Part shown: positions 1-49,792 of the stretch, piece after piece
Layout of the letters: each line of letters opens with the position of its first letter
Numbering within the stretch: the stretch's first letter is position 1
From: a bacterium
Lineage (GTDB): Bacteria; Bacteroidota; Bacteroidia; NS11-12g; UBA955
NCBI GenBank assembly: GCA_029945665.1
Contig: JAQSCZ010000015.1
Span: 1-49,792, forward strand
Reading direction: 5' to 3'
Length of the DNA: 49,792 nucleotides
Made by a program: the position numbers and the translations under genes
The notes under the pieces: generated by a model
Seen by the model: the letters and a program-made list of their open reading frames with translations, nothing else
The model's database searches: none
What the model was told of the DNA's origin: nothing

Positions 1-80
1 TTTGATCAAAAACAAGAATTGAGTGGCGCTGTGGAGGTGCTGAGGTGAGCCAATTATTTAAAACAATGGTTGTATTTTTT

Positions 81-782
81 TTAATTATTCGGAGCCCCTG
101 CGTTGATCCATTTTTGAATCTTGTTTTTATCACAAACAGAGAGTGAAGCAGCTGGTGGCATTTTGTTAGGCCCGCTTGTTAAATTTATATCCCTCCATAA
201 ATTATTGTTTTGGGCTTGAATATTTAATTGAGCCCATGTGCCAAGCTTTGTAGCGCCAGTGCTATGGCAACCATTACAATTTTTAGAAATTATTGGGGCA
301 ATATCTGCAGCATAAGCATATTTGGCAGTATCACATCCACTATTGCAAGAATCATTTTTTGCACCTTGGTTCATCCATTTCAGAATTTTATACCTGTCGC
401 TTGCACTTAATCGTTGGGTTCTAGGCATCATTTTGTTAGGATCGGTGCTCACCAATACCTTCCATAAATCAGAGCCTTTCGGGTTTTGAGTATCTGTAAG
501 TTTTTTAATGTTGTTGTAATTCGTCAATACCAAACCTTCGGCCCTGTCAGTTGCGTTATGGCAACCAGTACCAACACAACTAGAAGTAAATATGGGCAAG
601 ATATCATTTTTAAAATAGGCAACAGCTGAGTCGCAATTTGATATAGGGTCTGGGTTGATTACAATTGAATCTTTAGGTGTATTGCCAGGATTTATGAGCT
701 CCTTTGGCTTATGCTCGCATCCAACAATAAATAAAAAAAGACTGGCAATTGGTAAAAAAGAGAGTTTTAGTAAGTGTTTCAT
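81..782 (-). CDS. c-type cytochrome-like lipoprotein
   Basis: A secreted protein of about 233 residues. The start chosen is the ATG at 782 (MKHLLKLSF), because the 13 residues read from the farther ATG at 821 precede a clean signal sequence. The signal ends in a lipobox-like FLFIVGC, so a lipid-anchored cell-envelope protein is likely. There are two haem-attachment-like motifs: CVGTGCH (a spaced CxxxxCH form) in the first half and CNGCH in the second, each followed by an MMPR or KMPP methionine-proline motif that can supply the axial ligand. This repeated layout matches the planctomycete-type or DUF1549-associated cytochrome c families. It lies downstream of the sigma/anti-sigma pair on the same strand and may belong to that unit. 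The electron partner is unknown. Confidence 0.75.
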   Translation of the reverse strand: MKHLLKLSFLPIASLFLFIVGCEHKPKELINPGNTPKDSIVINPDPISNCDSAVAYFKNDILPIFTSSCVGTGCHNATDRAEGLVLTNYNNIKKLTDTQNPKGSDLWKVLVSTDPNKMMPRTQRLSASDRYKILKWMNQGAKNDSCNSGCDTAKYAYAADIAPIISKNCNGCHSTGATKLGTWAQLNIQAQNNNLWRDINLTSGPNKMPPAASLSVCDKNKIQKWINAGAPNN

Positions 783-894
783 AAATTGATTAAGCAAATT
801 TAATCTATTTAAACTATTCAAAAATTGACGATTGTCATAATGGCGTAGTAAAGTTGAATGGAGTGGTATAAAACCTGGTTGAATAGGTATAAAG

Positions 895-2358
895 CTATTG
901 TCTCCAGTTCAACGGTCGACGGAAGCTAATGCCAAATTGTAAATCATTCATTCGTATAGCGTATTGCTTGTTAGCCAATTCCCATGGTTTCGAATACATG
1001 CGAAAGTTTGTATAAAAGCCCAATTGGCCGATGTCATTGATATTGGTATAAATTCCCAGTTGTGTGCTAAAACAAGTGGTGAATTGAGTCGATTTCTTTT
1101 CTTTAATGTATCCATCATTAATTAAATTAAGGTGAGTGACACTTTTCGAGGTAATAGCGCTAATTCCAGCACCTAAACCGGCAACCAACTTTGTGTTAGG
1201 CGTGATGTTTTGTTCAAAATTGAATTTTATTGGAACTGTTATGATTTGATAGCGATTTTTGGTTGCCAAAGAAAAATTCCGAGTTGCAAAATAGAAAGTT
1301 GAATCAGTTGAGCCAACTAAGTGTATCCAAAGTATTAGGTTATCTTGATAGGCTGTAATCTTATTGTCACTTTGATCTCTTGTTTCAACAGAATAACTTG
1401 TAATATTAAATCGAATATCCTCAGTGTGTAAATTATATTGCAAGCCTGATTCGATTGAAAAATGCTGCCCAAAACGGTGTCCTAATAAAAATTGAGCATG
1501 AAAACCTGTACCACTGTGGGTCATTTTATCTTTATTGGCCCATAAATCCTTGTGAATATAAGCAATAGAATCATTTTTAATAACGGCGGAATTGCCTGAT
1601 ATTTGAGGACCGGCTCCAACACTCCACCACCATTTGCTGTCAAAATCTACTGGCTGACTGGTATAATTGCTGCGAATAACCTTGCCTTTTTTTGCCTTTA
1701 GGTCTGAAATAACCTCTTTTTCTTCGGGTAGTTCAAATTTCGCCAAATTTGGTTTAGTGAATTTTCGTTTGGCTAAGGTAATGTCATTAAAATCGATGAT
1801 TGTTGGAATAATTGCTGGTAAGTCATTCTTCTGACCCCAGTTGTTATTTGCTAAATTAGTTGAAGCCTGGTTGTATTTTATGTTTTCATTAGGATTGGTT
1901 AACGACTTACCGTTATTAGTTCCTACCCGTTTGGTATTATTTAGGTTATTATCACCTAATTTGTCTGCGTCGTTTTCAAAATAACCCGCACTAACAATCG
2001 GTGAATTCGCCCCATTCTGGTTTGTTGATTCATTTATTTCTGCTGATTTAGCTAGGCTTGTTGAGTTTGAATGTTTATCTGAATCCACTTGGTTTTCAGC
2101 ATAGCTCGCTTTGGCATTATTCGCTACATGGCTGGCTGTTTTGGTTTGCATACCAATAGTGCTAAAGAGCCAACTGCTAACAGCGACCACTGCAATTATT
2201 ATAGGCAGGAGCCATAGATAAAAAGGTTTTTTCTTATCTTCATCTAATCTAGCACTAATATTCTCCCACAGTCGCTTGTCTGGCGGCAGGTGCTCGTTTT
2301 TAAAGCTATCTCCTAATTTGTTGTCAAATTCTTCTTGATTCATGACTTGTAATTTCAT
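895..2358 (-). CDS. anti-sigma factor fused to outer-membrane beta-barrel
   Basis: The N-terminus (about residues 1-45) carries one short acidic helix with the motif PPDKRLWENISARLDE, the usual cytoplasmic part of Bacteroidota anti-sigma/porin fusions. One membrane helix follows (about 46-66, FYLWLLPIIIAVVAVSSWLF). A long Asn/Ser-rich linker (about 70-230) leads to a C-terminal part rich in aromatic beta-strands that resembles an outer-membrane protein beta-barrel (about 240-487). The reading frame overlaps the end of the upstream ECF sigma gene by 35 bases, which suggests translational coupling. An alternative ATG at 2343 (MNQEEF) is equally plausible. The signal that controls it is not visible. 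Confidence 0.75.
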   Translation of the reverse strand: MKLQVMNQEEFDNKLGDSFKNEHLPPDKRLWENISARLDEDKKKPFYLWLLPIIIAVVAVSSWLFSTIGMQTKTASHVANNAKASYAENQVDSDKHSNSTSLAKSAEINESTNQNGANSPIVSAGYFENDADKLGDNNLNNTKRVGTNNGKSLTNPNENIKYNQASTNLANNNWGQKNDLPAIIPTIIDFNDITLAKRKFTKPNLAKFELPEEKEVISDLKAKKGKVIRSNYTSQPVDFDSKWWWSVGAGPQISGNSAVIKNDSIAYIHKDLWANKDKMTHSGTGFHAQFLLGHRFGQHFSIESGLQYNLHTEDIRFNITSYSVETRDQSDNKITAYQDNLILWIHLVGSTDSTFYFATRNFSLATKNRYQIITVPIKFNFEQNITPNTKLVAGLGAGISAITSKSVTHLNLINDGYIKEKKSTQFTTCFSTQLGIYTNINDIGQLGFYTNFRMYSKPWELANKQYAIRMNDLQFGISFRRPLNWRQ

Positions 2359-2884
2359 TTTTATATAATTGCCATAAAAGACCTCTAGCCCTTGTTAAGG
2401 TGCTGCGGGAAGTACTTTCTGGCATATTTAATTTTTCTGCAATTTCTTTATGACTGTACCCATCTATTGCATAGAGCATGAGTACAATACTGTAATTTTC
2501 AGGTATTCTTTTAAGCAACATTAAAACCAATTCTGAGTCAAATTTTTCTGGTGCGTCCTCTTTAATTTCCGCCATTTGCCAGGTCGATTCATCAATAGAA
2601 ACCTGAAGGGTTAGTTTCTTGTTGGCTCTCAATTTATTGATTGCTTCATTGATAAAGATTCGGGTCATCCAAGTCTCCAAACTGCTCTGAAAACTGAACT
2701 TACTAAGGTTGCTAAACACCTTAACAAAGGCATCCTGAAAGGCATCTTCGGCCAATTCCATTTCTTTCAGATATCTTTTACAAATTGCCAACATTTTTCC
2801 TGAAAAGCGATTGTATAAAGCTTCTTGCGACAACCTGTCGCCCTTCAAACATCCCTCTATCACTTGCTGCTCGGCAAATACCAT
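2324..2884 (-). CDS. ECF-type RNA polymerase sigma factor
   Basis: A 186-residue sigma-70 family protein. Region 2 spans about residues 10-95 and includes YNRFSGKMLAICKRYL and the AEDAFQDAFVKVF core-binding segment. Region 4 spans about 125-180, with a helix-turn-helix around YSHKEIAEKLNMPESTSRS. It directs polymerase to envelope-related promoters and is presumably held by the overlapping anti-sigma/barrel gene downstream. A paralogue of the same build lies at 44229-44771. It starts with ATG at 2884, about 17 bases after a minus-strand TAAATTTG box. Confidence 0.9.
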   Translation of the reverse strand: MVFAEQQVIEGCLKGDRLSQEALYNRFSGKMLAICKRYLKEMELAEDAFQDAFVKVFSNLSKFSFQSSLETWMTRIFINEAINKLRANKKLTLQVSIDESTWQMAEIKEDAPEKFDSELVLMLLKRIPENYSIVLMLYAIDGYSHKEIAEKLNMPESTSRSTLTRARGLLWQLYKNEITSHESRRI

Positions 2885-2901
2885 ACTGATTAATCGTTAG
2901 A

Positions 2902-2909
2902 CAAATTTA
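2902..2909 (-). promoter_or_regulatory. candidate -7 box (TAAATTTG) for ECF sigma gene
   Basis: Read on the minus strand, TAAATTTG matches the Bacteroidota TAnnTTTG -7 element and ends 17 bases before the sigma ATG. A -33 TTG at the expected distance is not clear, so the call is tentative. Confidence 0.45.
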
Positions 2910-3049
2910 AGCAATAAAACGCTGCAATTTTTGAAAAAATAAATAAAAATAATTGCGTTTTGGTAGTTCGCCTTAAAATATTCTTAAGAAAAATGACAAT
3001 AATTTGACGGATTTAGCGTTGTAAGTATAATTCCTTTTTAATTTAATTT

Positions 3050-5080
3050 ATGCTTTACAAAACCATTCTGTGGTTCGTGATTTTAGTTAATCTCACGCCA
3101 CTTCGTGCGCAACAAAATGAAACCAATTTTAGGGTCAATTTTAAGGTCGATGAATCGATACTCGACAGCGAAGATTTTATTGTTTTAGATGCGCTTATTT
3201 CCGAGGCAAAATTATTTACCTATTATGAGTTAACCTTAACAGCTCATACAGACAATGATGGTAGTAATTCCTATAATTTTATGCTCTCTAATAAAAGAGC
3301 CGAATCAGTGATTAATTATTTGCAATCAAATGGTTTGAACCCCAAGGTAATGGACATTGCTTGGTATGGCGAAAAAATGCCAGAAGCGTCTAATACCAGC
3401 AACGAAGGTAAAGCCCTTAACAGAAGGGTTGAGGTTAATCTTAGGAAGTATCAATTAAATGGCACCTCCGACTTGTTAAAAGCTACTGGAGGGGATTATG
3501 CACAGCAATACAACATCGATCCATCAAAAGACAATACCATTGTTGGAAAAAATGGAACAAGGGTTTTTATTCCCAAAAATTCAATTCTTACATCTGATGG
3601 CCGAGTTCTAGGGAGCGAAATCGTGAACATTACGTTAGAAGAATTTCTGAATCCCAATGATGCAATTTTCAATCAACTTTCAACACTTAGCAATGGTAAA
3701 ATATTAGAAAGTGGCGGTATGTTTAATTTAAATGCCAGTTACAATGGACAGCAACTAAAAATTAAGCAAGGAGAGTCAATCCAAGTTGAAATGCCTTCTC
3801 TTAATCTAAAGAATGACATGCAAATTTTTGTTGGTGAAAAAAATACGCAAGGCATCACTGTTTGGAATCCAACGGCAAAACCTTTTGGCATAAAGAGCAA
3901 TAAAAAAGTAGACATGCCTTTTGTAAAAATAGATACCGATTATCTCAAAAAACTAAAGCAAGTCATTAATTATGAAAAGATGTCTGCGATGGAATCTATT
4001 TACCAACTGCCTAAAACTAAAGCAAGGCCCTTAGCTCCAAAAATTCCAGTTTTGTCAAAATATCCAGACGCATTATCCTTTTTTTCAAAGACCGACAGGC
4101 TGTTTAAAAGCAAAGCAAAGCGCGCGCGAATTCTTCAAAAGGAGCACGACAGAATTGATAGAAGAAATGAGGCTAAAATGGCCCGATATCAGAAAAGTTT
4201 GGAAATATACAACACGCTAGTTAAATCCCTTTCTATAGATTCCATGATGTTTATAACCGGTCAGGACGCCTTCTACGATTGGCTTAAAACACAGAAAAAA
4301 TTAGCGGATAAGTCCATATTGGAGTATGAAAAATTGGGATTTAATCATGCAATTGATCATCTGATTGACTTGAGTAATGCAAATAAACTAAAGGAAAATT
4401 TAACCCCTGCTATTTTGGTTAATAATTCTAGTTATACAAGCGATGAACACTTAAATTATTTACAATTGCTCGAAAAACAAGCCTTCATTAATCAGTTGAT
4501 ACAAACTCCCTTTGACGGCATCGTGAGTAAATACAGTGTTCAAGGTCGTGTGAATCTGGATCGTTATTTAGAGAAAGAATCAAGGATTAATTATTACGAA
4601 GTATCAAATAATAAATTTACAGCCAATTTTATAAAAACACAACCACATTTGGTCTCTATGTTTAATAAGGCCAATGAAGAGCTAATGGATAAGCGTGATA
4701 AAATGGGCGTGGCCGATATGAATATGGTTAACACCGTTTACCAAGCAAGTATTTCCAATTTTGGCCCCATTAATTGCGACCGCTTCGCCAATACACCTCA
4801 ACTCGTTAATGTTAAAATTAATTGTGAAAAAGAGGCGCAAATATCATTTTTTATACCTTCGATGAATAGTTATTTATATGCCAATAAGAATGGTCTTACT
4901 AATCAATATGAAGTTAACCTGCCAGCTGGAACGGCTGCAATAATGGTTGTGGTCGGTTTGCACAACAATTCACCTGTGTTCGAAAAGCACCATTATAAAA
5001 TAACCAAAAATTTAAGCATCACTGCTGCACCAATACCCACTACTTTAAAGCAAATAAAGCAGCAAGTTAGCTTGATTTAA
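3050..5080 (+). CDS. OmpA-domain envelope protein
   Basis: A 676-residue exported protein with a signal peptide (about 1-20, ending LRAQ). An OmpA-like peptidoglycan-binding domain follows at about residues 25-135: FKVDESILDSEDF, then TAHTDNDGSNSYNFMLSNKRAESV, and the terminal GKALNRRVEVNLR motif. The middle contains a segment of the type found in Bacteroidota surface proteins (YNIDPSKDNTIVGKNGTRVFIPKNS, about 155-185). The long C-terminal part is charged and helical (about 300-560), followed by a small beta-rich end; I recognise no family for it. It probably tethers the outer membrane or a surface complex to peptidoglycan. It is a single-gene unit closed by a UUCG-loop terminator. Confidence 0.75.
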   Translation: MLYKTILWFVILVNLTPLRAQQNETNFRVNFKVDESILDSEDFIVLDALISEAKLFTYYELTLTAHTDNDGSNSYNFMLSNKRAESVINYLQSNGLNPKVMDIAWYGEKMPEASNTSNEGKALNRRVEVNLRKYQLNGTSDLLKATGGDYAQQYNIDPSKDNTIVGKNGTRVFIPKNSILTSDGRVLGSEIVNITLEEFLNPNDAIFNQLSTLSNGKILESGGMFNLNASYNGQQLKIKQGESIQVEMPSLNLKNDMQIFVGEKNTQGITVWNPTAKPFGIKSNKKVDMPFVKIDTDYLKKLKQVINYEKMSAMESIYQLPKTKARPLAPKIPVLSKYPDALSFFSKTDRLFKSKAKRARILQKEHDRIDRRNEAKMARYQKSLEIYNTLVKSLSIDSMMFITGQDAFYDWLKTQKKLADKSILEYEKLGFNHAIDHLIDLSNANKLKENLTPAILVNNSSYTSDEHLNYLQLLEKQAFINQLIQTPFDGIVSKYSVQGRVNLDRYLEKESRINYYEVSNNKFTANFIKTQPHLVSMFNKANEELMDKRDKMGVADMNMVNTVYQASISNFGPINCDRFANTPQLVNVKINCEKEAQISFFIPSMNSYLYANKNGLTNQYEVNLPAGTAAIMVVVGLHNNSPVFEKHHYKITKNLSITAAPIPTTLKQIKQQVSLI

Positions 5081-5110
5081 GACCTTTAGAATCTCCCTTT
5101 CTTCAATTAA

Positions 5111-5136
5111 AGCAGGTGTTCGCATCTGCTTTTTTT
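5111..5136 (+). terminator. rho-independent terminator after OmpA-domain gene
   Basis: The 8-bp stem agcaggtg/catctgct (one G-T pair) closes on a ttcg loop and is followed by a run of T. It lies 31 bases after the stop codon. Confidence 0.9.
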
Positions 5137-5188
5137 GTGAATTCACTGTCCTAAAACCTTTCGTTAGTTAAGAATTAATAAAAAAATG

Positions 5189-5196
5189 TATCTTTG
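5189..5196 (+). promoter_or_regulatory. -7 box of thrS promoter (TATCTTTG)
   Basis: TATCTTTG fits the Bacteroidota TAnnTTTG element and is followed by the usual GC-containing start region. It lies between the upstream in-frame ATG at 5186 and the MSEIK ATG at 5210, which decides for the latter as the start. The leader would be only about 8-10 bases. Confidence 0.75.
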
Positions 5197-5209
5197 CGGT
5201 CCTTTTTTT

Positions 5210-7147
5210 ATGTCGGAAATCAAGATTACATTGCCTGATGGCTCAGTTAAACAATATGAAGCAGGAACTTCCGCTTTGCAAATAGCGCAAAGCATCAGTG
5301 AAGGCCTAGCAAGAAATATTATTGCAGCAAAAGTGAATGGTAAAGTGGTAGATGTAACCTTACCTATACTAACAGATGCTGACTTGGTGCTGTTGAAATG
5401 GGAAGATAAAGAAGGAAAAAACACGTTTTGGCATTCTTCGGCTCACTTATTGGCCGAAGCTTTAGAATTCTTATATCCAGGAGTTAAATTTGGAATTGGA
5501 CCTGCTATTGATTCAGGGTTCTATTACGACATTGATTTCGGTGACCATAAATTCACAAGTGAAGACTTCAGCAAATTGGAAAACAAAATGCTTGAATTGG
5601 CTAAAAGCGACAATAAATACGAGCGTAAAGAAGTTTCAAAGGCCGATGCCACCGCGTATTTTACTGAAAAGGGTGATCAATATAAATTAGAACTAATTCA
5701 GGATTTGAACGATGGAGAAATCACGTTCTATTCTCAAGGGAATTTCACAGATTTATGTCGCGGTCCACATATACCGGGCACTGGCTTTATCAAAGCCGTT
5801 AAAATTACAAGTCTTGCTGGTGCATACTGGAGAGGTAATGAGAAGAATAAACAACTCACCAGAATATATGGTATCACTTTTCCTAAAAAAGCGGAATTAG
5901 ATGCCCATATCTTAATGCTAGAGGAAGCCAAAAAGCGCGACCACAGGGTATTGGGTAAAGATTTAGAGATTTTTTGTTTCGATGATGATGTTGGACCTGG
6001 TTTGCCATTGTGGTTGCCCAAAGGTGCTGCTATTATTGAACGTTTAGAAGAATTTGCAAAGAAAACTGAGAAGGAAGCAGGATATGTGCGCGTTAAATCG
6101 CCACACATAGCAAAGGAAAGCATGTATATTAAGAGTGGTCACTTGCCTTATTACCAAGACAGCATGTTCCCACCAATGGAGTTAGATGGTACCAAGTATT
6201 ATCTAAAACCTATGAACTGTCCGCACCACCATAAGATATTTGACGCTACTCCGAAATCATACAAAGACCTTCCAGTGCGTTATGCAGAGTATGGTACTTG
6301 TTACCGTTATGAGCAAAGTGGAGAGTTATTTGGACTCATGCGTGTTCGCTCATTAACAATGAACGATGCACATATATATTGTACAAAAGCGCAATTCGAA
6401 GAAGAGTTTAAGGCAGTAAATAATTTGTATCTCAAGTACTTTAAAGTGTTTGGTATTGAAAAATATGTGATGCGTTTTAGCAAACATGACCCAAAGAAAT
6501 TAGGTCAGAAATACATTAACTCGCCCGAACTTTGGAAAGAAACTGAGGACATGGTGCGCAATGTGTTGATTAGCGCAGGTATTCCTTATGTTGAGGTAGA
6601 AGATGAAGCGGCTTTTTACGGTCCCAAAATAGATATACAGATATGGAGTGCTATTGGTAGAGAGTTTACATTGGCTACCAATCAGGTTGATTTTGCCCAA
6701 GCAGAAAAGTTTGATTTGTCTTTTATCAATGAGAAAAGTGAAAAAGAAAGACCTTTGATATTGCATCGTGCGCCTTTAAGTACCCATGAAAGATTCATAG
6801 GTTTTTTATTAGAACATTATGCTGGTAAATTTCCATTGTGGTTGGCTCCCGAGCAATTAATTATACTGCCAATTAGCGAAAAATATCAAGAATATGCAGA
6901 AAATGTTTTAAAAGTCCTTAAAAAGCACGATATTCGCGCCCTCATTGACGATAGGTCGGAAAAAACTGGAAAGAAAATACGCGATGCTGAAATGAAGAAA
7001 CTCCCGCTAATGTTAATAGTTGGCGAAAAAGAGCAAGCAGAAAACACAGTGTCGGTAAGAAAACAAGGTGGCGAAGATTTGGGTACAATGAGCGTTGAAG
7101 GTTTAACAGACTGGATAAACAAAGAAATAGAGAAACAATTAAATTAA
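5210..7147 (+). CDS. thrS: threonyl-tRNA synthetase
   Basis: Charges tRNA-Thr with threonine in the cytoplasm. From the chosen start (MSEIKITLPDG) the protein has 645 residues, the normal length. The order is an N-terminal TGS domain (1-60), the editing/second additional domain with HSSAHLLAEAL (zinc-type HxxxH) and the TDLCRGPHIP motif, the class II catalytic core (about 240-535) with MNCPHHHKIF, RYEQSGELFGLMRVR and APLSTHERFIGFLLEHYAG, and the anticodon-binding domain (about 545-640, QLIILPISEKYQEYA). The start follows the promoter box position. It heads the translation cluster thrS-infC-rpmI-rplT, with infC 7 bases downstream. Confidence 0.97.
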   Translation: MSEIKITLPDGSVKQYEAGTSALQIAQSISEGLARNIIAAKVNGKVVDVTLPILTDADLVLLKWEDKEGKNTFWHSSAHLLAEALEFLYPGVKFGIGPAIDSGFYYDIDFGDHKFTSEDFSKLENKMLELAKSDNKYERKEVSKADATAYFTEKGDQYKLELIQDLNDGEITFYSQGNFTDLCRGPHIPGTGFIKAVKITSLAGAYWRGNEKNKQLTRIYGITFPKKAELDAHILMLEEAKKRDHRVLGKDLEIFCFDDDVGPGLPLWLPKGAAIIERLEEFAKKTEKEAGYVRVKSPHIAKESMYIKSGHLPYYQDSMFPPMELDGTKYYLKPMNCPHHHKIFDATPKSYKDLPVRYAEYGTCYRYEQSGELFGLMRVRSLTMNDAHIYCTKAQFEEEFKAVNNLYLKYFKVFGIEKYVMRFSKHDPKKLGQKYINSPELWKETEDMVRNVLISAGIPYVEVEDEAAFYGPKIDIQIWSAIGREFTLATNQVDFAQAEKFDLSFINEKSEKERPLILHRAPLSTHERFIGFLLEHYAGKFPLWLAPEQLIILPISEKYQEYAENVLKVLKKHDIRALIDDRSEKTGKKIRDAEMKKLPLMLIVGEKEQAENTVSVRKQGGEDLGTMSVEGLTDWINKEIEKQLN

Positions 7148-7154
7148 TTAGAGA

Positions 7155-7742
7155 TTGCAAAAAAAACCGTATTCACCAAAGCCTACAAGGCCAAAAACGA
7201 ACAAGCCAAGAGTTAATAGAGGTAGAAGAGAGGCTTTACACAAAATCAATGGATTCATTACAGCTTCTGAAGTCAGAGTTGTAGGAGATGGCATTGAGTC
7301 TGGCGTTTATTCTATTAGCGAAGCACGCAAAATTGCGGCAGCCATGGAACTTGATTTGGTGGAAATCTCTCCAAATGCTGAACCACCGGTTTGTAAAGTA
7401 GTTGATTACAACAAATACTTATACGAGCAAAAGAAAAAAATGAAGGAGCTAAAAGCGACTGCCATTGTAAACGAGGTAAAGGAAATCAGATTTGGACCTA
7501 ACACCGACGAGCATGATGTTGATTTTAAAATAAAACATGCTACGAAGTTCTTAGGCGAAGGTGCAAAGGTAAGAGCTTATGTGTTTTTTAAAGGTAGAAC
7601 CATAATATACAAAGAAAGAGGTTATGATCTATTGATGCGTTTTGCAAATAAATTAACTGAAGACGGCATCGCCAAATTAGAATCGCCGCCAAAACAAGAA
7701 GGAAAGAAAATGATTATTCTCTTAGGCCCAATTAAGAAATAA
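7155..7742 (+). CDS. infC: translation initiation factor IF-3
   Basis: Binds the 30S subunit and proofreads start codon choice. The start is a TTG at 7155: an in-frame TAG lies two codons upstream (7149-7151) and there is no ATG before the conserved domain, so a non-ATG start is forced. The IF3 N-domain (about 30-100) begins INGFITASEVRVVGDGIESGVYS and contains CKVVDYNKYLYEQ. The C-domain (about 105-195) begins VKEIRFGPNTDEHDVDFKIKH and ends MIILLGPIKK. The first 28 residues are a basic, proline-rich extension. A rare start codon fits the known autocontrol of infC, in which IF-3 rejects its own start codon; that this works here is inferred. Confidence 0.95.
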   Translation: MQKKPYSPKPTRPKTNKPRVNRGRREALHKINGFITASEVRVVGDGIESGVYSISEARKIAAAMELDLVEISPNAEPPVCKVVDYNKYLYEQKKKMKELKATAIVNEVKEIRFGPNTDEHDVDFKIKHATKFLGEGAKVRAYVFFKGRTIIYKERGYDLLMRFANKLTEDGIAKLESPPKQEGKKMIILLGPIKK

Positions 7743-7765
7743 TCGAACCATTAATTAATAAATAT

Positions 7766-7773
7766 AAAAGGAG
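7766..7773 (+). promoter_or_regulatory. strong Shine-Dalgarno sequence of rpmI (AAAAGGAG)
   Basis: AAAAGGAG ends 9 bases before the rpmI ATG. Such a full anti-SD match is uncommon among the genes in this window, most of which have only A/T-rich leaders. Confidence 0.7.
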
Positions 7774-7782
7774 CAACAAGTT

Positions 7783-7983
7783 ATGCCAAAAATGAAGACC
7801 AATAGCAGTGCTAAGAAAAGAGTTAGTCTTACTGCATCAGGAAAAATAAAACGCAAAAAAGCGTTTAAAAATCACATCTTAACAAAAAAATCTACCAAAC
7901 GTAAACGTGGCTTAACCCAAGGTGGTTTAGTAAACGATACAGATATGCCAAACATGAGATTCATGTTGACTATCGGTAAATAA
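7783..7983 (+). CDS. rpmI: 50S ribosomal protein L35
   Basis: A very basic 66-residue protein of the normal length for bL35. It starts [14 protein letters not shown] and has the conserved core [20 protein letters not shown]. It is part of the large ribosomal subunit. It stands 40 bases after infC and 96 bases before rplT, in the classic infC-rpmI-rplT order, and has an unusually clear Shine-Dalgarno sequence. Confidence 0.97.
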
Positions 7984-8005
7984 TTAGAATTAATAAAGAC
8001 TTTGC

Positions 8006-8040
8006 CAGGCCATAAAGCTTCTGCCCTAGTAGAACGCCTG
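8006..8040 (+). promoter_or_regulatory. possible structured leader before rplT
   Basis: Helix caggc (8006-8010) with gcctg (8036-8040) encloses a second helix ttct (8019-8022) with agaa (8031-8034). The two are separated by an asymmetric internal loop of about eight bases on the 5' side. L20 is known in other phyla to bind rRNA-like leaders of its own operon. The similarity here is only architectural. Confidence 0.3.
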
Positions 8041-8079
8041 TCATAACATCAATAACTCAAAAAGTAACAAAGTAAAAAA

Positions 8080-8643
8080 ATGCCTCGTTCAGTTAATCAC
8101 GTAGCCAGTAAAGCACGTAGAAAAAAAGTCCTCAAAATGGCCAAAGGCTATTTTGGAAGAAGAAAAAATGTATGGACCGTCGCTAAAAACGCGGTTGAAA
8201 AAGCCTTAGGTTATGCCTATCGCGACAGAAAACAAAAGAAAAGAAATATCCGTTCTATCTGGATCGTGCGTATCAACGCTGCGGTTAGAGAATTTGATAT
8301 GTCTTACTCTCAATTTATCGGTAAATGCAACGCTGCGGGTATCACCTTGAACAGAAAAGCATTGGCTGATTTAGCGTTAAACCACCCAGAAGCTTTTAAA
8401 GCAATCGTTATGGAAGTAGAAGATGCAACGCCTGTATCTCGTCCAGATAACGAACCTAGAGCTACAAGATTAAGAGAAGCTGCTCCAGTAGTTGTTGAGA
8501 AAACTACCAAACCTAAAGCTGAAAAATCTGCTGCGCAAGTAGCGGTTGCAGAGGTTGAAACTGTTGAAGCAGAAACTGAAGAAGTGAAAGTGCCTAAAGC
8601 CAAAAAGAAAAAGGCAGAAGACACCGAAAATTCTGAAGCATAA
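8080..8643 (+). CDS. rplT: 50S ribosomal protein L20 with long C-terminal tail
   Basis: The first 115 or so residues are a normal bL20: [64 protein letters not shown] and the terminal [17 protein letters not shown]. It is an early assembly protein of the 50S subunit. Family members usually stop near residue 115-120. This one runs on to 187, with about 70 extra residues rich in Ala, Glu, Lys and Val, ending in [13 protein letters not shown]. The tail is low complexity and probably disordered. It is in frame, with no sign of frameshift, and is followed by a strong terminator that closes the operon. Confidence 0.96.
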
Positions 8644-8663
8644 TTTAAATATTAAATATTGGA

Positions 8664-8690
8664 AAGGAAGTCGAAAGACTTCCTTTTTTT
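8664..8690 (+). terminator. rho-independent terminator of thrS-rplT operon
   Basis: A perfect 9-bp stem aaggaagtc/gacttcctt with a GAAA tetraloop, followed by T residues. Confidence 0.95.
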
Positions 8691-8946
8691 ATGCACTTAT
8701 TTCAGATAAAGCGTGTCTTAAACCAAAAAGTTAAGTTAATATAAAGTCACACAGAGGAAACCAAGAAACCCTTTTAAAATAAATTGCTTGATTTAACAAA
8801 CTGAGGTCTTTTTGATTGTCTCACATGGATTTTACTTTGATTTAGTGGCTGCTATAATATAGTTATTTTTTTCATAGAGATTAACACAATGCCAATATTG
8901 TTTCTCATGAAAATATATTATAAATTTGTAAAATAGCAAGAACGCA
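8691..8946. other. gene-free stretch before Uma2 gene
   Basis: I see no ORF or RNA here. A phrase near 8747-8771 (tcacacagaggaaaccaaga) resembles the decayed cacagaggaa-type repeats that often sit between genes in environmental genomes. No promoter box could be assigned with confidence. Confidence 0.4.
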
Positions 8947-9546
8947 ATGGAAGATGTTAATGAACCCATAATGGATTACAATGTGTTGGATCTTAACAAA
9001 ACCTATACCTATGCCGATTACATGCGTTGGATGTTCAAGGAACGCGTTGAATTAATAAAGGGCAAAATTGTAAAGATGAGTCCTGCTCCTAACAACAAAC
9101 ATCAGGAATTGTCTTTCAAATTAACAGGCCTGTTTTATAACTTATTTAACAAGCACTCTTGCAAGGTATATGCCGCACCTTTTGATGTTATATTACCTGT
9201 TTCTTCCCCAAAAAAAGACAGTACCATTGTGCAACCCGATTTATGCGTTGTTTGTGATTTATCTAAATTAGAAAGCCACGGATGCCATGGCGCTCCAGAT
9301 TTAATTATAGAGATTTTATCTCCGGGCAATTCAAAGCACGATTTAAATACGAAGTTTAAATTGTATGAAGAAAGTGGTGTAAAAGAATATTGGGTGGTAA
9401 ATCCTTTCAACGAAACGATTCATCTTTATGTGCTCGAAAATAATTTTTATAAAGGGTTACATCCATTTACTAAAGATGAGATTATTCAAAGCACGGTATT
9501 TTCCAATTTGAAAATATCTGTGAATTCGGTTTTTGATATGGTCTGA
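8947..9546 (+). CDS. Uma2-family endonuclease-like protein (DUF820)
   Basis: A 199-residue protein of the Uma2/DUF820 PD-(D/E)xK family, at the usual length. Visible motifs are the entry helix YADYMRWMFKERVELIKGKIVKM, then IVQPDLCVVCD (the catalytic PD aspartate), DLIIEILSPGN (catalytic Glu) and the downstream lysine region KFKLYEESGVKEYWVVNP. Members are predicted nucleases of unclear biological role and are often multicopy and horizontally spread. No partner gene is adjacent. The gene stands alone between a terminator and the decayed menE tail. Confidence 0.85.
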   Translation: MEDVNEPIMDYNVLDLNKTYTYADYMRWMFKERVELIKGKIVKMSPAPNNKHQELSFKLTGLFYNLFNKHSCKVYAAPFDVILPVSSPKKDSTIVQPDLCVVCDLSKLESHGCHGAPDLIIEILSPGNSKHDLNTKFKLYEESGVKEYWVVNPFNETIHLYVLENNFYKGLHPFTKDEIIQSTVFSNLKISVNSVFDMV

Positions 9547-9554
9547 AATTAGAA

Positions 9555-9683
9555 TCACTTAATTTTATCACTTGCATTTCTCTCAAATTTGGCTATCACC
9601 TCCATAGCTTTGGGGATGGCATGTGGATTTATAATTTGTTCTATAATCTCAATTATTTGTAAATTTAATGTTAGTAAATCAAA
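9555..9683 (-). pseudogene. decayed copy of the menE C-terminal tail
   Basis: Translated on the minus strand, this stretch has 42 sense codons and then TGA. It ends HAIPKAMEVIAKFERNASDK, then IK, which aligns with YAVPKEIRIIETFDRNASDK, then IVRF, at the end of the intact menE gene (13949-14911). Upstream residues EQIIN also align with LKSIN. At DNA level, positions 9561-9587 match 13961-13987 at 26 of 27 bases. An in-frame stop at 9684-9686 ends the similarity, and no ATP-binding part is present. It is a remnant of a second menE-like gene or of a duplicated menE end. Confidence 0.75.
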
Positions 9684-9780
9684 TTATAGATATGTCTTAA
9701 GTTATCAAATTATCATCTTTTTTAAATTAATATTTTAGTCATATTATTCTATTTGTTTTGATTCATAATTATTAACAACC

Positions 9781-12291
9781 ATGAAAAAAAATCAAATTCT
9801 TCTAATCGTTTTTCTATTTTCACTTAAAGTTAGTTTTTCAGTTAATTTGTCGGGGACGTATACTAATATATATGGCAATTCAGGCACAATCAGAAACTAT
9901 TATGGAAACAATGATATCATTAATGATATTGTTATTCAAAGTAAATGTATTTTGGTCCTAAAGTGCGGTATTTATAGAGTCTCTCCTAGAGTAAAAATTA
10001 CAATTGAACCAGGTGGTCAATTGTGTTTACATGATGCAATCCTTACCCAAACTGCAGATAATTTTAGTGGTAACTCAATAACACTAAATACTACCAATAA
10101 TTGGTTGGGAATAGAGGTTTTAGGGAATGACGATAGCAGTCATCAAGAATTGGTATGTCCTACTTCATTTTGTAATGGGGCTCCACAATCCATACAACTT
10201 AATGATGGGCCTCTATACAATCATGGTGTGATTATAATGTATAAATCGAAAATTCGTTACTCGGATTTTGGTGTTACGTTAGGTGGAAAAATATTGAAAA
10301 ACTCCCATTTTGGTTATTTAGCTTTTGGGCAATCTGGTGGCCAGATTTATACCTATTTGTCGGCATTTGAAAATAATTACTGGAGACATATTCTATTTGC
10401 TTCATATACTAAATCATTGAATAAAAGCATACTCATTAAAAATGAGTTTAATTATGAACAAGGGGTTGATCCCATATTAGGTCACCAACATCGCGATATT
10501 ATTGCATATGATAACTCATTCAAATATAATGTTGAAAAAAACATTTTCAATGTAAAGTCTATTTTTAATAATTTCTATGGAATAGAATTATTAGGGAGCT
10601 ACATGAGGATTAACGACAATATATTTAAATGGCATATAGTTGGCGTACTTTATAATTCGGCTTTTGGTAATTTTTTTACCAATGTACAAGTTATACATTA
10701 CAATACCTTTGATCAATGTCAGGTTGCAATCGATAATTGTGGCGGAGCACGATTGAGAGTTGAAAAGAATCCCGCTATAAAATCATGCGGCTTTATAAGA
10801 TATAGCACAATTGCTCGTTCCTCAGGAGCACCAATTTTCACACATTTTAATTCGAGCCCGTATCCTGTTTATAGCGGATTTACAAGCAGTGATAATGGGA
10901 CCGTGGGAATATATAATGGTTCAGGTGGGTATAATTTACAATGCAATGGCAATTCATTCACAACTAAACCAGTAATACTTAACATAAAAAAAGATGCCTC
11001 AATAATTACATGGAAATCAGGAGCTTTAAGTTCTTTGTTTATGGGTAATACCTTGAATAGTTCAGTATCAGGTTTTAGGAGTATTGAAAATAATTTGGGC
11101 TTTAAAATAGGATGCAATACGTTTAAAACATCAAGGTTTAATGATATTTTAAATGACGCCAATGGATTCGTTAGCACCCAAGGAAGCAGTATGTCGCCAA
11201 CTGGTAATGTTCATTCGAAAAGGCAATCTGTTTATGATATTAATAATCTAAATTCTTTTTATTCTGGTGCTATTTTGCCGACTTTAAAATGGAAGTATTA
11301 TTTTAAAAACGTTACCGATCAAACGCCTCAATATATATCAAGTAATACAGTTAACAAAATTGTGGTAAATACTAATTCGGGTAATTGTGGTGTGAATTTC
11401 GTAGATAATTTTACATCTGGATGCGGTGGTCGACTACTTGGCATTTTGCCATTTCAAATGACAAGCTATACGGCAATAAAAAGTGAATTGACAAGCATAT
11501 TGGTTGGAGGTATAGATACATCAGAAGAAGATGAATACAATGATATAAATTTGAGATATGATTTATCAATGATGGATATGGTTGACCACTTTATATTGAA
11601 TGGAATCGCTTATGGACATGATGTAAGTGACAGTATTAAGCAGTTTCTAATTGCTCACAATACTATTAATAGCAAAGTGTATATGGTTGATTGGTATCTT
11701 TCTAAAGACTCTTTCAATAAGGCGAATGATTTAATGGATACACTAATGGCAAATTATACAACAAATGATTTTATAAAAGATTTTGTAGAGTTTAAGTCAT
11801 TGACAAGCCTTTGTATACAAGCTGACTCGACACTTACTTTCCTATTCAATCATTTTAATGACTTCAAAGATATTGCAGATTCGTTGGGTTATTTTAGCAG
11901 ATCAGCATTAGGGATAGCTCAGTTTATTGCCAATTCTGATTCAACCAATACTTATTTTCAAAATAAATTTTATTTTGCGTATCTTCCTGATGTGACAGAT
12001 TCAATCACTACTGATACCTTAATTAGAGAAACTATAAATGTATATCCTGTTCCATTTACAAGTTCGGTTACTGTCGATATAATTAATTATTTATCGACCA
12101 TTAGGACTTTTAATGTGGTGTTGAAAGATATAGATGGCACTCAGTTGTTTTCATATTCGCCGTTTGTTGTAAATGCAAATACATCTAATAATTTTACTGA
12201 TATCACTGTCTCCTCACTAGGAACTGGATTATATATACTCCAAGTTTTTGAGAATGGGGTAATGATAGATGTGCGTTTAATTAATAAATAG
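9781..12291 (+). CDS. type IX secreted protein with parallel beta-helix-like body
   Basis: An 836-residue secreted protein. The signal peptide covers about residues 1-20 (MKKNQILLIVFLFSLKVSFS). The body to about residue 550 has many short Asn/Gly-rich strands with repeated phrases such as SKIRYSDFGV, ENNYWRHI and NIFNVKSIFNNFYGIEL, typical of right-handed beta-helix proteins. A more helical part follows at about 560-740. The last 85 residues (INVYPVPFTSSVTVDI to GLYILQVFENGVMIDVRLI) are a type A type IX sorting domain, which directs export across the outer membrane. The ligand or activity is unknown. The next gene begins 22 bases downstream and is also type IX cargo. Confidence 0.75.
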   Translation: MKKNQILLIVFLFSLKVSFSVNLSGTYTNIYGNSGTIRNYYGNNDIINDIVIQSKCILVLKCGIYRVSPRVKITIEPGGQLCLHDAILTQTADNFSGNSITLNTTNNWLGIEVLGNDDSSHQELVCPTSFCNGAPQSIQLNDGPLYNHGVIIMYKSKIRYSDFGVTLGGKILKNSHFGYLAFGQSGGQIYTYLSAFENNYWRHILFASYTKSLNKSILIKNEFNYEQGVDPILGHQHRDIIAYDNSFKYNVEKNIFNVKSIFNNFYGIELLGSYMRINDNIFKWHIVGVLYNSAFGNFFTNVQVIHYNTFDQCQVAIDNCGGARLRVEKNPAIKSCGFIRYSTIARSSGAPIFTHFNSSPYPVYSGFTSSDNGTVGIYNGSGGYNLQCNGNSFTTKPVILNIKKDASIITWKSGALSSLFMGNTLNSSVSGFRSIENNLGFKIGCNTFKTSRFNDILNDANGFVSTQGSSMSPTGNVHSKRQSVYDINNLNSFYSGAILPTLKWKYYFKNVTDQTPQYISSNTVNKIVVNTNSGNCGVNFVDNFTSGCGGRLLGILPFQMTSYTAIKSELTSILVGGIDTSEEDEYNDINLRYDLSMMDMVDHFILNGIAYGHDVSDSIKQFLIAHNTINSKVYMVDWYLSKDSFNKANDLMDTLMANYTTNDFIKDFVEFKSLTSLCIQADSTLTFLFNHFNDFKDIADSLGYFSRSALGIAQFIANSDSTNTYFQNKFYFAYLPDVTDSITTDTLIRETINVYPVPFTSSVTVDIINYLSTIRTFNVVLKDIDGTQLFSYSPFVVNANTSNNFTDITVSSLGTGLYILQVFENGVMIDVRLINK

Positions 12292-12313
12292 TAAATTTGT
12301 ATTTTAGGTTCAA

Positions 12314-13897
12314 ATGTTAAAGGTTATTTATTTTATTTTATTTTCTGTTTTGGCTTTTGTTGCAAGGGCCCAGGATTTTAATATAACTGCACATTTTCAA
12401 GGGGCAAGTGACCAACCCTTAGTTGGCCGATTGAGTGATTCTTCATTGGTATGCTTAACCTTTACACAATATCTAACTTCCAGCAATGTATATGATAGTT
12501 TGGAGTGTGTTATATCGAGGCTAAATGCAAGAGGACAACTGCTGTATTATAGCAAAATGCTATTACCTTCCAATATGGAATTGTTAATAAATGATATGAC
12601 GGTAAGTGGAGATAGAATATTTTTGGCAGGCTTTATTCGAAATAAAGTTACGGATAAATTTTCAGCGTTTATAATGCGATTAAACGAATGTTTGGAAGTA
12701 GAAAAGTATAACATTTATAATTTAAAAAATGGTGGAAATCCTTATTTCAATAAGTTATTTGCTTTCTCTGATAGTGCAATTTTAGTTCTCGGGAATTATT
12801 TTATACAGTCGGATACCACCTTTTTAACAGTTTTTAAAATGGATCATGATTTTGGTGTTAAATGGTTCACTAGTTTAATGGGCTTTAGTAGCGATGTTGC
12901 TGTTGCCAATAATCATATACACCTGTGGGGATATGGATATTATCCAGAAAAAATAAATAGCGCAATTGCTGAATTAAAGTTAAACTATGCAATTCTAGAT
13001 TTTTCGGGTAAGGTAAAGAGCCAATATGTAAAAAACGAGCATGAGGATTTTTTTATAAGCATAGGTAAAAGTATCGTTGCATCTGCCAATAGTGCTTTTT
13101 TGTTGGCAAACGAGGGCTTAACGGAATCTGGGTCCTCCATTAATATCTTAAAAAAAATAAGAACAGATGGTACTGTTTTAAAAACTGTTCAACTCAATGA
13201 TAATAATATCGAAGAGGGCTGTGGTAGTATTTGTAGAATCAATGATAATAGATATATAGTAATTGGAGTTAAGCAGTTAGATTTTGAGCATATATGGGAA
13301 AAAGTTTATTTAGTAGATTCTAATTTGAATGTGATTAGGAAGAAGCAATTATTGCCTAATTATCCTCTAGTTGAATTGTGTGGAGTGAGGCAACCTATTC
13401 CATTTCATAATGGGTCTTTGCTTTATGGACGCACCCAAACCAAAACAACAGGTGTAATTTACAAAGGCACATTATATAAAATAGATACCTTCTTAAATGT
13501 AATGCCATTGCCATCGTTAATAGGCTATTCAGATAGTTTATGTCCTCATCCACCAGTATCAGGCAGTGTATGGGTATTGCCTATAGCAGATACTATTTGG
13601 TTGGATGATTTAGCACTCAGAAACAATATTAAGTTGCGCATTGAATCTAAAGTAAATGAAAATGAAAATATAATTATCTTTCCTAATCCGAGCAAAGGGT
13701 TGTTTACATTAACTTTTAGTCAGCCTTTAACAGGTTCACTTAGGCTTTATAATGCTGTTGGTCAAGTAGTATACTCAACTTCATTTAATACTCAAAATCA
13801 GCTTGAAGTTTTACTTGAAAATCAAGTGGCAGGTGTTTATTATGCACAAGTTCAAACTACCTCAAGAACCATTTTTAAGAAAATAATTTTTGAATAA
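12314..13897 (+). CDS. type IX secreted protein, probable beta-propeller
   Basis: A 527-residue protein with a signal peptide (MLKVIYFILFSVLAFVARAQ). The central part repeats the pattern of a short hydrophobic strand followed by a small motif (for example RIFLAGFIRNKVTDKFSAFI, SAILVLGNYFIQSDTTFLTV, IHLWGYGYYPEKINSAI), as in surface beta-propellers. The C-terminus from about residue 450 (IIIFPNPSKGLFTLTFSQP to AGVYYAQVQTTSRTIFKKI) is a clear type A type IX sorting domain. It probably forms a two-gene unit with the upstream cargo gene. No catalytic motif is seen. Confidence 0.75.
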   Translation: MLKVIYFILFSVLAFVARAQDFNITAHFQGASDQPLVGRLSDSSLVCLTFTQYLTSSNVYDSLECVISRLNARGQLLYYSKMLLPSNMELLINDMTVSGDRIFLAGFIRNKVTDKFSAFIMRLNECLEVEKYNIYNLKNGGNPYFNKLFAFSDSAILVLGNYFIQSDTTFLTVFKMDHDFGVKWFTSLMGFSSDVAVANNHIHLWGYGYYPEKINSAIAELKLNYAILDFSGKVKSQYVKNEHEDFFISIGKSIVASANSAFLLANEGLTESGSSINILKKIRTDGTVLKTVQLNDNNIEEGCGSICRINDNRYIVIGVKQLDFEHIWEKVYLVDSNLNVIRKKQLLPNYPLVELCGVRQPIPFHNGSLLYGRTQTKTTGVIYKGTLYKIDTFLNVMPLPSLIGYSDSLCPHPPVSGSVWVLPIADTIWLDDLALRNNIKLRIESKVNENENIIIFPNPSKGLFTLTFSQPLTGSLRLYNAVGQVVYSTSFNTQNQLEVLLENQVAGVYYAQVQTTSRTIFKKIIFE

Positions 13898-13948
13898 TAA
13901 GCTGGTGATTAATACATAGATTAATTTTTAGCCATTCTGTTGCCTGGT

Positions 13949-14911
13949 TTAGAAACGAACAATTTTATCACTTGCATTTCTGTCAAAGGTCTCTATGATT
14001 CTAATTTCTTTAGGAACGGCGTAGGTATTAATTGATTTCAGAAAGTTTAAATCTGATAAATTGTATTCAAAGTTTTTCTCGGCAATCAAAATTAATTTAT
14101 GGCCCAATGCTTCGTCCTTTTCACTCGAAATAATAAACGCGTTCTGTGGATTTAGTTTTTCTTTTATCGCTTTTTCAATTAGTTCAGGTTGTATTTTTAC
14201 ACCACCTGTATTGATAATGAAATCGGCCCGGCCTGTAATCTCAAAATCGCCATTGGATTGCAATTGAATAAGGTCTGTTGTATGCAATGCATCCAACTCA
14301 AATGGCAATTGTATAACAGCACAATTATTTTCATCCATGCTTATTTTCACATCGCTAAATGGTGTAAAATAGGTCGATGCGTGTAGTCCGTTTATAGCCC
14401 GCAATGCAATGTGAGAGTAAGTTTCCGTCATGCCATAGGAATGGTAGAAAATAGTGCTCTCGAAATATTGTGATGTTAATTTATTTTCTAAAGCAGGTGA
14501 TAATTCTCCGCCACCAATGATAACCGCTCTTACTTTTTTGAAATGTTCAGTGCTTACTTCATCATTTAAAATATAAAACAATTGATAAGGTGTTAATGAA
14601 ACAATACTTGCATTTCTTTCGTCTAAAAATGGATTGGCCATCGGCTCTAATATTTCAACAGGTATTTGCCATTCCAAGGCGCGTACTAGCATCATTAAAC
14701 CACCAACTTTGTTACAGGGAATACAACATAGCAAAGTGTCTTCGGCAGTGGGCTGTATAATACTGGCCGTATGGGCGGCACTCCATTGCATAATTCTTTT
14801 TTGTAGTTCAATGGCTTTTGGAATCCCTGTGCTGCCCGAGGTAGTTATTGTAAAAGTGGTGTCGCCTTTTTGCCATTGCGCGATAAAATGTTTGGCGATA
14901 TCGCTGTTCAT
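13949..14911 (-). CDS. menE: MenE-like acyl-CoA ligase (o-succinylbenzoate-CoA ligase)
   Basis: A 320-residue member of the AMP-forming adenylation enzymes. The ATP-binding loop TTSGSTGIPKAIEL is at about residues 23-36, the adenine motif YHSYGMTE at about 155-162 and the hinge GRADFIINTGGVKIQPELIE at about 227-246. The C-terminal lysine loop RNASDKI lies at the very end. It is shorter than typical 450-500 residue ligases and resembles the compact MenE versions of Bacteroidota, which work in menaquinone synthesis. No other men genes are in the window, so the substrate is inferred. Its ATG overlaps the stop of the upstream gene (TAATG). A decayed copy of its tail lies 4.4 kb away. Confidence 0.8.
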   Translation of the reverse strand: MNSDIAKHFIAQWQKGDTTFTITTSGSTGIPKAIELQKRIMQWSAAHTASIIQPTAEDTLLCCIPCNKVGGLMMLVRALEWQIPVEILEPMANPFLDERNASIVSLTPYQLFYILNDEVSTEHFKKVRAVIIGGGELSPALENKLTSQYFESTIFYHSYGMTETYSHIALRAINGLHASTYFTPFSDVKISMDENNCAVIQLPFELDALHTTDLIQLQSNGDFEITGRADFIINTGGVKIQPELIEKAIKEKLNPQNAFIISSEKDEALGHKLILIAEKNFEYNLSDLNFLKSINTYAVPKEIRIIETFDRNASDKIVRF

Positions 14912-16179
14912 TACAACCTTATAAATTTATCTACGGCAGTAAGAAAGGCGTCAATCTCTGTTTGGTTATTGTAAATATGCGTTGAGATTCTCAAACAATT
15001 GATGTTGTTCTCTGCCACATACCGGGTGGTTATATGCTGTTCGTTGCAATGGATTTGCAGTTTGGTCATTTCTCTGTCCTTAATTTTAAAAGAAACTTGT
15101 GCCCCTCTGGATATAGCCTCTGTTGGGGTTAACATTTCAAGATTAGAACTCAATTTTATTAAATTTTCTTGCAAATAAGTGGCCAAGGCGCGCACTCTTT
15201 TCTCAATGAATGCTTTGCCTATTTGATTCTGAAATTCAATGGCCTTGGTAATGCCTTTGAACATAGAATAGTTCTGAGTTCCATAGAAATATCTATGACC
15301 ATTTTCAGCATAACCATTTAAAATTGGCGGCTTGCTTAACATGTCCCAGCCTGTATCTACACCACCACCACCATAGTATGCTTGGATTTGATTCCGTTTG
15401 GCTTCAGAAACATATAAAAATCCCGTGCCTTTCGGTCCACACATCCATTTGTGACAACAACTAATATATACATCGCATCCAAGGTCTTTTAAGTCTGTAA
15501 CCAACATGCCCGGTGGATGTGCGCCATCTATAATGCTCCAAATATTGTTTTGTTTAGCTAGCTCGCAAATGGCTTTAACAGGCAATATTTGGCCAATTGT
15601 GCATGGTATGTGGGGTACACTAATGACCTTTGTTTTTTTTGTAATCGCGTTTTTTATATTGGTCAAAGTTTCATCGGCTGTTTTTCCCAAATTAATCACT
15701 GTGATAACCACCCCATCTAATTTGGCTCTGTTAAGCCATGGCACTGCGTGACCAACATGTTCATGGTTGGTCATTATAACTTCATCGCCTTTGGTTAAAG
15801 GAAGGCCCCAGCAGGCAATGTTTATGCCTTCTGTTACATTGCGGGTTAAACTGATTTCTGTGTGTTTGGTATTTAAAAACTCAGCAAGCGCCTCAATTGC
15901 TAATTCATCATGACCACCATATCTGCCTGTGGTATCAACATCTAACATGTCGTTTTGAACTTCATGGATAACACCATATGGAGAAGGACCCAAGGTACCA
16001 TTGTTTAAAAAAATTCTATCTTTACTTAATGGGAACTGCTCTCTTACCAATTTCCAATAAGCTTCATCATCTGTATTGTTTATTGGAAGGGGTGCTGCAC
16101 TATGGGCTAAATTTGGAGTAAATGCCACTGCACCTGCCAATAATGCGCCTTGTTTTAAGAAATCTCTTCTGTTGGCCAT
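14911..16179 (-). CDS. Tat-exported class V aminotransferase-fold PLP enzyme
   Basis: A 422-residue PLP enzyme of the class V (NifS/CsdA-like) fold. The N-terminus MANRRDFLKQGALLAGAVAF has the twin-arginine motif RRDFLK, so it should be exported folded. Further on are FLNNGTLGPSP, the PLP-ring aspartate in IIDGAHPPGM (about 218) and the Schiff-base lysine in CCHKWMCGPKGTGFL (about 240-250). The C-terminus YVAENNINCLRISTHIYNNQTEID is typical of isopenicillin-N epimerase-like members. The substrate cannot be told from sequence. It is translationally coupled to the MenE-like gene downstream. Confidence 0.85.
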   Translation of the reverse strand: MANRRDFLKQGALLAGAVAFTPNLAHSAAPLPINNTDDEAYWKLVREQFPLSKDRIFLNNGTLGPSPYGVIHEVQNDMLDVDTTGRYGGHDELAIEALAEFLNTKHTEISLTRNVTEGINIACWGLPLTKGDEVIMTNHEHVGHAVPWLNRAKLDGVVITVINLGKTADETLTNIKNAITKKTKVISVPHIPCTIGQILPVKAICELAKQNNIWSIIDGAHPPGMLVTDLKDLGCDVYISCCHKWMCGPKGTGFLYVSEAKRNQIQAYYGGGGVDTGWDMLSKPPILNGYAENGHRYFYGTQNYSMFKGITKAIEFQNQIGKAFIEKRVRALATYLQENLIKLSSNLEMLTPTEAISRGAQVSFKIKDREMTKLQIHCNEQHITTRYVAENNINCLRISTHIYNNQTEIDAFLTAVDKFIRL

Positions 16180-16233
16180 AATGTTGGCTAAATAACAGAA
16201 AAAGGATGGGAATTCAAAATGCGATTTGATGTA

Positions 16234-16746
16234 CTAAAGAGTCTTGTCAATTATTTCAAGATCAAAAATGTCTTTCATTTTCTTTGCAGTTTCTATAGCA
16301 TCATTTTTATTGGTTGTTAGACTAAATACTTTTTTGCGATTTTCATTGTAAACAACAGATATTTCATAAAAGTCTATACTGTCGGATTGTATATCGTCAT
16401 CGGGGTGCCCATTTGTATAAGCGGCGTCAAAAATCAGGATATAGCTTAGATTAACTGGTATTGGCTCACTGGTTTTTGCGAATCTTAAATTAAAAATTGT
16501 TGCATACTCACTCCATACCTTGGTTGAGGTATTGACAGATAGCCCCATATAACCGAAAATGAGAAAAATTGCGCCAATAAAAACAATGGTGCCAATTAGA
16601 TATAGATAAAGCGCAAACAACAAGCTGGCTTCGCTTATTTGTGTACCTAAATAATACAGAATGAGGGCCCCAAAAAAACCAGTTACTAGGCCTGCCCCTC
16701 TTGCAGTTGGAGTTGAAAAAGACCTCACTCTGAAATAGAAAATCAT
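16234..16746 (-). CDS. hypothetical protein with two membrane helices
   Basis: A 170-residue protein I do not recognise. Two hydrophobic helices (about residues 18-36, GLVTGFFGALILYYLG, and about 43-68, LFALYLYLIGTIVFIGAIFL) are followed by a soluble part of about 100 residues. That part alternates strands and ends in a lysine-rich helix, and might be a PH-like or DUF-type cytoplasmic domain. It lies between a PLP enzyme and the tandem SUMF1 gene on the same strand, but gaps of 54 and 173 bases make co-transcription uncertain. Confidence 0.6.
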   Translation of the reverse strand: MIFYFRVRSFSTPTARGAGLVTGFFGALILYYLGTQISEASLLFALYLYLIGTIVFIGAIFLIFGYMGLSVNTSTKVWSEYATIFNLRFAKTSEPIPVNLSYILIFDAAYTNGHPDDDIQSDSIDFYEISVVYNENRKKVFSLTTNKNDAIETAKKMKDIFDLEIIDKTL

Positions 16747-16882
16747 TTAAATGTTTGAAATTATTGATTTCAATGATAAATTAATTTTATTAAATGGCCA
16801 TTAGAAAAACTTCCAAATTTTAATCAGGGCAAAATTCGAAATGTTGTTATACAAGCATATTTTATATCTTTCCTATTGAATT

Positions 16883-16912
16883 TTGCCAATTGCCAACTTT
16901 TAATTGCCAACT
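16883..16912. repeat. TTGCCAA repeat cluster (copy 1)
   Basis: TTGCCAATTGCCAACT is followed at once by a third TTGCCAACT. It lies in the gap between two minus-strand genes. The same unit recurs near 25000, 34383 and 46916. Confidence 0.7.
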
Positions 16913-16919
16913 ATTCCCT

Positions 16920-18527
16920 TCATTTCTCCAATACTTTCATTAAAAATCTAAAACCTAAATTGGCATCAGGATTTTCATAGGTTTCTCTTGCCCTTATTTG
17001 AATGTAATTTTGTGTAGAAGTCCAACTACCTCCTTTGGATACCCCTTTTTGTGCTATCATTTCAGCCACATTTCCCGCACACTGATAAAGACCAATATCA
17101 TTCGGAAAATAACTGTTTACGGATGCAGGATAGTAGGACCCATCTACTTGTCTGCTAATAGTGGAATCGCCATTGGGGTATTTGTAATAATAATTCATGA
17201 ATGAATCTTTGTACAAATATTGCTCTTCTAATGGATTGAAATTTGCGAGATAATTTCCTTTGTTATTTCTGTAATAGGGGCCACCCCATGGATAGTCAGG
17301 ATATTTTCTTTTTCCCATAGCAGCCAATTCCCATTCAGTTTCATTCGGTAGTTTAAATACAACTTTTTTGAATTTTCGATGAGGGTCTTGGTTGTATTTG
17401 TCAGTTAGCCAATCACAATAACGAACAGCCGATTCGTAGGCAATATTCACCACAGGAAATTGACTGTATCTTTCATAAGTTCCATACTGTTCAAGATAGT
17501 GATAACGCGTGTAATGTAACCAATTGGTTGAATGGATACTATCGGATTTGTTTTTTGATTCGCTTAAAAATAAATTATAAAGGGCATTGGTGGTTTCGTA
17601 AATAGCTATGCCCATGCTATCGTTAAAAAATGCAACTTGTTTTTCTATGGCTTTAGCGGCTATAGCAATTGGTTTTAATTTCGGATTGTTTTTGTAGGAT
17701 ATAATTTCAAGCAGGGGTCTAAATCCGACTGTAGATAGCGAAAGAGAATCGCCAAATGTAGTTTGTCTATCATCTATACTGGCATTATAAGCTGGACTAT
17801 TCCAGTTGCCGCCTTTGGCAATGTTTTTTTGCTCCACCAGCTCCGAAACATTGCCGCACATGTTATATAAACCAAATTTGTTTGGCCAATAAGAGTCTAC
17901 TGGTGTTGTAATAAAACCAGCATCATTTAATTGGCTTGCAATTCCAAACATATCTCCTCTATCTCTTTTTACATTCAATCTTATTTTCCCTTGGTCATTT
18001 TTCTTTCCATTCTCCCAACGTATTGTATTGCCTTCCCATGGATAAATAACAGTTTCAGGTAAACCGCCTCTAGCAGCTAACATCCATTCTTCTTCGGAAG
18101 GAAGGCGAACTTTTATTTTTTCAATATTAGATGCTTTAAATTCAGGCGTCTCCATTATCCGCTCGGCCATCCAATTGCAATAAGCTACTGCTTGAAAGTA
18201 TGCAATGCCTACAACTGGGTAATTGCGATAGGCAGGGTGCTGAAAATAATATTTTACATAAGGTTCGTTAAATGCAAATCGACTTCTCCATACCAAAGTA
18301 TCTGGGTGCATAAGCTGTGCAGTTTTAAAATCCTTGTTTTTGTTTAACCAGAACAGATATTCGCCATATCGAGCATTCGAAACTTCGGTTTCTAATAGGT
18401 ATAAAAAATCGCCTTTAATTGGCAAAAAACCAACCCCAGATAGCAGTTTTAAATTTGTTTTGTTTTGGCAGAACACAAAATTAACTGAAAAGCATATCAA
18501 GTAAAATGTTAGATAAATTCGTTTCAT
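16920..18527 (-). CDS. tandem SUMF1/FGE-fold secreted protein (GldJ/GldK-like)
   Basis: A 535-residue secreted protein with signal peptide MKRIYLTFYLICFSVNFVFC. Two full SUMF1 (formylglycine-generating enzyme-like) domains follow one another. Domain 1 (about 30-275) has VGIAYFQAVAYCNWMAERI, VRLPSEEEWMLAARGG, FGLYNMCGNVSELV and GGNWNSPA. Domain 2 (about 290-535) has VNIAYESAVRYCDWLTDKY, FKLPNETEWELAAMGK, IGLYQCAGNVAEMI and GGSWTST. Where true FGE has its paired active cysteines after GGS, both domains have Ser, Thr, Ala or Tyr, so an enzymatic formylglycine role is unlikely. Non-catalytic SUMF1 proteins such as GldJ and GldK work in gliding and type IX secretion, which suits this genome but is inferred. 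Confidence 0.75.
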   Translation of the reverse strand: MKRIYLTFYLICFSVNFVFCQNKTNLKLLSGVGFLPIKGDFLYLLETEVSNARYGEYLFWLNKNKDFKTAQLMHPDTLVWRSRFAFNEPYVKYYFQHPAYRNYPVVGIAYFQAVAYCNWMAERIMETPEFKASNIEKIKVRLPSEEEWMLAARGGLPETVIYPWEGNTIRWENGKKNDQGKIRLNVKRDRGDMFGIASQLNDAGFITTPVDSYWPNKFGLYNMCGNVSELVEQKNIAKGGNWNSPAYNASIDDRQTTFGDSLSLSTVGFRPLLEIISYKNNPKLKPIAIAAKAIEKQVAFFNDSMGIAIYETTNALYNLFLSESKNKSDSIHSTNWLHYTRYHYLEQYGTYERYSQFPVVNIAYESAVRYCDWLTDKYNQDPHRKFKKVVFKLPNETEWELAAMGKRKYPDYPWGGPYYRNNKGNYLANFNPLEEQYLYKDSFMNYYYKYPNGDSTISRQVDGSYYPASVNSYFPNDIGLYQCAGNVAEMIAQKGVSKGGSWTSTQNYIQIRARETYENPDANLGFRFLMKVLEK

Positions 18528-18654
18528 AAAATAAACTAACGCAATACTAATTAAAAAATTACCAGGGTGGTGTATCTTTTTATTTTATAGGACTTAACTA
18601 TTCTATTATAAACTTGTACAATAGGAACAGCATTGTATTATTGAAAAAATAGAT

Positions 18655-18662
18655 TAACTTTG
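18655..18662 (+). promoter_or_regulatory. guaB promoter (-33 TTG, -7 TAACTTTG)
   Basis: TTG at 18633-18635, a 19-base spacer, then TAACTTTG followed by CACC. The guaB ATG lies 30 bases further on. Confidence 0.75.
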
Positions 18663-18692
18663 CACCGCAAATAACCATATTAACTATTTGCA

Positions 18693-20183
18693 ATGGCTAA
18701 GCCTAATTCTTCCAAAATCAATTTCTCAACTAAAATCTTTTCAGACAGTCTAACTTTCGACGATGTCCTTGTATTGCCGCGTTACAGCGAGATACTGCCA
18801 AGAGATGTTGTTACAAGTACCCAACTGACCAGAAATATTCGAATCAATATTCCAATTGTGTCTGCCGCAATGGATACCGTAACCGATAGCAATATGGCTA
18901 TTGCCATTGCGCGTGAGGGCGGTATTGGTATGATTCACAAGAACATGACCATTATGCAGCAAGCCAAGGAAGTTACCAAGGTTAAAAGAAGTGAGAGTGG
19001 TATGATTCAAAATCCAATAACCTTAACAGGCGAAGCAACTTTAAGAGATGCTTTGAAATTGATGAAGGATAATCACATTGGAGGTATTCCAATTGTCGAC
19101 AGTAAGGGGAATTTATGTGGTATTATTACCAACCGCGATTTGCGATTTGAGAAAAATACGAGCAAGAAAATAAAAGAAGCCATGACTCAAAAAAGTTTGG
19201 TGACCAGCGAAATGGGTACCGATCTTTTAAAAGCAGAAGGCATTCTTCAGAAACATAAAATTGAAAAATTGCCAATCGTAGATAAAAAGGGGAAGTTAGT
19301 TGGTTTGATAACTTACAAAGATATTCTTAAAGTTAAAAGTCACCCAAAAGCTTGTAAAGATAAATTTGGTCGACTATTGGTAGGAGCCGCAGTTGGCATT
19401 ACAGCTGATACTTTGGATAGAGTTAAAGCTTTGGTAGAAGCCGAAGTAGATGTTATTACTTTAGATACCGCGCATGGTCATTCCAAAGGGGTTATCACAG
19501 AATTGAAAAAAATCAAGAAGGCATTTCCTAAATTGGATGTGATAGTGGGTAATGTAGCTACGGGTGAAGCCGCAAAAGCATTAGCAGATGCAGGTGCAGA
19601 TGCTGTAAAAGTAGGTGTTGGTCCAGGTAGTATTTGTACCACCCGTATTATTGCAGGCATAGGTGTACCTCAATTATCCGCAGTGATGCATTGTGCCGAA
19701 GCATTGCAGGGAACAGGTGTTCCTGTAATTGCCGATGGTGGAATTCGTTACAGTGGTGATCTAGTTAAAGCCATTGTTGCAGGAGCCAGCACAATTATGG
19801 CTGGTAGCTTATTTGCAGGAACCGAAGAAAGTCCAGGCGAAACAAGTATTTACGAAGGTCGTAAAGTAAAATCATACCGTGGTATGGGTAGTATTGAGGC
19901 CATGAAAGAAGGTAGTAAAGACCGTTATTTCCAAGAAGCGGAAGATGAGATTTCTAAATTGGTACCAGAGGGTATCGTTGGTACCGTGCCATTCAAAGGT
20001 AAGGTAGGCGAGGTGCTGTACCAGTATGTTGGTGGATTAAGAGCAGGTATGGGATACTGTGGTGCCGCAACTATCGAAGAATTGCAAACTGCACAATTTG
20101 TAAAAATAAGCAATGCAGGTATCAAAGAAAGCCATCCTCATGATATCAGCATAACGAAAGAGGCACCAAACTATAGCCGTTAA
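18693..20183 (+). CDS. guaB: inosine-5'-monophosphate dehydrogenase
   Basis: Oxidises IMP to XMP with NAD+, the committed step of GMP synthesis. The 496 residues match the family length. Visible features are the N-terminal [13 protein letters not shown], a CBS-domain pair inserted at about residues 100-215 ([20 protein letters not shown] and [19 protein letters not shown]), the catalytic loop [14 protein letters not shown] with the nucleophilic Cys, [12 protein letters not shown], and the active-site flap region [11 protein letters not shown]. It is transcribed alone or with the DUF4340 gene 69 bases downstream. Confidence 0.98.
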
Positions 20184-20252
20184 TTTATATTATAACAAAG
20201 CATCCATAGTTTTGCAGCATATTTAATGCATTAAACGTCTATTTCTAAAATC

Positions 20253-21293
20253 ATGAACAAGAAAACCATTATCTTACTAAGTGCGTTGGCATTAGTAATT
20301 GCTACTTTTTTTATCCTCAATAAAGATAATACACAAACGCTCAATACGACAGAAAAAGATTTTGGATTCAAATCGACAGATAAGATTGATAAAATCTTTA
20401 TGACTAACATTCAAAGTAAAGAATTTGTATTGTTAACCAAAGTTGGGAAATCAGAATGGCGGTTGAATGATAAGTACGATGCAAGTACCCCTCAAGTCGA
20501 TGCCATGTTTGAGACCATGCGTAAAATTCAAGTTAAGAAACCAGTAGCAAAAGATGTCGTCGATGCAGTGGTTAAGCAAATGATCATTAGAGGAACCAAA
20601 GTTGAGTTTTATGAGGCGGGTAAACTTTCAAAAGTTTTTTATGTTGGGAATAATACACCTGATGATTTGGGGACCTACTTTTATATGGAAAATGCAAAAG
20701 AACCCTTTATTTGCCATGTTCCAGGTTTCAATGGTTTTTTGGGTGGTAATTTCTTTACAAGTTTAGAGGCTTGGAGAAGCAAGGTAGTTTTTAAAACAAA
20801 GGAAGAGGATATAGCAGAAATTGATGTGGATTGGTTAGAAAATCCCAGTGCATCTTTTAAATTAGATAACAAAGGGAAAGAACCAATATTAATGATAGGC
20901 GCCAAGTCGCTACAAAATAATGTTGAGGTTAATTTAAATAAAATAAAATCATATTTGAAAAGTTGGGAGTATTTGTGTTATGAAGGGTTTCCGATTGATC
21001 TTGATCCCCATAAAATAGATTCAATAGCACATACCAAGCCTATTGTGATTCTCAAACTTACCGATAAAAATGGCAGAATTAAAACATTGACCGTTCATCG
21101 CAAAGGCCTCAAAGCGGATTCGTATCAACAAGTTGATGATGAAGGCAAACAAATGGCATTTGAAATTGAAAATTACTACGCATTTGTTGATGATAATAAA
21201 ACTGAAATAGTACAAATTCAGGATTTTGTTTTCGGAAAGGTCATGAAACAAGTGATGGATTTTGAGCTTTCAAAAACAGACACTAAGCAATAA
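20253..21293 (+). CDS. DUF4340 family membrane-anchored protein
   Basis: A 346-residue protein with one N-terminal hydrophobic helix (MNKKTIILLSALALVIATFF), then an extracytoplasmic part. The segments EWRLNDKYDASTPQVDAMFETM and VFYVGNNTPDDLGTYFYMEN are characteristic of DUF4340, a family often associated with ABC-type gliding or export systems. Here it stands beside guaB without transporter genes, so its role is open. It lies on the same strand, 69 bases after guaB. Confidence 0.7.
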   Translation: MNKKTIILLSALALVIATFFILNKDNTQTLNTTEKDFGFKSTDKIDKIFMTNIQSKEFVLLTKVGKSEWRLNDKYDASTPQVDAMFETMRKIQVKKPVAKDVVDAVVKQMIIRGTKVEFYEAGKLSKVFYVGNNTPDDLGTYFYMENAKEPFICHVPGFNGFLGGNFFTSLEAWRSKVVFKTKEEDIAEIDVDWLENPSASFKLDNKGKEPILMIGAKSLQNNVEVNLNKIKSYLKSWEYLCYEGFPIDLDPHKIDSIAHTKPIVILKLTDKNGRIKTLTVHRKGLKADSYQQVDDEGKQMAFEIENYYAFVDDNKTEIVQIQDFVFGKVMKQVMDFELSKTDTKQ

Positions 21294-21603
21294 TAAGAAA
21301 GAAACTCCTCTGTTCAATTGGTGTTTCGGAAATCGATAACTAATATTTCGGTTCCAAATTGCAATTAATTTTAGATTAGTTTAATCTTAATATTGTATTA
21401 CTTAATCTCCTAATTTTCATACAAATTTACCCTAATTAACTAGCCTGTTATGGGTTACTTTTATTTTTAATGTAAGTGACTTAGGTTGTTGAATTCACTC
21501 AGTGTCTAAATTTTAAAATCACAATTAGGTATAAAAAACTATCATTTTAATGTAAAATGCTTATTTTTGCACCCTTAAAAAATAAAGAACTGTAATAAAT
21601 TAT
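21294..21603. other. intergenic region carrying the hppA promoter
   Basis: An A/T-rich stretch of 310 bases with no credible ORF or terminator hairpin. The only feature I see is the TATTTTTG box near its end. Confidence 0.5.
21562..21569 (+). promoter_or_regulatory. candidate -7 box (TATTTTTG) of hppA
   Basis: TATTTTTG is followed by CACCC, as in other promoters of this window, 34 bases before the hppA ATG. No clear -33 TTG is present. Confidence 0.6.
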
Positions 21604-24141
21604 ATGAACAATTCAATTTTATACTTGGTCCCTGCTCTCGGAGTACTAGGACTAATTGTGATGGCGATTAAATCTGCCTGGGTAAGTAAACAAGACGCTG
21701 GAGATAAAAACATGCAGGAACTAGCAGGCTATATTGCAGATGGTGCAATGGCTTTCTTAAAAGCAGAATGGAAAGTGTTAAGCATTTTCGTTGTATTTGC
21801 TGCTGCTTTATTGGCGTATTCAGGTACAATTCATGAAGTAAGAGGGATGGAAATTCACTCTAGTTGGATTATTTCAATCGCATTTATTATTGGGGCGGTA
21901 TTCTCTGCAACTGCTGGTTATATTGGTATGAAAGTGGCTACTAAAGCCAATGTTCGTACAACTCAAGCAGCCCGCACGAGTTTGAAACAAGCTTTGAAAG
22001 TTTCTTTTACAGGTGGTACTGTAATGGGCTTGGGTGTTGCGGGTTTAGCAATCTTAGGTTTAGGCGGTTTGTTTATTGCCTTCCTAGCAATTTTTGCCGA
22101 CTTAGGTGAGAATACAGTAAAAACAGCTATCGAAGTCTTAACCGGTTTCTCACTAGGAGCGGAGTCAATTGCATTATTTGCGCGTGTTGGCGGTGGTATC
22201 TATACCAAGGCGGCCGATGTTGGTGCTGATTTAGTGGGTAAAGTTGAAGCTGGAATTCCTGAAGACGATGTTAGAAATCCTGCAACAATTGCAGATAACG
22301 TTGGTGATAATGTAGGTGATGTTGCTGGTATGGGTGCTGATTTATTTGGTTCTTATGTTGCAACCATTCTTGCGACCATGGTATTAGGTCAAGAGGTTAC
22401 ATTTGCCGAAGGCATGCAAGATGCTTTTGGAGGTATGTCTCCAATCTTATTGCCTATGGTTATATGTGGTTTGGGTATTATTTTTTCAATAATAGGGACT
22501 TGGTTTGTAACGATTAAGGATGATAAATCAAATGTTCAAAATGCTTTAAATTTGGGTAACTGGATTTCAATGGCTATAACTGTTATTGCTTCTTATTTTA
22601 TTGTTATGTGGATGTTACCAGAAGGTGATATTGTTTTGCGTAGCGTTACTTTTACAAAAATGGGCGTGTTTATGGCAATTTTAGTTGGTACAGTGGTAGG
22701 TGCTATTATGAGTATCGTTACTGAATATTACACAGCAATGGGTAAAGGACCAGTATTGTCAATTATTCAACAATCTTCTACTGGCCACGCCACTAACATT
22801 ATTGGTGGTTTAGCAGTAGGTATGAAATCAACTGTTATTCCTATTTTAACATTAGCAGCTGGTATTATGGGTTCATATTACTTCGCAGGCTTATATGGAG
22901 TTGCAATCGCAGCAGCTGGTATGATGGCAACAACAGCTATGCAATTGGCGATTGATGCATTTGGTCCGATAGCCGATAACGCGGGTGGTATTGCTGAAAT
23001 GAGTCAATTGCCTCCTGAAGTTCGTGAGCGTACAGATAATTTAGATGCCGTTGGTAACACAACTGCCGCTACAGGTAAAGGATTCGCTATCGCTTCAGCT
23101 GCATTAACCTCATTGGCTTTATTTGCAGCCTTCGTAGGTATTGCTGGTATCGATGCCATTGATATTTATAAAGCGCCAGTTTTGGCTGGTTTATTTGTAG
23201 GTGGAATGATTCCATTTATTTTCTCAGCATTGTGTATTCAAGCAGTTGGTAAAGCAGCGATGGATATGGTTCAAGAAGTACGTCGTCAATTCCGCGAAAT
23301 ACCAGGAATTATGGAATACAAAGCAAAACCTGAATATGAAAAATGTGTAGCCATATCAACCAAAGCGTCTATCCGTGAAATGATGATGCCAGGAGCCATT
23401 GCCTTAATTACCCCTGTAATTGTAGGTTTCGTTTTCGGACCTGAAGTATTGGGTGGTTTGTTAGCTGGTGTAACTGTATCAGGTGTGTTAATGGGTATTT
23501 TTCAATCTAACGCAGGTGGTGCTTGGGACAACGCAAAAAAATCATTCGAAAAAGGTGTATTGATTAATGGAGAAATGTTCTACAAAAAATCTGAACCACA
23601 TAAAGCATCAGTTACTGGTGATACAGTAGGTGATCCATTTAAAGATACTTCTGGGCCTTCTATGAATATCTTGATTAAATTAATGAGTATCGTTTCATTG
23701 GTAATTGCACCATATATTTCTGTAGGTGGTGGGAATTTAAATCCAATGGGCGACGATTGCTGCAAAGAGCAAATGGAAATGGCTTGTTGCAACGATATGG
23801 ATAGCACCTCTCACATGAGCGGTAAATGCGATATGCGTGAATGTGCTAACATGACTAAAGAGCAATGTGCTAAAATGTGCGATAGCCTTGGTTGTGATTC
23901 AACAGAGAAAGAAATGTGCATGAGTATGTACGATGCAGATGGTAAATTTATAGGTATGGCTAAAGGCGGTGCTTGTTGCAAAGGGATGGATGCAGACCAT
24001 TGCAAAATGGATAAAGACAAATGTGCCAAAGGTGATGCTTGTTGTAAAAATAAAGCTGCTATGGGACATGGTCATCAAGGTTGTGAAGGCGAAAAAGCCG
24101 GTGCATCAGCTCCTAAAGCATGTTGCAAAGACAAGAAATAA
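21604..24141 (+). CDS. hppA: membrane-bound ion-pumping pyrophosphatase with Cys-rich tail
   Basis: Hydrolyses pyrophosphate and pumps H+ and/or Na+ across the inner membrane. Motifs include [17 protein letters not shown] (DX7KXE), [20 protein letters not shown] and the [10 protein letters not shown] site, whose Ala marks the K+-dependent class. The last membrane helix ends near residue 716 ([14 protein letters not shown]). Known family members end about here. This one adds about 125 residues holding 19 cysteines by my count, many as CC pairs ([34 protein letters not shown]), plus Met and His. C-termini of M-PPases face the exterior, so the tail is probably periplasmic and metal-binding. Whether it pumps Na+ or H+ is not decided. 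Confidence 0.95.
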
Positions 24142-24187
24142 TACTTCGGCTGACTTCGGTTCCGCTCAGTCGCCTTAGTTAAGTATT
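24140..24187. repeat. imperfect palindrome directly after hppA
   Basis: Outer arms aatactt (24140-24146) and aagtatt (24181-24187) enclose ggctgact (24148-24155) with agtcgcc (24168-24174), allowing one bulge. It begins on the hppA stop codon. It has no T-run, so it looks more like a small repetitive palindrome or RNA-stabilising hairpin than a terminator. Confidence 0.45.
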
Positions 24188-24210
24188 AAAAAAATAAATA
24201 ATATTTCAGA

Positions 24211-24243
24211 AACCCCGTCCGCCACAGGTGGATGGGGTTTTTT
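24211..24243 (+). terminator. rho-independent terminator of hppA
   Basis: Stem aaccccgtccgcc/ggtggatggggtt (13 bp with two G-T pairs) and a 3-base loop, followed by T residues. Confidence 0.9.
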
Positions 24244-24377
24244 GTTTTAGTCTAGTGCGATTCTTCAAACTATCATGTATTCTGCAAATGAACAAACATT
24301 ACGGACGATATTATATTTTCAAGCAAGTTTAGTAAATATTAAATTTATTTTCATAATTTTGAATAAAAGAATTACCT

Positions 24378-24605
24378 ATGGATATTCAGGTAGAAAAAAG
24401 CAAGTTGATTGAATGGCTAACTGCTGTTAAAGACAAGAACATCATTGAAAAGTTGAAATTTTTTAAAGAGAATTTGTCTGATATTGAAGATTGGTGGGAG
24501 ATAATTTCTGAGGCAGAAAAGATGTCCATAGACCGCGGGATACAAGATATTAAGGAAGGTAAGGTATTGACCCATGCCGAAGTAATGAAAAAATATGGCA
24601 GATGA
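24378..24605 (+). CDS. probable antitoxin of a type II pair
   Basis: A 75-residue acidic, helical protein that overlaps the following RelE/ParE-like toxin gene by 11 bases, the typical antitoxin-first order. Its C-terminus SIDRGIQDIKEGKVLTHAEV, then MKKYG, is the kind of toxin-wrapping tail found in many antitoxins paired with ParE-fold toxins. The N-terminal half (KSKLIEWLTAVKDKNIIEKL) has no classic ribbon-helix-helix or AbrB signature that I can identify. The call therefore rests mainly on context, length and the tail. Confidence 0.7.
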   Translation: MDIQVEKSKLIEWLTAVKDKNIIEKLKFFKENLSDIEDWWEIISEAEKMSIDRGIQDIKEGKVLTHAEVMKKYGR

Positions 24606-24897
24606 ACCAGAGATTTTCTGGACTGCCGAAGCCAATCGAAATTTAGATCAGATTATTCTTTACCTTAAAACGGAATGGACTGTCAAGGAAATTCAAAAAT
24701 TCATTCAAAAATTAAATAAAGCTGTTTTATTGATATCAAAACGACCAGAATTATTCCGTTTAACAAATCACAAAGATCAATTGAGAAAATGTGTTTTAAG
24801 TAAACATACAAGTATTTTTTACAAAGAAACAAACTCAAAGATATATATTGTTTCCTTGTTTGATAATAGACAAGATCCAAAGAAAATGGAGCACTAG
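24595..24897 (+). CDS. RelE/ParE-superfamily toxin
   Basis: A 100-residue protein of the ParE/RelE fold. It has the N-terminal strand and helix IFWTAEANRNLDQIILYLKT, a second helix EIQKFIQKLNKAVLLISKRP and the C-terminal sheet KCVLSKHTSIFYKETNSKIY, then IVSLFDNRQDPKKM, with the FDNRQDP end typical of ParE-like toxins. ParE members poison gyrase and RelE members cut ribosome-bound mRNA; which applies is not decidable here. Start ATG at 24595 lies inside the antitoxin gene. Confidence 0.82.
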   Translation: MADEPEIFWTAEANRNLDQIILYLKTEWTVKEIQKFIQKLNKAVLLISKRPELFRLTNHKDQLRKCVLSKHTSIFYKETNSKIYIVSLFDNRQDPKKMEH

Positions 24898-24999
24898 TAT
24901 TAGTATGCAATTTCAGGGTTTTTGCTTCCTCAAAAATGCGCTTTGTCGAAAACAAAGATAATAAACCCTTTCTCTGAATTTGTTTTAGAGGCAAATTCT

Positions 25000-25013
25000 C
25001 CAATTGCCAACTG
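25000..25013. repeat. TTGCCAA repeat (copy 2, single unit)
   Basis: CCAATTGCCAACTG, a short copy of the dispersed unit. It lies just upstream of a TAACTTTG box at 25021-25028 that may serve the NYN gene. Confidence 0.55.
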
Positions 25014-25020
25014 ATTTCTT

Positions 25021-25028
25021 TAACTTTG
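25021..25028 (+). promoter_or_regulatory. candidate -7 box (TAACTTTG) of NYN-LOTUS gene
   Basis: TAACTTTG fits the Bacteroidota -7 element. The ATG is 57 bases downstream. A TTG at the right distance is lacking. Confidence 0.4.
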
Positions 25029-25084
25029 AATATTATAAAATTTTCAAATAACTTATTATATAAAAATCGAATCACACCCCTTAC

Positions 25085-25840
25085 ATGGAAATAAAAAGAG
25101 ACCTACGCCTAGCGGTGCTTATCGATGCCGATAACGTACCATACGCCAATATTAAAGAAATGCTTGAGGAGATTGCCAAATACGGCACGCCTACCTTTAA
25201 AAGAATTTATGCCGATTGGACCAAACCAACTGTTTCGGGCTGGAAGACGGTATTATTAGAAAATGCCATTACACCCATTCAACAGTATAGTTACACCTCG
25301 GGTAAAAATGCAACAGATAGCGCTATGATCATAGATGCCATGGATATCTTGTATTCCAATAGAGTCGATGGATTTTGTATTGTATCTAGCGACAGTGATT
25401 TTACACGATTAGCCACACGCCTAAGAGAGGCTGGTATGAAAGTAATTGGAATTGGTGAGAAGAAAACACCGGGTGCTTTTATTTCTGCTTGTGAAAAATT
25501 TATATATGTAGAAATATTAAAGAAGAATGAAGTATTGGTGCCGAAAGAAGTCAAGGGCAAAACTGCCAAACCAGTGCAACAAACTAACAGCGGCATTGAA
25601 AAAATTAATCCAGCACTCATCAAATTATTAACCGCTTCAATCAATGATTTGGCTGATGAAAATGGCTGGGCTTTTTTGGGCGACTTGGGGAATCTGATTT
25701 TGAAAAAGCAAACCGATTTCGATCCACGTAATTATGGTTTTACTAAAATGTTACAACTCATTAAAAGCATCGATCAGTTTCAAGTTGATGAGCGCGATAC
25801 AGGCAATAATAACAAGTTGGTGTATATTAAGATTAAATAG
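25085..25840 (+). CDS. NYN-domain ribonuclease-like protein with OST-HTH/LOTUS domain
   Basis: A 251-residue protein. The N-terminal NYN domain (about 8-145) shows the PIN-like acidic pattern: LAVLIDADNVP, TSGKNATDSAMIIDAMD and FCIVSSDSDFTRLATRLREAG, followed by GIGEKKTPGAFISAC. The C-terminal part (about 170-251, ENGWAFLGDLGNLILKK, DFDPRNYGFTKMLQLIKSID) is an OST-HTH/LOTUS domain, which in other systems binds RNA. This fusion is known in many bacteria and suggests an RNA-targeting nuclease of unknown substrate. It stands as a single gene. Confidence 0.88.
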   Translation: MEIKRDLRLAVLIDADNVPYANIKEMLEEIAKYGTPTFKRIYADWTKPTVSGWKTVLLENAITPIQQYSYTSGKNATDSAMIIDAMDILYSNRVDGFCIVSSDSDFTRLATRLREAGMKVIGIGEKKTPGAFISACEKFIYVEILKKNEVLVPKEVKGKTAKPVQQTNSGIEKINPALIKLLTASINDLADENGWAFLGDLGNLILKKQTDFDPRNYGFTKMLQLIKSIDQFQVDERDTGNNNKLVYIKIK

Positions 25841-26255
25841 AATAGTGTTATGAATTATTAAAAGAAGATGAGTGTGAGACCATCTTATTTAAAGCTCAAA
25901 ATTTATACTATGCTAACAGTTCTTCAATCGATCTTCGCATATATAATAAACTGGATGATGGCCAATGGATTTAGAATTATTTGATATACACTAATATGGA
26001 GGCATCTCTAAAATAGCTGAAGTTTTGTGGAAATATTTTAAAATAATGGAGTTACTGATTTAATTGAGGTAACTTTTAGTATCCCAATTCTTTTCAAATA
26101 CTAAGTTAAGATAATAAATTTGTATGGATGAAGAAACTTAAGGAACTCATGATTTTAGTGATGTAATTAGTTTTATAATCAAATTGTTAAAATAACTGAT
26201 GACTTTGTGCCTAGAAAATAGGGACTTCGAACAATCAATCTTAAGACGTGAAAAA
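25841..26255. other. gene-poor stretch with a possible decayed ORF
   Basis: No intact gene. Frame 25847-25975 is open for about 42 codons, ends TAG and has protein-like composition (TILFKAQNLYYANSSSIDLR, then IYNKLDDGQWI), but has no ATG and no family I can name. It may be a gene remnant. The rest is A/T-rich without clear structure. Confidence 0.35.
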
Positions 26256-26283
26256 TAATAGTGGATATATTTGTCCACTATTA
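26256..26283. promoter_or_regulatory. palindromic operator, 10-8-10 inverted repeat
   Basis: taatagtgga, an 8-base spacer (tatatttg) and tccactatta form a perfect 10-bp inverted repeat. The spacer contains TTTG (26270-26273), usable as a -33 element of the promoter whose -7 box is at 26295-26302. A repressor bound here would block the promoter. The obvious candidate is the Rrf2 protein encoded directly downstream. Confidence 0.7.
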
Positions 26284-26294
26284 AAATAAATACT

Positions 26295-26302
26295 TATCTT
26301 TG
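26295..26302 (+). promoter_or_regulatory. -7 box (TATCTTTG) of the rrf2 operon
   Basis: TATCTTTG is followed by CACC, with TTTG 21 bases upstream. A second small inverted repeat, ttatct/agataa (26294-26299 and 26307-26312), overlaps the box and the likely transcription start. The ATG is 18 bases downstream. Confidence 0.75.
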
Positions 26303-26320
26303 CACCAGATAAAATAACAA

Positions 26321-26755
26321 ATGTTCTCAAAAGCATGCGAATATGGTATTAGGGCAACAATCTACATTGCTGAACAATCACAAAATGACAAAAAGGTGAG
26401 TTTGAAAGAAGTGGCTCAGGCCATTGAATCGCCCGAAGCTTATACCTCGAAAATACTTCAAAAACTTTCACATAACAAAATCATAAATACCAATAAAGGT
26501 CCTACTGGCGGATTTTCGATAGAAAAACGGGTATTGGATAGCTTAAACCTAAGTAATATTGTTTTCGCAATAGACGGTGACAGTATGTACAATGGTTGTG
26601 GTTTGGGATTGAAACAATGCAATGCGAAAATGCCTTGCCCTGTTCATAATCAATTTAAAGAAATTAGAGACCAACTTAAATACATGCTTGAAACTACAAC
26701 TATAAAATCATTAACAGTTGGCTTGGCAAATGGATTAACATTTTTGAAGCGGTAA
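26321..26755 (+). CDS. Rrf2-family Fe-S transcriptional regulator
   Basis: A 144-residue regulator. The winged helix-turn-helix lies at about residues 1-75 (MFSKACEYGIRATIYIAEQ, VSLKEVAQAIESPEAYTSKI, GPTGGFSIEKR). The sensing loop holds three cysteines (GCGLGLKQCNAKMPCPVH), the Rrf2 pattern that ligates a 2Fe-2S or 4Fe-4S cluster in NsrR and IscR. NsrR-type members repress NO-detoxification genes until NO destroys the cluster. The location at the head of a cluster of haem, di-iron and NO-linked genes, behind a palindrome overlapping its own promoter, suggests an NsrR-like autoregulated switch. The exact ligand sensed is inferred. Confidence 0.88.
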   Translation: MFSKACEYGIRATIYIAEQSQNDKKVSLKEVAQAIESPEAYTSKILQKLSHNKIINTNKGPTGGFSIEKRVLDSLNLSNIVFAIDGDSMYNGCGLGLKQCNAKMPCPVHNQFKEIRDQLKYMLETTTIKSLTVGLANGLTFLKR

Positions 26756-26802
26756 TAACAATTAACAACGTAGTGACAAATTTTATCCAATATCATTAAA
26801 TT

Positions 26803-28551
26803 ATGGATCCAAAAAATATACTTAGCGAATGGGGAATTATCATTACATTGATTCTCATTATTATTCCAATAGTGGTGGGGGCAATCATCATTATTATAAA
26901 AGCAAACGCTTCTATAACTATTTATCAGAAAAGAAAGGAATTAAAAAAGTTTATTGAGCATTTAAGGGAACTCAGTCCTGAAGAATCAGATAGACTAAAG
27001 CAGAGAAAAAAAGAACTTGAATTTACACTGTCAAATAATGAGTTAGCAGGAGAAACGGCTCCGATAGATAGCAAAGGTCTGATAAATAATATCAATGAGG
27101 TAGCAGCGCTTCGTTTTATTGAACAAAAGAAAAAAAGCCAACCACGACCATATATTGAGCCAGATTTAACCAAACTAATTTTATGGTACATTGGTTGCGC
27201 TGCATTTTGGTTGTTGTTTGGTACGACAATAGGTGAATACATAGGAATAAAATTTGTAGCTCCTGATGTTGACCATTACAGTTGGTTGAGTTTCGGCAGA
27301 TTAAGACCTGTTCATACGAATGCTGTTTTTTGGGGCTGGGCATCCTTAGCGATGATGGGCTTGGCTTATTATGTTGTTCCTAGGGTAAGTAATGGGCCTA
27401 TTGCGAGTGTGAAAACGGGTTATTATTCACTTATTCTGATTAATGCAGCAGTTGTATTTGGAAGTATATGTTTAATGGCTGGAATTAATAATGGTGGTGG
27501 TGAGTATAGAGAATATATTTGGCCGGTAATGGCACTCTTTGGCATTGGTGTATTCATATCATTGAGTAATTTTTTGAAAACCATCAGTAATCGAACCACC
27601 AAAGAAATTTATGTTTCCAACTGGTACATTATTTCTGCCATGATGTTTTTATTAGTAATTGCAGTAGTTGCTTATTTTCCCAGCTGGCAAACAGGATTAG
27701 GAGAAACAATTGTTCAGGGATACTATATGCATCAAGGTGTCGGTATGTGGTTTATGCTTTTTAATCTTGGCTTGATGTATTATTTTTTACCTCAGCAACT
27801 CAACAAACCCATTTACTCTTACAGCTTAGGAATCTTAGCTTTTTGGGCACAAATTCTATTCTATACACTTATAGGAACACATCATTTTATTTTCAGTGCC
27901 ATTCCTTGGTGGCTGCAAACCATTGCCATTGTTGGAAGTGTTGGGATGATAATTCCTGTAGTTGCCGGAACAACAAACTTTCTAATGACTTTTAAAGGGT
28001 CGTGGAATAAAATTTCTGGTAGCTATACCCTTCCGTTTTACCTAATAGGTATTATTTTTTATTTTACAGGTTCGATGCAGGGTACAGCAGAGGCCTTCCG
28101 TTTTACAAACCTGGTTTGGCATTTCACCGATTTTACAGTCGCTCATTCTCACTTAACGATGTACGGTATTATTACATTTATGCTGTGGGGCTTTATTTAC
28201 ACTATTGTGCCGAGATTAACAGGAAGAGAACCATCCCAAATTACTGTAGGGGCACATTTTTGGTTGGCACTTATCGGCTTGTTATTTTATACCGTTCCTT
28301 TAATGTATGGCTCTACACTTAGAGGATTAATGTGGATCGACGGAAAGCCATTTATTGAAAGTGTGGAACTGATGGCCCCTTACTGGCTATGGCGTGCTAT
28401 CGGGGGGTCTTTAATGTGGATTTCCCACCTATTATTTGCTTATAATTTTTATGTAATGGTGCGAAAAAAGGAAACAATTGAAATTCCAATATCTGCCATA
28501 GATATATTAAGAGCAAAAGCTGAATTAGATTTAAAAGAAACAATCAAATAA
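26803..28551 (+). CDS. cbb3-type haem-copper oxidase subunit I (CcoN-like)
   Basis: A 582-residue polytopic membrane protein of the haem-copper superfamily, C-family. Ligand histidines are visible in RPVHTNAVFWGW (low-spin haem), YYMHQGVGMW (CuB), GTHHFIFSAIPWW (CuB pair) and VAHSHLTMYG (both haems). The residue 44 positions after the first CuB His is Tyr, in QILFYTLIG, the site of the cross-linked tyrosine of cbb3 oxidases. The Glu found four residues after this His in NO reductases is absent (Gly). This favours O2 reduction. About 125 N-terminal residues (a membrane helix, then a charged coiled coil, EESDRLKQRKKELEF) are additional to the core. CcoO-like protein follows after 10 bases. Confidence 0.85.
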   Translation: MDPKNILSEWGIIITLILIIIPIVVGAIIIIIKANASITIYQKRKELKKFIEHLRELSPEESDRLKQRKKELEFTLSNNELAGETAPIDSKGLINNINEVAALRFIEQKKKSQPRPYIEPDLTKLILWYIGCAAFWLLFGTTIGEYIGIKFVAPDVDHYSWLSFGRLRPVHTNAVFWGWASLAMMGLAYYVVPRVSNGPIASVKTGYYSLILINAAVVFGSICLMAGINNGGGEYREYIWPVMALFGIGVFISLSNFLKTISNRTTKEIYVSNWYIISAMMFLLVIAVVAYFPSWQTGLGETIVQGYYMHQGVGMWFMLFNLGLMYYFLPQQLNKPIYSYSLGILAFWAQILFYTLIGTHHFIFSAIPWWLQTIAIVGSVGMIIPVVAGTTNFLMTFKGSWNKISGSYTLPFYLIGIIFYFTGSMQGTAEAFRFTNLVWHFTDFTVAHSHLTMYGIITFMLWGFIYTIVPRLTGREPSQITVGAHFWLALIGLLFYTVPLMYGSTLRGLMWIDGKPFIESVELMAPYWLWRAIGGSLMWISHLLFAYNFYVMVRKKETIEIPISAIDILRAKAELDLKETIK

Positions 28552-28561
28552 AATAAACGCA

Positions 28562-29569
28562 ATGGAATTTTTCGATAATCATAAAAAATTATTCCCGACA
28601 GCATTGGGATTATTTGTTGGACTAACCATTATAGTTGCGATTCTACCTGCAATTAACAATCAGGAGAACAATGCACCGCTACCTGCATCAATACCCTTAA
28701 CAGCCGATGAAATAGCTGGTAAATTAAGCTTTATTTCAAATGGTTGTGTTGGTTGTCATACCCAGCAAGTTCGAAATATTGACATGGATAAAATGTGGGG
28801 CAATAGGCCTGGAATAGCGGCTGATTATGCGGCCATAACCCGGACTGATTTTTGGAGAAATACGGCCACCCTTATGGGTACTGAACGAACGGGACCAGAC
28901 CTTACCAATATAGGAAACCGGCAGTCAAGCCTCGCATGGAATTTGTTACATTTATATCAGCCAAGGGCGGTAATTGCAAAATCAATCATGCCTGCTTATC
29001 AATGGTTGTTTATTGAGAAAGATAGCCTAGAAAAGGGTGATGTTGAGGTAATTATTCCAGATAAATACAAAAAAGGGATTACTGGAAAAATAATCGCTAA
29101 GAAGGAAGCCATTCAGTTGGTTGCTTATCTTCAAAGTTTAAAACAAATACCACTACCTGATGGGAAAATACTGCCAGATTTTTTATATAAAAAGGAAATA
29201 AATCCCAAAGCAGTTAATACCAATACATCAAGCCTACCTGACGGTGCTCTGCTTTATGCAAAAAATTGCCAAAGTTGCCACCAAGAAAATGGTGAAGGTT
29301 TAAAAGGTGCTTTTCCTCCGCTAAAAGGAAGCCCAATTGTATTGGGTGAAAACCTTGAATTATATGTTACAATTATCATGCAAGGTTATGATGCAAGGCC
29401 TGAGTATTCTGTCATGAATGCAGTAGGAATAGCCAATAATTTAACTCCTGAAGAAGTGACTGCCATCATTAATCACGAAAAAACAAGCTGGGGCAATGCT
29501 GCCAAACCTGTAACGCCTGAAGAAGTAAAGAAAATTATGGATTTCATTAACCTAACTGCCAAAAAATAG
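28562..29569 (+). CDS. CcoO-like cytochrome c fused to a second cytochrome c domain
   Basis: A 335-residue protein with one N-terminal membrane helix (LFPTALGLFVGLTIIVAILP). Domain 1 is CcoO/FixO-like: NGCVGCHTQQVRN haem site, then TERTGPDLTNIGNR and the axial-Met region LYQPRAVIAKSIMPAYQWL. Domain 2 (about 220-300) has KNCQSCHQENGEG, a class I cytochrome c like those of CcoP, with MQGYDARPEYSVM as the likely Met loop. So one chain does the work of CcoO plus one haem of CcoP. No separate CcoP or CcoQ gene is present in the operon. It passes electrons to the adjacent subunit I. Confidence 0.85.
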   Translation: MEFFDNHKKLFPTALGLFVGLTIIVAILPAINNQENNAPLPASIPLTADEIAGKLSFISNGCVGCHTQQVRNIDMDKMWGNRPGIAADYAAITRTDFWRNTATLMGTERTGPDLTNIGNRQSSLAWNLLHLYQPRAVIAKSIMPAYQWLFIEKDSLEKGDVEVIIPDKYKKGITGKIIAKKEAIQLVAYLQSLKQIPLPDGKILPDFLYKKEINPKAVNTNTSSLPDGALLYAKNCQSCHQENGEGLKGAFPPLKGSPIVLGENLELYVTIIMQGYDARPEYSVMNAVGIANNLTPEEVTAIINHEKTSWGNAAKPVTPEEVKKIMDFINLTAKK

Positions 29570-29573
29570 AACA

Positions 29574-29834
29574 ATGAAACTAAAAATATTACCAATTCTT
29601 TTGCTCTTTTTGTCAGTACAATTTGTATCCGCTTGTCCTGCATGTGAAAAACAACAACCAAAAATTACGCAGGGATTAACCCATGGAGCAGGACCTCAAA
29701 GTAATTGGGATTGGGTGATCATTGGCATTATTACTTTCATCACACTTTTGACCTTTGTATTGTCATTAAAATATTTGATCAAACCAAATGAAAATAATGA
29801 AGACCATATTAAACAATTAATTTTAAGCAACTAA
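29574..29834 (+). CDS. small membrane protein with CPAC motif
   Basis: An 86-residue protein not assignable to a named family. It has a signal-like N-terminus (LPILLLFLSVQFVSA), directly followed by CPACEKQQ, which could be a redox or metal-binding pair. It then has a single membrane helix (WVIIGIITFITLLTFVLSLKY) and a short acidic tail. Position 4 bases after the CcoO-like gene suggests an accessory or assembly subunit of this oxidase. Confidence 0.6.
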   Translation: MKLKILPILLLFLSVQFVSACPACEKQQPKITQGLTHGAGPQSNWDWVIIGIITFITLLTFVLSLKYLIKPNENNEDHIKQLILSN

Positions 29835-29838
29835 TAAG

Positions 29839-30243
29839 ATGATAGAAGATAAAAGCAAGATAACTCTATTTGTTGATGACGAGTTAAAACCAATTGCAGA
29901 ATTGGCTGCGCCGGTGCAATTTGAGCTGGATACCCGTAAACTGACAGACGGAGAGCATGTGCTTAAACTAATAAGTAAATCGCCAAAGGGAAGAGAGGGT
30001 ATAAAAAAAATTAAATTTACTGTAAGAAACGGTCCTTCTATTGCAGTTGAAGGTTTAACCGAAAATAGCATTGTAGATGGCGTAATTCCTCTAATGATTC
30101 ACGCTTATGATAAAGGAAATCAAAAGAAATTTGTAATCGAGGGAAGTGAAACCCCTCAAAGCGTGCCAAGTTGGTTATGGATTTTGCTGGTCGTTTTTTT
30201 TGGATGGGCTGCATATTATATCATTACAAACTATAGTATTTAA
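29839..30243 (+). CDS. tail-anchored Ig-like accessory protein of the oxidase cluster
   Basis: A 134-residue protein with no signal peptide. Residues 1-105 are beta-rich with an Ig/Big-like strand pattern (QFELDTRKLTDGEHVLKLIS, REGIKKIKFTVRNGP). A single C-terminal membrane helix (SWLWILLVVFFGWAAYYII) is followed by a few residues. It lies 4 bases after the CPAC protein. The size and neighbourhood suggest a small oxidase-associated subunit or a CcoH-like assembly factor, but I see no homology that proves it. Confidence 0.55.
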   Translation: MIEDKSKITLFVDDELKPIAELAAPVQFELDTRKLTDGEHVLKLISKSPKGREGIKKIKFTVRNGPSIAVEGLTENSIVDGVIPLMIHAYDKGNQKKFVIEGSETPQSVPSWLWILLVVFFGWAAYYIITNYSI

Positions 30244-30254
30244 AAAATGGGAAG

Positions 30255-30644
30255 ATGAAAAATGATATAAAAAACATAGCGGATATTGAGTTGTTAGTGG
30301 ATAGTTTTTATAAAAAAGTACGCCAAAACGATTTACTGAAAGATATTTTTAATCATATCATTCAAGATAAATGGCCCCAGCATCTTGAAAAAATGGTACG
30401 TTTTTGGCAAACTGTTGCTTTAGAAGAGCATACCTATCAAGGTAGTCCATTTCTGCCTCACGCCAGATTACCCGTTTCTAAGGAACATTTTGATATCTGG
30501 TTAAACCTTTTTGACACAACAGTTGATGAATTGTTTATCGGTGAAAAAGCCACAAGAGTTAAATGGCAGGGAGCGAGAATGGCAGAATTATTTAATTCCA
30601 AAATAGAGTATTACAAAAGCAATTCAGCAATACCCTTAATATGA
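30255..30644 (+). CDS. group III truncated haemoglobin
   Basis: A 129-residue globin. The pattern ELLVDSFYKKVRQNDLLKDI, FNHIIQDKWPQHLEKMVRFW, then VALEEHTYQGSPFLPHARLP and HFDIWLNLFDTTVDELF is that of group III (P-type) truncated haemoglobins. The proximal His lies in SKEHFDIWL. Such globins bind O2 and NO and are linked to microaerobic growth and NO defence in other bacteria. It sits 11 bases after the Ig-like protein gene and overlaps the next gene by 4 bases (ATGA). Confidence 0.88.
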   Translation: MKNDIKNIADIELLVDSFYKKVRQNDLLKDIFNHIIQDKWPQHLEKMVRFWQTVALEEHTYQGSPFLPHARLPVSKEHFDIWLNLFDTTVDELFIGEKATRVKWQGARMAELFNSKIEYYKSNSAIPLI

Positions 30645-31111
30645 CAACAGGAAAATACCCTATCGCAATAGCGGCCGCCTTTATATGGATAGGCTTTGTT
30701 TGTGCTATCAGTTTTATGGAAGCCTGGTTGAAATTTCGAGCACCTGGCGTTTCGATGTCTATCGGTATAGGTATTGGTAGATTAGTTTTTAGCGCGCTCA
30801 ATAAAGTGGAATGGGTGATGATTCTTTTCATTACAATAAATTTTCTTTTAAAAAAGGAATTTATTTCAGGGGGTACAAGCTTGTTATTTGCCATACTGCT
30901 TCTCTTACTTATTTTACAAACTTTTTGGCTCTTGCCCGCATTAGATGAAAGGGCAGAACTACAAATAATATCTCGGGTAGTGGTCACATCCAACCTTCAT
31001 TTTTACTATGTCGGAATGGAAGTTATCAAAGTTACTTTATTAGCCATTTTTGGAATTTTATTATTAAAAAAAAATCAATATGAAATCAGAGGAAATTATA
31101 AAGGATATTGA
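30641..31111 (+). CDS. four-helix integral membrane protein
   Basis: A 156-residue protein with about four membrane helices (YPIAIAAAFIWIGFVCAISF, VEWVMILFITINFLL, SLLFAILLLLLILQTFWLL, VIKVTLLAIFGILLL). A conserved-looking loop FMEAWLKFRAPGVSMSIGIG lies between the first two. I cannot name a family with certainty. It overlaps the globin gene by 4 bases and its end overlaps the next start by 32 bases, so it is firmly within the operon. Confidence 0.6.
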   Translation: MTTGKYPIAIAAAFIWIGFVCAISFMEAWLKFRAPGVSMSIGIGIGRLVFSALNKVEWVMILFITINFLLKKEFISGGTSLLFAILLLLLILQTFWLLPALDERAELQIISRVVVTSNLHFYYVGMEVIKVTLLAIFGILLLKKNQYEIRGNYKGY

Positions 31112-31991
31112 ACATAAATATCAGCAATTGGGAGAAAACCCGGAAACTTATTTAAAAGGATTACTTCATGCTAAACCAATTAATTATTGGGATTATGTGG
31201 AGGTGGATACCCTACTCTCACTTCAAAAGCCACGAACGAATTTCAAAGACGAGGAAATCTTTATTATGTATCATCAGGTAACAGAATTGGTGCTTAAAAT
31301 GATGGTACACGAAATTAAACAATTGATTTATGAACCTTTTGACGAGAACATTTGGATAGATAAACTCAATCGACTTAACAGATACACCGCCATGCTTATA
31401 ACCTCATTTGATGTGATGAAATCTGGAATGAACTACGAAGATTACAATATATTTAGAAGCACGCTAACTCCAGCCAGTGGTTTTCAATCAGCACAATTTA
31501 GATTGATTGAAATATATTGTACCCGATTAGAAAATCTTATCAATGAAAAAGGGAAACAAAGGCTTGGAAACAACCCAACTACAGAAGAATATTTTGAACA
31601 AATCTATTGGACAGATGCAGGTTTAAACAGGGAAACCGGAAAAAAAACATTAACACTTCGTCAATTTGAAGATAAATATTTAGATCGCTTTATTGCTTTA
31701 GCAAACAAAACAAAAGGAAAAACATTAGAGGATAAAGTTTTGAAAGCTGACAATTGTTCGGATAAGTTAATTGAAAAATTAAAAGAATTTGATCATTTAT
31801 ATAATGTAGCATGGCCATTGGTGCACCTGCAAACAGCCCAGCATTACTTAGATAAAAAAGGGGAAAACAAAGCGGCTACCGGAGGTAGTGAATGGAAAAA
31901 ATACCTGCATCCCCAATTTCAACACCGTAAATTTTTCCCGCATCTATGGAATTCGGAGGAAATAGCCAACTGGGGAATTAACAATTTATAA
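31080..31991 (+). CDS. tryptophan 2,3-dioxygenase-like haem protein
   Basis: A 303-residue protein of the TDO family. Typical motifs are YVEVDTLLSLQKP, EIFIMYHQVTELVLKMMVHE (distal His) and the substrate-site signature FRSTLTPASGFQSAQFR. The C-terminal haem-ligand region WPLVHLQTAQHYL, then ATGGSEWKKYL, departs from the WRLxHxRxAxRYL form I expect of true Bacteroidota TDO; two or three arginines are missing. It may therefore be a paralogue with another task. Authentic TDO opens the indole ring of tryptophan for the kynurenine pathway, yet no kynurenine gene is near. Placement beside a globin, RIC and hemerythrin suggests a gas-binding role. The start overlaps the preceding gene. Confidence 0.82.
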   Translation: MKSEEIIKDIEHKYQQLGENPETYLKGLLHAKPINYWDYVEVDTLLSLQKPRTNFKDEEIFIMYHQVTELVLKMMVHEIKQLIYEPFDENIWIDKLNRLNRYTAMLITSFDVMKSGMNYEDYNIFRSTLTPASGFQSAQFRLIEIYCTRLENLINEKGKQRLGNNPTTEEYFEQIYWTDAGLNRETGKKTLTLRQFEDKYLDRFIALANKTKGKTLEDKVLKADNCSDKLIEKLKEFDHLYNVAWPLVHLQTAQHYLDKKGENKAATGGSEWKKYLHPQFQHRKFFPHLWNSEEIANWGINNL

Positions 31992-32002
31992 AAGAAAACA
32001 AA

Positions 32003-32731
32003 ATGAATATTCAAGAAAATCAAATTATCGGGAAATTAGTAGCTAAAGACTATCGGAGTGCATCTGTATTCAAAAAACACGGAATAGATTTTTGTTGCCA
32101 AGGCAACAGAACTATTTCAGATGCTTGTACAAAACAACATATTAATCCTCAAACTGTATTGAATGATTTGGAACAGGCCATGCAATTTCAAACCGATCAA
32201 ACAACCATATTTACGGCATGGCCTTTAGACTTATTGGCTGATTATATTGAAAAAAAACATCATCGGTTTGTCGTAGAAAAATCTATGGAAATTAAGCCAT
32301 ATTTGGATAAAATTTGCACGGTTCACGGAGCACGTCACCCCGAACTATTTGAAATCAGCAAAGAATTCAATGCGGCCGCTGCCGAATTAGCGGAGCATAT
32401 GAAAAAGGAAGAACTAAATATATTTCCATTTGTGCGTCAATTGGTCAAAGCAAAATACGAAGGTTTAAAAATGGAGGCTTCGCATTTTGGGTCAATTCAG
32501 AATCCAATTCAAATCATGATGAACGAGCACACAATCGAAGGAGACCGTTTTAAATTGATTGTCGACCTAAGCAATAATTATACTCCTCCGGCAGATGCTT
32601 GCAATACTTACAAGGTAACATTTGCTTTGCTTAAAGATTTTGAAGAAGATTTACATTTACATATTCATTTGGAAAATAATATTTTGTTTCCTAAGTCAAT
32701 AGATTTAGAAAAAGAATTAAATGCCGGGTAA
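32003..32731 (+). CDS. ric: RIC/YtfE-type iron-sulfur cluster repair protein
   Basis: A 242-residue di-iron protein that repairs Fe-S clusters damaged by NO or oxidants. The N-terminal ScdA domain (about 1-60) has the SVFKKHGIDFCCQGNRTI double-cysteine motif. The hemerythrin-like domain (about 70-235) holds the iron ligands in ADYIEKKHHRFV, CTVHGARHPEL, AAELAEHMKKEELNIFP, IQIMMNEHTIEGD and DLHLHIHLENNILFP. Family length is normal. It lies 11 bases after the TDO-like gene and overlaps the DUF488 gene by 11 bases. Regulation by the Rrf2 gene at the head of the cluster is likely. Confidence 0.93.
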   Translation: MNIQENQIIGKLVAKDYRSASVFKKHGIDFCCQGNRTISDACTKQHINPQTVLNDLEQAMQFQTDQTTIFTAWPLDLLADYIEKKHHRFVVEKSMEIKPYLDKICTVHGARHPELFEISKEFNAAAAELAEHMKKEELNIFPFVRQLVKAKYEGLKMEASHFGSIQNPIQIMMNEHTIEGDRFKLIVDLSNNYTPPADACNTYKVTFALLKDFEEDLHLHIHLENNILFPKSIDLEKELNAG

Positions 32732-33071
32732 TATTAATGTCCATATGGCAAGGTTATACCATTCTCCTTTTTTACATGGTAGTTATCGTGTTTTAGTTGA
32801 AAGCCTGTGGCCAAAGAGTATTAAAAAAAGTGACTTGGAGTTTGATGAATGGGATAAGGAGATTCCACCATCGACAAAACGCTGGAAGCATTCTGATCGC
32901 GAAGCAGAGTGGTTGAAGGAATTTGCAAAACAATATGAAGAAGAATTGAAATTCAAGACAGCCCAACTAAACCGAATTATTGAAATCGCAAAGGAAAAAG
33001 AAGTTACGTTATTATATACAGCGATGGATCTTGAAATAAATTACACGGTTATTCTAAAAAAATATTATTAA
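32721..33071 (+). CDS. DUF488 family protein
   Basis: A 116-residue protein of DUF488 (YeaO type). The motif YRVLVESLWPKSIKKSDLEF, then EWDKEIPPSTKRWK, and the end VTLLYTAMDLEINYTVIL match the family pattern. The function is not established. Its start ATG at 32721 lies within the last codons of ric, so coupling is likely. MARLYH, eight residues on, is an alternative start. Confidence 0.75.
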   Translation: MPGNINVHMARLYHSPFLHGSYRVLVESLWPKSIKKSDLEFDEWDKEIPPSTKRWKHSDREAEWLKEFAKQYEEELKFKTAQLNRIIEIAKEKEVTLLYTAMDLEINYTVILKKYY

Positions 33072-33077
33072 AAAAGC

Positions 33078-33851
33078 ATGACAACCCATTCTTATGATAC
33101 CGTCAGTGAAGCTATAAATGATCTCGCAAATAGGGGCTACACATCAGATCTCAAACTATTAGTAGGTGAAGAATGTTTAATCTGTAACAAAACTGAGACC
33201 AAGCTTTCGCCTAATGAATTTGAAATTGATGAAACGTATCGTTTTGAGGGGAATTCAGACCCTGGTGATGAAATGATCGTATTTGCAGTTTCATCTTTAA
33301 TGTACAGTATTAAAGGAATTGTTGTAAATGCCTATGGCGCTTATTCAGATACAACTACAGATATGCTCGTTGCGCTCCTTCATAAGCATATTAATGCTAA
33401 ACCGATAAAACGGAATACATTATTTCACCCACTAAGCCGCGAGCACCATCATGCATTGTTACTCTGTTGGAAAATACGGTTAGGAATTAAAAAGAATGTG
33501 GAAATAGGGCGTATAAAAAGGTATTTAGATTGGTTCTACCAAAAATATTTACTCCCTCATTTTAAGGCTGAAGAACTCTTTTTATTCCCTATTCTTGGAG
33601 ATGAGAACAAGCTGATTAAAAAAGCGCTTTCAGAACATCAAAGCATAAAAATATTATTTAAAGAAAATACGGTCTCAATCAAGCATTTTACCCAAATTGA
33701 AAAAGAGTTGCATAGCCACATTCGTTTTGAAGAACGGGTTTTATTCAATGAAATTCAAAGGATAGCTACTTTAAAACAATTAGAGGCAATGTATATCGGC
33801 CATTCTGAGGAGAAATTTTGTGAGAACTTGTCTGATCCATTTTGGGAATAA
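33078..33851 (+). CDS. fusion of a small Bacteroidota domain with a hemerythrin domain
   Basis: A 257-residue protein. Residues about 1-105 (YDTVSEAINDLANRGYTSDL, FEIDETYRFEGNSDPGDEMI, KGIVVNAYGAYSD) match a small stand-alone family in Bacteroidota often mislabelled phosphoribosylpyrophosphate synthetase. Residues about 115-257 form a hemerythrin-like four-helix bundle with ligands in LSREHHHALLL, LLPHFKAEELFLFP, LSEHQSIK and LHSHIRFEERVLF. This pairing puts a possible O2/NO di-iron sensor next to an uncharacterised domain. It lies 6 bases after the DUF488 gene. Confidence 0.78.
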   Translation: MTTHSYDTVSEAINDLANRGYTSDLKLLVGEECLICNKTETKLSPNEFEIDETYRFEGNSDPGDEMIVFAVSSLMYSIKGIVVNAYGAYSDTTTDMLVALLHKHINAKPIKRNTLFHPLSREHHHALLLCWKIRLGIKKNVEIGRIKRYLDWFYQKYLLPHFKAEELFLFPILGDENKLIKKALSEHQSIKILFKENTVSIKHFTQIEKELHSHIRFEERVLFNEIQRIATLKQLEAMYIGHSEEKFCENLSDPFWE

Positions 33852-34171
33852 TGGGCAATCCTATTCATTTTACCGTTATTGAGAATAATTCAAAACATGA
33901 GATACAAACTTATGTTGGTGAATACAGAAACTTAATGTGTTTAATAATTGATAAATTTTATTTCGATTGTTTTGGCGAATGCGGTGGCATGGGAAGATGT
34001 GCAACCTGTGTCATTAAAATCAGTGGGCTATCCGGAAATTCAATTAGAAAAGAAAGAAACGAACCTGCTACATTGTCAAAAATGGGCCTCGAGGATGCCA
34101 ATATTCGTCTTTCTTGTCAATTATTAATTACCCAAGATCTAGATAGTACGAAAATAGAAATTTTGGTGTAA
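33851..34171 (+). CDS. 2Fe-2S ferredoxin
   Basis: About 106 residues. The ATG at 33851 (MGNPIHFTV) overlaps the preceding stop as TAATG and is preferred over a TTG nine bases upstream. A plant-type 2Fe-2S motif is present as CFGECGGMGRCATCV, with the last ligand in LSCQLLI. It would carry single electrons in the cytoplasm, plausibly to the di-iron or haem proteins encoded upstream. It is the last gene of the cluster. Confidence 0.88.
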   Translation: MGNPIHFTVIENNSKHEIQTYVGEYRNLMCLIIDKFYFDCFGECGGMGRCATCVIKISGLSGNSIRKERNEPATLSKMGLEDANIRLSCQLLITQDLDSTKIEILV

Positions 34172-34452
34172 GGCAATTGTTTTAAGCATAAACTGATCGT
34201 AAAGCGGTTTTTAGTCCCCATATTTATGACATCGCTTTCCATTGGTTTACTTATTTCGCATAACCATTCTTGGGATGCTTGATACTGGCAAAAATGCAAA
34301 GTGCTTTATATCGCTTTTGAATTATATCTTTAGAATTAAGATTAAATAGGATAGGTTCAAAGTAGCGTTTTCATAAGATTTTATTGCCAATTGCCAATTA
34401 AAATATTGCCAACTGTTTTTACCAATTGCCAATTAAAAAACTGCAAACTTTC
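34172..34452. other. convergent intergenic region with repeats
   Basis: Between the ends of the ferredoxin and moxR-type genes. No hairpin terminator is clear. The last part holds the TTGCCAA cluster at 34383-34434. Confidence 0.5.
34383..34434. repeat. TTGCCAA repeat cluster (copy 3)
   Basis: ATTGCCAATTGCCAATT, then ATTGCCAACTG, then CCAATTGCCAATT: four units of the dispersed TTGCCAA family within 52 bases. Confidence 0.7.
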
Positions 34453-35406
34453 CTAAAGCAGCTCTTTCACAATATCATCATTGCTCAACCCTTCGGCCTC
34501 AGCTTTGTAATTTTTTACCAAACGATGTCTCAATACATTGTATGCCATCGCTCGCACATCCTCAATATCTGGAGAAAGTTTGCCATTCATCAAGGCGTGG
34601 CATTTAGCTCCCAATACTAAAAACTGACCAGCACGTGGTCCTGCACCATAACTAATGTATTCATTTACCTTGGCTGTAGCCATAGCGGTTTGCGGTCTTG
34701 TTTTGCTAACCAATGTTACGGCATAGCTCAATACATTCTCGGCAATGGGCGCTTTTCTTACTAAATCTTGAAAGGCCAGTATCTCTTGAGAATTAATTAA
34801 TTTATTGGTTTGTACCTTTATATTCGAAGTCGTGTTTCTTACAATGTTTATTTCTTCTTCAAAACTCGGATAGGTTAGTGTAAGATTCAACATAAAACGG
34901 TCTAACTGTGCTTCTGGCAAAGGATAGGTTCCTTCTTGCTCAATAGGATTCTGAGTGGCTAAAACAAAAAATGGATGGTCAAGTTGATGGGACTTCCCGC
35001 CCACAGTAACACTTCGTTCTTGCATTGCTTCTAACAAGGCAGATTGGGTCTTAGGTGGTGTCCTGTTAATTTCATCTGCCAAAATAATATTCGCAAATAA
35101 GGGTCCACGTATAAATTTAAATTGACGGGTTTCGTCTAATATTTCATTACCAGTAATGTCACCTGGCATCAAATCGGGGGTGAATTGTATTCTATTAAAT
35201 TCTAAATCCAAGACATCAGAAATAGTTTTAATTAATAAAGTTTTTGCCAATCCAGGAACCCCAACTAACAAAGCGTGGCTATTGCAAAACAAGGTTGTTA
35301 ATACGCCATTTACGGCGTCATTCTGACCAACAATGACTTTGCCAATCTCATCCTGAATTTGTTTGTAGGAATGGGTAAATTTTTCTGCTGTTGCAATATC
35401 GCTCAT
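34453..35406 (-). CDS. MoxR-family AAA+ ATPase
   Basis: A 317-residue AAA+ ATPase. Walker A is GVPGLAKTLLIKT (about 49-61), Walker B ILADEINRTPPKTQSALLEA, and sensor 1 FFVLATQNPIEQEGTYPLPE. MoxR ATPases act as chaperones that mature or insert metal cofactors, often with VWA-domain partners; none is in the window. It is the last gene of a minus-strand unit with three periplasmic chaperones, 8 bases after the SurA-like gene. Confidence 0.93.
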   Translation of the reverse strand: MSDIATAEKFTHSYKQIQDEIGKVIVGQNDAVNGVLTTLFCNSHALLVGVPGLAKTLLIKTISDVLDLEFNRIQFTPDLMPGDITGNEILDETRQFKFIRGPLFANIILADEINRTPPKTQSALLEAMQERSVTVGGKSHQLDHPFFVLATQNPIEQEGTYPLPEAQLDRFMLNLTLTYPSFEEEINIVRNTTSNIKVQTNKLINSQEILAFQDLVRKAPIAENVLSYAVTLVSKTRPQTAMATAKVNEYISYGAGPRAGQFLVLGAKCHALMNGKLSPDIEDVRAMAYNVLRHRLVKNYKAEAEGLSNDDIVKELL

Positions 35407-35414
35407 AATAGTAA

Positions 35415-36803
35415 TTATCTTTTAACTGTTAACCATTCATCAATAAACCCACAATTAAGGTAATGCGAACTTATCGAAATATACATATCTTTTCTTTTTT
35501 TGACAGCCCAAGTATCTAACTCTGCCTTTTTCTTAGCTTCCAATGCCATGGCTTGTATTCTTTGCCAATCTTGTTCCAAGTTAGCAACATGCGGCTTAGT
35601 CTCCGATTTTAAAAATAATATTCTATAATATCTGGTGCCATCTGGCGCATATCCAAATATTGGTTCACTGTATTCTCCTGGTTTTAATATGCCAATTGCT
35701 GCCGACATTTCTTTATCTAAATAATCGTAAGGGATTTTCTGTGTACCTAAATTTGGATCTGTAAAAAAGCCACAATTAGCTTTGGTCTCATCATCCTGAC
35801 TGTAATCTTTAACTGCTTTGCAAAAAGAAATGGTGTCTCTGCGCAACCAACCAAGGATAGTATCCATTTTGTTTTTTACGATTTCTAAATCTGATTCTAC
35901 AATTAAAGGTGATATTAAAATATGGCGAACAATTAAACGCTCGCCTCGCTTGTCTATAATTTTTAAAATATGATAGCCGTACTTTGTTTCTATTATTTCT
36001 GAAATACTGTCTTTTTTTGTTTTGAAAGCAGCGCGTTCGAATTCGGGAACCATGTCATTCCTTCCAAACTCGGGCAACAAACCACCACTGCCTTTACTGC
36101 CTGGATCTTTTGTATATAAACTTGCTAGTTTAGAAAAACTTTCACCATTCATAATTCGCGTTCTTAATAATTCGATTTGTTCGTGTGCGATCTCTTTTGA
36201 CTCAGGACTAAAAACAGGTTTAATAGCAATTTGCGCTACCTCAACCTCTGCAGAAATAAATGGCAAACTATCTACAGGTATTTTTTTGTAGTAATCGCGT
36301 ACTTCTTTGGGTGTTATCTTTACATTGCTTTGGATTTTTAATTCCATTTTTTCAATCAACATTTGCGATTTTACCTTTGGTCGCATTTGCTGCTTGTATT
36401 CACCAATACTCATTCCTAAATAACGCTCTAAATTAGCCCTGCTATTCATTTGTCTTTCGAAAAAACGAAGGTTATTATCCATCTTATCTTCAACTTCTCC
36501 ATCATCAATGGGCAAACTATCGACACCTGCTTGGTGCACTAGCATTTTATCGGTTAATAAGCGTCTGAATATGGCGCAACGCAATTCGTCTGTTACAACT
36601 ATGTCAGGATCTATTTGAGAAATCAAAACGTCTAGTTCTGACCGCAATACTGGCGTATTCCCAACAACCGCAATCACTTCGTCTATTACCATTGGCTCTT
36701 TGGTTTGCCCACCTAGGTTACTAAGTGACGTTAACATGATGAATAGCAATGCGAAGTATTGAATGGTCGATCTCAAATGGTCTTTTAATTTTAAATTATA
36801 CAA
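35415..36803 (-). CDS. SurA-like periplasmic peptidyl-prolyl isomerase
   Basis: A 462-residue exported protein with signal segment YFALLFIMLTSLSNLGGQ. An N-terminal SurA-like chaperone domain (about 40-175, IDEVIAVVGNTPVLRSELDV) precedes two parvulin domains. The first, about 180-285, includes FSKLASLYTKDPGSKGSGG and IIETKYGYHILKIIDKR. The second, about 290-405, includes RHILISPLI, but its middle is altered. It helps fold outer-membrane proteins. It sits with two further members of the family, suggesting a joint outer-membrane or secretion-related folding set. Confidence 0.88.
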   Translation of the reverse strand: MYNLKLKDHLRSTIQYFALLFIMLTSLSNLGGQTKEPMVIDEVIAVVGNTPVLRSELDVLISQIDPDIVVTDELRCAIFRRLLTDKMLVHQAGVDSLPIDDGEVEDKMDNNLRFFERQMNSRANLERYLGMSIGEYKQQMRPKVKSQMLIEKMELKIQSNVKITPKEVRDYYKKIPVDSLPFISAEVEVAQIAIKPVFSPESKEIAHEQIELLRTRIMNGESFSKLASLYTKDPGSKGSGGLLPEFGRNDMVPEFERAAFKTKKDSISEIIETKYGYHILKIIDKRGERLIVRHILISPLIVESDLEIVKNKMDTILGWLRRDTISFCKAVKDYSQDDETKANCGFFTDPNLGTQKIPYDYLDKEMSAAIGILKPGEYSEPIFGYAPDGTRYYRILFLKSETKPHVANLEQDWQRIQAMALEAKKKAELDTWAVKKRKDMYISISSHYLNCGFIDEWLTVKR

Positions 36804-36814
36804 TGTTTTGTTCT

Positions 36815-37678
36815 TTAATATATTGGGTATAGTTTCACTTCTCCATCTTTCAACGCTTTTTCAACCAGTTTATTTTGAGTCTTTTTTAGAAATTCTAATT
36901 TGCGCTGGTATAGCAATATATCTTTTATTTTTTCGCGTTCAAATTCAATTGGTGATATGGTATTTTTTATTCTAAAGTCTATAATGTAAAGTAAATATAA
37001 GGTGCCATTTTCTTCTATGGTTATAAACTTATTGTTGCTCAGAAATCGCTGTTGATTATAATTTTCATTTAGAGGTATTTCTTTGATGATATCATCTAGA
37101 TATAGCCAATTGTCGTCAAGGTAAAAATTATCCGCTTGTTTTTCGGCAGTTAAGCGCAACAAAGAATCATTAAGGGTACTTCGAGTTTGCATTAGATTTT
37201 TAATCTTACTTAGGTCAGGACTGCTTTTATTGACTTTTACGTAGCGTATTTTAACAATGTTTTTTTTCAACTGAAAGTTAAACAGGTTGTTTTCATAAAA
37301 CGTTTCAATATCGCTTTCAGTTACTCCGGTGTCTAATTTTTCTTTAATCAGTTTTTGTTGGTATTCAAATATTAATAAAGATGCGCGATAATCGTCAATT
37401 AATTTTGATTTGTCTTTTTCGGCGCTTGTTAAACTTTTCTCGGAGGCTTGTAACATCAATTGTTTTTCTACCCATCGGTTGATGTATTGTTTTAATAAAC
37501 TGGCACTATCGCTTTCAGTTAATTTTTGAAAATAATCAATGGGAATGTCACTTTTCAATAAGGTTCTACCACCAGCTTCAGCTAAAATATCATCGTTTTT
37601 TGCCTGTACTTTAGGTTTGCAACTAACAAAGATAAAGAACAGGCAAATTGAAAAATATTTACTAAAGCGCAACAACAT
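36815..37678 (-). CDS. SurA-N-like periplasmic lipoprotein
   Basis: A 287-residue protein with a lipoprotein signal (ICLFFIFVSCKPK). It resembles the N-terminal SurA chaperone segment (ILAEAGGRTLLKSDIPIDYF), then long helices (VEKQLMLQASEKSLTSAEKD). No parvulin motif is seen, so it is probably a chaperone without isomerase activity. It overlaps the PpiC gene by one base (TAATG) and lies 11 bases before the SurA-like gene. Confidence 0.75.
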   Translation of the reverse strand: MLLRFSKYFSICLFFIFVSCKPKVQAKNDDILAEAGGRTLLKSDIPIDYFQKLTESDSASLLKQYINRWVEKQLMLQASEKSLTSAEKDKSKLIDDYRASLLIFEYQQKLIKEKLDTGVTESDIETFYENNLFNFQLKKNIVKIRYVKVNKSSPDLSKIKNLMQTRSTLNDSLLRLTAEKQADNFYLDDNWLYLDDIIKEIPLNENYNQQRFLSNNKFITIEENGTLYLLYIIDFRIKNTISPIEFEREKIKDILLYQRKLEFLKKTQNKLVEKALKDGEVKLYPIY

Positions 37679-39699
37679 TAACGGGTCATTCTATTTTTAA
37701 AGATGTTGTAGTTGGCTTGATCAACCGTAATAGGATACTTCACCATCAAAGTTTCTAACCAAGCTTTTTCAAGAAAGTTTTGATAATCACTTGTAATAGG
37801 ACCTCTAGCTTCGTTTAAAGATTTTTTACCAGATGGCAGGAATTGGTGAACTTGAATAACAACATAGCCTCCTGGTACTTTCATGTCTTCAAATATCAAA
37901 TATTTAGTATCTGTTTGTCCAGTTTCAAATAACATGTTAGCATAATTATTGTCGCCTTTTTCAAATTTACCCGCAATAGGGTTGGCAATATTTAATGGGT
38001 TTTTTCTATTGTATTTTCTAACAATTGAATCAACTGTTAAGTTAGCTTCTAAATCTTTTTTAACGCCATCTGCTACTTCCTTGGTAGCGCATCTGAAAAT
38101 AGTAGCATCGAATCTGTTTTGGAAAGTGTATTTGTTAGCATTCTGATTGTAAAAGTTTTTCAATCCGGTGGTGTCTTCTACGCTCTTGGTCCATACTTTT
38201 TTATCCGTTAAGGTAAATAATAAAATACCTTCTTTGTATTCTTTATAGAGTGCTGCAAACGTATCGTTTATATTTTCTAAGTCATTTTCGTAATAATCCA
38301 TAACCGATTGTATTTTAAAATCTTTGTAAGCATTGGCAATAACCGCAGAGAGATTATTTGATGCAGATGGTTTATCCATTTGTGCTAAATATTTTCCGAA
38401 GTCTTTTACTGTGAAAACTTTTTTCTTAGTCGTTAAAGTAAACAAGGGTTGTTTTGCCAATTTAGCAAATTGCTCTTTACTGATATGGTTGGCTTGGAAT
38501 TTATATAATCCATATAATAAAGAATCGTTAATTTCTGGTTGGTAAGCATTTAATGCTTTTGGATTTTCTTTAACTTTATAATATTTAAGCGCTCTGTTAT
38601 ATACAGCCAATGTGTTTCTGTATTGGCGACTGTCTCTGCTTATTTTAGTTAAAATATTGCCTCTCATGTCTTTCAATGAAGCCAATGGTTTTAATGATAT
38701 ACGTTGAATAATATGAAAGCCAGCAGGTGTTTGTATAGGCTGTGAATAAGCCCCATCGCGGGATAAACTAAAGGCAGTGGATTTGAATTGTTCTGGCAAA
38801 CGCATACTGGTCATTGAAAATGGAGGCAATTCGCCATTTTTAGTTGCCGAAGAAACATCTTCAGAATATTGTTGAACCAATAAGTCAAATTTTTCACCAG
38901 CAAGTAGTTTTTTATAAACCTCATCAATCTTTGCTTTTGCCTCTGCGACCTCATCAGCACCTGGATTAGGGTTTGTTTGAATCATGATGTGTTTAACAGT
39001 CATATCACCCATTGTTGGTCTTCTGTCTACCACCTTTAGGATATGGTAACCAAATGGTGTTCTGAATACATTAGAGACCTGGCCAACAGGTGTTGAATAG
39101 GCTTGGTTTTCGTATTCATATACCAATTGAAAAGCCGTTGCAAAACCCAAATCACCTCTGTTATCCTTCACAGATGGGTCTTCGCTAAATGTTTCGGCAG
39201 CATTTGCAAAATCTAATTTTCCGCTAACTATATCATTTCTCAATTCATTTAAACGGGCAAATGCCTTGAGGGTATCCGCAGGTGCGGCATCAGCAGTTAC
39301 TCTAATCAAAATATGACTGGTTCTAACTTCATAGCCATAGCGATCGTATGCTTCTTTTACAAGTTGCTCGTTCACCACTTTGTCTGTCAAATAAGGCTTG
39401 GCTATTTGCTTGCGATAGGTTGCCAATTCGCTTTTAAATCCTTCGGTCGTATCTATGCCTTGATCGAAAGCATCTTGAACTTTTAATTTAAATTTTTTGT
39501 AAAGTTCTAAATAATCATCGACATCTTTGGCCGTGTGCTTAGTGCCTGGTTTTTCATTTTTGGTAAAACCGTGTTCAAATTCTTTAAGGGTTACTTTTTT
39601 GGTGCCGTAGGTAAATAAAGTGCTGTCTTTCCCTTTTTTTTGTGCATTTGCGAAGTTGGCTATAAAAAGCGCCAATGTAATAATAACAAAACGTTTCAT
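37678..39699 (-). CDS. PpiC-type periplasmic peptidyl-prolyl isomerase, double domain
   Basis: A 673-residue exported protein with signal peptide MKRFVIITLALFIANFANA. Two parvulin domains follow. The first (about 120-230) starts VRTSHILIRVTADAAPAD, with DNRGDLGFATAF and PFGYHILKVVDRRP. The second (about 232-340) starts VKHIMIQTNPNP, with NGELPPFSM and PAGFHIIQRISLKP. The remaining 330 residues are helical and unassigned. It is probably a folding factor for outer-membrane or type IX exported proteins. It heads the four-gene unit that ends with the MoxR ATPase. Confidence 0.88.
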   Translation of the reverse strand: MKRFVIITLALFIANFANAQKKGKDSTLFTYGTKKVTLKEFEHGFTKNEKPGTKHTAKDVDDYLELYKKFKLKVQDAFDQGIDTTEGFKSELATYRKQIAKPYLTDKVVNEQLVKEAYDRYGYEVRTSHILIRVTADAAPADTLKAFARLNELRNDIVSGKLDFANAAETFSEDPSVKDNRGDLGFATAFQLVYEYENQAYSTPVGQVSNVFRTPFGYHILKVVDRRPTMGDMTVKHIMIQTNPNPGADEVAEAKAKIDEVYKKLLAGEKFDLLVQQYSEDVSSATKNGELPPFSMTSMRLPEQFKSTAFSLSRDGAYSQPIQTPAGFHIIQRISLKPLASLKDMRGNILTKISRDSRQYRNTLAVYNRALKYYKVKENPKALNAYQPEINDSLLYGLYKFQANHISKEQFAKLAKQPLFTLTTKKKVFTVKDFGKYLAQMDKPSASNNLSAVIANAYKDFKIQSVMDYYENDLENINDTFAALYKEYKEGILLFTLTDKKVWTKSVEDTTGLKNFYNQNANKYTFQNRFDATIFRCATKEVADGVKKDLEANLTVDSIVRKYNRKNPLNIANPIAGKFEKGDNNYANMLFETGQTDTKYLIFEDMKVPGGYVVIQVHQFLPSGKKSLNEARGPITSDYQNFLEKAWLETLMVKYPITVDQANYNIFKNRMTR

Positions 39700-39886
39700 T
39701 CAATAGGTTGATTTTAAAATAAGGATACAAAAATAAGGAATTTAGATTTTAAAAAATAGTAAATCGACAAGCCCATTCAAATTGTGGCTAAAGACCCGTA
39801 AACAGAGCGTTTCAGGCTATATTATAGTATTAATAGCAAGTCCAACTATTCGGTTTACTAAAATATGACTAAATTTTTACTGTGAA

Positions 39887-42361
39887 TTATTGTTTTATAA
39901 ATTTACTAAAAAACAAGTTTTCACCTTTTTGAATTTGAACCACGTATAGTCCCTGAGACAAGAATTCTGTAGGAATTGTAAGTAGCCCTGTTGCTTCACT
40001 TACATTTTGCTGATACACGCATTGACCTTGCAAATTATATATTTTGACTTTGTCATTCGTTTTCAAAGCTAACTTTATATTTAATAAGTCGTTAACTGGA
40101 TTTGGATAGATATCAAAGGATTGATTTGTAAGTATTGAATTTAGGCCTGTATTCAGAACCGTGCAATATGCTGTATTGGTTTTTCCAACATACTGATTGT
40201 CGAAGAAAACAGCCGCTGTATTCTTAACAATATAACCATTGTTTAATGGTTTCATTACAATTTTGAATCCAATATAAGATCCACTATTCGGGTTTTCGAA
40301 ATCCATTAAAGGATTAGCCGCTAAATTGATATTTGGAAAGTGCCAAATAATAATGCCCCGATTAGAATTGTTAGGGTCTGTCGCCAATTCAGTATAATAA
40401 GATTTGTTGCTACCTGTTTCTTCAATATATGACATGTCTAGATTTAGGTCTAAAGTGTCAGTTATTATTGAATTATAGACCATGCTTGATGAATAATTGT
40501 TGAAACTGATGTTATAACGTATGTCACGGTTACTCATTGTAAGGTAACTCACAGAGTCGCCGGGATTTGGTGAAGGATATATATCTTTTCTGAAGGGTGA
40601 ATTCTTATTGTCGATATACTGTTGTATTGAATCGTTATCGTCGGCAGGATAATCGTTGATCGCAGCAGCAATAGTTGCGGAAGCGCTGGCTTGAAGAGGC
40701 GCATTGTCTATAAAAACTGTGTCATAAGGCACTCCAGAATAAAAATAAGTGCGTCTTTCGCCAGGTTTTAAATTGGCATAATTCCAAACAACCTTTGATG
40801 CTGTTGTACTTTGATCTTGACTTGGCTCATAAAATGAAGAAGCTAATAAGGGGTTCTTTTTCAAATTTATTTGACCAGAAACGATATTGGATCCTACATT
40901 TTCACAAGTAATAAAATATTCAGTGCGTTTGTTTTTAATCACCTGAGTACCTTTTGGCGCTGAAATAATCACACGCACATCATTGATATTTGTTTTTCTT
41001 GTAATTGGAAATGATACGCTGTCTAAATAATTTTTAGTGTAATTCTTGAAAACAGTATCAAAAGCACAATTACTCGGTTTGAAATTTCGGGGTAACTTAA
41101 TATTAAAAGATATTTTAAAATTTAATGGTATAAAGAGAAACTCTGCCATGCCAGCTTCATTGGTTATCGCATAACGATTCAGTGGAGTGCTTAATTTTAT
41201 AAACTGCCTTGGTAAAATACGCTCATTTTTATCTTGAATACAATTGTTGTTTGAATCTAAATAAACCTTAACAGTTGTTAAAACAGAGTTTTTATAAAAT
41301 CTTACGACATGGGTGTTTTTATTCCAAATACTCAATGGTTTTTGTGCCGATCCAATTGCAATTAAAGAACCTCTGCCGGCTTCAATTGATTTAGCACCAG
41401 GATAGTTGTTGCTAAAATCTTCCCAAAGGCCACTTGTGGTATTATAAGCCAATGTAGTGCGTGGCACCTTGCTTCCCTTCAAATACCCAATTCCGTTAAT
41501 CCATAAATCGTTTTCAAAAGTTTCAATTTTATTTAACCGCACAATCGAATCAAAATTTGATTTTAAGTCTATGAAATTATTTTCAATTCTGTAAATTTTG
41601 CGTTCTTTTCCAAGTAAGCCGGAGCCAAATATAGTCGCACCTTTAATTGCCAAATTGTCGATAATAACGGGAGTATTTACAAAAGTATCATAGTCTTCAC
41701 TCAAGTGGTGAACAAAAAGTGAATTAGATTTTTTGCCCTTTATACTTGTAAAAGTGCCTGATAATGCAAGCAAGGTGTCAGTAACTGCTAAATCTATAAT
41801 CGGTCCATTGGGCATGCAATCTTTGCAGCTAAATACTGGTGAAAAATCTATCCCATTATAGGCAACTAGATAAGGAACAGAATCTTTACTGGCCGTTACA
41901 GAATTAAAATTGCCGCCAATAATAAGTTTTTTGTTAAATGTAACTAATGAAAGAACCGTTGGTGTGGTTTGATTATTGCGCCTAAATTTTGAAATAGCGC
42001 CCCAGTTTGTTCCATTAAATCGAATGACAGAGGAATATAGCCCATTGTCGAATGTGAAGTTTCCCCCAACATAAATCTGATTCGCATACAGCTTGATTGT
42101 TATTATCTCCGCAGTTTTATTTAAAATCAGAACAGGTAATGTACTCCAGTTTCTGCCATCATATTTAGAGACTATCCAATAGGATTTAGATGTATCCTCC
42201 GTATATTTACCGATAGTAAAAATTAGAGAATTATCAATTGTAAATGCCACTGGTGTTACCGGTATAGAATACTCACCCTCTGGAAACCAAACCTGTGCTT
42301 TTGCATTAGTTGCAAAAAATTGTAAAATAAATACAATTAAAAAGGGTGTAATTTTCTTCAT
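39887..42361 (-). CDS. type IX secreted protein with beta-propeller and repeat-domain body
   Basis: The chosen ATG at 42361 (MKKITPFLIVFILQFFATNA) gives a proper signal peptide and about 824 residues. The longer reading from 42535 overlaps the upstream gene. The first half shows repeated strands of the type found in Bacteroidota surface proteins (NQIYVGGNFTFDNGLYSSVI, KKLIIGGNFNSVTASKDSVP). The second half has DUF11/CARDB-like strands (DVRVIISAPKGTQVIKNKRT). The end (FDIYPNPVNDLLNIKL to GLYVVQIQKGENLF) is a type A type IX sorting domain. It lies 7 bases after the anti-sigma/barrel gene and may be controlled with it. Confidence 0.75.
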   Translation of the reverse strand: MKKITPFLIVFILQFFATNAKAQVWFPEGEYSIPVTPVAFTIDNSLIFTIGKYTEDTSKSYWIVSKYDGRNWSTLPVLILNKTAEIITIKLYANQIYVGGNFTFDNGLYSSVIRFNGTNWGAISKFRRNNQTTPTVLSLVTFNKKLIIGGNFNSVTASKDSVPYLVAYNGIDFSPVFSCKDCMPNGPIIDLAVTDTLLALSGTFTSIKGKKSNSLFVHHLSEDYDTFVNTPVIIDNLAIKGATIFGSGLLGKERKIYRIENNFIDLKSNFDSIVRLNKIETFENDLWINGIGYLKGSKVPRTTLAYNTTSGLWEDFSNNYPGAKSIEAGRGSLIAIGSAQKPLSIWNKNTHVVRFYKNSVLTTVKVYLDSNNNCIQDKNERILPRQFIKLSTPLNRYAITNEAGMAEFLFIPLNFKISFNIKLPRNFKPSNCAFDTVFKNYTKNYLDSVSFPITRKTNINDVRVIISAPKGTQVIKNKRTEYFITCENVGSNIVSGQINLKKNPLLASSFYEPSQDQSTTASKVVWNYANLKPGERRTYFYSGVPYDTVFIDNAPLQASASATIAAAINDYPADDNDSIQQYIDNKNSPFRKDIYPSPNPGDSVSYLTMSNRDIRYNISFNNYSSSMVYNSIITDTLDLNLDMSYIEETGSNKSYYTELATDPNNSNRGIIIWHFPNINLAANPLMDFENPNSGSYIGFKIVMKPLNNGYIVKNTAAVFFDNQYVGKTNTAYCTVLNTGLNSILTNQSFDIYPNPVNDLLNIKLALKTNDKVKIYNLQGQCVYQQNVSEATGLLTIPTEFLSQGLYVVQIQKGENLFFSKFIKQ

Positions 42362-42368
42362 CTTGAAA

Positions 42369-44222
42369 TTAGTGTAACAAATATAATAATTTAATTGAGA
42401 GACCATAACCATATAAATACTCTTTAGCATTGAACTTACTGCTATTATTGCTGTAGGCGTATTGTTTGGCAGAGAAATCGGTGTCGTAACGGTTCGTAAC
42501 ACTATAGCACCCATAAATATTTGTTTGTAGCACAATGTTGGAATTCAATTTTCGCTGCAACCCTATGTTCATTGAAGGACTAAAAGCAAACTTTTGCTCT
42601 GCATTTTTAAGATAACTGTAATGGTACAATTGGTTATTCGCAGGATTTAACATCCTTGTGCCACTTGCTTTTACATTAATTCCTAAAATTCCACTTATGC
42701 CTGTTATTAACTGGGTTTTTGTATTCAGATACCAGAAATAATTATAGTTAAACGGGATGTTTATTTTTTTAATCGTTAACTGTTGACTGCCACTAATTGT
42801 AGTATCTCGTTTATCTCCAATTGGGAATTTGCCAATTAGCACTGTGCGGCCAGGATTCCAAACTTCCAAAGAATCCTGTATTTGAAGCACATAACTATAA
42901 TTCGAAGAAAAACGCTGTTCAGTGTATTGAAACCCGCTTTGAAACTGACTATGTCCTTTTTGCATACCTGCTACAAAGCCAATTGCCATTTGTATACTAG
43001 GTTTGTCTGCATTGTTTCTAATATTATTATAGCTAGAGGGATTGGTGCTACTCAAGTGTCTAGAGGTATAAACAAAATCGGTACCAATACCTGCAAAATA
43101 ATTCAATGGTAATTTAAAAGGAGGTTTTTTGATTTTGGTTTGGTCTTCTTTCTTTTTAGAAGAATCTGTCGGTACAACATCAGCCACAGAGCCACCAGTT
43201 CCTTTGTTAACCTCTGCATCCTCAACGGGCTTTTCAGAAACTGTATGTATTTCAGTTTCAGTTTGCTGAGTTTTATTTTGGATTAGACTTGGCGCTATTT
43301 CTTTTGCAATTAAAGGAATAATAGTAGAAGGTGTGGCAACTTTAGCAACTTTATTATATACATTAATGCTAGCTGGTTCAGTTACATCTGGTAAAGTTTC
43401 TTCTTTTAATAAAGGGTTTACTAGCGTACTTTTATTTGAAGTTAGTTTGTCCAATTTTGTTACTTCATTTTGTTCCGCCTGTACACGCTTAGAACTTAAT
43501 ATTGTTTTATTTTCTCTTGCAGAGATCTTGTTTACTTTACCGTAGGTTTTTGTAATTGGCTCAGAAGTTTTTGTAATTGGCTCAGAAGGTGTAATTTCTT
43601 TTTTCAGAGGTGTAATCCTTTTTGGTTCAATTTCCTTGGTCATTGGTATATTGAAAGCGCCTTTGCTATATACATTGTCTAATATAGAAATAGAAGATGA
43701 AGTTTTATTGATGGGTGCAAAATAATGAACGGCTACTCCTATGAGCGCGCCTATTACAACTATATTAAGCCAATACCACCATACTAATTTTTTCTTTTTG
43801 CCGTTTTCTAATTTATCCTTTGTGGCTTGCCAGTCAGAATCAGTAACAGCTATTTCAAAATCTTTAAAAGCATCTTTAGCATATTCAGTAGGTAATAAAA
43901 CAACAGTTCTATTCGTTTCTTTTTCTAATCTTGCCGCTATGCCTTTCCAATCTAAATTGGTAACGGGTATTTCAATTTCTTTTAAATGAGTTTCAAGCGT
44001 ATTTTGATTGCCCATGGCTTGAACTATTGCCAACTTGGCTTTAATCATTTGCCAATCAGCATCGTTTACTGGTATTTCGAAATTTTCAAAAGCATTCGAT
44101 GATGTAGTGTTCTCCCCAACATCTTTCTTAATCGTGTCGAAATTATTTGAGGATACAGGTATCTCCAAGTTTTCTAAGCCCTTAGCAAATAATTGATCAA
44201 TATGTATGCTCGTTTTCGACAA
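42369..44222 (-). CDS. anti-sigma factor with four N-terminal motif copies, fused to barrel
   Basis: A 617-residue protein. Before the membrane helix (about 147-169, VWWYWLNIVVIGALIGVAVH) lie four copies of a short motif, FEIPVxxxDWxxIKxKL. They are LEIPVSSNNFDTIKKD (19-34), FEIPVNDADWQMIKAKL (48-64), IEIPVTNLDWKGIAARL (83-99) and FEIAVTDSDWQATKDKL (122-138). The other anti-sigma protein in this window has a single related motif (PPDKRLWENISARL). A long charged linker with a duplicated SEPITKT follows, then a C-terminal barrel-like part (about 370-617). It begins 6 bases after the sigma gene and probably holds that sigma. Confidence 0.78.
   Translation of the reverse strand: MSKTSIHIDQLFAKGLENLEIPVSSNNFDTIKKDVGENTTSSNAFENFEIPVNDADWQMIKAKLAIVQAMGNQNTLETHLKEIEIPVTNLDWKGIAARLEKETNRTVVLLPTEYAKDAFKDFEIAVTDSDWQATKDKLENGKKKKLVWWYWLNIVVIGALIGVAVHYFAPINKTSSSISILDNVYSKGAFNIPMTKEIEPKRITPLKKEITPSEPITKTSEPITKTYGKVNKISARENKTILSSKRVQAEQNEVTKLDKLTSNKSTLVNPLLKEETLPDVTEPASINVYNKVAKVATPSTIIPLIAKEIAPSLIQNKTQQTETEIHTVSEKPVEDAEVNKGTGGSVADVVPTDSSKKKEDQTKIKKPPFKLPLNYFAGIGTDFVYTSRHLSSTNPSSYNNIRNNADKPSIQMAIGFVAGMQKGHSQFQSGFQYTEQRFSSNYSYVLQIQDSLEVWNPGRTVLIGKFPIGDKRDTTISGSQQLTIKKINIPFNYNYFWYLNTKTQLITGISGILGINVKASGTRMLNPANNQLYHYSYLKNAEQKFAFSPSMNIGLQRKLNSNIVLQTNIYGCYSVTNRYDTDFSAKQYAYSNNSSKFNAKEYLYGYGLSIKLLYLLH
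43546..43587. repeat. exact 21-bp tandem duplication in anti-sigma linker
   Basis: Two identical 21-base units (43546-43566 and 43567-43587) encode SEPITKT twice. The duplication is in frame and likely recent. Confidence 0.85.
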
Positions 44223-44228
44223 TTTATT

Positions 44229-44771
44229 TTAGCCTATTGTTTGTTCCAATTTTATAATTTCCGTCTTTAAATACGTGCGCGCCCTATTCAACTGCGATTT
44301 GCTGGTGCCTTCGCTAATCCCTAATATTATGCCAATTTCTTTATGGCCCAAGCCATCAATAGCATACATATTAAAGACCATTTTGTAACCTGCAGGCATT
44401 TTGTCTATCAATGCCAATAGTTGGTCTTGACTTAATTGCGGAGCCTCTACATATTCTTCTTCGCCACCATCATTAAAATAATAATCGTCACTTACAAATT
44501 GTACTTTGTTTAATTTTTTGACGCTATCTATGGCAGTATTCATCATAATTCTCGTAATCCAAGTATTAAAACTACTTCTCCCTTCATACTTATGTAAATT
44601 GGTGAAAATTTTCACGAATCCATCCTGCATAGCATCCTTGGCATCATCTAAAGAAACTAGATAACGTCTGCAAATTCCAAGCATTTTCGGACCAAAGAGT
44701 TTAAATAATTTCTCTTGCGCCCAGCTCTCATTTGCCTTACATGCCAATATTAATTCATCAATATCGCTCAA
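44229..44771 (-). CDS. ECF-type RNA polymerase sigma factor, TTG start
   Basis: A 180-residue sigma-70 family protein. Region 2 has GPKMLGICRRYLVSLDDAKD and AMQDGFVKIFTNLHKY, and region 4 has GLGHKEIGIILGISEGTSKS. The start is TTG at 44771 (SDIDELILAC follows): an in-frame TAA lies two codons upstream and the next ATG would cut region 2, so no ATG start is possible. It is a paralogue of the sigma at 2324-2884, with the same anti-sigma/barrel partner design downstream. Confidence 0.88.
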   Translation of the reverse strand: MSDIDELILACKANESWAQEKLFKLFGPKMLGICRRYLVSLDDAKDAMQDGFVKIFTNLHKYEGRSSFNTWITRIMMNTAIDSVKKLNKVQFVSDDYYFNDGGEEEYVEAPQLSQDQLLALIDKMPAGYKMVFNMYAIDGLGHKEIGIILGISEGTSKSQLNRARTYLKTEIIKLEQTIG

Positions 44772-44851
44772 ATTTTAGTTTTAATTCTATAGGTTAGTCC
44801 TTACTTTTATCAAATGGTTGCATCAAAGTATGCAATATTTTTATTTTTACC

Positions 44852-44859
44852 TAAATTTG
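44852..44859 (+). promoter_or_regulatory. -7 box (TAAATTTG) of miaB
   Basis: TAAATTTG is followed by CCATCC. It lies inside the N-terminal extension of the longest reading frame and 11 bases before the ATG at 44871, so it decides for that ATG and implies a leader of under 10 bases. Confidence 0.65.
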
Positions 44860-44870
44860 CCATCCTTATT

Positions 44871-46280
44871 ATGCATTTGCCCGAAACGATTAATTCGCCC
44901 ATCATTCATACAAATTTAAGACAATTGTACATAGAAAGCTATGGTTGTGCCATGAATTTTAGTGACAGTGAAATTATTGGTTCCATTATGGCCGAGCATG
45001 GTTTTGAATTCACCAACGATGAATTTAATGCCGATGTTATTTTTTTAAATACATGTGCCATTCGTGATAATGCAGAACAAAAAATACGCGATCGCTTAAA
45101 ACACCTTCGCGGCAATAAAAAGAAAAACAAGGAACTAATAATAGGAGTGCTGGGTTGTATGGCCGAGCGACTGAAAAGTAAATTACTAGAAGAAGAAAAA
45201 TTGGTCGACCTAGTGGCTGGTCCAGATGCTTACAGAGATTTGCCAAAATTAGTGGCAGAGGTGGAAGATGGAAATAAAGCCATTAATGTTTTATTAAGTC
45301 GCGAGGAAACCTATGCAGAAATTTCGCCTTTACGTCTTAACACCAATGGGATATCTGCCTTCGTAAGTATTATGCGTGGTTGCGATAACATGTGTTCATT
45401 CTGTGTGGTGCCTTTTACCAGAGGTCGCGAGCGCAGTCGTGATGCCGAAAGTATTGTAAACGAGGTAAAAGTATTAAGCGATTCAGGATATAAGGAGGTG
45501 ATTTTACTCGGTCAGAATGTCGATAGTTACTTGTGGTTTGGCGGTGGTCCTAAGGTTGAATTTAAGAATGCTTCGGAAGATGTAAAGGCCAATGCCGTTA
45601 CTTTCGATCAATTATTAGAAATGGTTGCCCTAGTAAATCCTAGTATGCGCATTCGTTTTAGCACTTCGCATCCCAAAGATATTTCAGATGAGGTATTGTT
45701 CACTATGAAAAAGTATGACAATATCTGTAAGCATATTCATTTGCCAGCACAGAGCGGAAGTACACGTTTATTAGAAGCTATGAACCGCACATACAGTCGT
45801 GAGTGGTACATGGAAAAGCACCGCAGAATATTGGAAATAATGCCCGACTGCAGTATTAGTTGCGATATAATATCAGGTTTTTGCAGTGAAACAGACGAAG
45901 ACCACAAGGAGACTTTAAGTTTAATGGAAGCCTGTCAGTTTGAGTTCAGTTATATGTATAAGTATAGCGAACGACCGGGAACTTTGGCTGCTAAAAAAAT
46001 GACTGATGACGTACCTGAAGAAATAAAGTCTTCGCGACTAACAGAGATTATTTATTTGCAAAGTAAATTGTCTTTAGAAAACAACAAATCTTATATTGGA
46101 AAAACAGTGCGGGTATTGGCAGATGGCTTATCCAAGAAAAGTGATTTGGATTTAACTGGTCGCAATGAACAAAATGCAAAGGTAGTATTTCCAAAAAGTA
46201 CTTATAATATTGGTGATTTTGTTGATGTTTTGATAGAAAGGGTTACGACAACTTCTTTGATAGGGATAGCTGTGGATTAA
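44871..46280 (+). CDS. miaB: tRNA-2-methylthio-N6-dimethylallyladenosine synthase
   Basis: A radical SAM methylthiotransferase acting on A37 of tRNAs. From ATG 44871 ([10 protein letters not shown]) it has about 469 residues. The N-terminal UPF0004 domain has [29 protein letters not shown] and [14 protein letters not shown] (three cysteines for the auxiliary Fe-S cluster). The radical SAM motif CxxxCxxC is in [37 protein letters not shown] and [15 protein letters not shown] follow, and a TRAM domain closes the protein ([16 protein letters not shown] to end). It is transcribed away from the sigma gene. Confidence 0.97.
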
Positions 46281-46289
46281 ATGGATTTG

Positions 46290-46316
46290 ATTCCCATGGT
46301 TTCACTAAATGGGAAT
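46290..46316 (+). terminator. weak terminator-like hairpin after miaB
   Basis: attcccat and atgggaat pair perfectly (8 bp) around an 11-base loop, 9 bases after the miaB stop. No U-tract follows, so intrinsic termination is doubtful. Confidence 0.35.
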
Positions 46317-46915
46317 AATTGAAATTCAAGTCATTAATTAAGAGATTTTATTTTTTGTTTGCATTTGCTTTTCAAATTGGCAATGTTTTGATGTTTGTTA
46401 TTTTCTAAAATCCGGTAAATTGTTAATATTTATATCCAAACACCTAGCCCAGGATTAGTTAATTTCTTCATCCGCTCATATCCAACTTTTGCAAACCATT
46501 GATTAAGGGGTTCTGCCTTTGGGGAATGGATAGATTGAATCATTCGCAATGGTTATGGAGTATCTCAGCAGTCCGCAGCGTATATCTTCGGTTTTCTGTT
46601 GTACGATTTTTTTCATACAACTGCCTACCTTCTAATCTTAATTTCTTCTTTAAATCTGTACAATACCTTTTTGGAATTGAACTATTGGTTAAACTTTTAA
46701 ACACATCAATTTCATGAAAAAACCATTGTTCTTTTTTGTGATTCCAATAAAGCTTTACTTTTTTGCCTTCAAATTATTGAATATTATTCATTTCATCACA
46801 AATCAAATATAATCAATTTTCAAATTTACACCTATTATAAAACTTGATTTAGTAGTTGAATTTCTAACTATCTTAATTATCGCTCTCCAGCAACTGAGAA
46901 AAATACCACTTTCTC

Positions 46916-46945
46916 TTGCCAATTGCCAACTGCTAGTTGCCAACT
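46916..46945. repeat. TTGCCAA repeat cluster (copy 4)
   Basis: TTGCCAATTGCCAACTG, then GTTGCCAACTTCC. Same family as the clusters near 16883, 25000 and 34383. Confidence 0.7.
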
Positions 46946-46956
46946 TCCTTTTGTCA

Positions 46957-47004
46957 GACTGAGCCTGTCGAAGTCTGAGCCTATCGAAGTCTAAGCTTAT
47001 CAAA
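46957..47004. repeat. three tandem 16-bp units (GTCTGAGCCTRTCGAA)
   Basis: The units gactgagcctgtcgaa, gtctgagcctatcgaa and gtctaagcttatcaaa follow without spacing and decay in that order. They sit between the TTGCCAA cluster and the RnfD-like gene. Similar ttcgacaggctcag motifs are widespread in environmental genomes. Confidence 0.75.
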
Positions 47005-47045
47005 GTTTACCTTTTCTACTCTCAAAGTATTGAAGATAAAATTCA

Positions 47046-47888
47046 ATGCTTATGCCTTATTACAAAAACTATTTTAAAGACTTCTTAGATGAGCAATTAA
47101 CCGATGCCCGTTTTTATCAAATTGTATACTTAAGTATATTTTTTATATATGGTGTACATACGCTGCATTGGGATTTTAATCTACTTATTGTTGGAGCAAT
47201 TATTGTCACCGCTATAACCACACAAATACTTAGTTGTTTTGTGTTTCATAAATCTTTTGATGCTATAAAAAGTGCTACTATTACCGCCCTTGGATTGTCC
47301 ATTCTTTTAAAAACCCAGTATTGGCAAGTCGCTGTATTAGCTGCTTTTATCGCTATTATTTCTAAATATTTATTAAGAATAAATGGCAAGCATATTTTTA
47401 ATCCTGCTAATGTTGGTTTGGTCTTAACAATCTATTTAACCAAAATGGCATGGGTCTCACCTGGTCAGTGGGGCAGTAGTTTGGTTCTCTTGTATTTCAT
47501 TTTTGCTGCTGGCAGTATTTTGCTGTTAAAAGTTGGAAGAATGGACACAGGTCTGGTTTTCTTTTTTACCTATGCCTTCTGTCAGTTCGCTTACAGTTCG
47601 GCATATTTAGGATGGCCCCTCGATTTTACAATTCATAAATTAAGCAATGGCGCCTTGGTGTTCTATTCATTTTTTATGATTACGGATTCGAGTACTACGC
47701 CTAATCATCCAAAAGCAAGAGTTGCTTGGAGTATTTGTATTGCCCTGTTGGCTTTTTACTTTTCCGAATTCAAATACATGAATGGAGCACCAGTAAAAGC
47801 TTTGTTTCTTATTTCCATGGCCACCCCATTATTAGATTACGCGTTCAAAAGCATACGCTTCTCATGGAAACACTCTCTCAAATTTTAA
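47046..47888 (+). CDS. lone RnfD/NqrB-like membrane protein
   Basis: A 280-residue integral membrane protein with about nine helices. It resembles subunit D of Rnf complexes (NqrB/RnfD/RnfE family): the motif KHIFNPANVGLVL and the C-terminal FMITDSSTTPNHPKAR correspond to conserved RnfD regions. The SGAT motif that carries covalent FMN in RnfD and NqrB is not visible. No other Rnf or Nqr genes are present. It is followed at 110 bases by a DUF2330 gene, with which it may work. The role is unknown; electron transfer or quinone or flavin binding is inferred only from the family. Confidence 0.75.
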   Translation: MLMPYYKNYFKDFLDEQLTDARFYQIVYLSIFFIYGVHTLHWDFNLLIVGAIIVTAITTQILSCFVFHKSFDAIKSATITALGLSILLKTQYWQVAVLAAFIAIISKYLLRINGKHIFNPANVGLVLTIYLTKMAWVSPGQWGSSLVLLYFIFAAGSILLLKVGRMDTGLVFFFTYAFCQFAYSSAYLGWPLDFTIHKLSNGALVFYSFFMITDSSTTPNHPKARVAWSICIALLAFYFSEFKYMNGAPVKALFLISMATPLLDYAFKSIRFSWKHSLKF

Positions 47889-47901
47889 TATTCTCAGCTC
47901 A

Positions 47902-47986
47902 CCAATAACCAATAACCATATAGCAGAGAACTTCATTACATTTCGTTCACGCTATATGGTAAACCAATAACCAATAACCAATAACC
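47902..47986. repeat. AACCAAT heptamer arrays flanking a long hairpin
   Basis: CCAATAACCAATAACC (47902-47917) and CCAATAACCAATAACCAA, then TAACC (47964-47986), flank the inverted repeat accatatagc/gctatatggt (47915-47924 and 47951-47960). The spacer is 26 bases and contains a further gaac/gttc pairing. It lies just upstream of the DUF2330 ATG at 47998. Confidence 0.7.
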
Positions 47987-47997
47987 TTCAAAAAATA

Positions 47998-48387
47998 ATG
48001 AAAAATCTAATAACAACCTTCGGACTATTAATAGTCGCCATTCAATCTTATGCATTCTGTGGTTTCTATGTGGCCAAAGCTGGGGCCAATTTGTACAACA
48101 ATAAAAGTGAAGTAATTTTGGTAAGAGATGGTCGCTTGAATACACTTACCATGAGCAATGATTTTAAAGGTGATGTCAAAGATTTTGCAATGGTAGTGCC
48201 TGTTCCCGAAATATTGCGAGAACGCGATATAAAAGTGGTCAATCGCAGTATTTTCGATATGATAGATGCTTATTCGGCACCACGCATGGTAGAATATTAC
48301 GATGACGATCCTTGCAATAATCGAAAATATAAAAAAATGTTAATGGATATGGCACCACCTATGATAGTGCTTCCAAAGCAGAAATGA
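47998..48387 (+). CDS. DUF2330 protein, N-terminal part (frameshifted gene)
   Basis: 129 residues up to TGA at 48385-48387. It has the signal peptide MKNLITTFGLLIVAIQSYA and then the DUF2330 start CGFYVAKAGANLYNNKSEVI, with LVRDGRLNTLTMSNDFKGDV, DFAMVVPVPEILRERDIKVV and APRMVEYYDDDPC. The family continues in one chain; here the rest is read from 48384 in the -1 frame. The run of seven A at 48331-48337 is the likeliest site of a lost base: an eighth A would join both parts with no stop between. Real mutation, sequencing error or slippage are all possible. Confidence 0.75.
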   Translation: MKNLITTFGLLIVAIQSYAFCGFYVAKAGANLYNNKSEVILVRDGRLNTLTMSNDFKGDVKDFAMVVPVPEILRERDIKVVNRSIFDMIDAYSAPRMVEYYDDDPCNNRKYKKMLMDMAPPMIVLPKQK

Positions 48388-49487
48388 TGCAAGATAGGGC
48401 AATGGGCGTTACCATCGAAGCCAAATACAGCATTGGAGAATATGATATCCTGATTTTATCGGCCGAGGAAAGTGGTGGATTGGAAACTTGGCTCAAACAG
48501 AATGGATATGCACTGCCCGAAAATGCGAAAGAAGTGTTGCAGCCATATATAAAGGATAAATTAAAGTTTTTTGTAGTAAAAGTAAATCTTGAGAATAGTA
48601 GGAACACAGGTTATAATTATTTGCGTCCAATCCAAATTACTTACGAAAGCGATCGATTTATGTTGCCAATACGATTAGGAATGGCTAATTCCAGGGGTTT
48701 TCAAGATTTGATAGTCTATGCATTTACCAAATCAGGTAGAGTTGAGTGCACCAATTATAGAACAGAAAAAATGCCAACAGACAATCATATTCCAACTTTT
48801 GTATTGAACCAATTCGACTCATTTTACATCAAGGCCTTTAATAAACAGTATATAAGACATAATAAGAATGCAGTTTTTTTAGAATATGCATGGAATGTCA
48901 CACCGAGTTTTAATGGTGTCAAGTGCGATCCCTGTGTTGGCAATCCACCTATGTTAAGTGAATTCCAAGAAGCTGGTGTTAGTTGGTTAAATGGCAATCC
49001 GAATGCTTCGGTGTTTTTTACGCGAATGCATGTAAGATATAGTCGCGCTGAATTTCCGCAAGACTTAATGTTTCAGGTAACTCCAAATACAGAAAATTTC
49101 CAAGCACGTTATGTAATAACTCATCCAGCCACAGATTGCAATTGTAGCGAAGGACGAGAATATTTGCAAAAATTGGAGACAAGAAAGGTAATGGAAGTGA
49201 TAGAGTATTGCCGACTAACTGGCGATAAGGCCAAGAATTATGTTTGGTATGCACCAGCATTAAAGGCGTTGGATAAGGACTTAGGTACGCGTTCAAGCCC
49301 TGCTATCATTAGCACATCGAACGATACTGATGTGCTAAACAGAATGGAAGAGAGAGCAAATACTAGTTTAGGGGCATTAGAAGAACCGAAGGGCACTAAG
49401 TGGCAAATAGAACCACTGCTTCTTTTATTATTCCCTTTAAGTTTGTTATTATATGCATTGATTCAAAAGAAAAAGGTAGAATTATAA
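48384..49487 (+). CDS. DUF2330 protein, C-terminal part (frameshifted gene)
   Basis: 367 residues in the -1 frame relative to the N-terminal part. It starts with MMQDRAMGVTIEAKYSIGEY, then DILILSAEESGGLETWL, classic DUF2330 core. SRGFQDLIVYAFTKSGRVEC, paired cysteines in GVKCDPCVGNPP and DCNCSEGREYLQ, and a C-terminal membrane anchor (EPLLLLLFPLSLLLYALI, KKKVEL) follow. Together with the first part it would be a membrane-anchored extracytoplasmic protein. The ATGATG at 48384 overlaps the upstream stop and could also serve as a coupled restart. Function unknown. Confidence 0.75.
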   Translation: MMQDRAMGVTIEAKYSIGEYDILILSAEESGGLETWLKQNGYALPENAKEVLQPYIKDKLKFFVVKVNLENSRNTGYNYLRPIQITYESDRFMLPIRLGMANSRGFQDLIVYAFTKSGRVECTNYRTEKMPTDNHIPTFVLNQFDSFYIKAFNKQYIRHNKNAVFLEYAWNVTPSFNGVKCDPCVGNPPMLSEFQEAGVSWLNGNPNASVFFTRMHVRYSRAEFPQDLMFQVTPNTENFQARYVITHPATDCNCSEGREYLQKLETRKVMEVIEYCRLTGDKAKNYVWYAPALKALDKDLGTRSSPAIISTSNDTDVLNRMEERANTSLGALEEPKGTKWQIEPLLLLLFPLSLLLYALIQKKKVEL

Positions 49488-49792
49488 AATAGTTTTCAGC
49501 GAGAAATGATTTGGTTAATAGTGATGGAGAGTATTGTTATCATTGAGTAAATGGCTATGAAGGTTGCGAACCTTTCCGTTATTTTATTTGCTTTAATTCA
49601 AAAATATTAAAAATAATTGAAGATATATTTGCTAATGTAAAAACTAATCTTACCTTTGCACTCCTGTTCTGAAACACTGTAAAATAAATTAGACACAAGC
49701 TCTAAAAATCTTTTGAAATTTTTAAAACTTTTTTATTGAAATGTGAAAACTAATCTTACCTTTGCAGTCCCTTTTAGAAAAAGGAAAAGTTC
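49488..49792 (+). promoter_or_regulatory. tandem promoters of a probable rRNA operon leader
   Basis: Two 27-base near-identical blocks (49634-49660 and 49740-49766, one mismatch) each end in TACCTTTGCA, with -7 boxes at 49651-49658 and 49757-49764. The first has a perfect TTTG-N19-TAccTTTG arrangement (TTTG at 49628-49631). The second box is followed by GTCCCTTTTAGAAAAAGGAA, then AAGTTC, the kind of leader I associate with Bacteroidota 16S genes. No gene lies in this end region. The rRNA itself is not in the window. Confidence 0.7.

Follow-up and report, generated by a model that had tools for sequence, protein, structure and literature searches.

A conserved Bacteroidota gene cluster joins a divergent cbb3-like oxidase to putative nitric oxide-handling proteins and an Rrf2-type regulator

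What brings a terminal-oxidase-like complex together with a globin, a hemerythrin, an Fe-S repair protein and a dioxygenase-like haem protein behind one Rrf2-type regulator? The question is raised by a locus on a contig from a member of the Bacteroidota (JAQSCZ010000015.1; GTDB lineage Bacteroidia, NS11-12g, UBA955), of which the whole analysed stretch of 49,792 nucleotides is here called the window. The original prediction described twelve genes lying on one strand, with several overlaps and almost no gaps beyond the regulator gene, and took them for a single regulated system in which O2 or NO is consumed or sensed and Fe-S damage is repaired. All 12 open reading frames were recovered in the predicted order on the plus strand (26321-34171), with families assigned by profile match (Table 1), although family-profile searches with the CPAC and four-helix (4TM) proteins gave no match. 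The compact layout also held, since the intergenic distances are, in order, 47, 10, 4, 4, 11, -4, -32, 11, -11, 6 and -10 bp, the largest gap being 47 bp and four pairs of genes overlapping. The locus is probably a single operon under its local Rrf2 regulator; scans for sigma-70 promoters and terminators returned background-level numbers only.

Table 1. Positions of the genes and regulatory elements in the window
Feature	Position	Strand	Basis or remarks
Operator	26257..26282	.	Perfect dyad AATAGTGGA-N8-TCCACTATT, 64 bp 5' of the Rrf2 ATG
Probable Bacteroidota promoter	26270..26302	+	TTTG at 26270-26273; TATCTTTG at 26295-26302, fits TAnnTTTG
Rrf2-type regulator	26321..26755	+	PF02082, 79 bits; C-x6-C-x5-C-x2-H cluster motif
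Catalytic subunit I, divergent C-family haem-copper oxidase	26803..28551	+	PF00115 (COX1), 278 bits; N-terminal extension of ~120 aa
CcoO-like subunit fused to class I cytochrome c	28562..29569	+	PF02433 (FixO), 92 bits; PF00034, 55 bits
Small secreted/TM protein with ACPAC (CPAC protein)	29574..29834	+	CcoQ-like position; conserved C-terminal PxE..HIK..IL
Ig-like protein	29839..30243	+	Cytoplasmic Ig-like domain, C-terminal TM anchor; candidate CcoP-like subunit without cytochrome c
Group III truncated globin	30255..30644	+	Best PDB match 2ig3, E 3.8e-14
Four-helix membrane protein (4TM)	30641..31111	+	No known family
Tryptophan-2,3-dioxygenase-like (TDO-like) haem protein	31080..31991	+	PF03301, 90 bits; PDB alignments
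RIC/YtfE/ScdA di-iron Fe-S repair protein	32003..32731	+	TIGR03652, 227.6 bits
DUF488-N3i protein	32721..33071	+	PF22752, 77 bits
Hemerythrin HHE fusion	33078..33851	+	N-terminal domain of ~100 aa plus HHE; PF01814, 37 bits
[2Fe-2S] ferredoxin	33842..34171	+	Cys pattern C47/C53/C56/C92; PF00111 (Fer2-like) weak

Gene order in other Bacteroidota had been put forward as a check on this prediction, and across 80 orthologous loci the relatives do keep these genes together. A near-invariant core consists of the cbb3-like catalytic subunit (80 loci), the CcoO-cytochrome c fusion (78), the Rrf2 regulator (69), the Ig-like protein (69) and the CcoQ-like CPAC protein (66); the globin is frequent (50), and the hemerythrin (38), RIC (30), ferredoxin (26), 4TM (15), TDO-like (10) and DUF488 (9) proteins vary from locus to locus. 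The twelve genes are thus not a fixed unit: the five-gene regulator and oxidase part stands, but the other seven are common yet variable companions, with the TDO-like and DUF488 genes the rarest. The presence of a terminal-oxidase-like complex in this company had been singled out as unusual, but it is the centre of the system. Around these loci the recurrent families are the window's own set; apart from them, only a 270-aa and a 301-aa family, each frequently encoded on the other strand, and an 80-aa open reading frame reach 7-12 loci. A neighbouring MoxR ATPase, considered as a NorQ-like partner, was set aside, since its gene converges on the cluster and the families most conserved around the 80 loci include none of ~317 aa. 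Between families and classes of the phylum the oxidase core remains 56-60% identical despite differing flanks, and the cluster is widespread in Bacteroidota and apparently mobile through horizontal spread. Its carriers include culturable environmental bacteria such as Chitinophaga, Dyadobacter and Hydrotalea.

The catalytic subunit forms a distinct clade of the C-family in the tree, is about 32% identical to the cbb3 type, and scores 247 bits against the ccoN equivalog TIGR00780, well below its cut-off of 583. It nevertheless carries the haem b/b3 and CuB histidines and the cross-linked tyrosine of cbb3 oxidases, with H171, H310, H360, H361, H448, H450 and Y354 invariant in 88 of 88, 8 of 8 and 26 of 26 sequences. 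With cbb3 (CcoNOQP) the predicted complex has in common these histidines, the His-Tyr cross-link pair, the glutamates E122/E125, a CcoO-type subunit, a CcoQ-like small protein and a candidate CcoP-like third subunit, but it differs in the second cytochrome c fused to CcoO, the Ig domain of the CcoP-like candidate and the linkage to NO genes. The C-family proton path is incomplete: in cbb3 numbering, S244 is replaced by G and H247 by A in the window's oxidase family and E323 by Q in all, Y241, N293, T297 and Y321 are retained (all seven being positions that we take to have proton-path or active-site roles), and a new Glu430 is fixed. The loss of two polar residues of this path would be surprising in an O2 reductase that conserves energy.

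Membership in the known nitric oxide reductases was rejected. Like cNOR and qNOR, the subunit is related to the C-family and has an NO-linked gene context and a cytochrome c domain, but it lacks both the helix VI FeB glutamate (HxWVEG in those enzymes, HQGVGM here) and their second active-site glutamate, and it keeps the tyrosine that is missing in NORs. The enzymes eNOR, sNOR, gNOR, nNOR and bNOR are of B-family descent, with a cupredoxin subunit II and the tyrosine replaced (PMC8756737, PMC11388526); the C-family match, haem c subunit and retained tyrosine set the present enzyme apart from all five.

The remaining core proteins are plausible partners in a membrane complex. Two CxxCH motifs lie on the CcoO-cytochrome c chain in 76 of 78 relatives. 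Distant homologues of the CPAC protein keep the transmembrane segment and C-terminus and lack the CxxC. CcoP_N had no match in the cluster, and the Ig-like protein is read as a CcoP-like candidate because distant relatives have the architecture Ig-TM-cytochrome c; its AlphaFold model is of low confidence (pLDDT 68) and was left out of the interpretation.

Among the accessory proteins, the globin has haem-pocket residues Y19, H43, H69 and W82 invariant in 51 of 51 sequences, which places it in group III; B10 Tyr, E7 His, F8 His and G8 Trp are kept as in the Campylobacter globin (2ig3), although the present gene, unlike that one, is encoded within an oxidase operon. RIC has both ScdA_N and hemerythrin domains and exceeds the TIGR03652 cut-off of 204.7 bits. 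The TDO-like protein, one of three paralogues in the window's genome, retains the distal and proximal histidines and the TGGS motif in PDB alignments, but its 100 bits against the tryptophan 2,3-dioxygenase equivalog TIGR03036 fall far below the required 390.7. The ferredoxin scores 19 bits with PF00111, slightly under the cut-off, and its cysteines are conserved in relatives. The 4TM protein gave a good AlphaFold model (pLDDT 87), with which a fold search found no meaningful match (best E 0.8).

The regulator falls outside the NCBI NsrR model, scoring 32 bits against NF008240, whose cut-off is 182; its Cys3-His cluster motif (with x5/x6 variants) is present in 69 of 70 relatives and also separates it from NsrR. 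Upstream lies a 9-8-9 dyad of 26 bp, compared with 23 bp for NsrR sites; the start of 26256 given in the original prediction already includes this palindrome. TAnnTTTG is the Bacteroidota promoter consensus, and the upstream TTTG element of the probable promoter falls inside the dyad. The dyad recurs at the equivalent place in relatives: 42 of 61 upstream regions contain a site of this form, and 15 contain an exact 9-8-9 dyad, against 0.1 in shuffled sequences. The window's dyad is the only exact copy in its own genome, and a search for its AGTGGA flavour, which covered that genome, found no operator beyond the cluster (one match with 3 mismatches; control, 5).

Evidence on the signal comes from other genomes. 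The operator search across 20 genomes gave 17 matches against 1 in the control, 11 of them at the cluster, and four of the six others lie at a nos/Rrf2/RIC locus, two hemerythrin-RIC-nos loci and an Rrf2-flavohemoglobin locus, these hmp and nos links being based on the AAAAGA flavour found in relatives rather than the AGTGGA flavour of the window. A hit within a gene (genome G513) is taken as chance, and another stands upstream of an aa3 oxidase (G505). The Rrf2 adjoining a flavohemoglobin gene in another genome is 54% identical to the window's. Moreover, a flavohemoglobin gene lies within the operon at loci L084 and L121, nos genes lie directly upstream of the cluster at L154 and L121, and distant loci include DUF2249, NnrS/CcoN-like and RIC genes. 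Cluster genomes are also enriched in nirK (16 of 58 versus 12 of 190, p 4e-5) and nosZ (38 of 58 versus 63 of 190, p 1e-5) in comparisons that ignore phylogeny and lifestyle; searches for nirK, nosZ and qNOR in the window's genome gave no match. Since the same operator and regulator type recur at loci for flavohemoglobin, RIC, hemerythrin and nos, the balance tips towards NO. The original inference of one regulated system is thus supported by genes kept together behind a conserved operator at the first gene's promoter, and its NO side by these shared sites.

These observations suggest, with roughly an even chance of being right, an NsrR-like, NO-induced operon that combines an NO-tolerant (or NO-consuming) cbb3-like oxidase with NO clean-up. 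The Rrf2 repressor, bound at the operator overlapping the promoter, would keep the operon off until NO damages its Fe-S cluster and lifts repression, whereupon a four-subunit membrane complex and soluble NO and Fe-S proteins would be made. The complex would comprise the catalytic subunit, carrying haem b, haem b3 and CuB, together with CcoO and its second cytochrome c, the CcoQ-like protein and the Ig-TM protein as a CcoP counterpart minus the cytochrome, and the pool of cytochrome c in the periplasm would supply its electrons. The oxidase would most likely go on reducing O2 while NO blocks ordinary aa3 and cbb3 oxidases, and might consume a little NO as a side activity. Both ordinary types are encoded alongside the cluster in the window's family, where all four genomes with a complete copy have subunit I of an aa3-type and of a standard cbb3 oxidase. 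Meanwhile, binding or oxidation of NO and repair of Fe-S centres may fall to the soluble set, made up of the globin, ferredoxin, hemerythrin, RIC and the less constant accessory proteins. There is precedent in NsrR regulons, which resemble the cluster in having an Rrf2 Fe-S regulator and a local operator and in serving the same functions, a terminal oxidase being among the targets (PMC1274295, PMC5156696). Genes for Hmp, RIC (dnrN), nnrS, nos and globin-reductase are under NsrR control (PMC1274295), as is, in Vibrio fischeri, an NO-resistant alternative oxidase (PMC5156696), a different oxidase type from the cbb3-like one here. A literature search, with most subscription papers outside its reach, found no description of this operon.

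One may argue that the complex is instead a dedicated NO reductase, arisen within the C-family independently of cNOR/qNOR with its tyrosine retained, and producing N2O that NosZ would remove where present. The NO-type partners, the operator common to nos, hmp and RIC loci, the adjacent nos operons, the nosZ and nirK enrichment, the lost S244, H247 and E323 and the gained Glu430 all fit, as do the weak NO reduction already seen in cbb3 enzymes (PMC8780969) and the absence of qNOR from all 8 class-sample cluster genomes, a number too small for significance. Against this, the NorB-type glutamates are absent and the cross-linked tyrosine is invariant (88/88, 8/8), a residue that is conserved in oxygen reductases and replaced by Gln in eNOR (PMC8756737), and many cluster genomes, the window's included, have no nirK. 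We regard this alternative as a serious but doubtful one.

It is unlikely that the regulator responds, in the manner of IscR or RsrR, to O2, to the redox state or to the supply of Fe-S and that the operon serves micro-oxic respiration and Fe-S maintenance with no role for NO. Globins, hemerythrins and cbb3 enzymes all bind O2, and the C-x6-C-x5-C-x2-H motif is, we take it, closer to IscR-type ligands than to those of NsrR; but the operator and regulator type are common to flavohemoglobin and nos-RIC loci, distant loci carry DUF2249 and NnrS-like genes, and RIC is present in 30 of the 80 loci. Finally, a loose assortment of adjacent stress genes with several promoters, which the changing accessory genes might suggest, is very improbable: the oxidase core is conserved amid differing flanks, no gap exceeds 47 bp, and a single conserved operator precedes the first gene.

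Bacteroidota make up a large share of the nosZ-bearing, N2O-removing bacteria, and 9% of Bacteroidota are reported to carry nir together with nosZ while lacking any known nor (PMC12569097). NO handling in this phylum is poorly known, and the operon offers a concrete, testable candidate, either for an NO-tolerant respiratory oxidase, analogous to the alternative oxidase under NsrR control, or for a new NO reductase. In the latter case, gene surveys would count such an enzyme as an ordinary oxidase, a C-family NO reductase would fill part of the missing nor step in Bacteroidota with nir and nosZ, and the rule that tyrosine loss marks NO reductases would be broken. The operator motif may also be used for mapping NO regulons in Bacteroidota.

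The original prediction, that one regulated system consumes or senses O2 or NO and repairs Fe-S damage, is supported and sharpened. The cluster is confirmed as twelve ORFs; four neighbouring pairs overlap, and no intergenic gap exceeds 47 bp. Family searches bear out the proposed assignments; RIC, the YtfE/ScdA di-iron Fe-S repair protein, scores 227.6 bits, above the curated TIGR03652 cut-off. The catalytic protein clearly belongs to haem-copper oxidase subunit I (PF00115, 278 bits); CcoN is its closest family, yet it reaches only 247 bits against the CcoN model cut-off of 583 (less than half), and the second oxidase gene encodes a CcoO-type monohaem subunit and a class I cytochrome c on one product. 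Conservation of gene order was checked in a near group of 80 orthologous loci from one search of bacterial genomes (catalytic subunit identity 66-84%) by clustering all flanking ORFs with no prior labels. The recurring families are the window's own: COX1 (80 loci), CcoO (78), Rrf2 and Ig-like (69 each), CPAC (66) and globin (50), followed by a variable part of hemerythrin (38), RIC (30), ferredoxin (26), 4TM (15), TDO-like (only 10, alongside the oxidase) and DUF488 (9). Apart from these, just three families reach 7-12 loci: one of 270 aa and one of 301 aa, which often lie on the opposite strand, and an ORF of 80 aa. Oxidase-centred same-strand runs agree with this clustering, and thus the unit is a five-gene core with a globin in most loci and a varying set of NO and Fe-S proteins. 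In distant relatives (56-62% identity, drawn from different families and classes within the phylum), the COX1, CcoO, CPAC-like and Ig-like genes are mostly retained. Broader samples, counting the window's genome, show the cluster in 14 of 395 phylum genomes and 8 of 198 class genomes; among 70 genomes from the window's family, four have a full copy and one more carries a fragment at the end of a contig. This patchy occurrence and the roughly 83% identity shared with loci placed in other families and orders point to horizontal spread.

The small subunits are clarified by the distant loci. At L143-L146 and L148-L150, the Ig-like protein consists of a cytoplasmic Ig domain, a membrane helix and, beyond it, a periplasmic cytochrome c with one CxxCH, so it would in effect be a CcoP-like subunit; the window's group retains the membrane anchor and lacks the cytochrome. 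The CxxC of the CPAC protein is characteristic of the near group (61/66) and absent from distant counterparts, but a single helix and a C-terminal PGE...HIK...IL are kept, which places it as a probable CcoQ-like subunit. From these two assignments we infer a complex of four subunits.

The active site was compared between 88 near plus 8 distant members and 26 ordinary CcoN of the same bacterial family, with residue equivalence taken from an alignment with 3mk7. All near and distant members keep, without exception, the histidines of haem and CuB, the E122/E125 pair and the cross-link tyrosine Y354 (which corresponds to Y251 in the Pseudomonas stutzeri enzyme), and by structure-function rules the enzyme should reduce O2. 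Fixed differences from ordinary CcoN are many, notably E323 to Q, S244 to G, H247 to A and a new glutamate, E430; S244 and H247 are positions in the C-family proton path (Vibrio numbering). Judged by these changes, the enzyme is no ordinary cbb3 oxidase. In a tree, the family branches as a separate clade next to that of ordinary cbb3 enzymes, with long branches and backbone support that is not decisive. The main rival reading is that the enzyme is a new NO reductase. Purified cbb3 enzymes do reduce NO too, though far more slowly than true NORs (PMC8780969). A qNOR-type site was rejected on comparison with four qNOR sequences, as the family lacks both the HxWVEG FeB glutamate and the second glutamate and has the tyrosine. 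For the oxidase, the likeliest activity is to reduce O2 under NO.

The palindrome before the Rrf2 gene is unique in the window's genome and overlaps an apparent upstream element belonging to a Bacteroidota-type promoter, TTTG...TATCTTTG. An exact 9-8-9 dyad is found in 15 of 61 upstream regions (shuffle mean 0.1), and a site of this form, in the window's AGTGGA flavour or an AAAAGA flavour, in 42 of 61. The flavours track regulator residues 41-43 (YTS versus FIA), a correspondence confounded with phylogeny. With at most one mismatch, the AAAAGA operator has 17 sites in 20 genomes of that flavour (control pattern, 1), 11 at the cluster and six elsewhere (table). The L181 Rrf2 adjoining flavohemoglobin is 54% identical to the window's. 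A flavohemoglobin gene lies within the operon at loci L084 and L121, and nos genes lie 5' of the operon on the same strand at L121 and L154; DUF1858-DUF2249, a CcoN/NnrS-like protein, a Crp-type regulator and RIC surround the oxidase at distant loci. NsrR and related NO regulons of other phyla hold such gene classes (PMC1274295), and the alternative oxidase of Vibrio fischeri, a member of such a regulon, is an NO-resistant terminal oxidase (PMC5156696). NO control is the best-supported signal for the operon and, on this shared operator and gene content, a likely one.

Features in the window, in its genome (G000) and at loci of relatives (L numbers)
Location	Coordinates	Feature
Window	21604-24141	Membrane pyrophosphatase ORF (PF03030, 893 bits)
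Window	23700-24141	Its tail, about 130 aa, very high in Cys, Met, Asp and Lys, outside the PF03030 match, which stops at residue 701 of 845
Window	24378-24897	Small gene pair: antitoxin-like 75-aa protein, then ParE_toxin match (33 bits)
Window	26257-26282	Perfect 9-8-9 dyad AATAGTGGA-N8-TCCACTATT, 64 bp 5' of Rrf2 start
Window	26321-34171	Twelve-gene cluster, + strand
Window	26803-27160	N-terminal extension of subunit I in near group, about 120 aa (hydrophobic helix, charged stretch); absent from distant group
Window	34453-35406	Gene after cluster, opposite strand
G000	C34:32451, C1:39315, C15:31179	Three tryptophan-dioxygenase-family genes, only one within the operon
L150, L148, L143	5433-5885, 3512-3964, 4335-5187	Short membrane proteins (about 150-160 aa) near distant-locus oxidase, akin to the beginning of haem-copper subunit I and, weakly, to NnrS; possibly half-size haem proteins
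L174		Operator site between divergent nosZ operon and Rrf2-RIC pair
L175		Operator site 5' of hemerythrin-Rrf2-RIC run adjoining nosZLDFY and NorCB-like pair
L175	5723-7443	NorCB-like pair adjoining hemerythrin, RIC and nos genes; NorB-like protein has GAWNQMIYG in place of HxWVEG, so that the histidine and glutamate of FeB are apparently missing
L176		Operator site within a gene; probably chance
L179		Operator site 5' of run similar to that of L175
L179	2647-4385	NorCB-like pair adjoining hemerythrin, RIC and nos genes
L181		Operator site 5' of Rrf2-flavohemoglobin pair
L182	4719-6793	Ordinary aa3-type subunit I gene; operator site 5' of this oxidase, exact AATAAAAGA-N8-TCTTTTATT; genome also has the cluster, and co-regulation of its main aa3 oxidase with it is possible

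Denitrification genes are enriched in carrier genomes, which comprise 50 found via the loci and 8 from the class sample, with at least one genome in both sets. nirK is above cut-off in 16 of the 58 carriers and 12 of 190 genomes without the cluster (Fisher p 4e-5), and nosZ is present in 38 of 58 versus 63 of 190 (p 1e-5), both tests ignoring relatedness. Of the 198 class genomes 10 have qNOR, none of them among the 8 with the cluster, a difference that is not significant. Since searches of the window's genome for nirK, nosZ and qNOR gave no match, the operon there would serve defence or respiration under NO from outside rather than denitrification.
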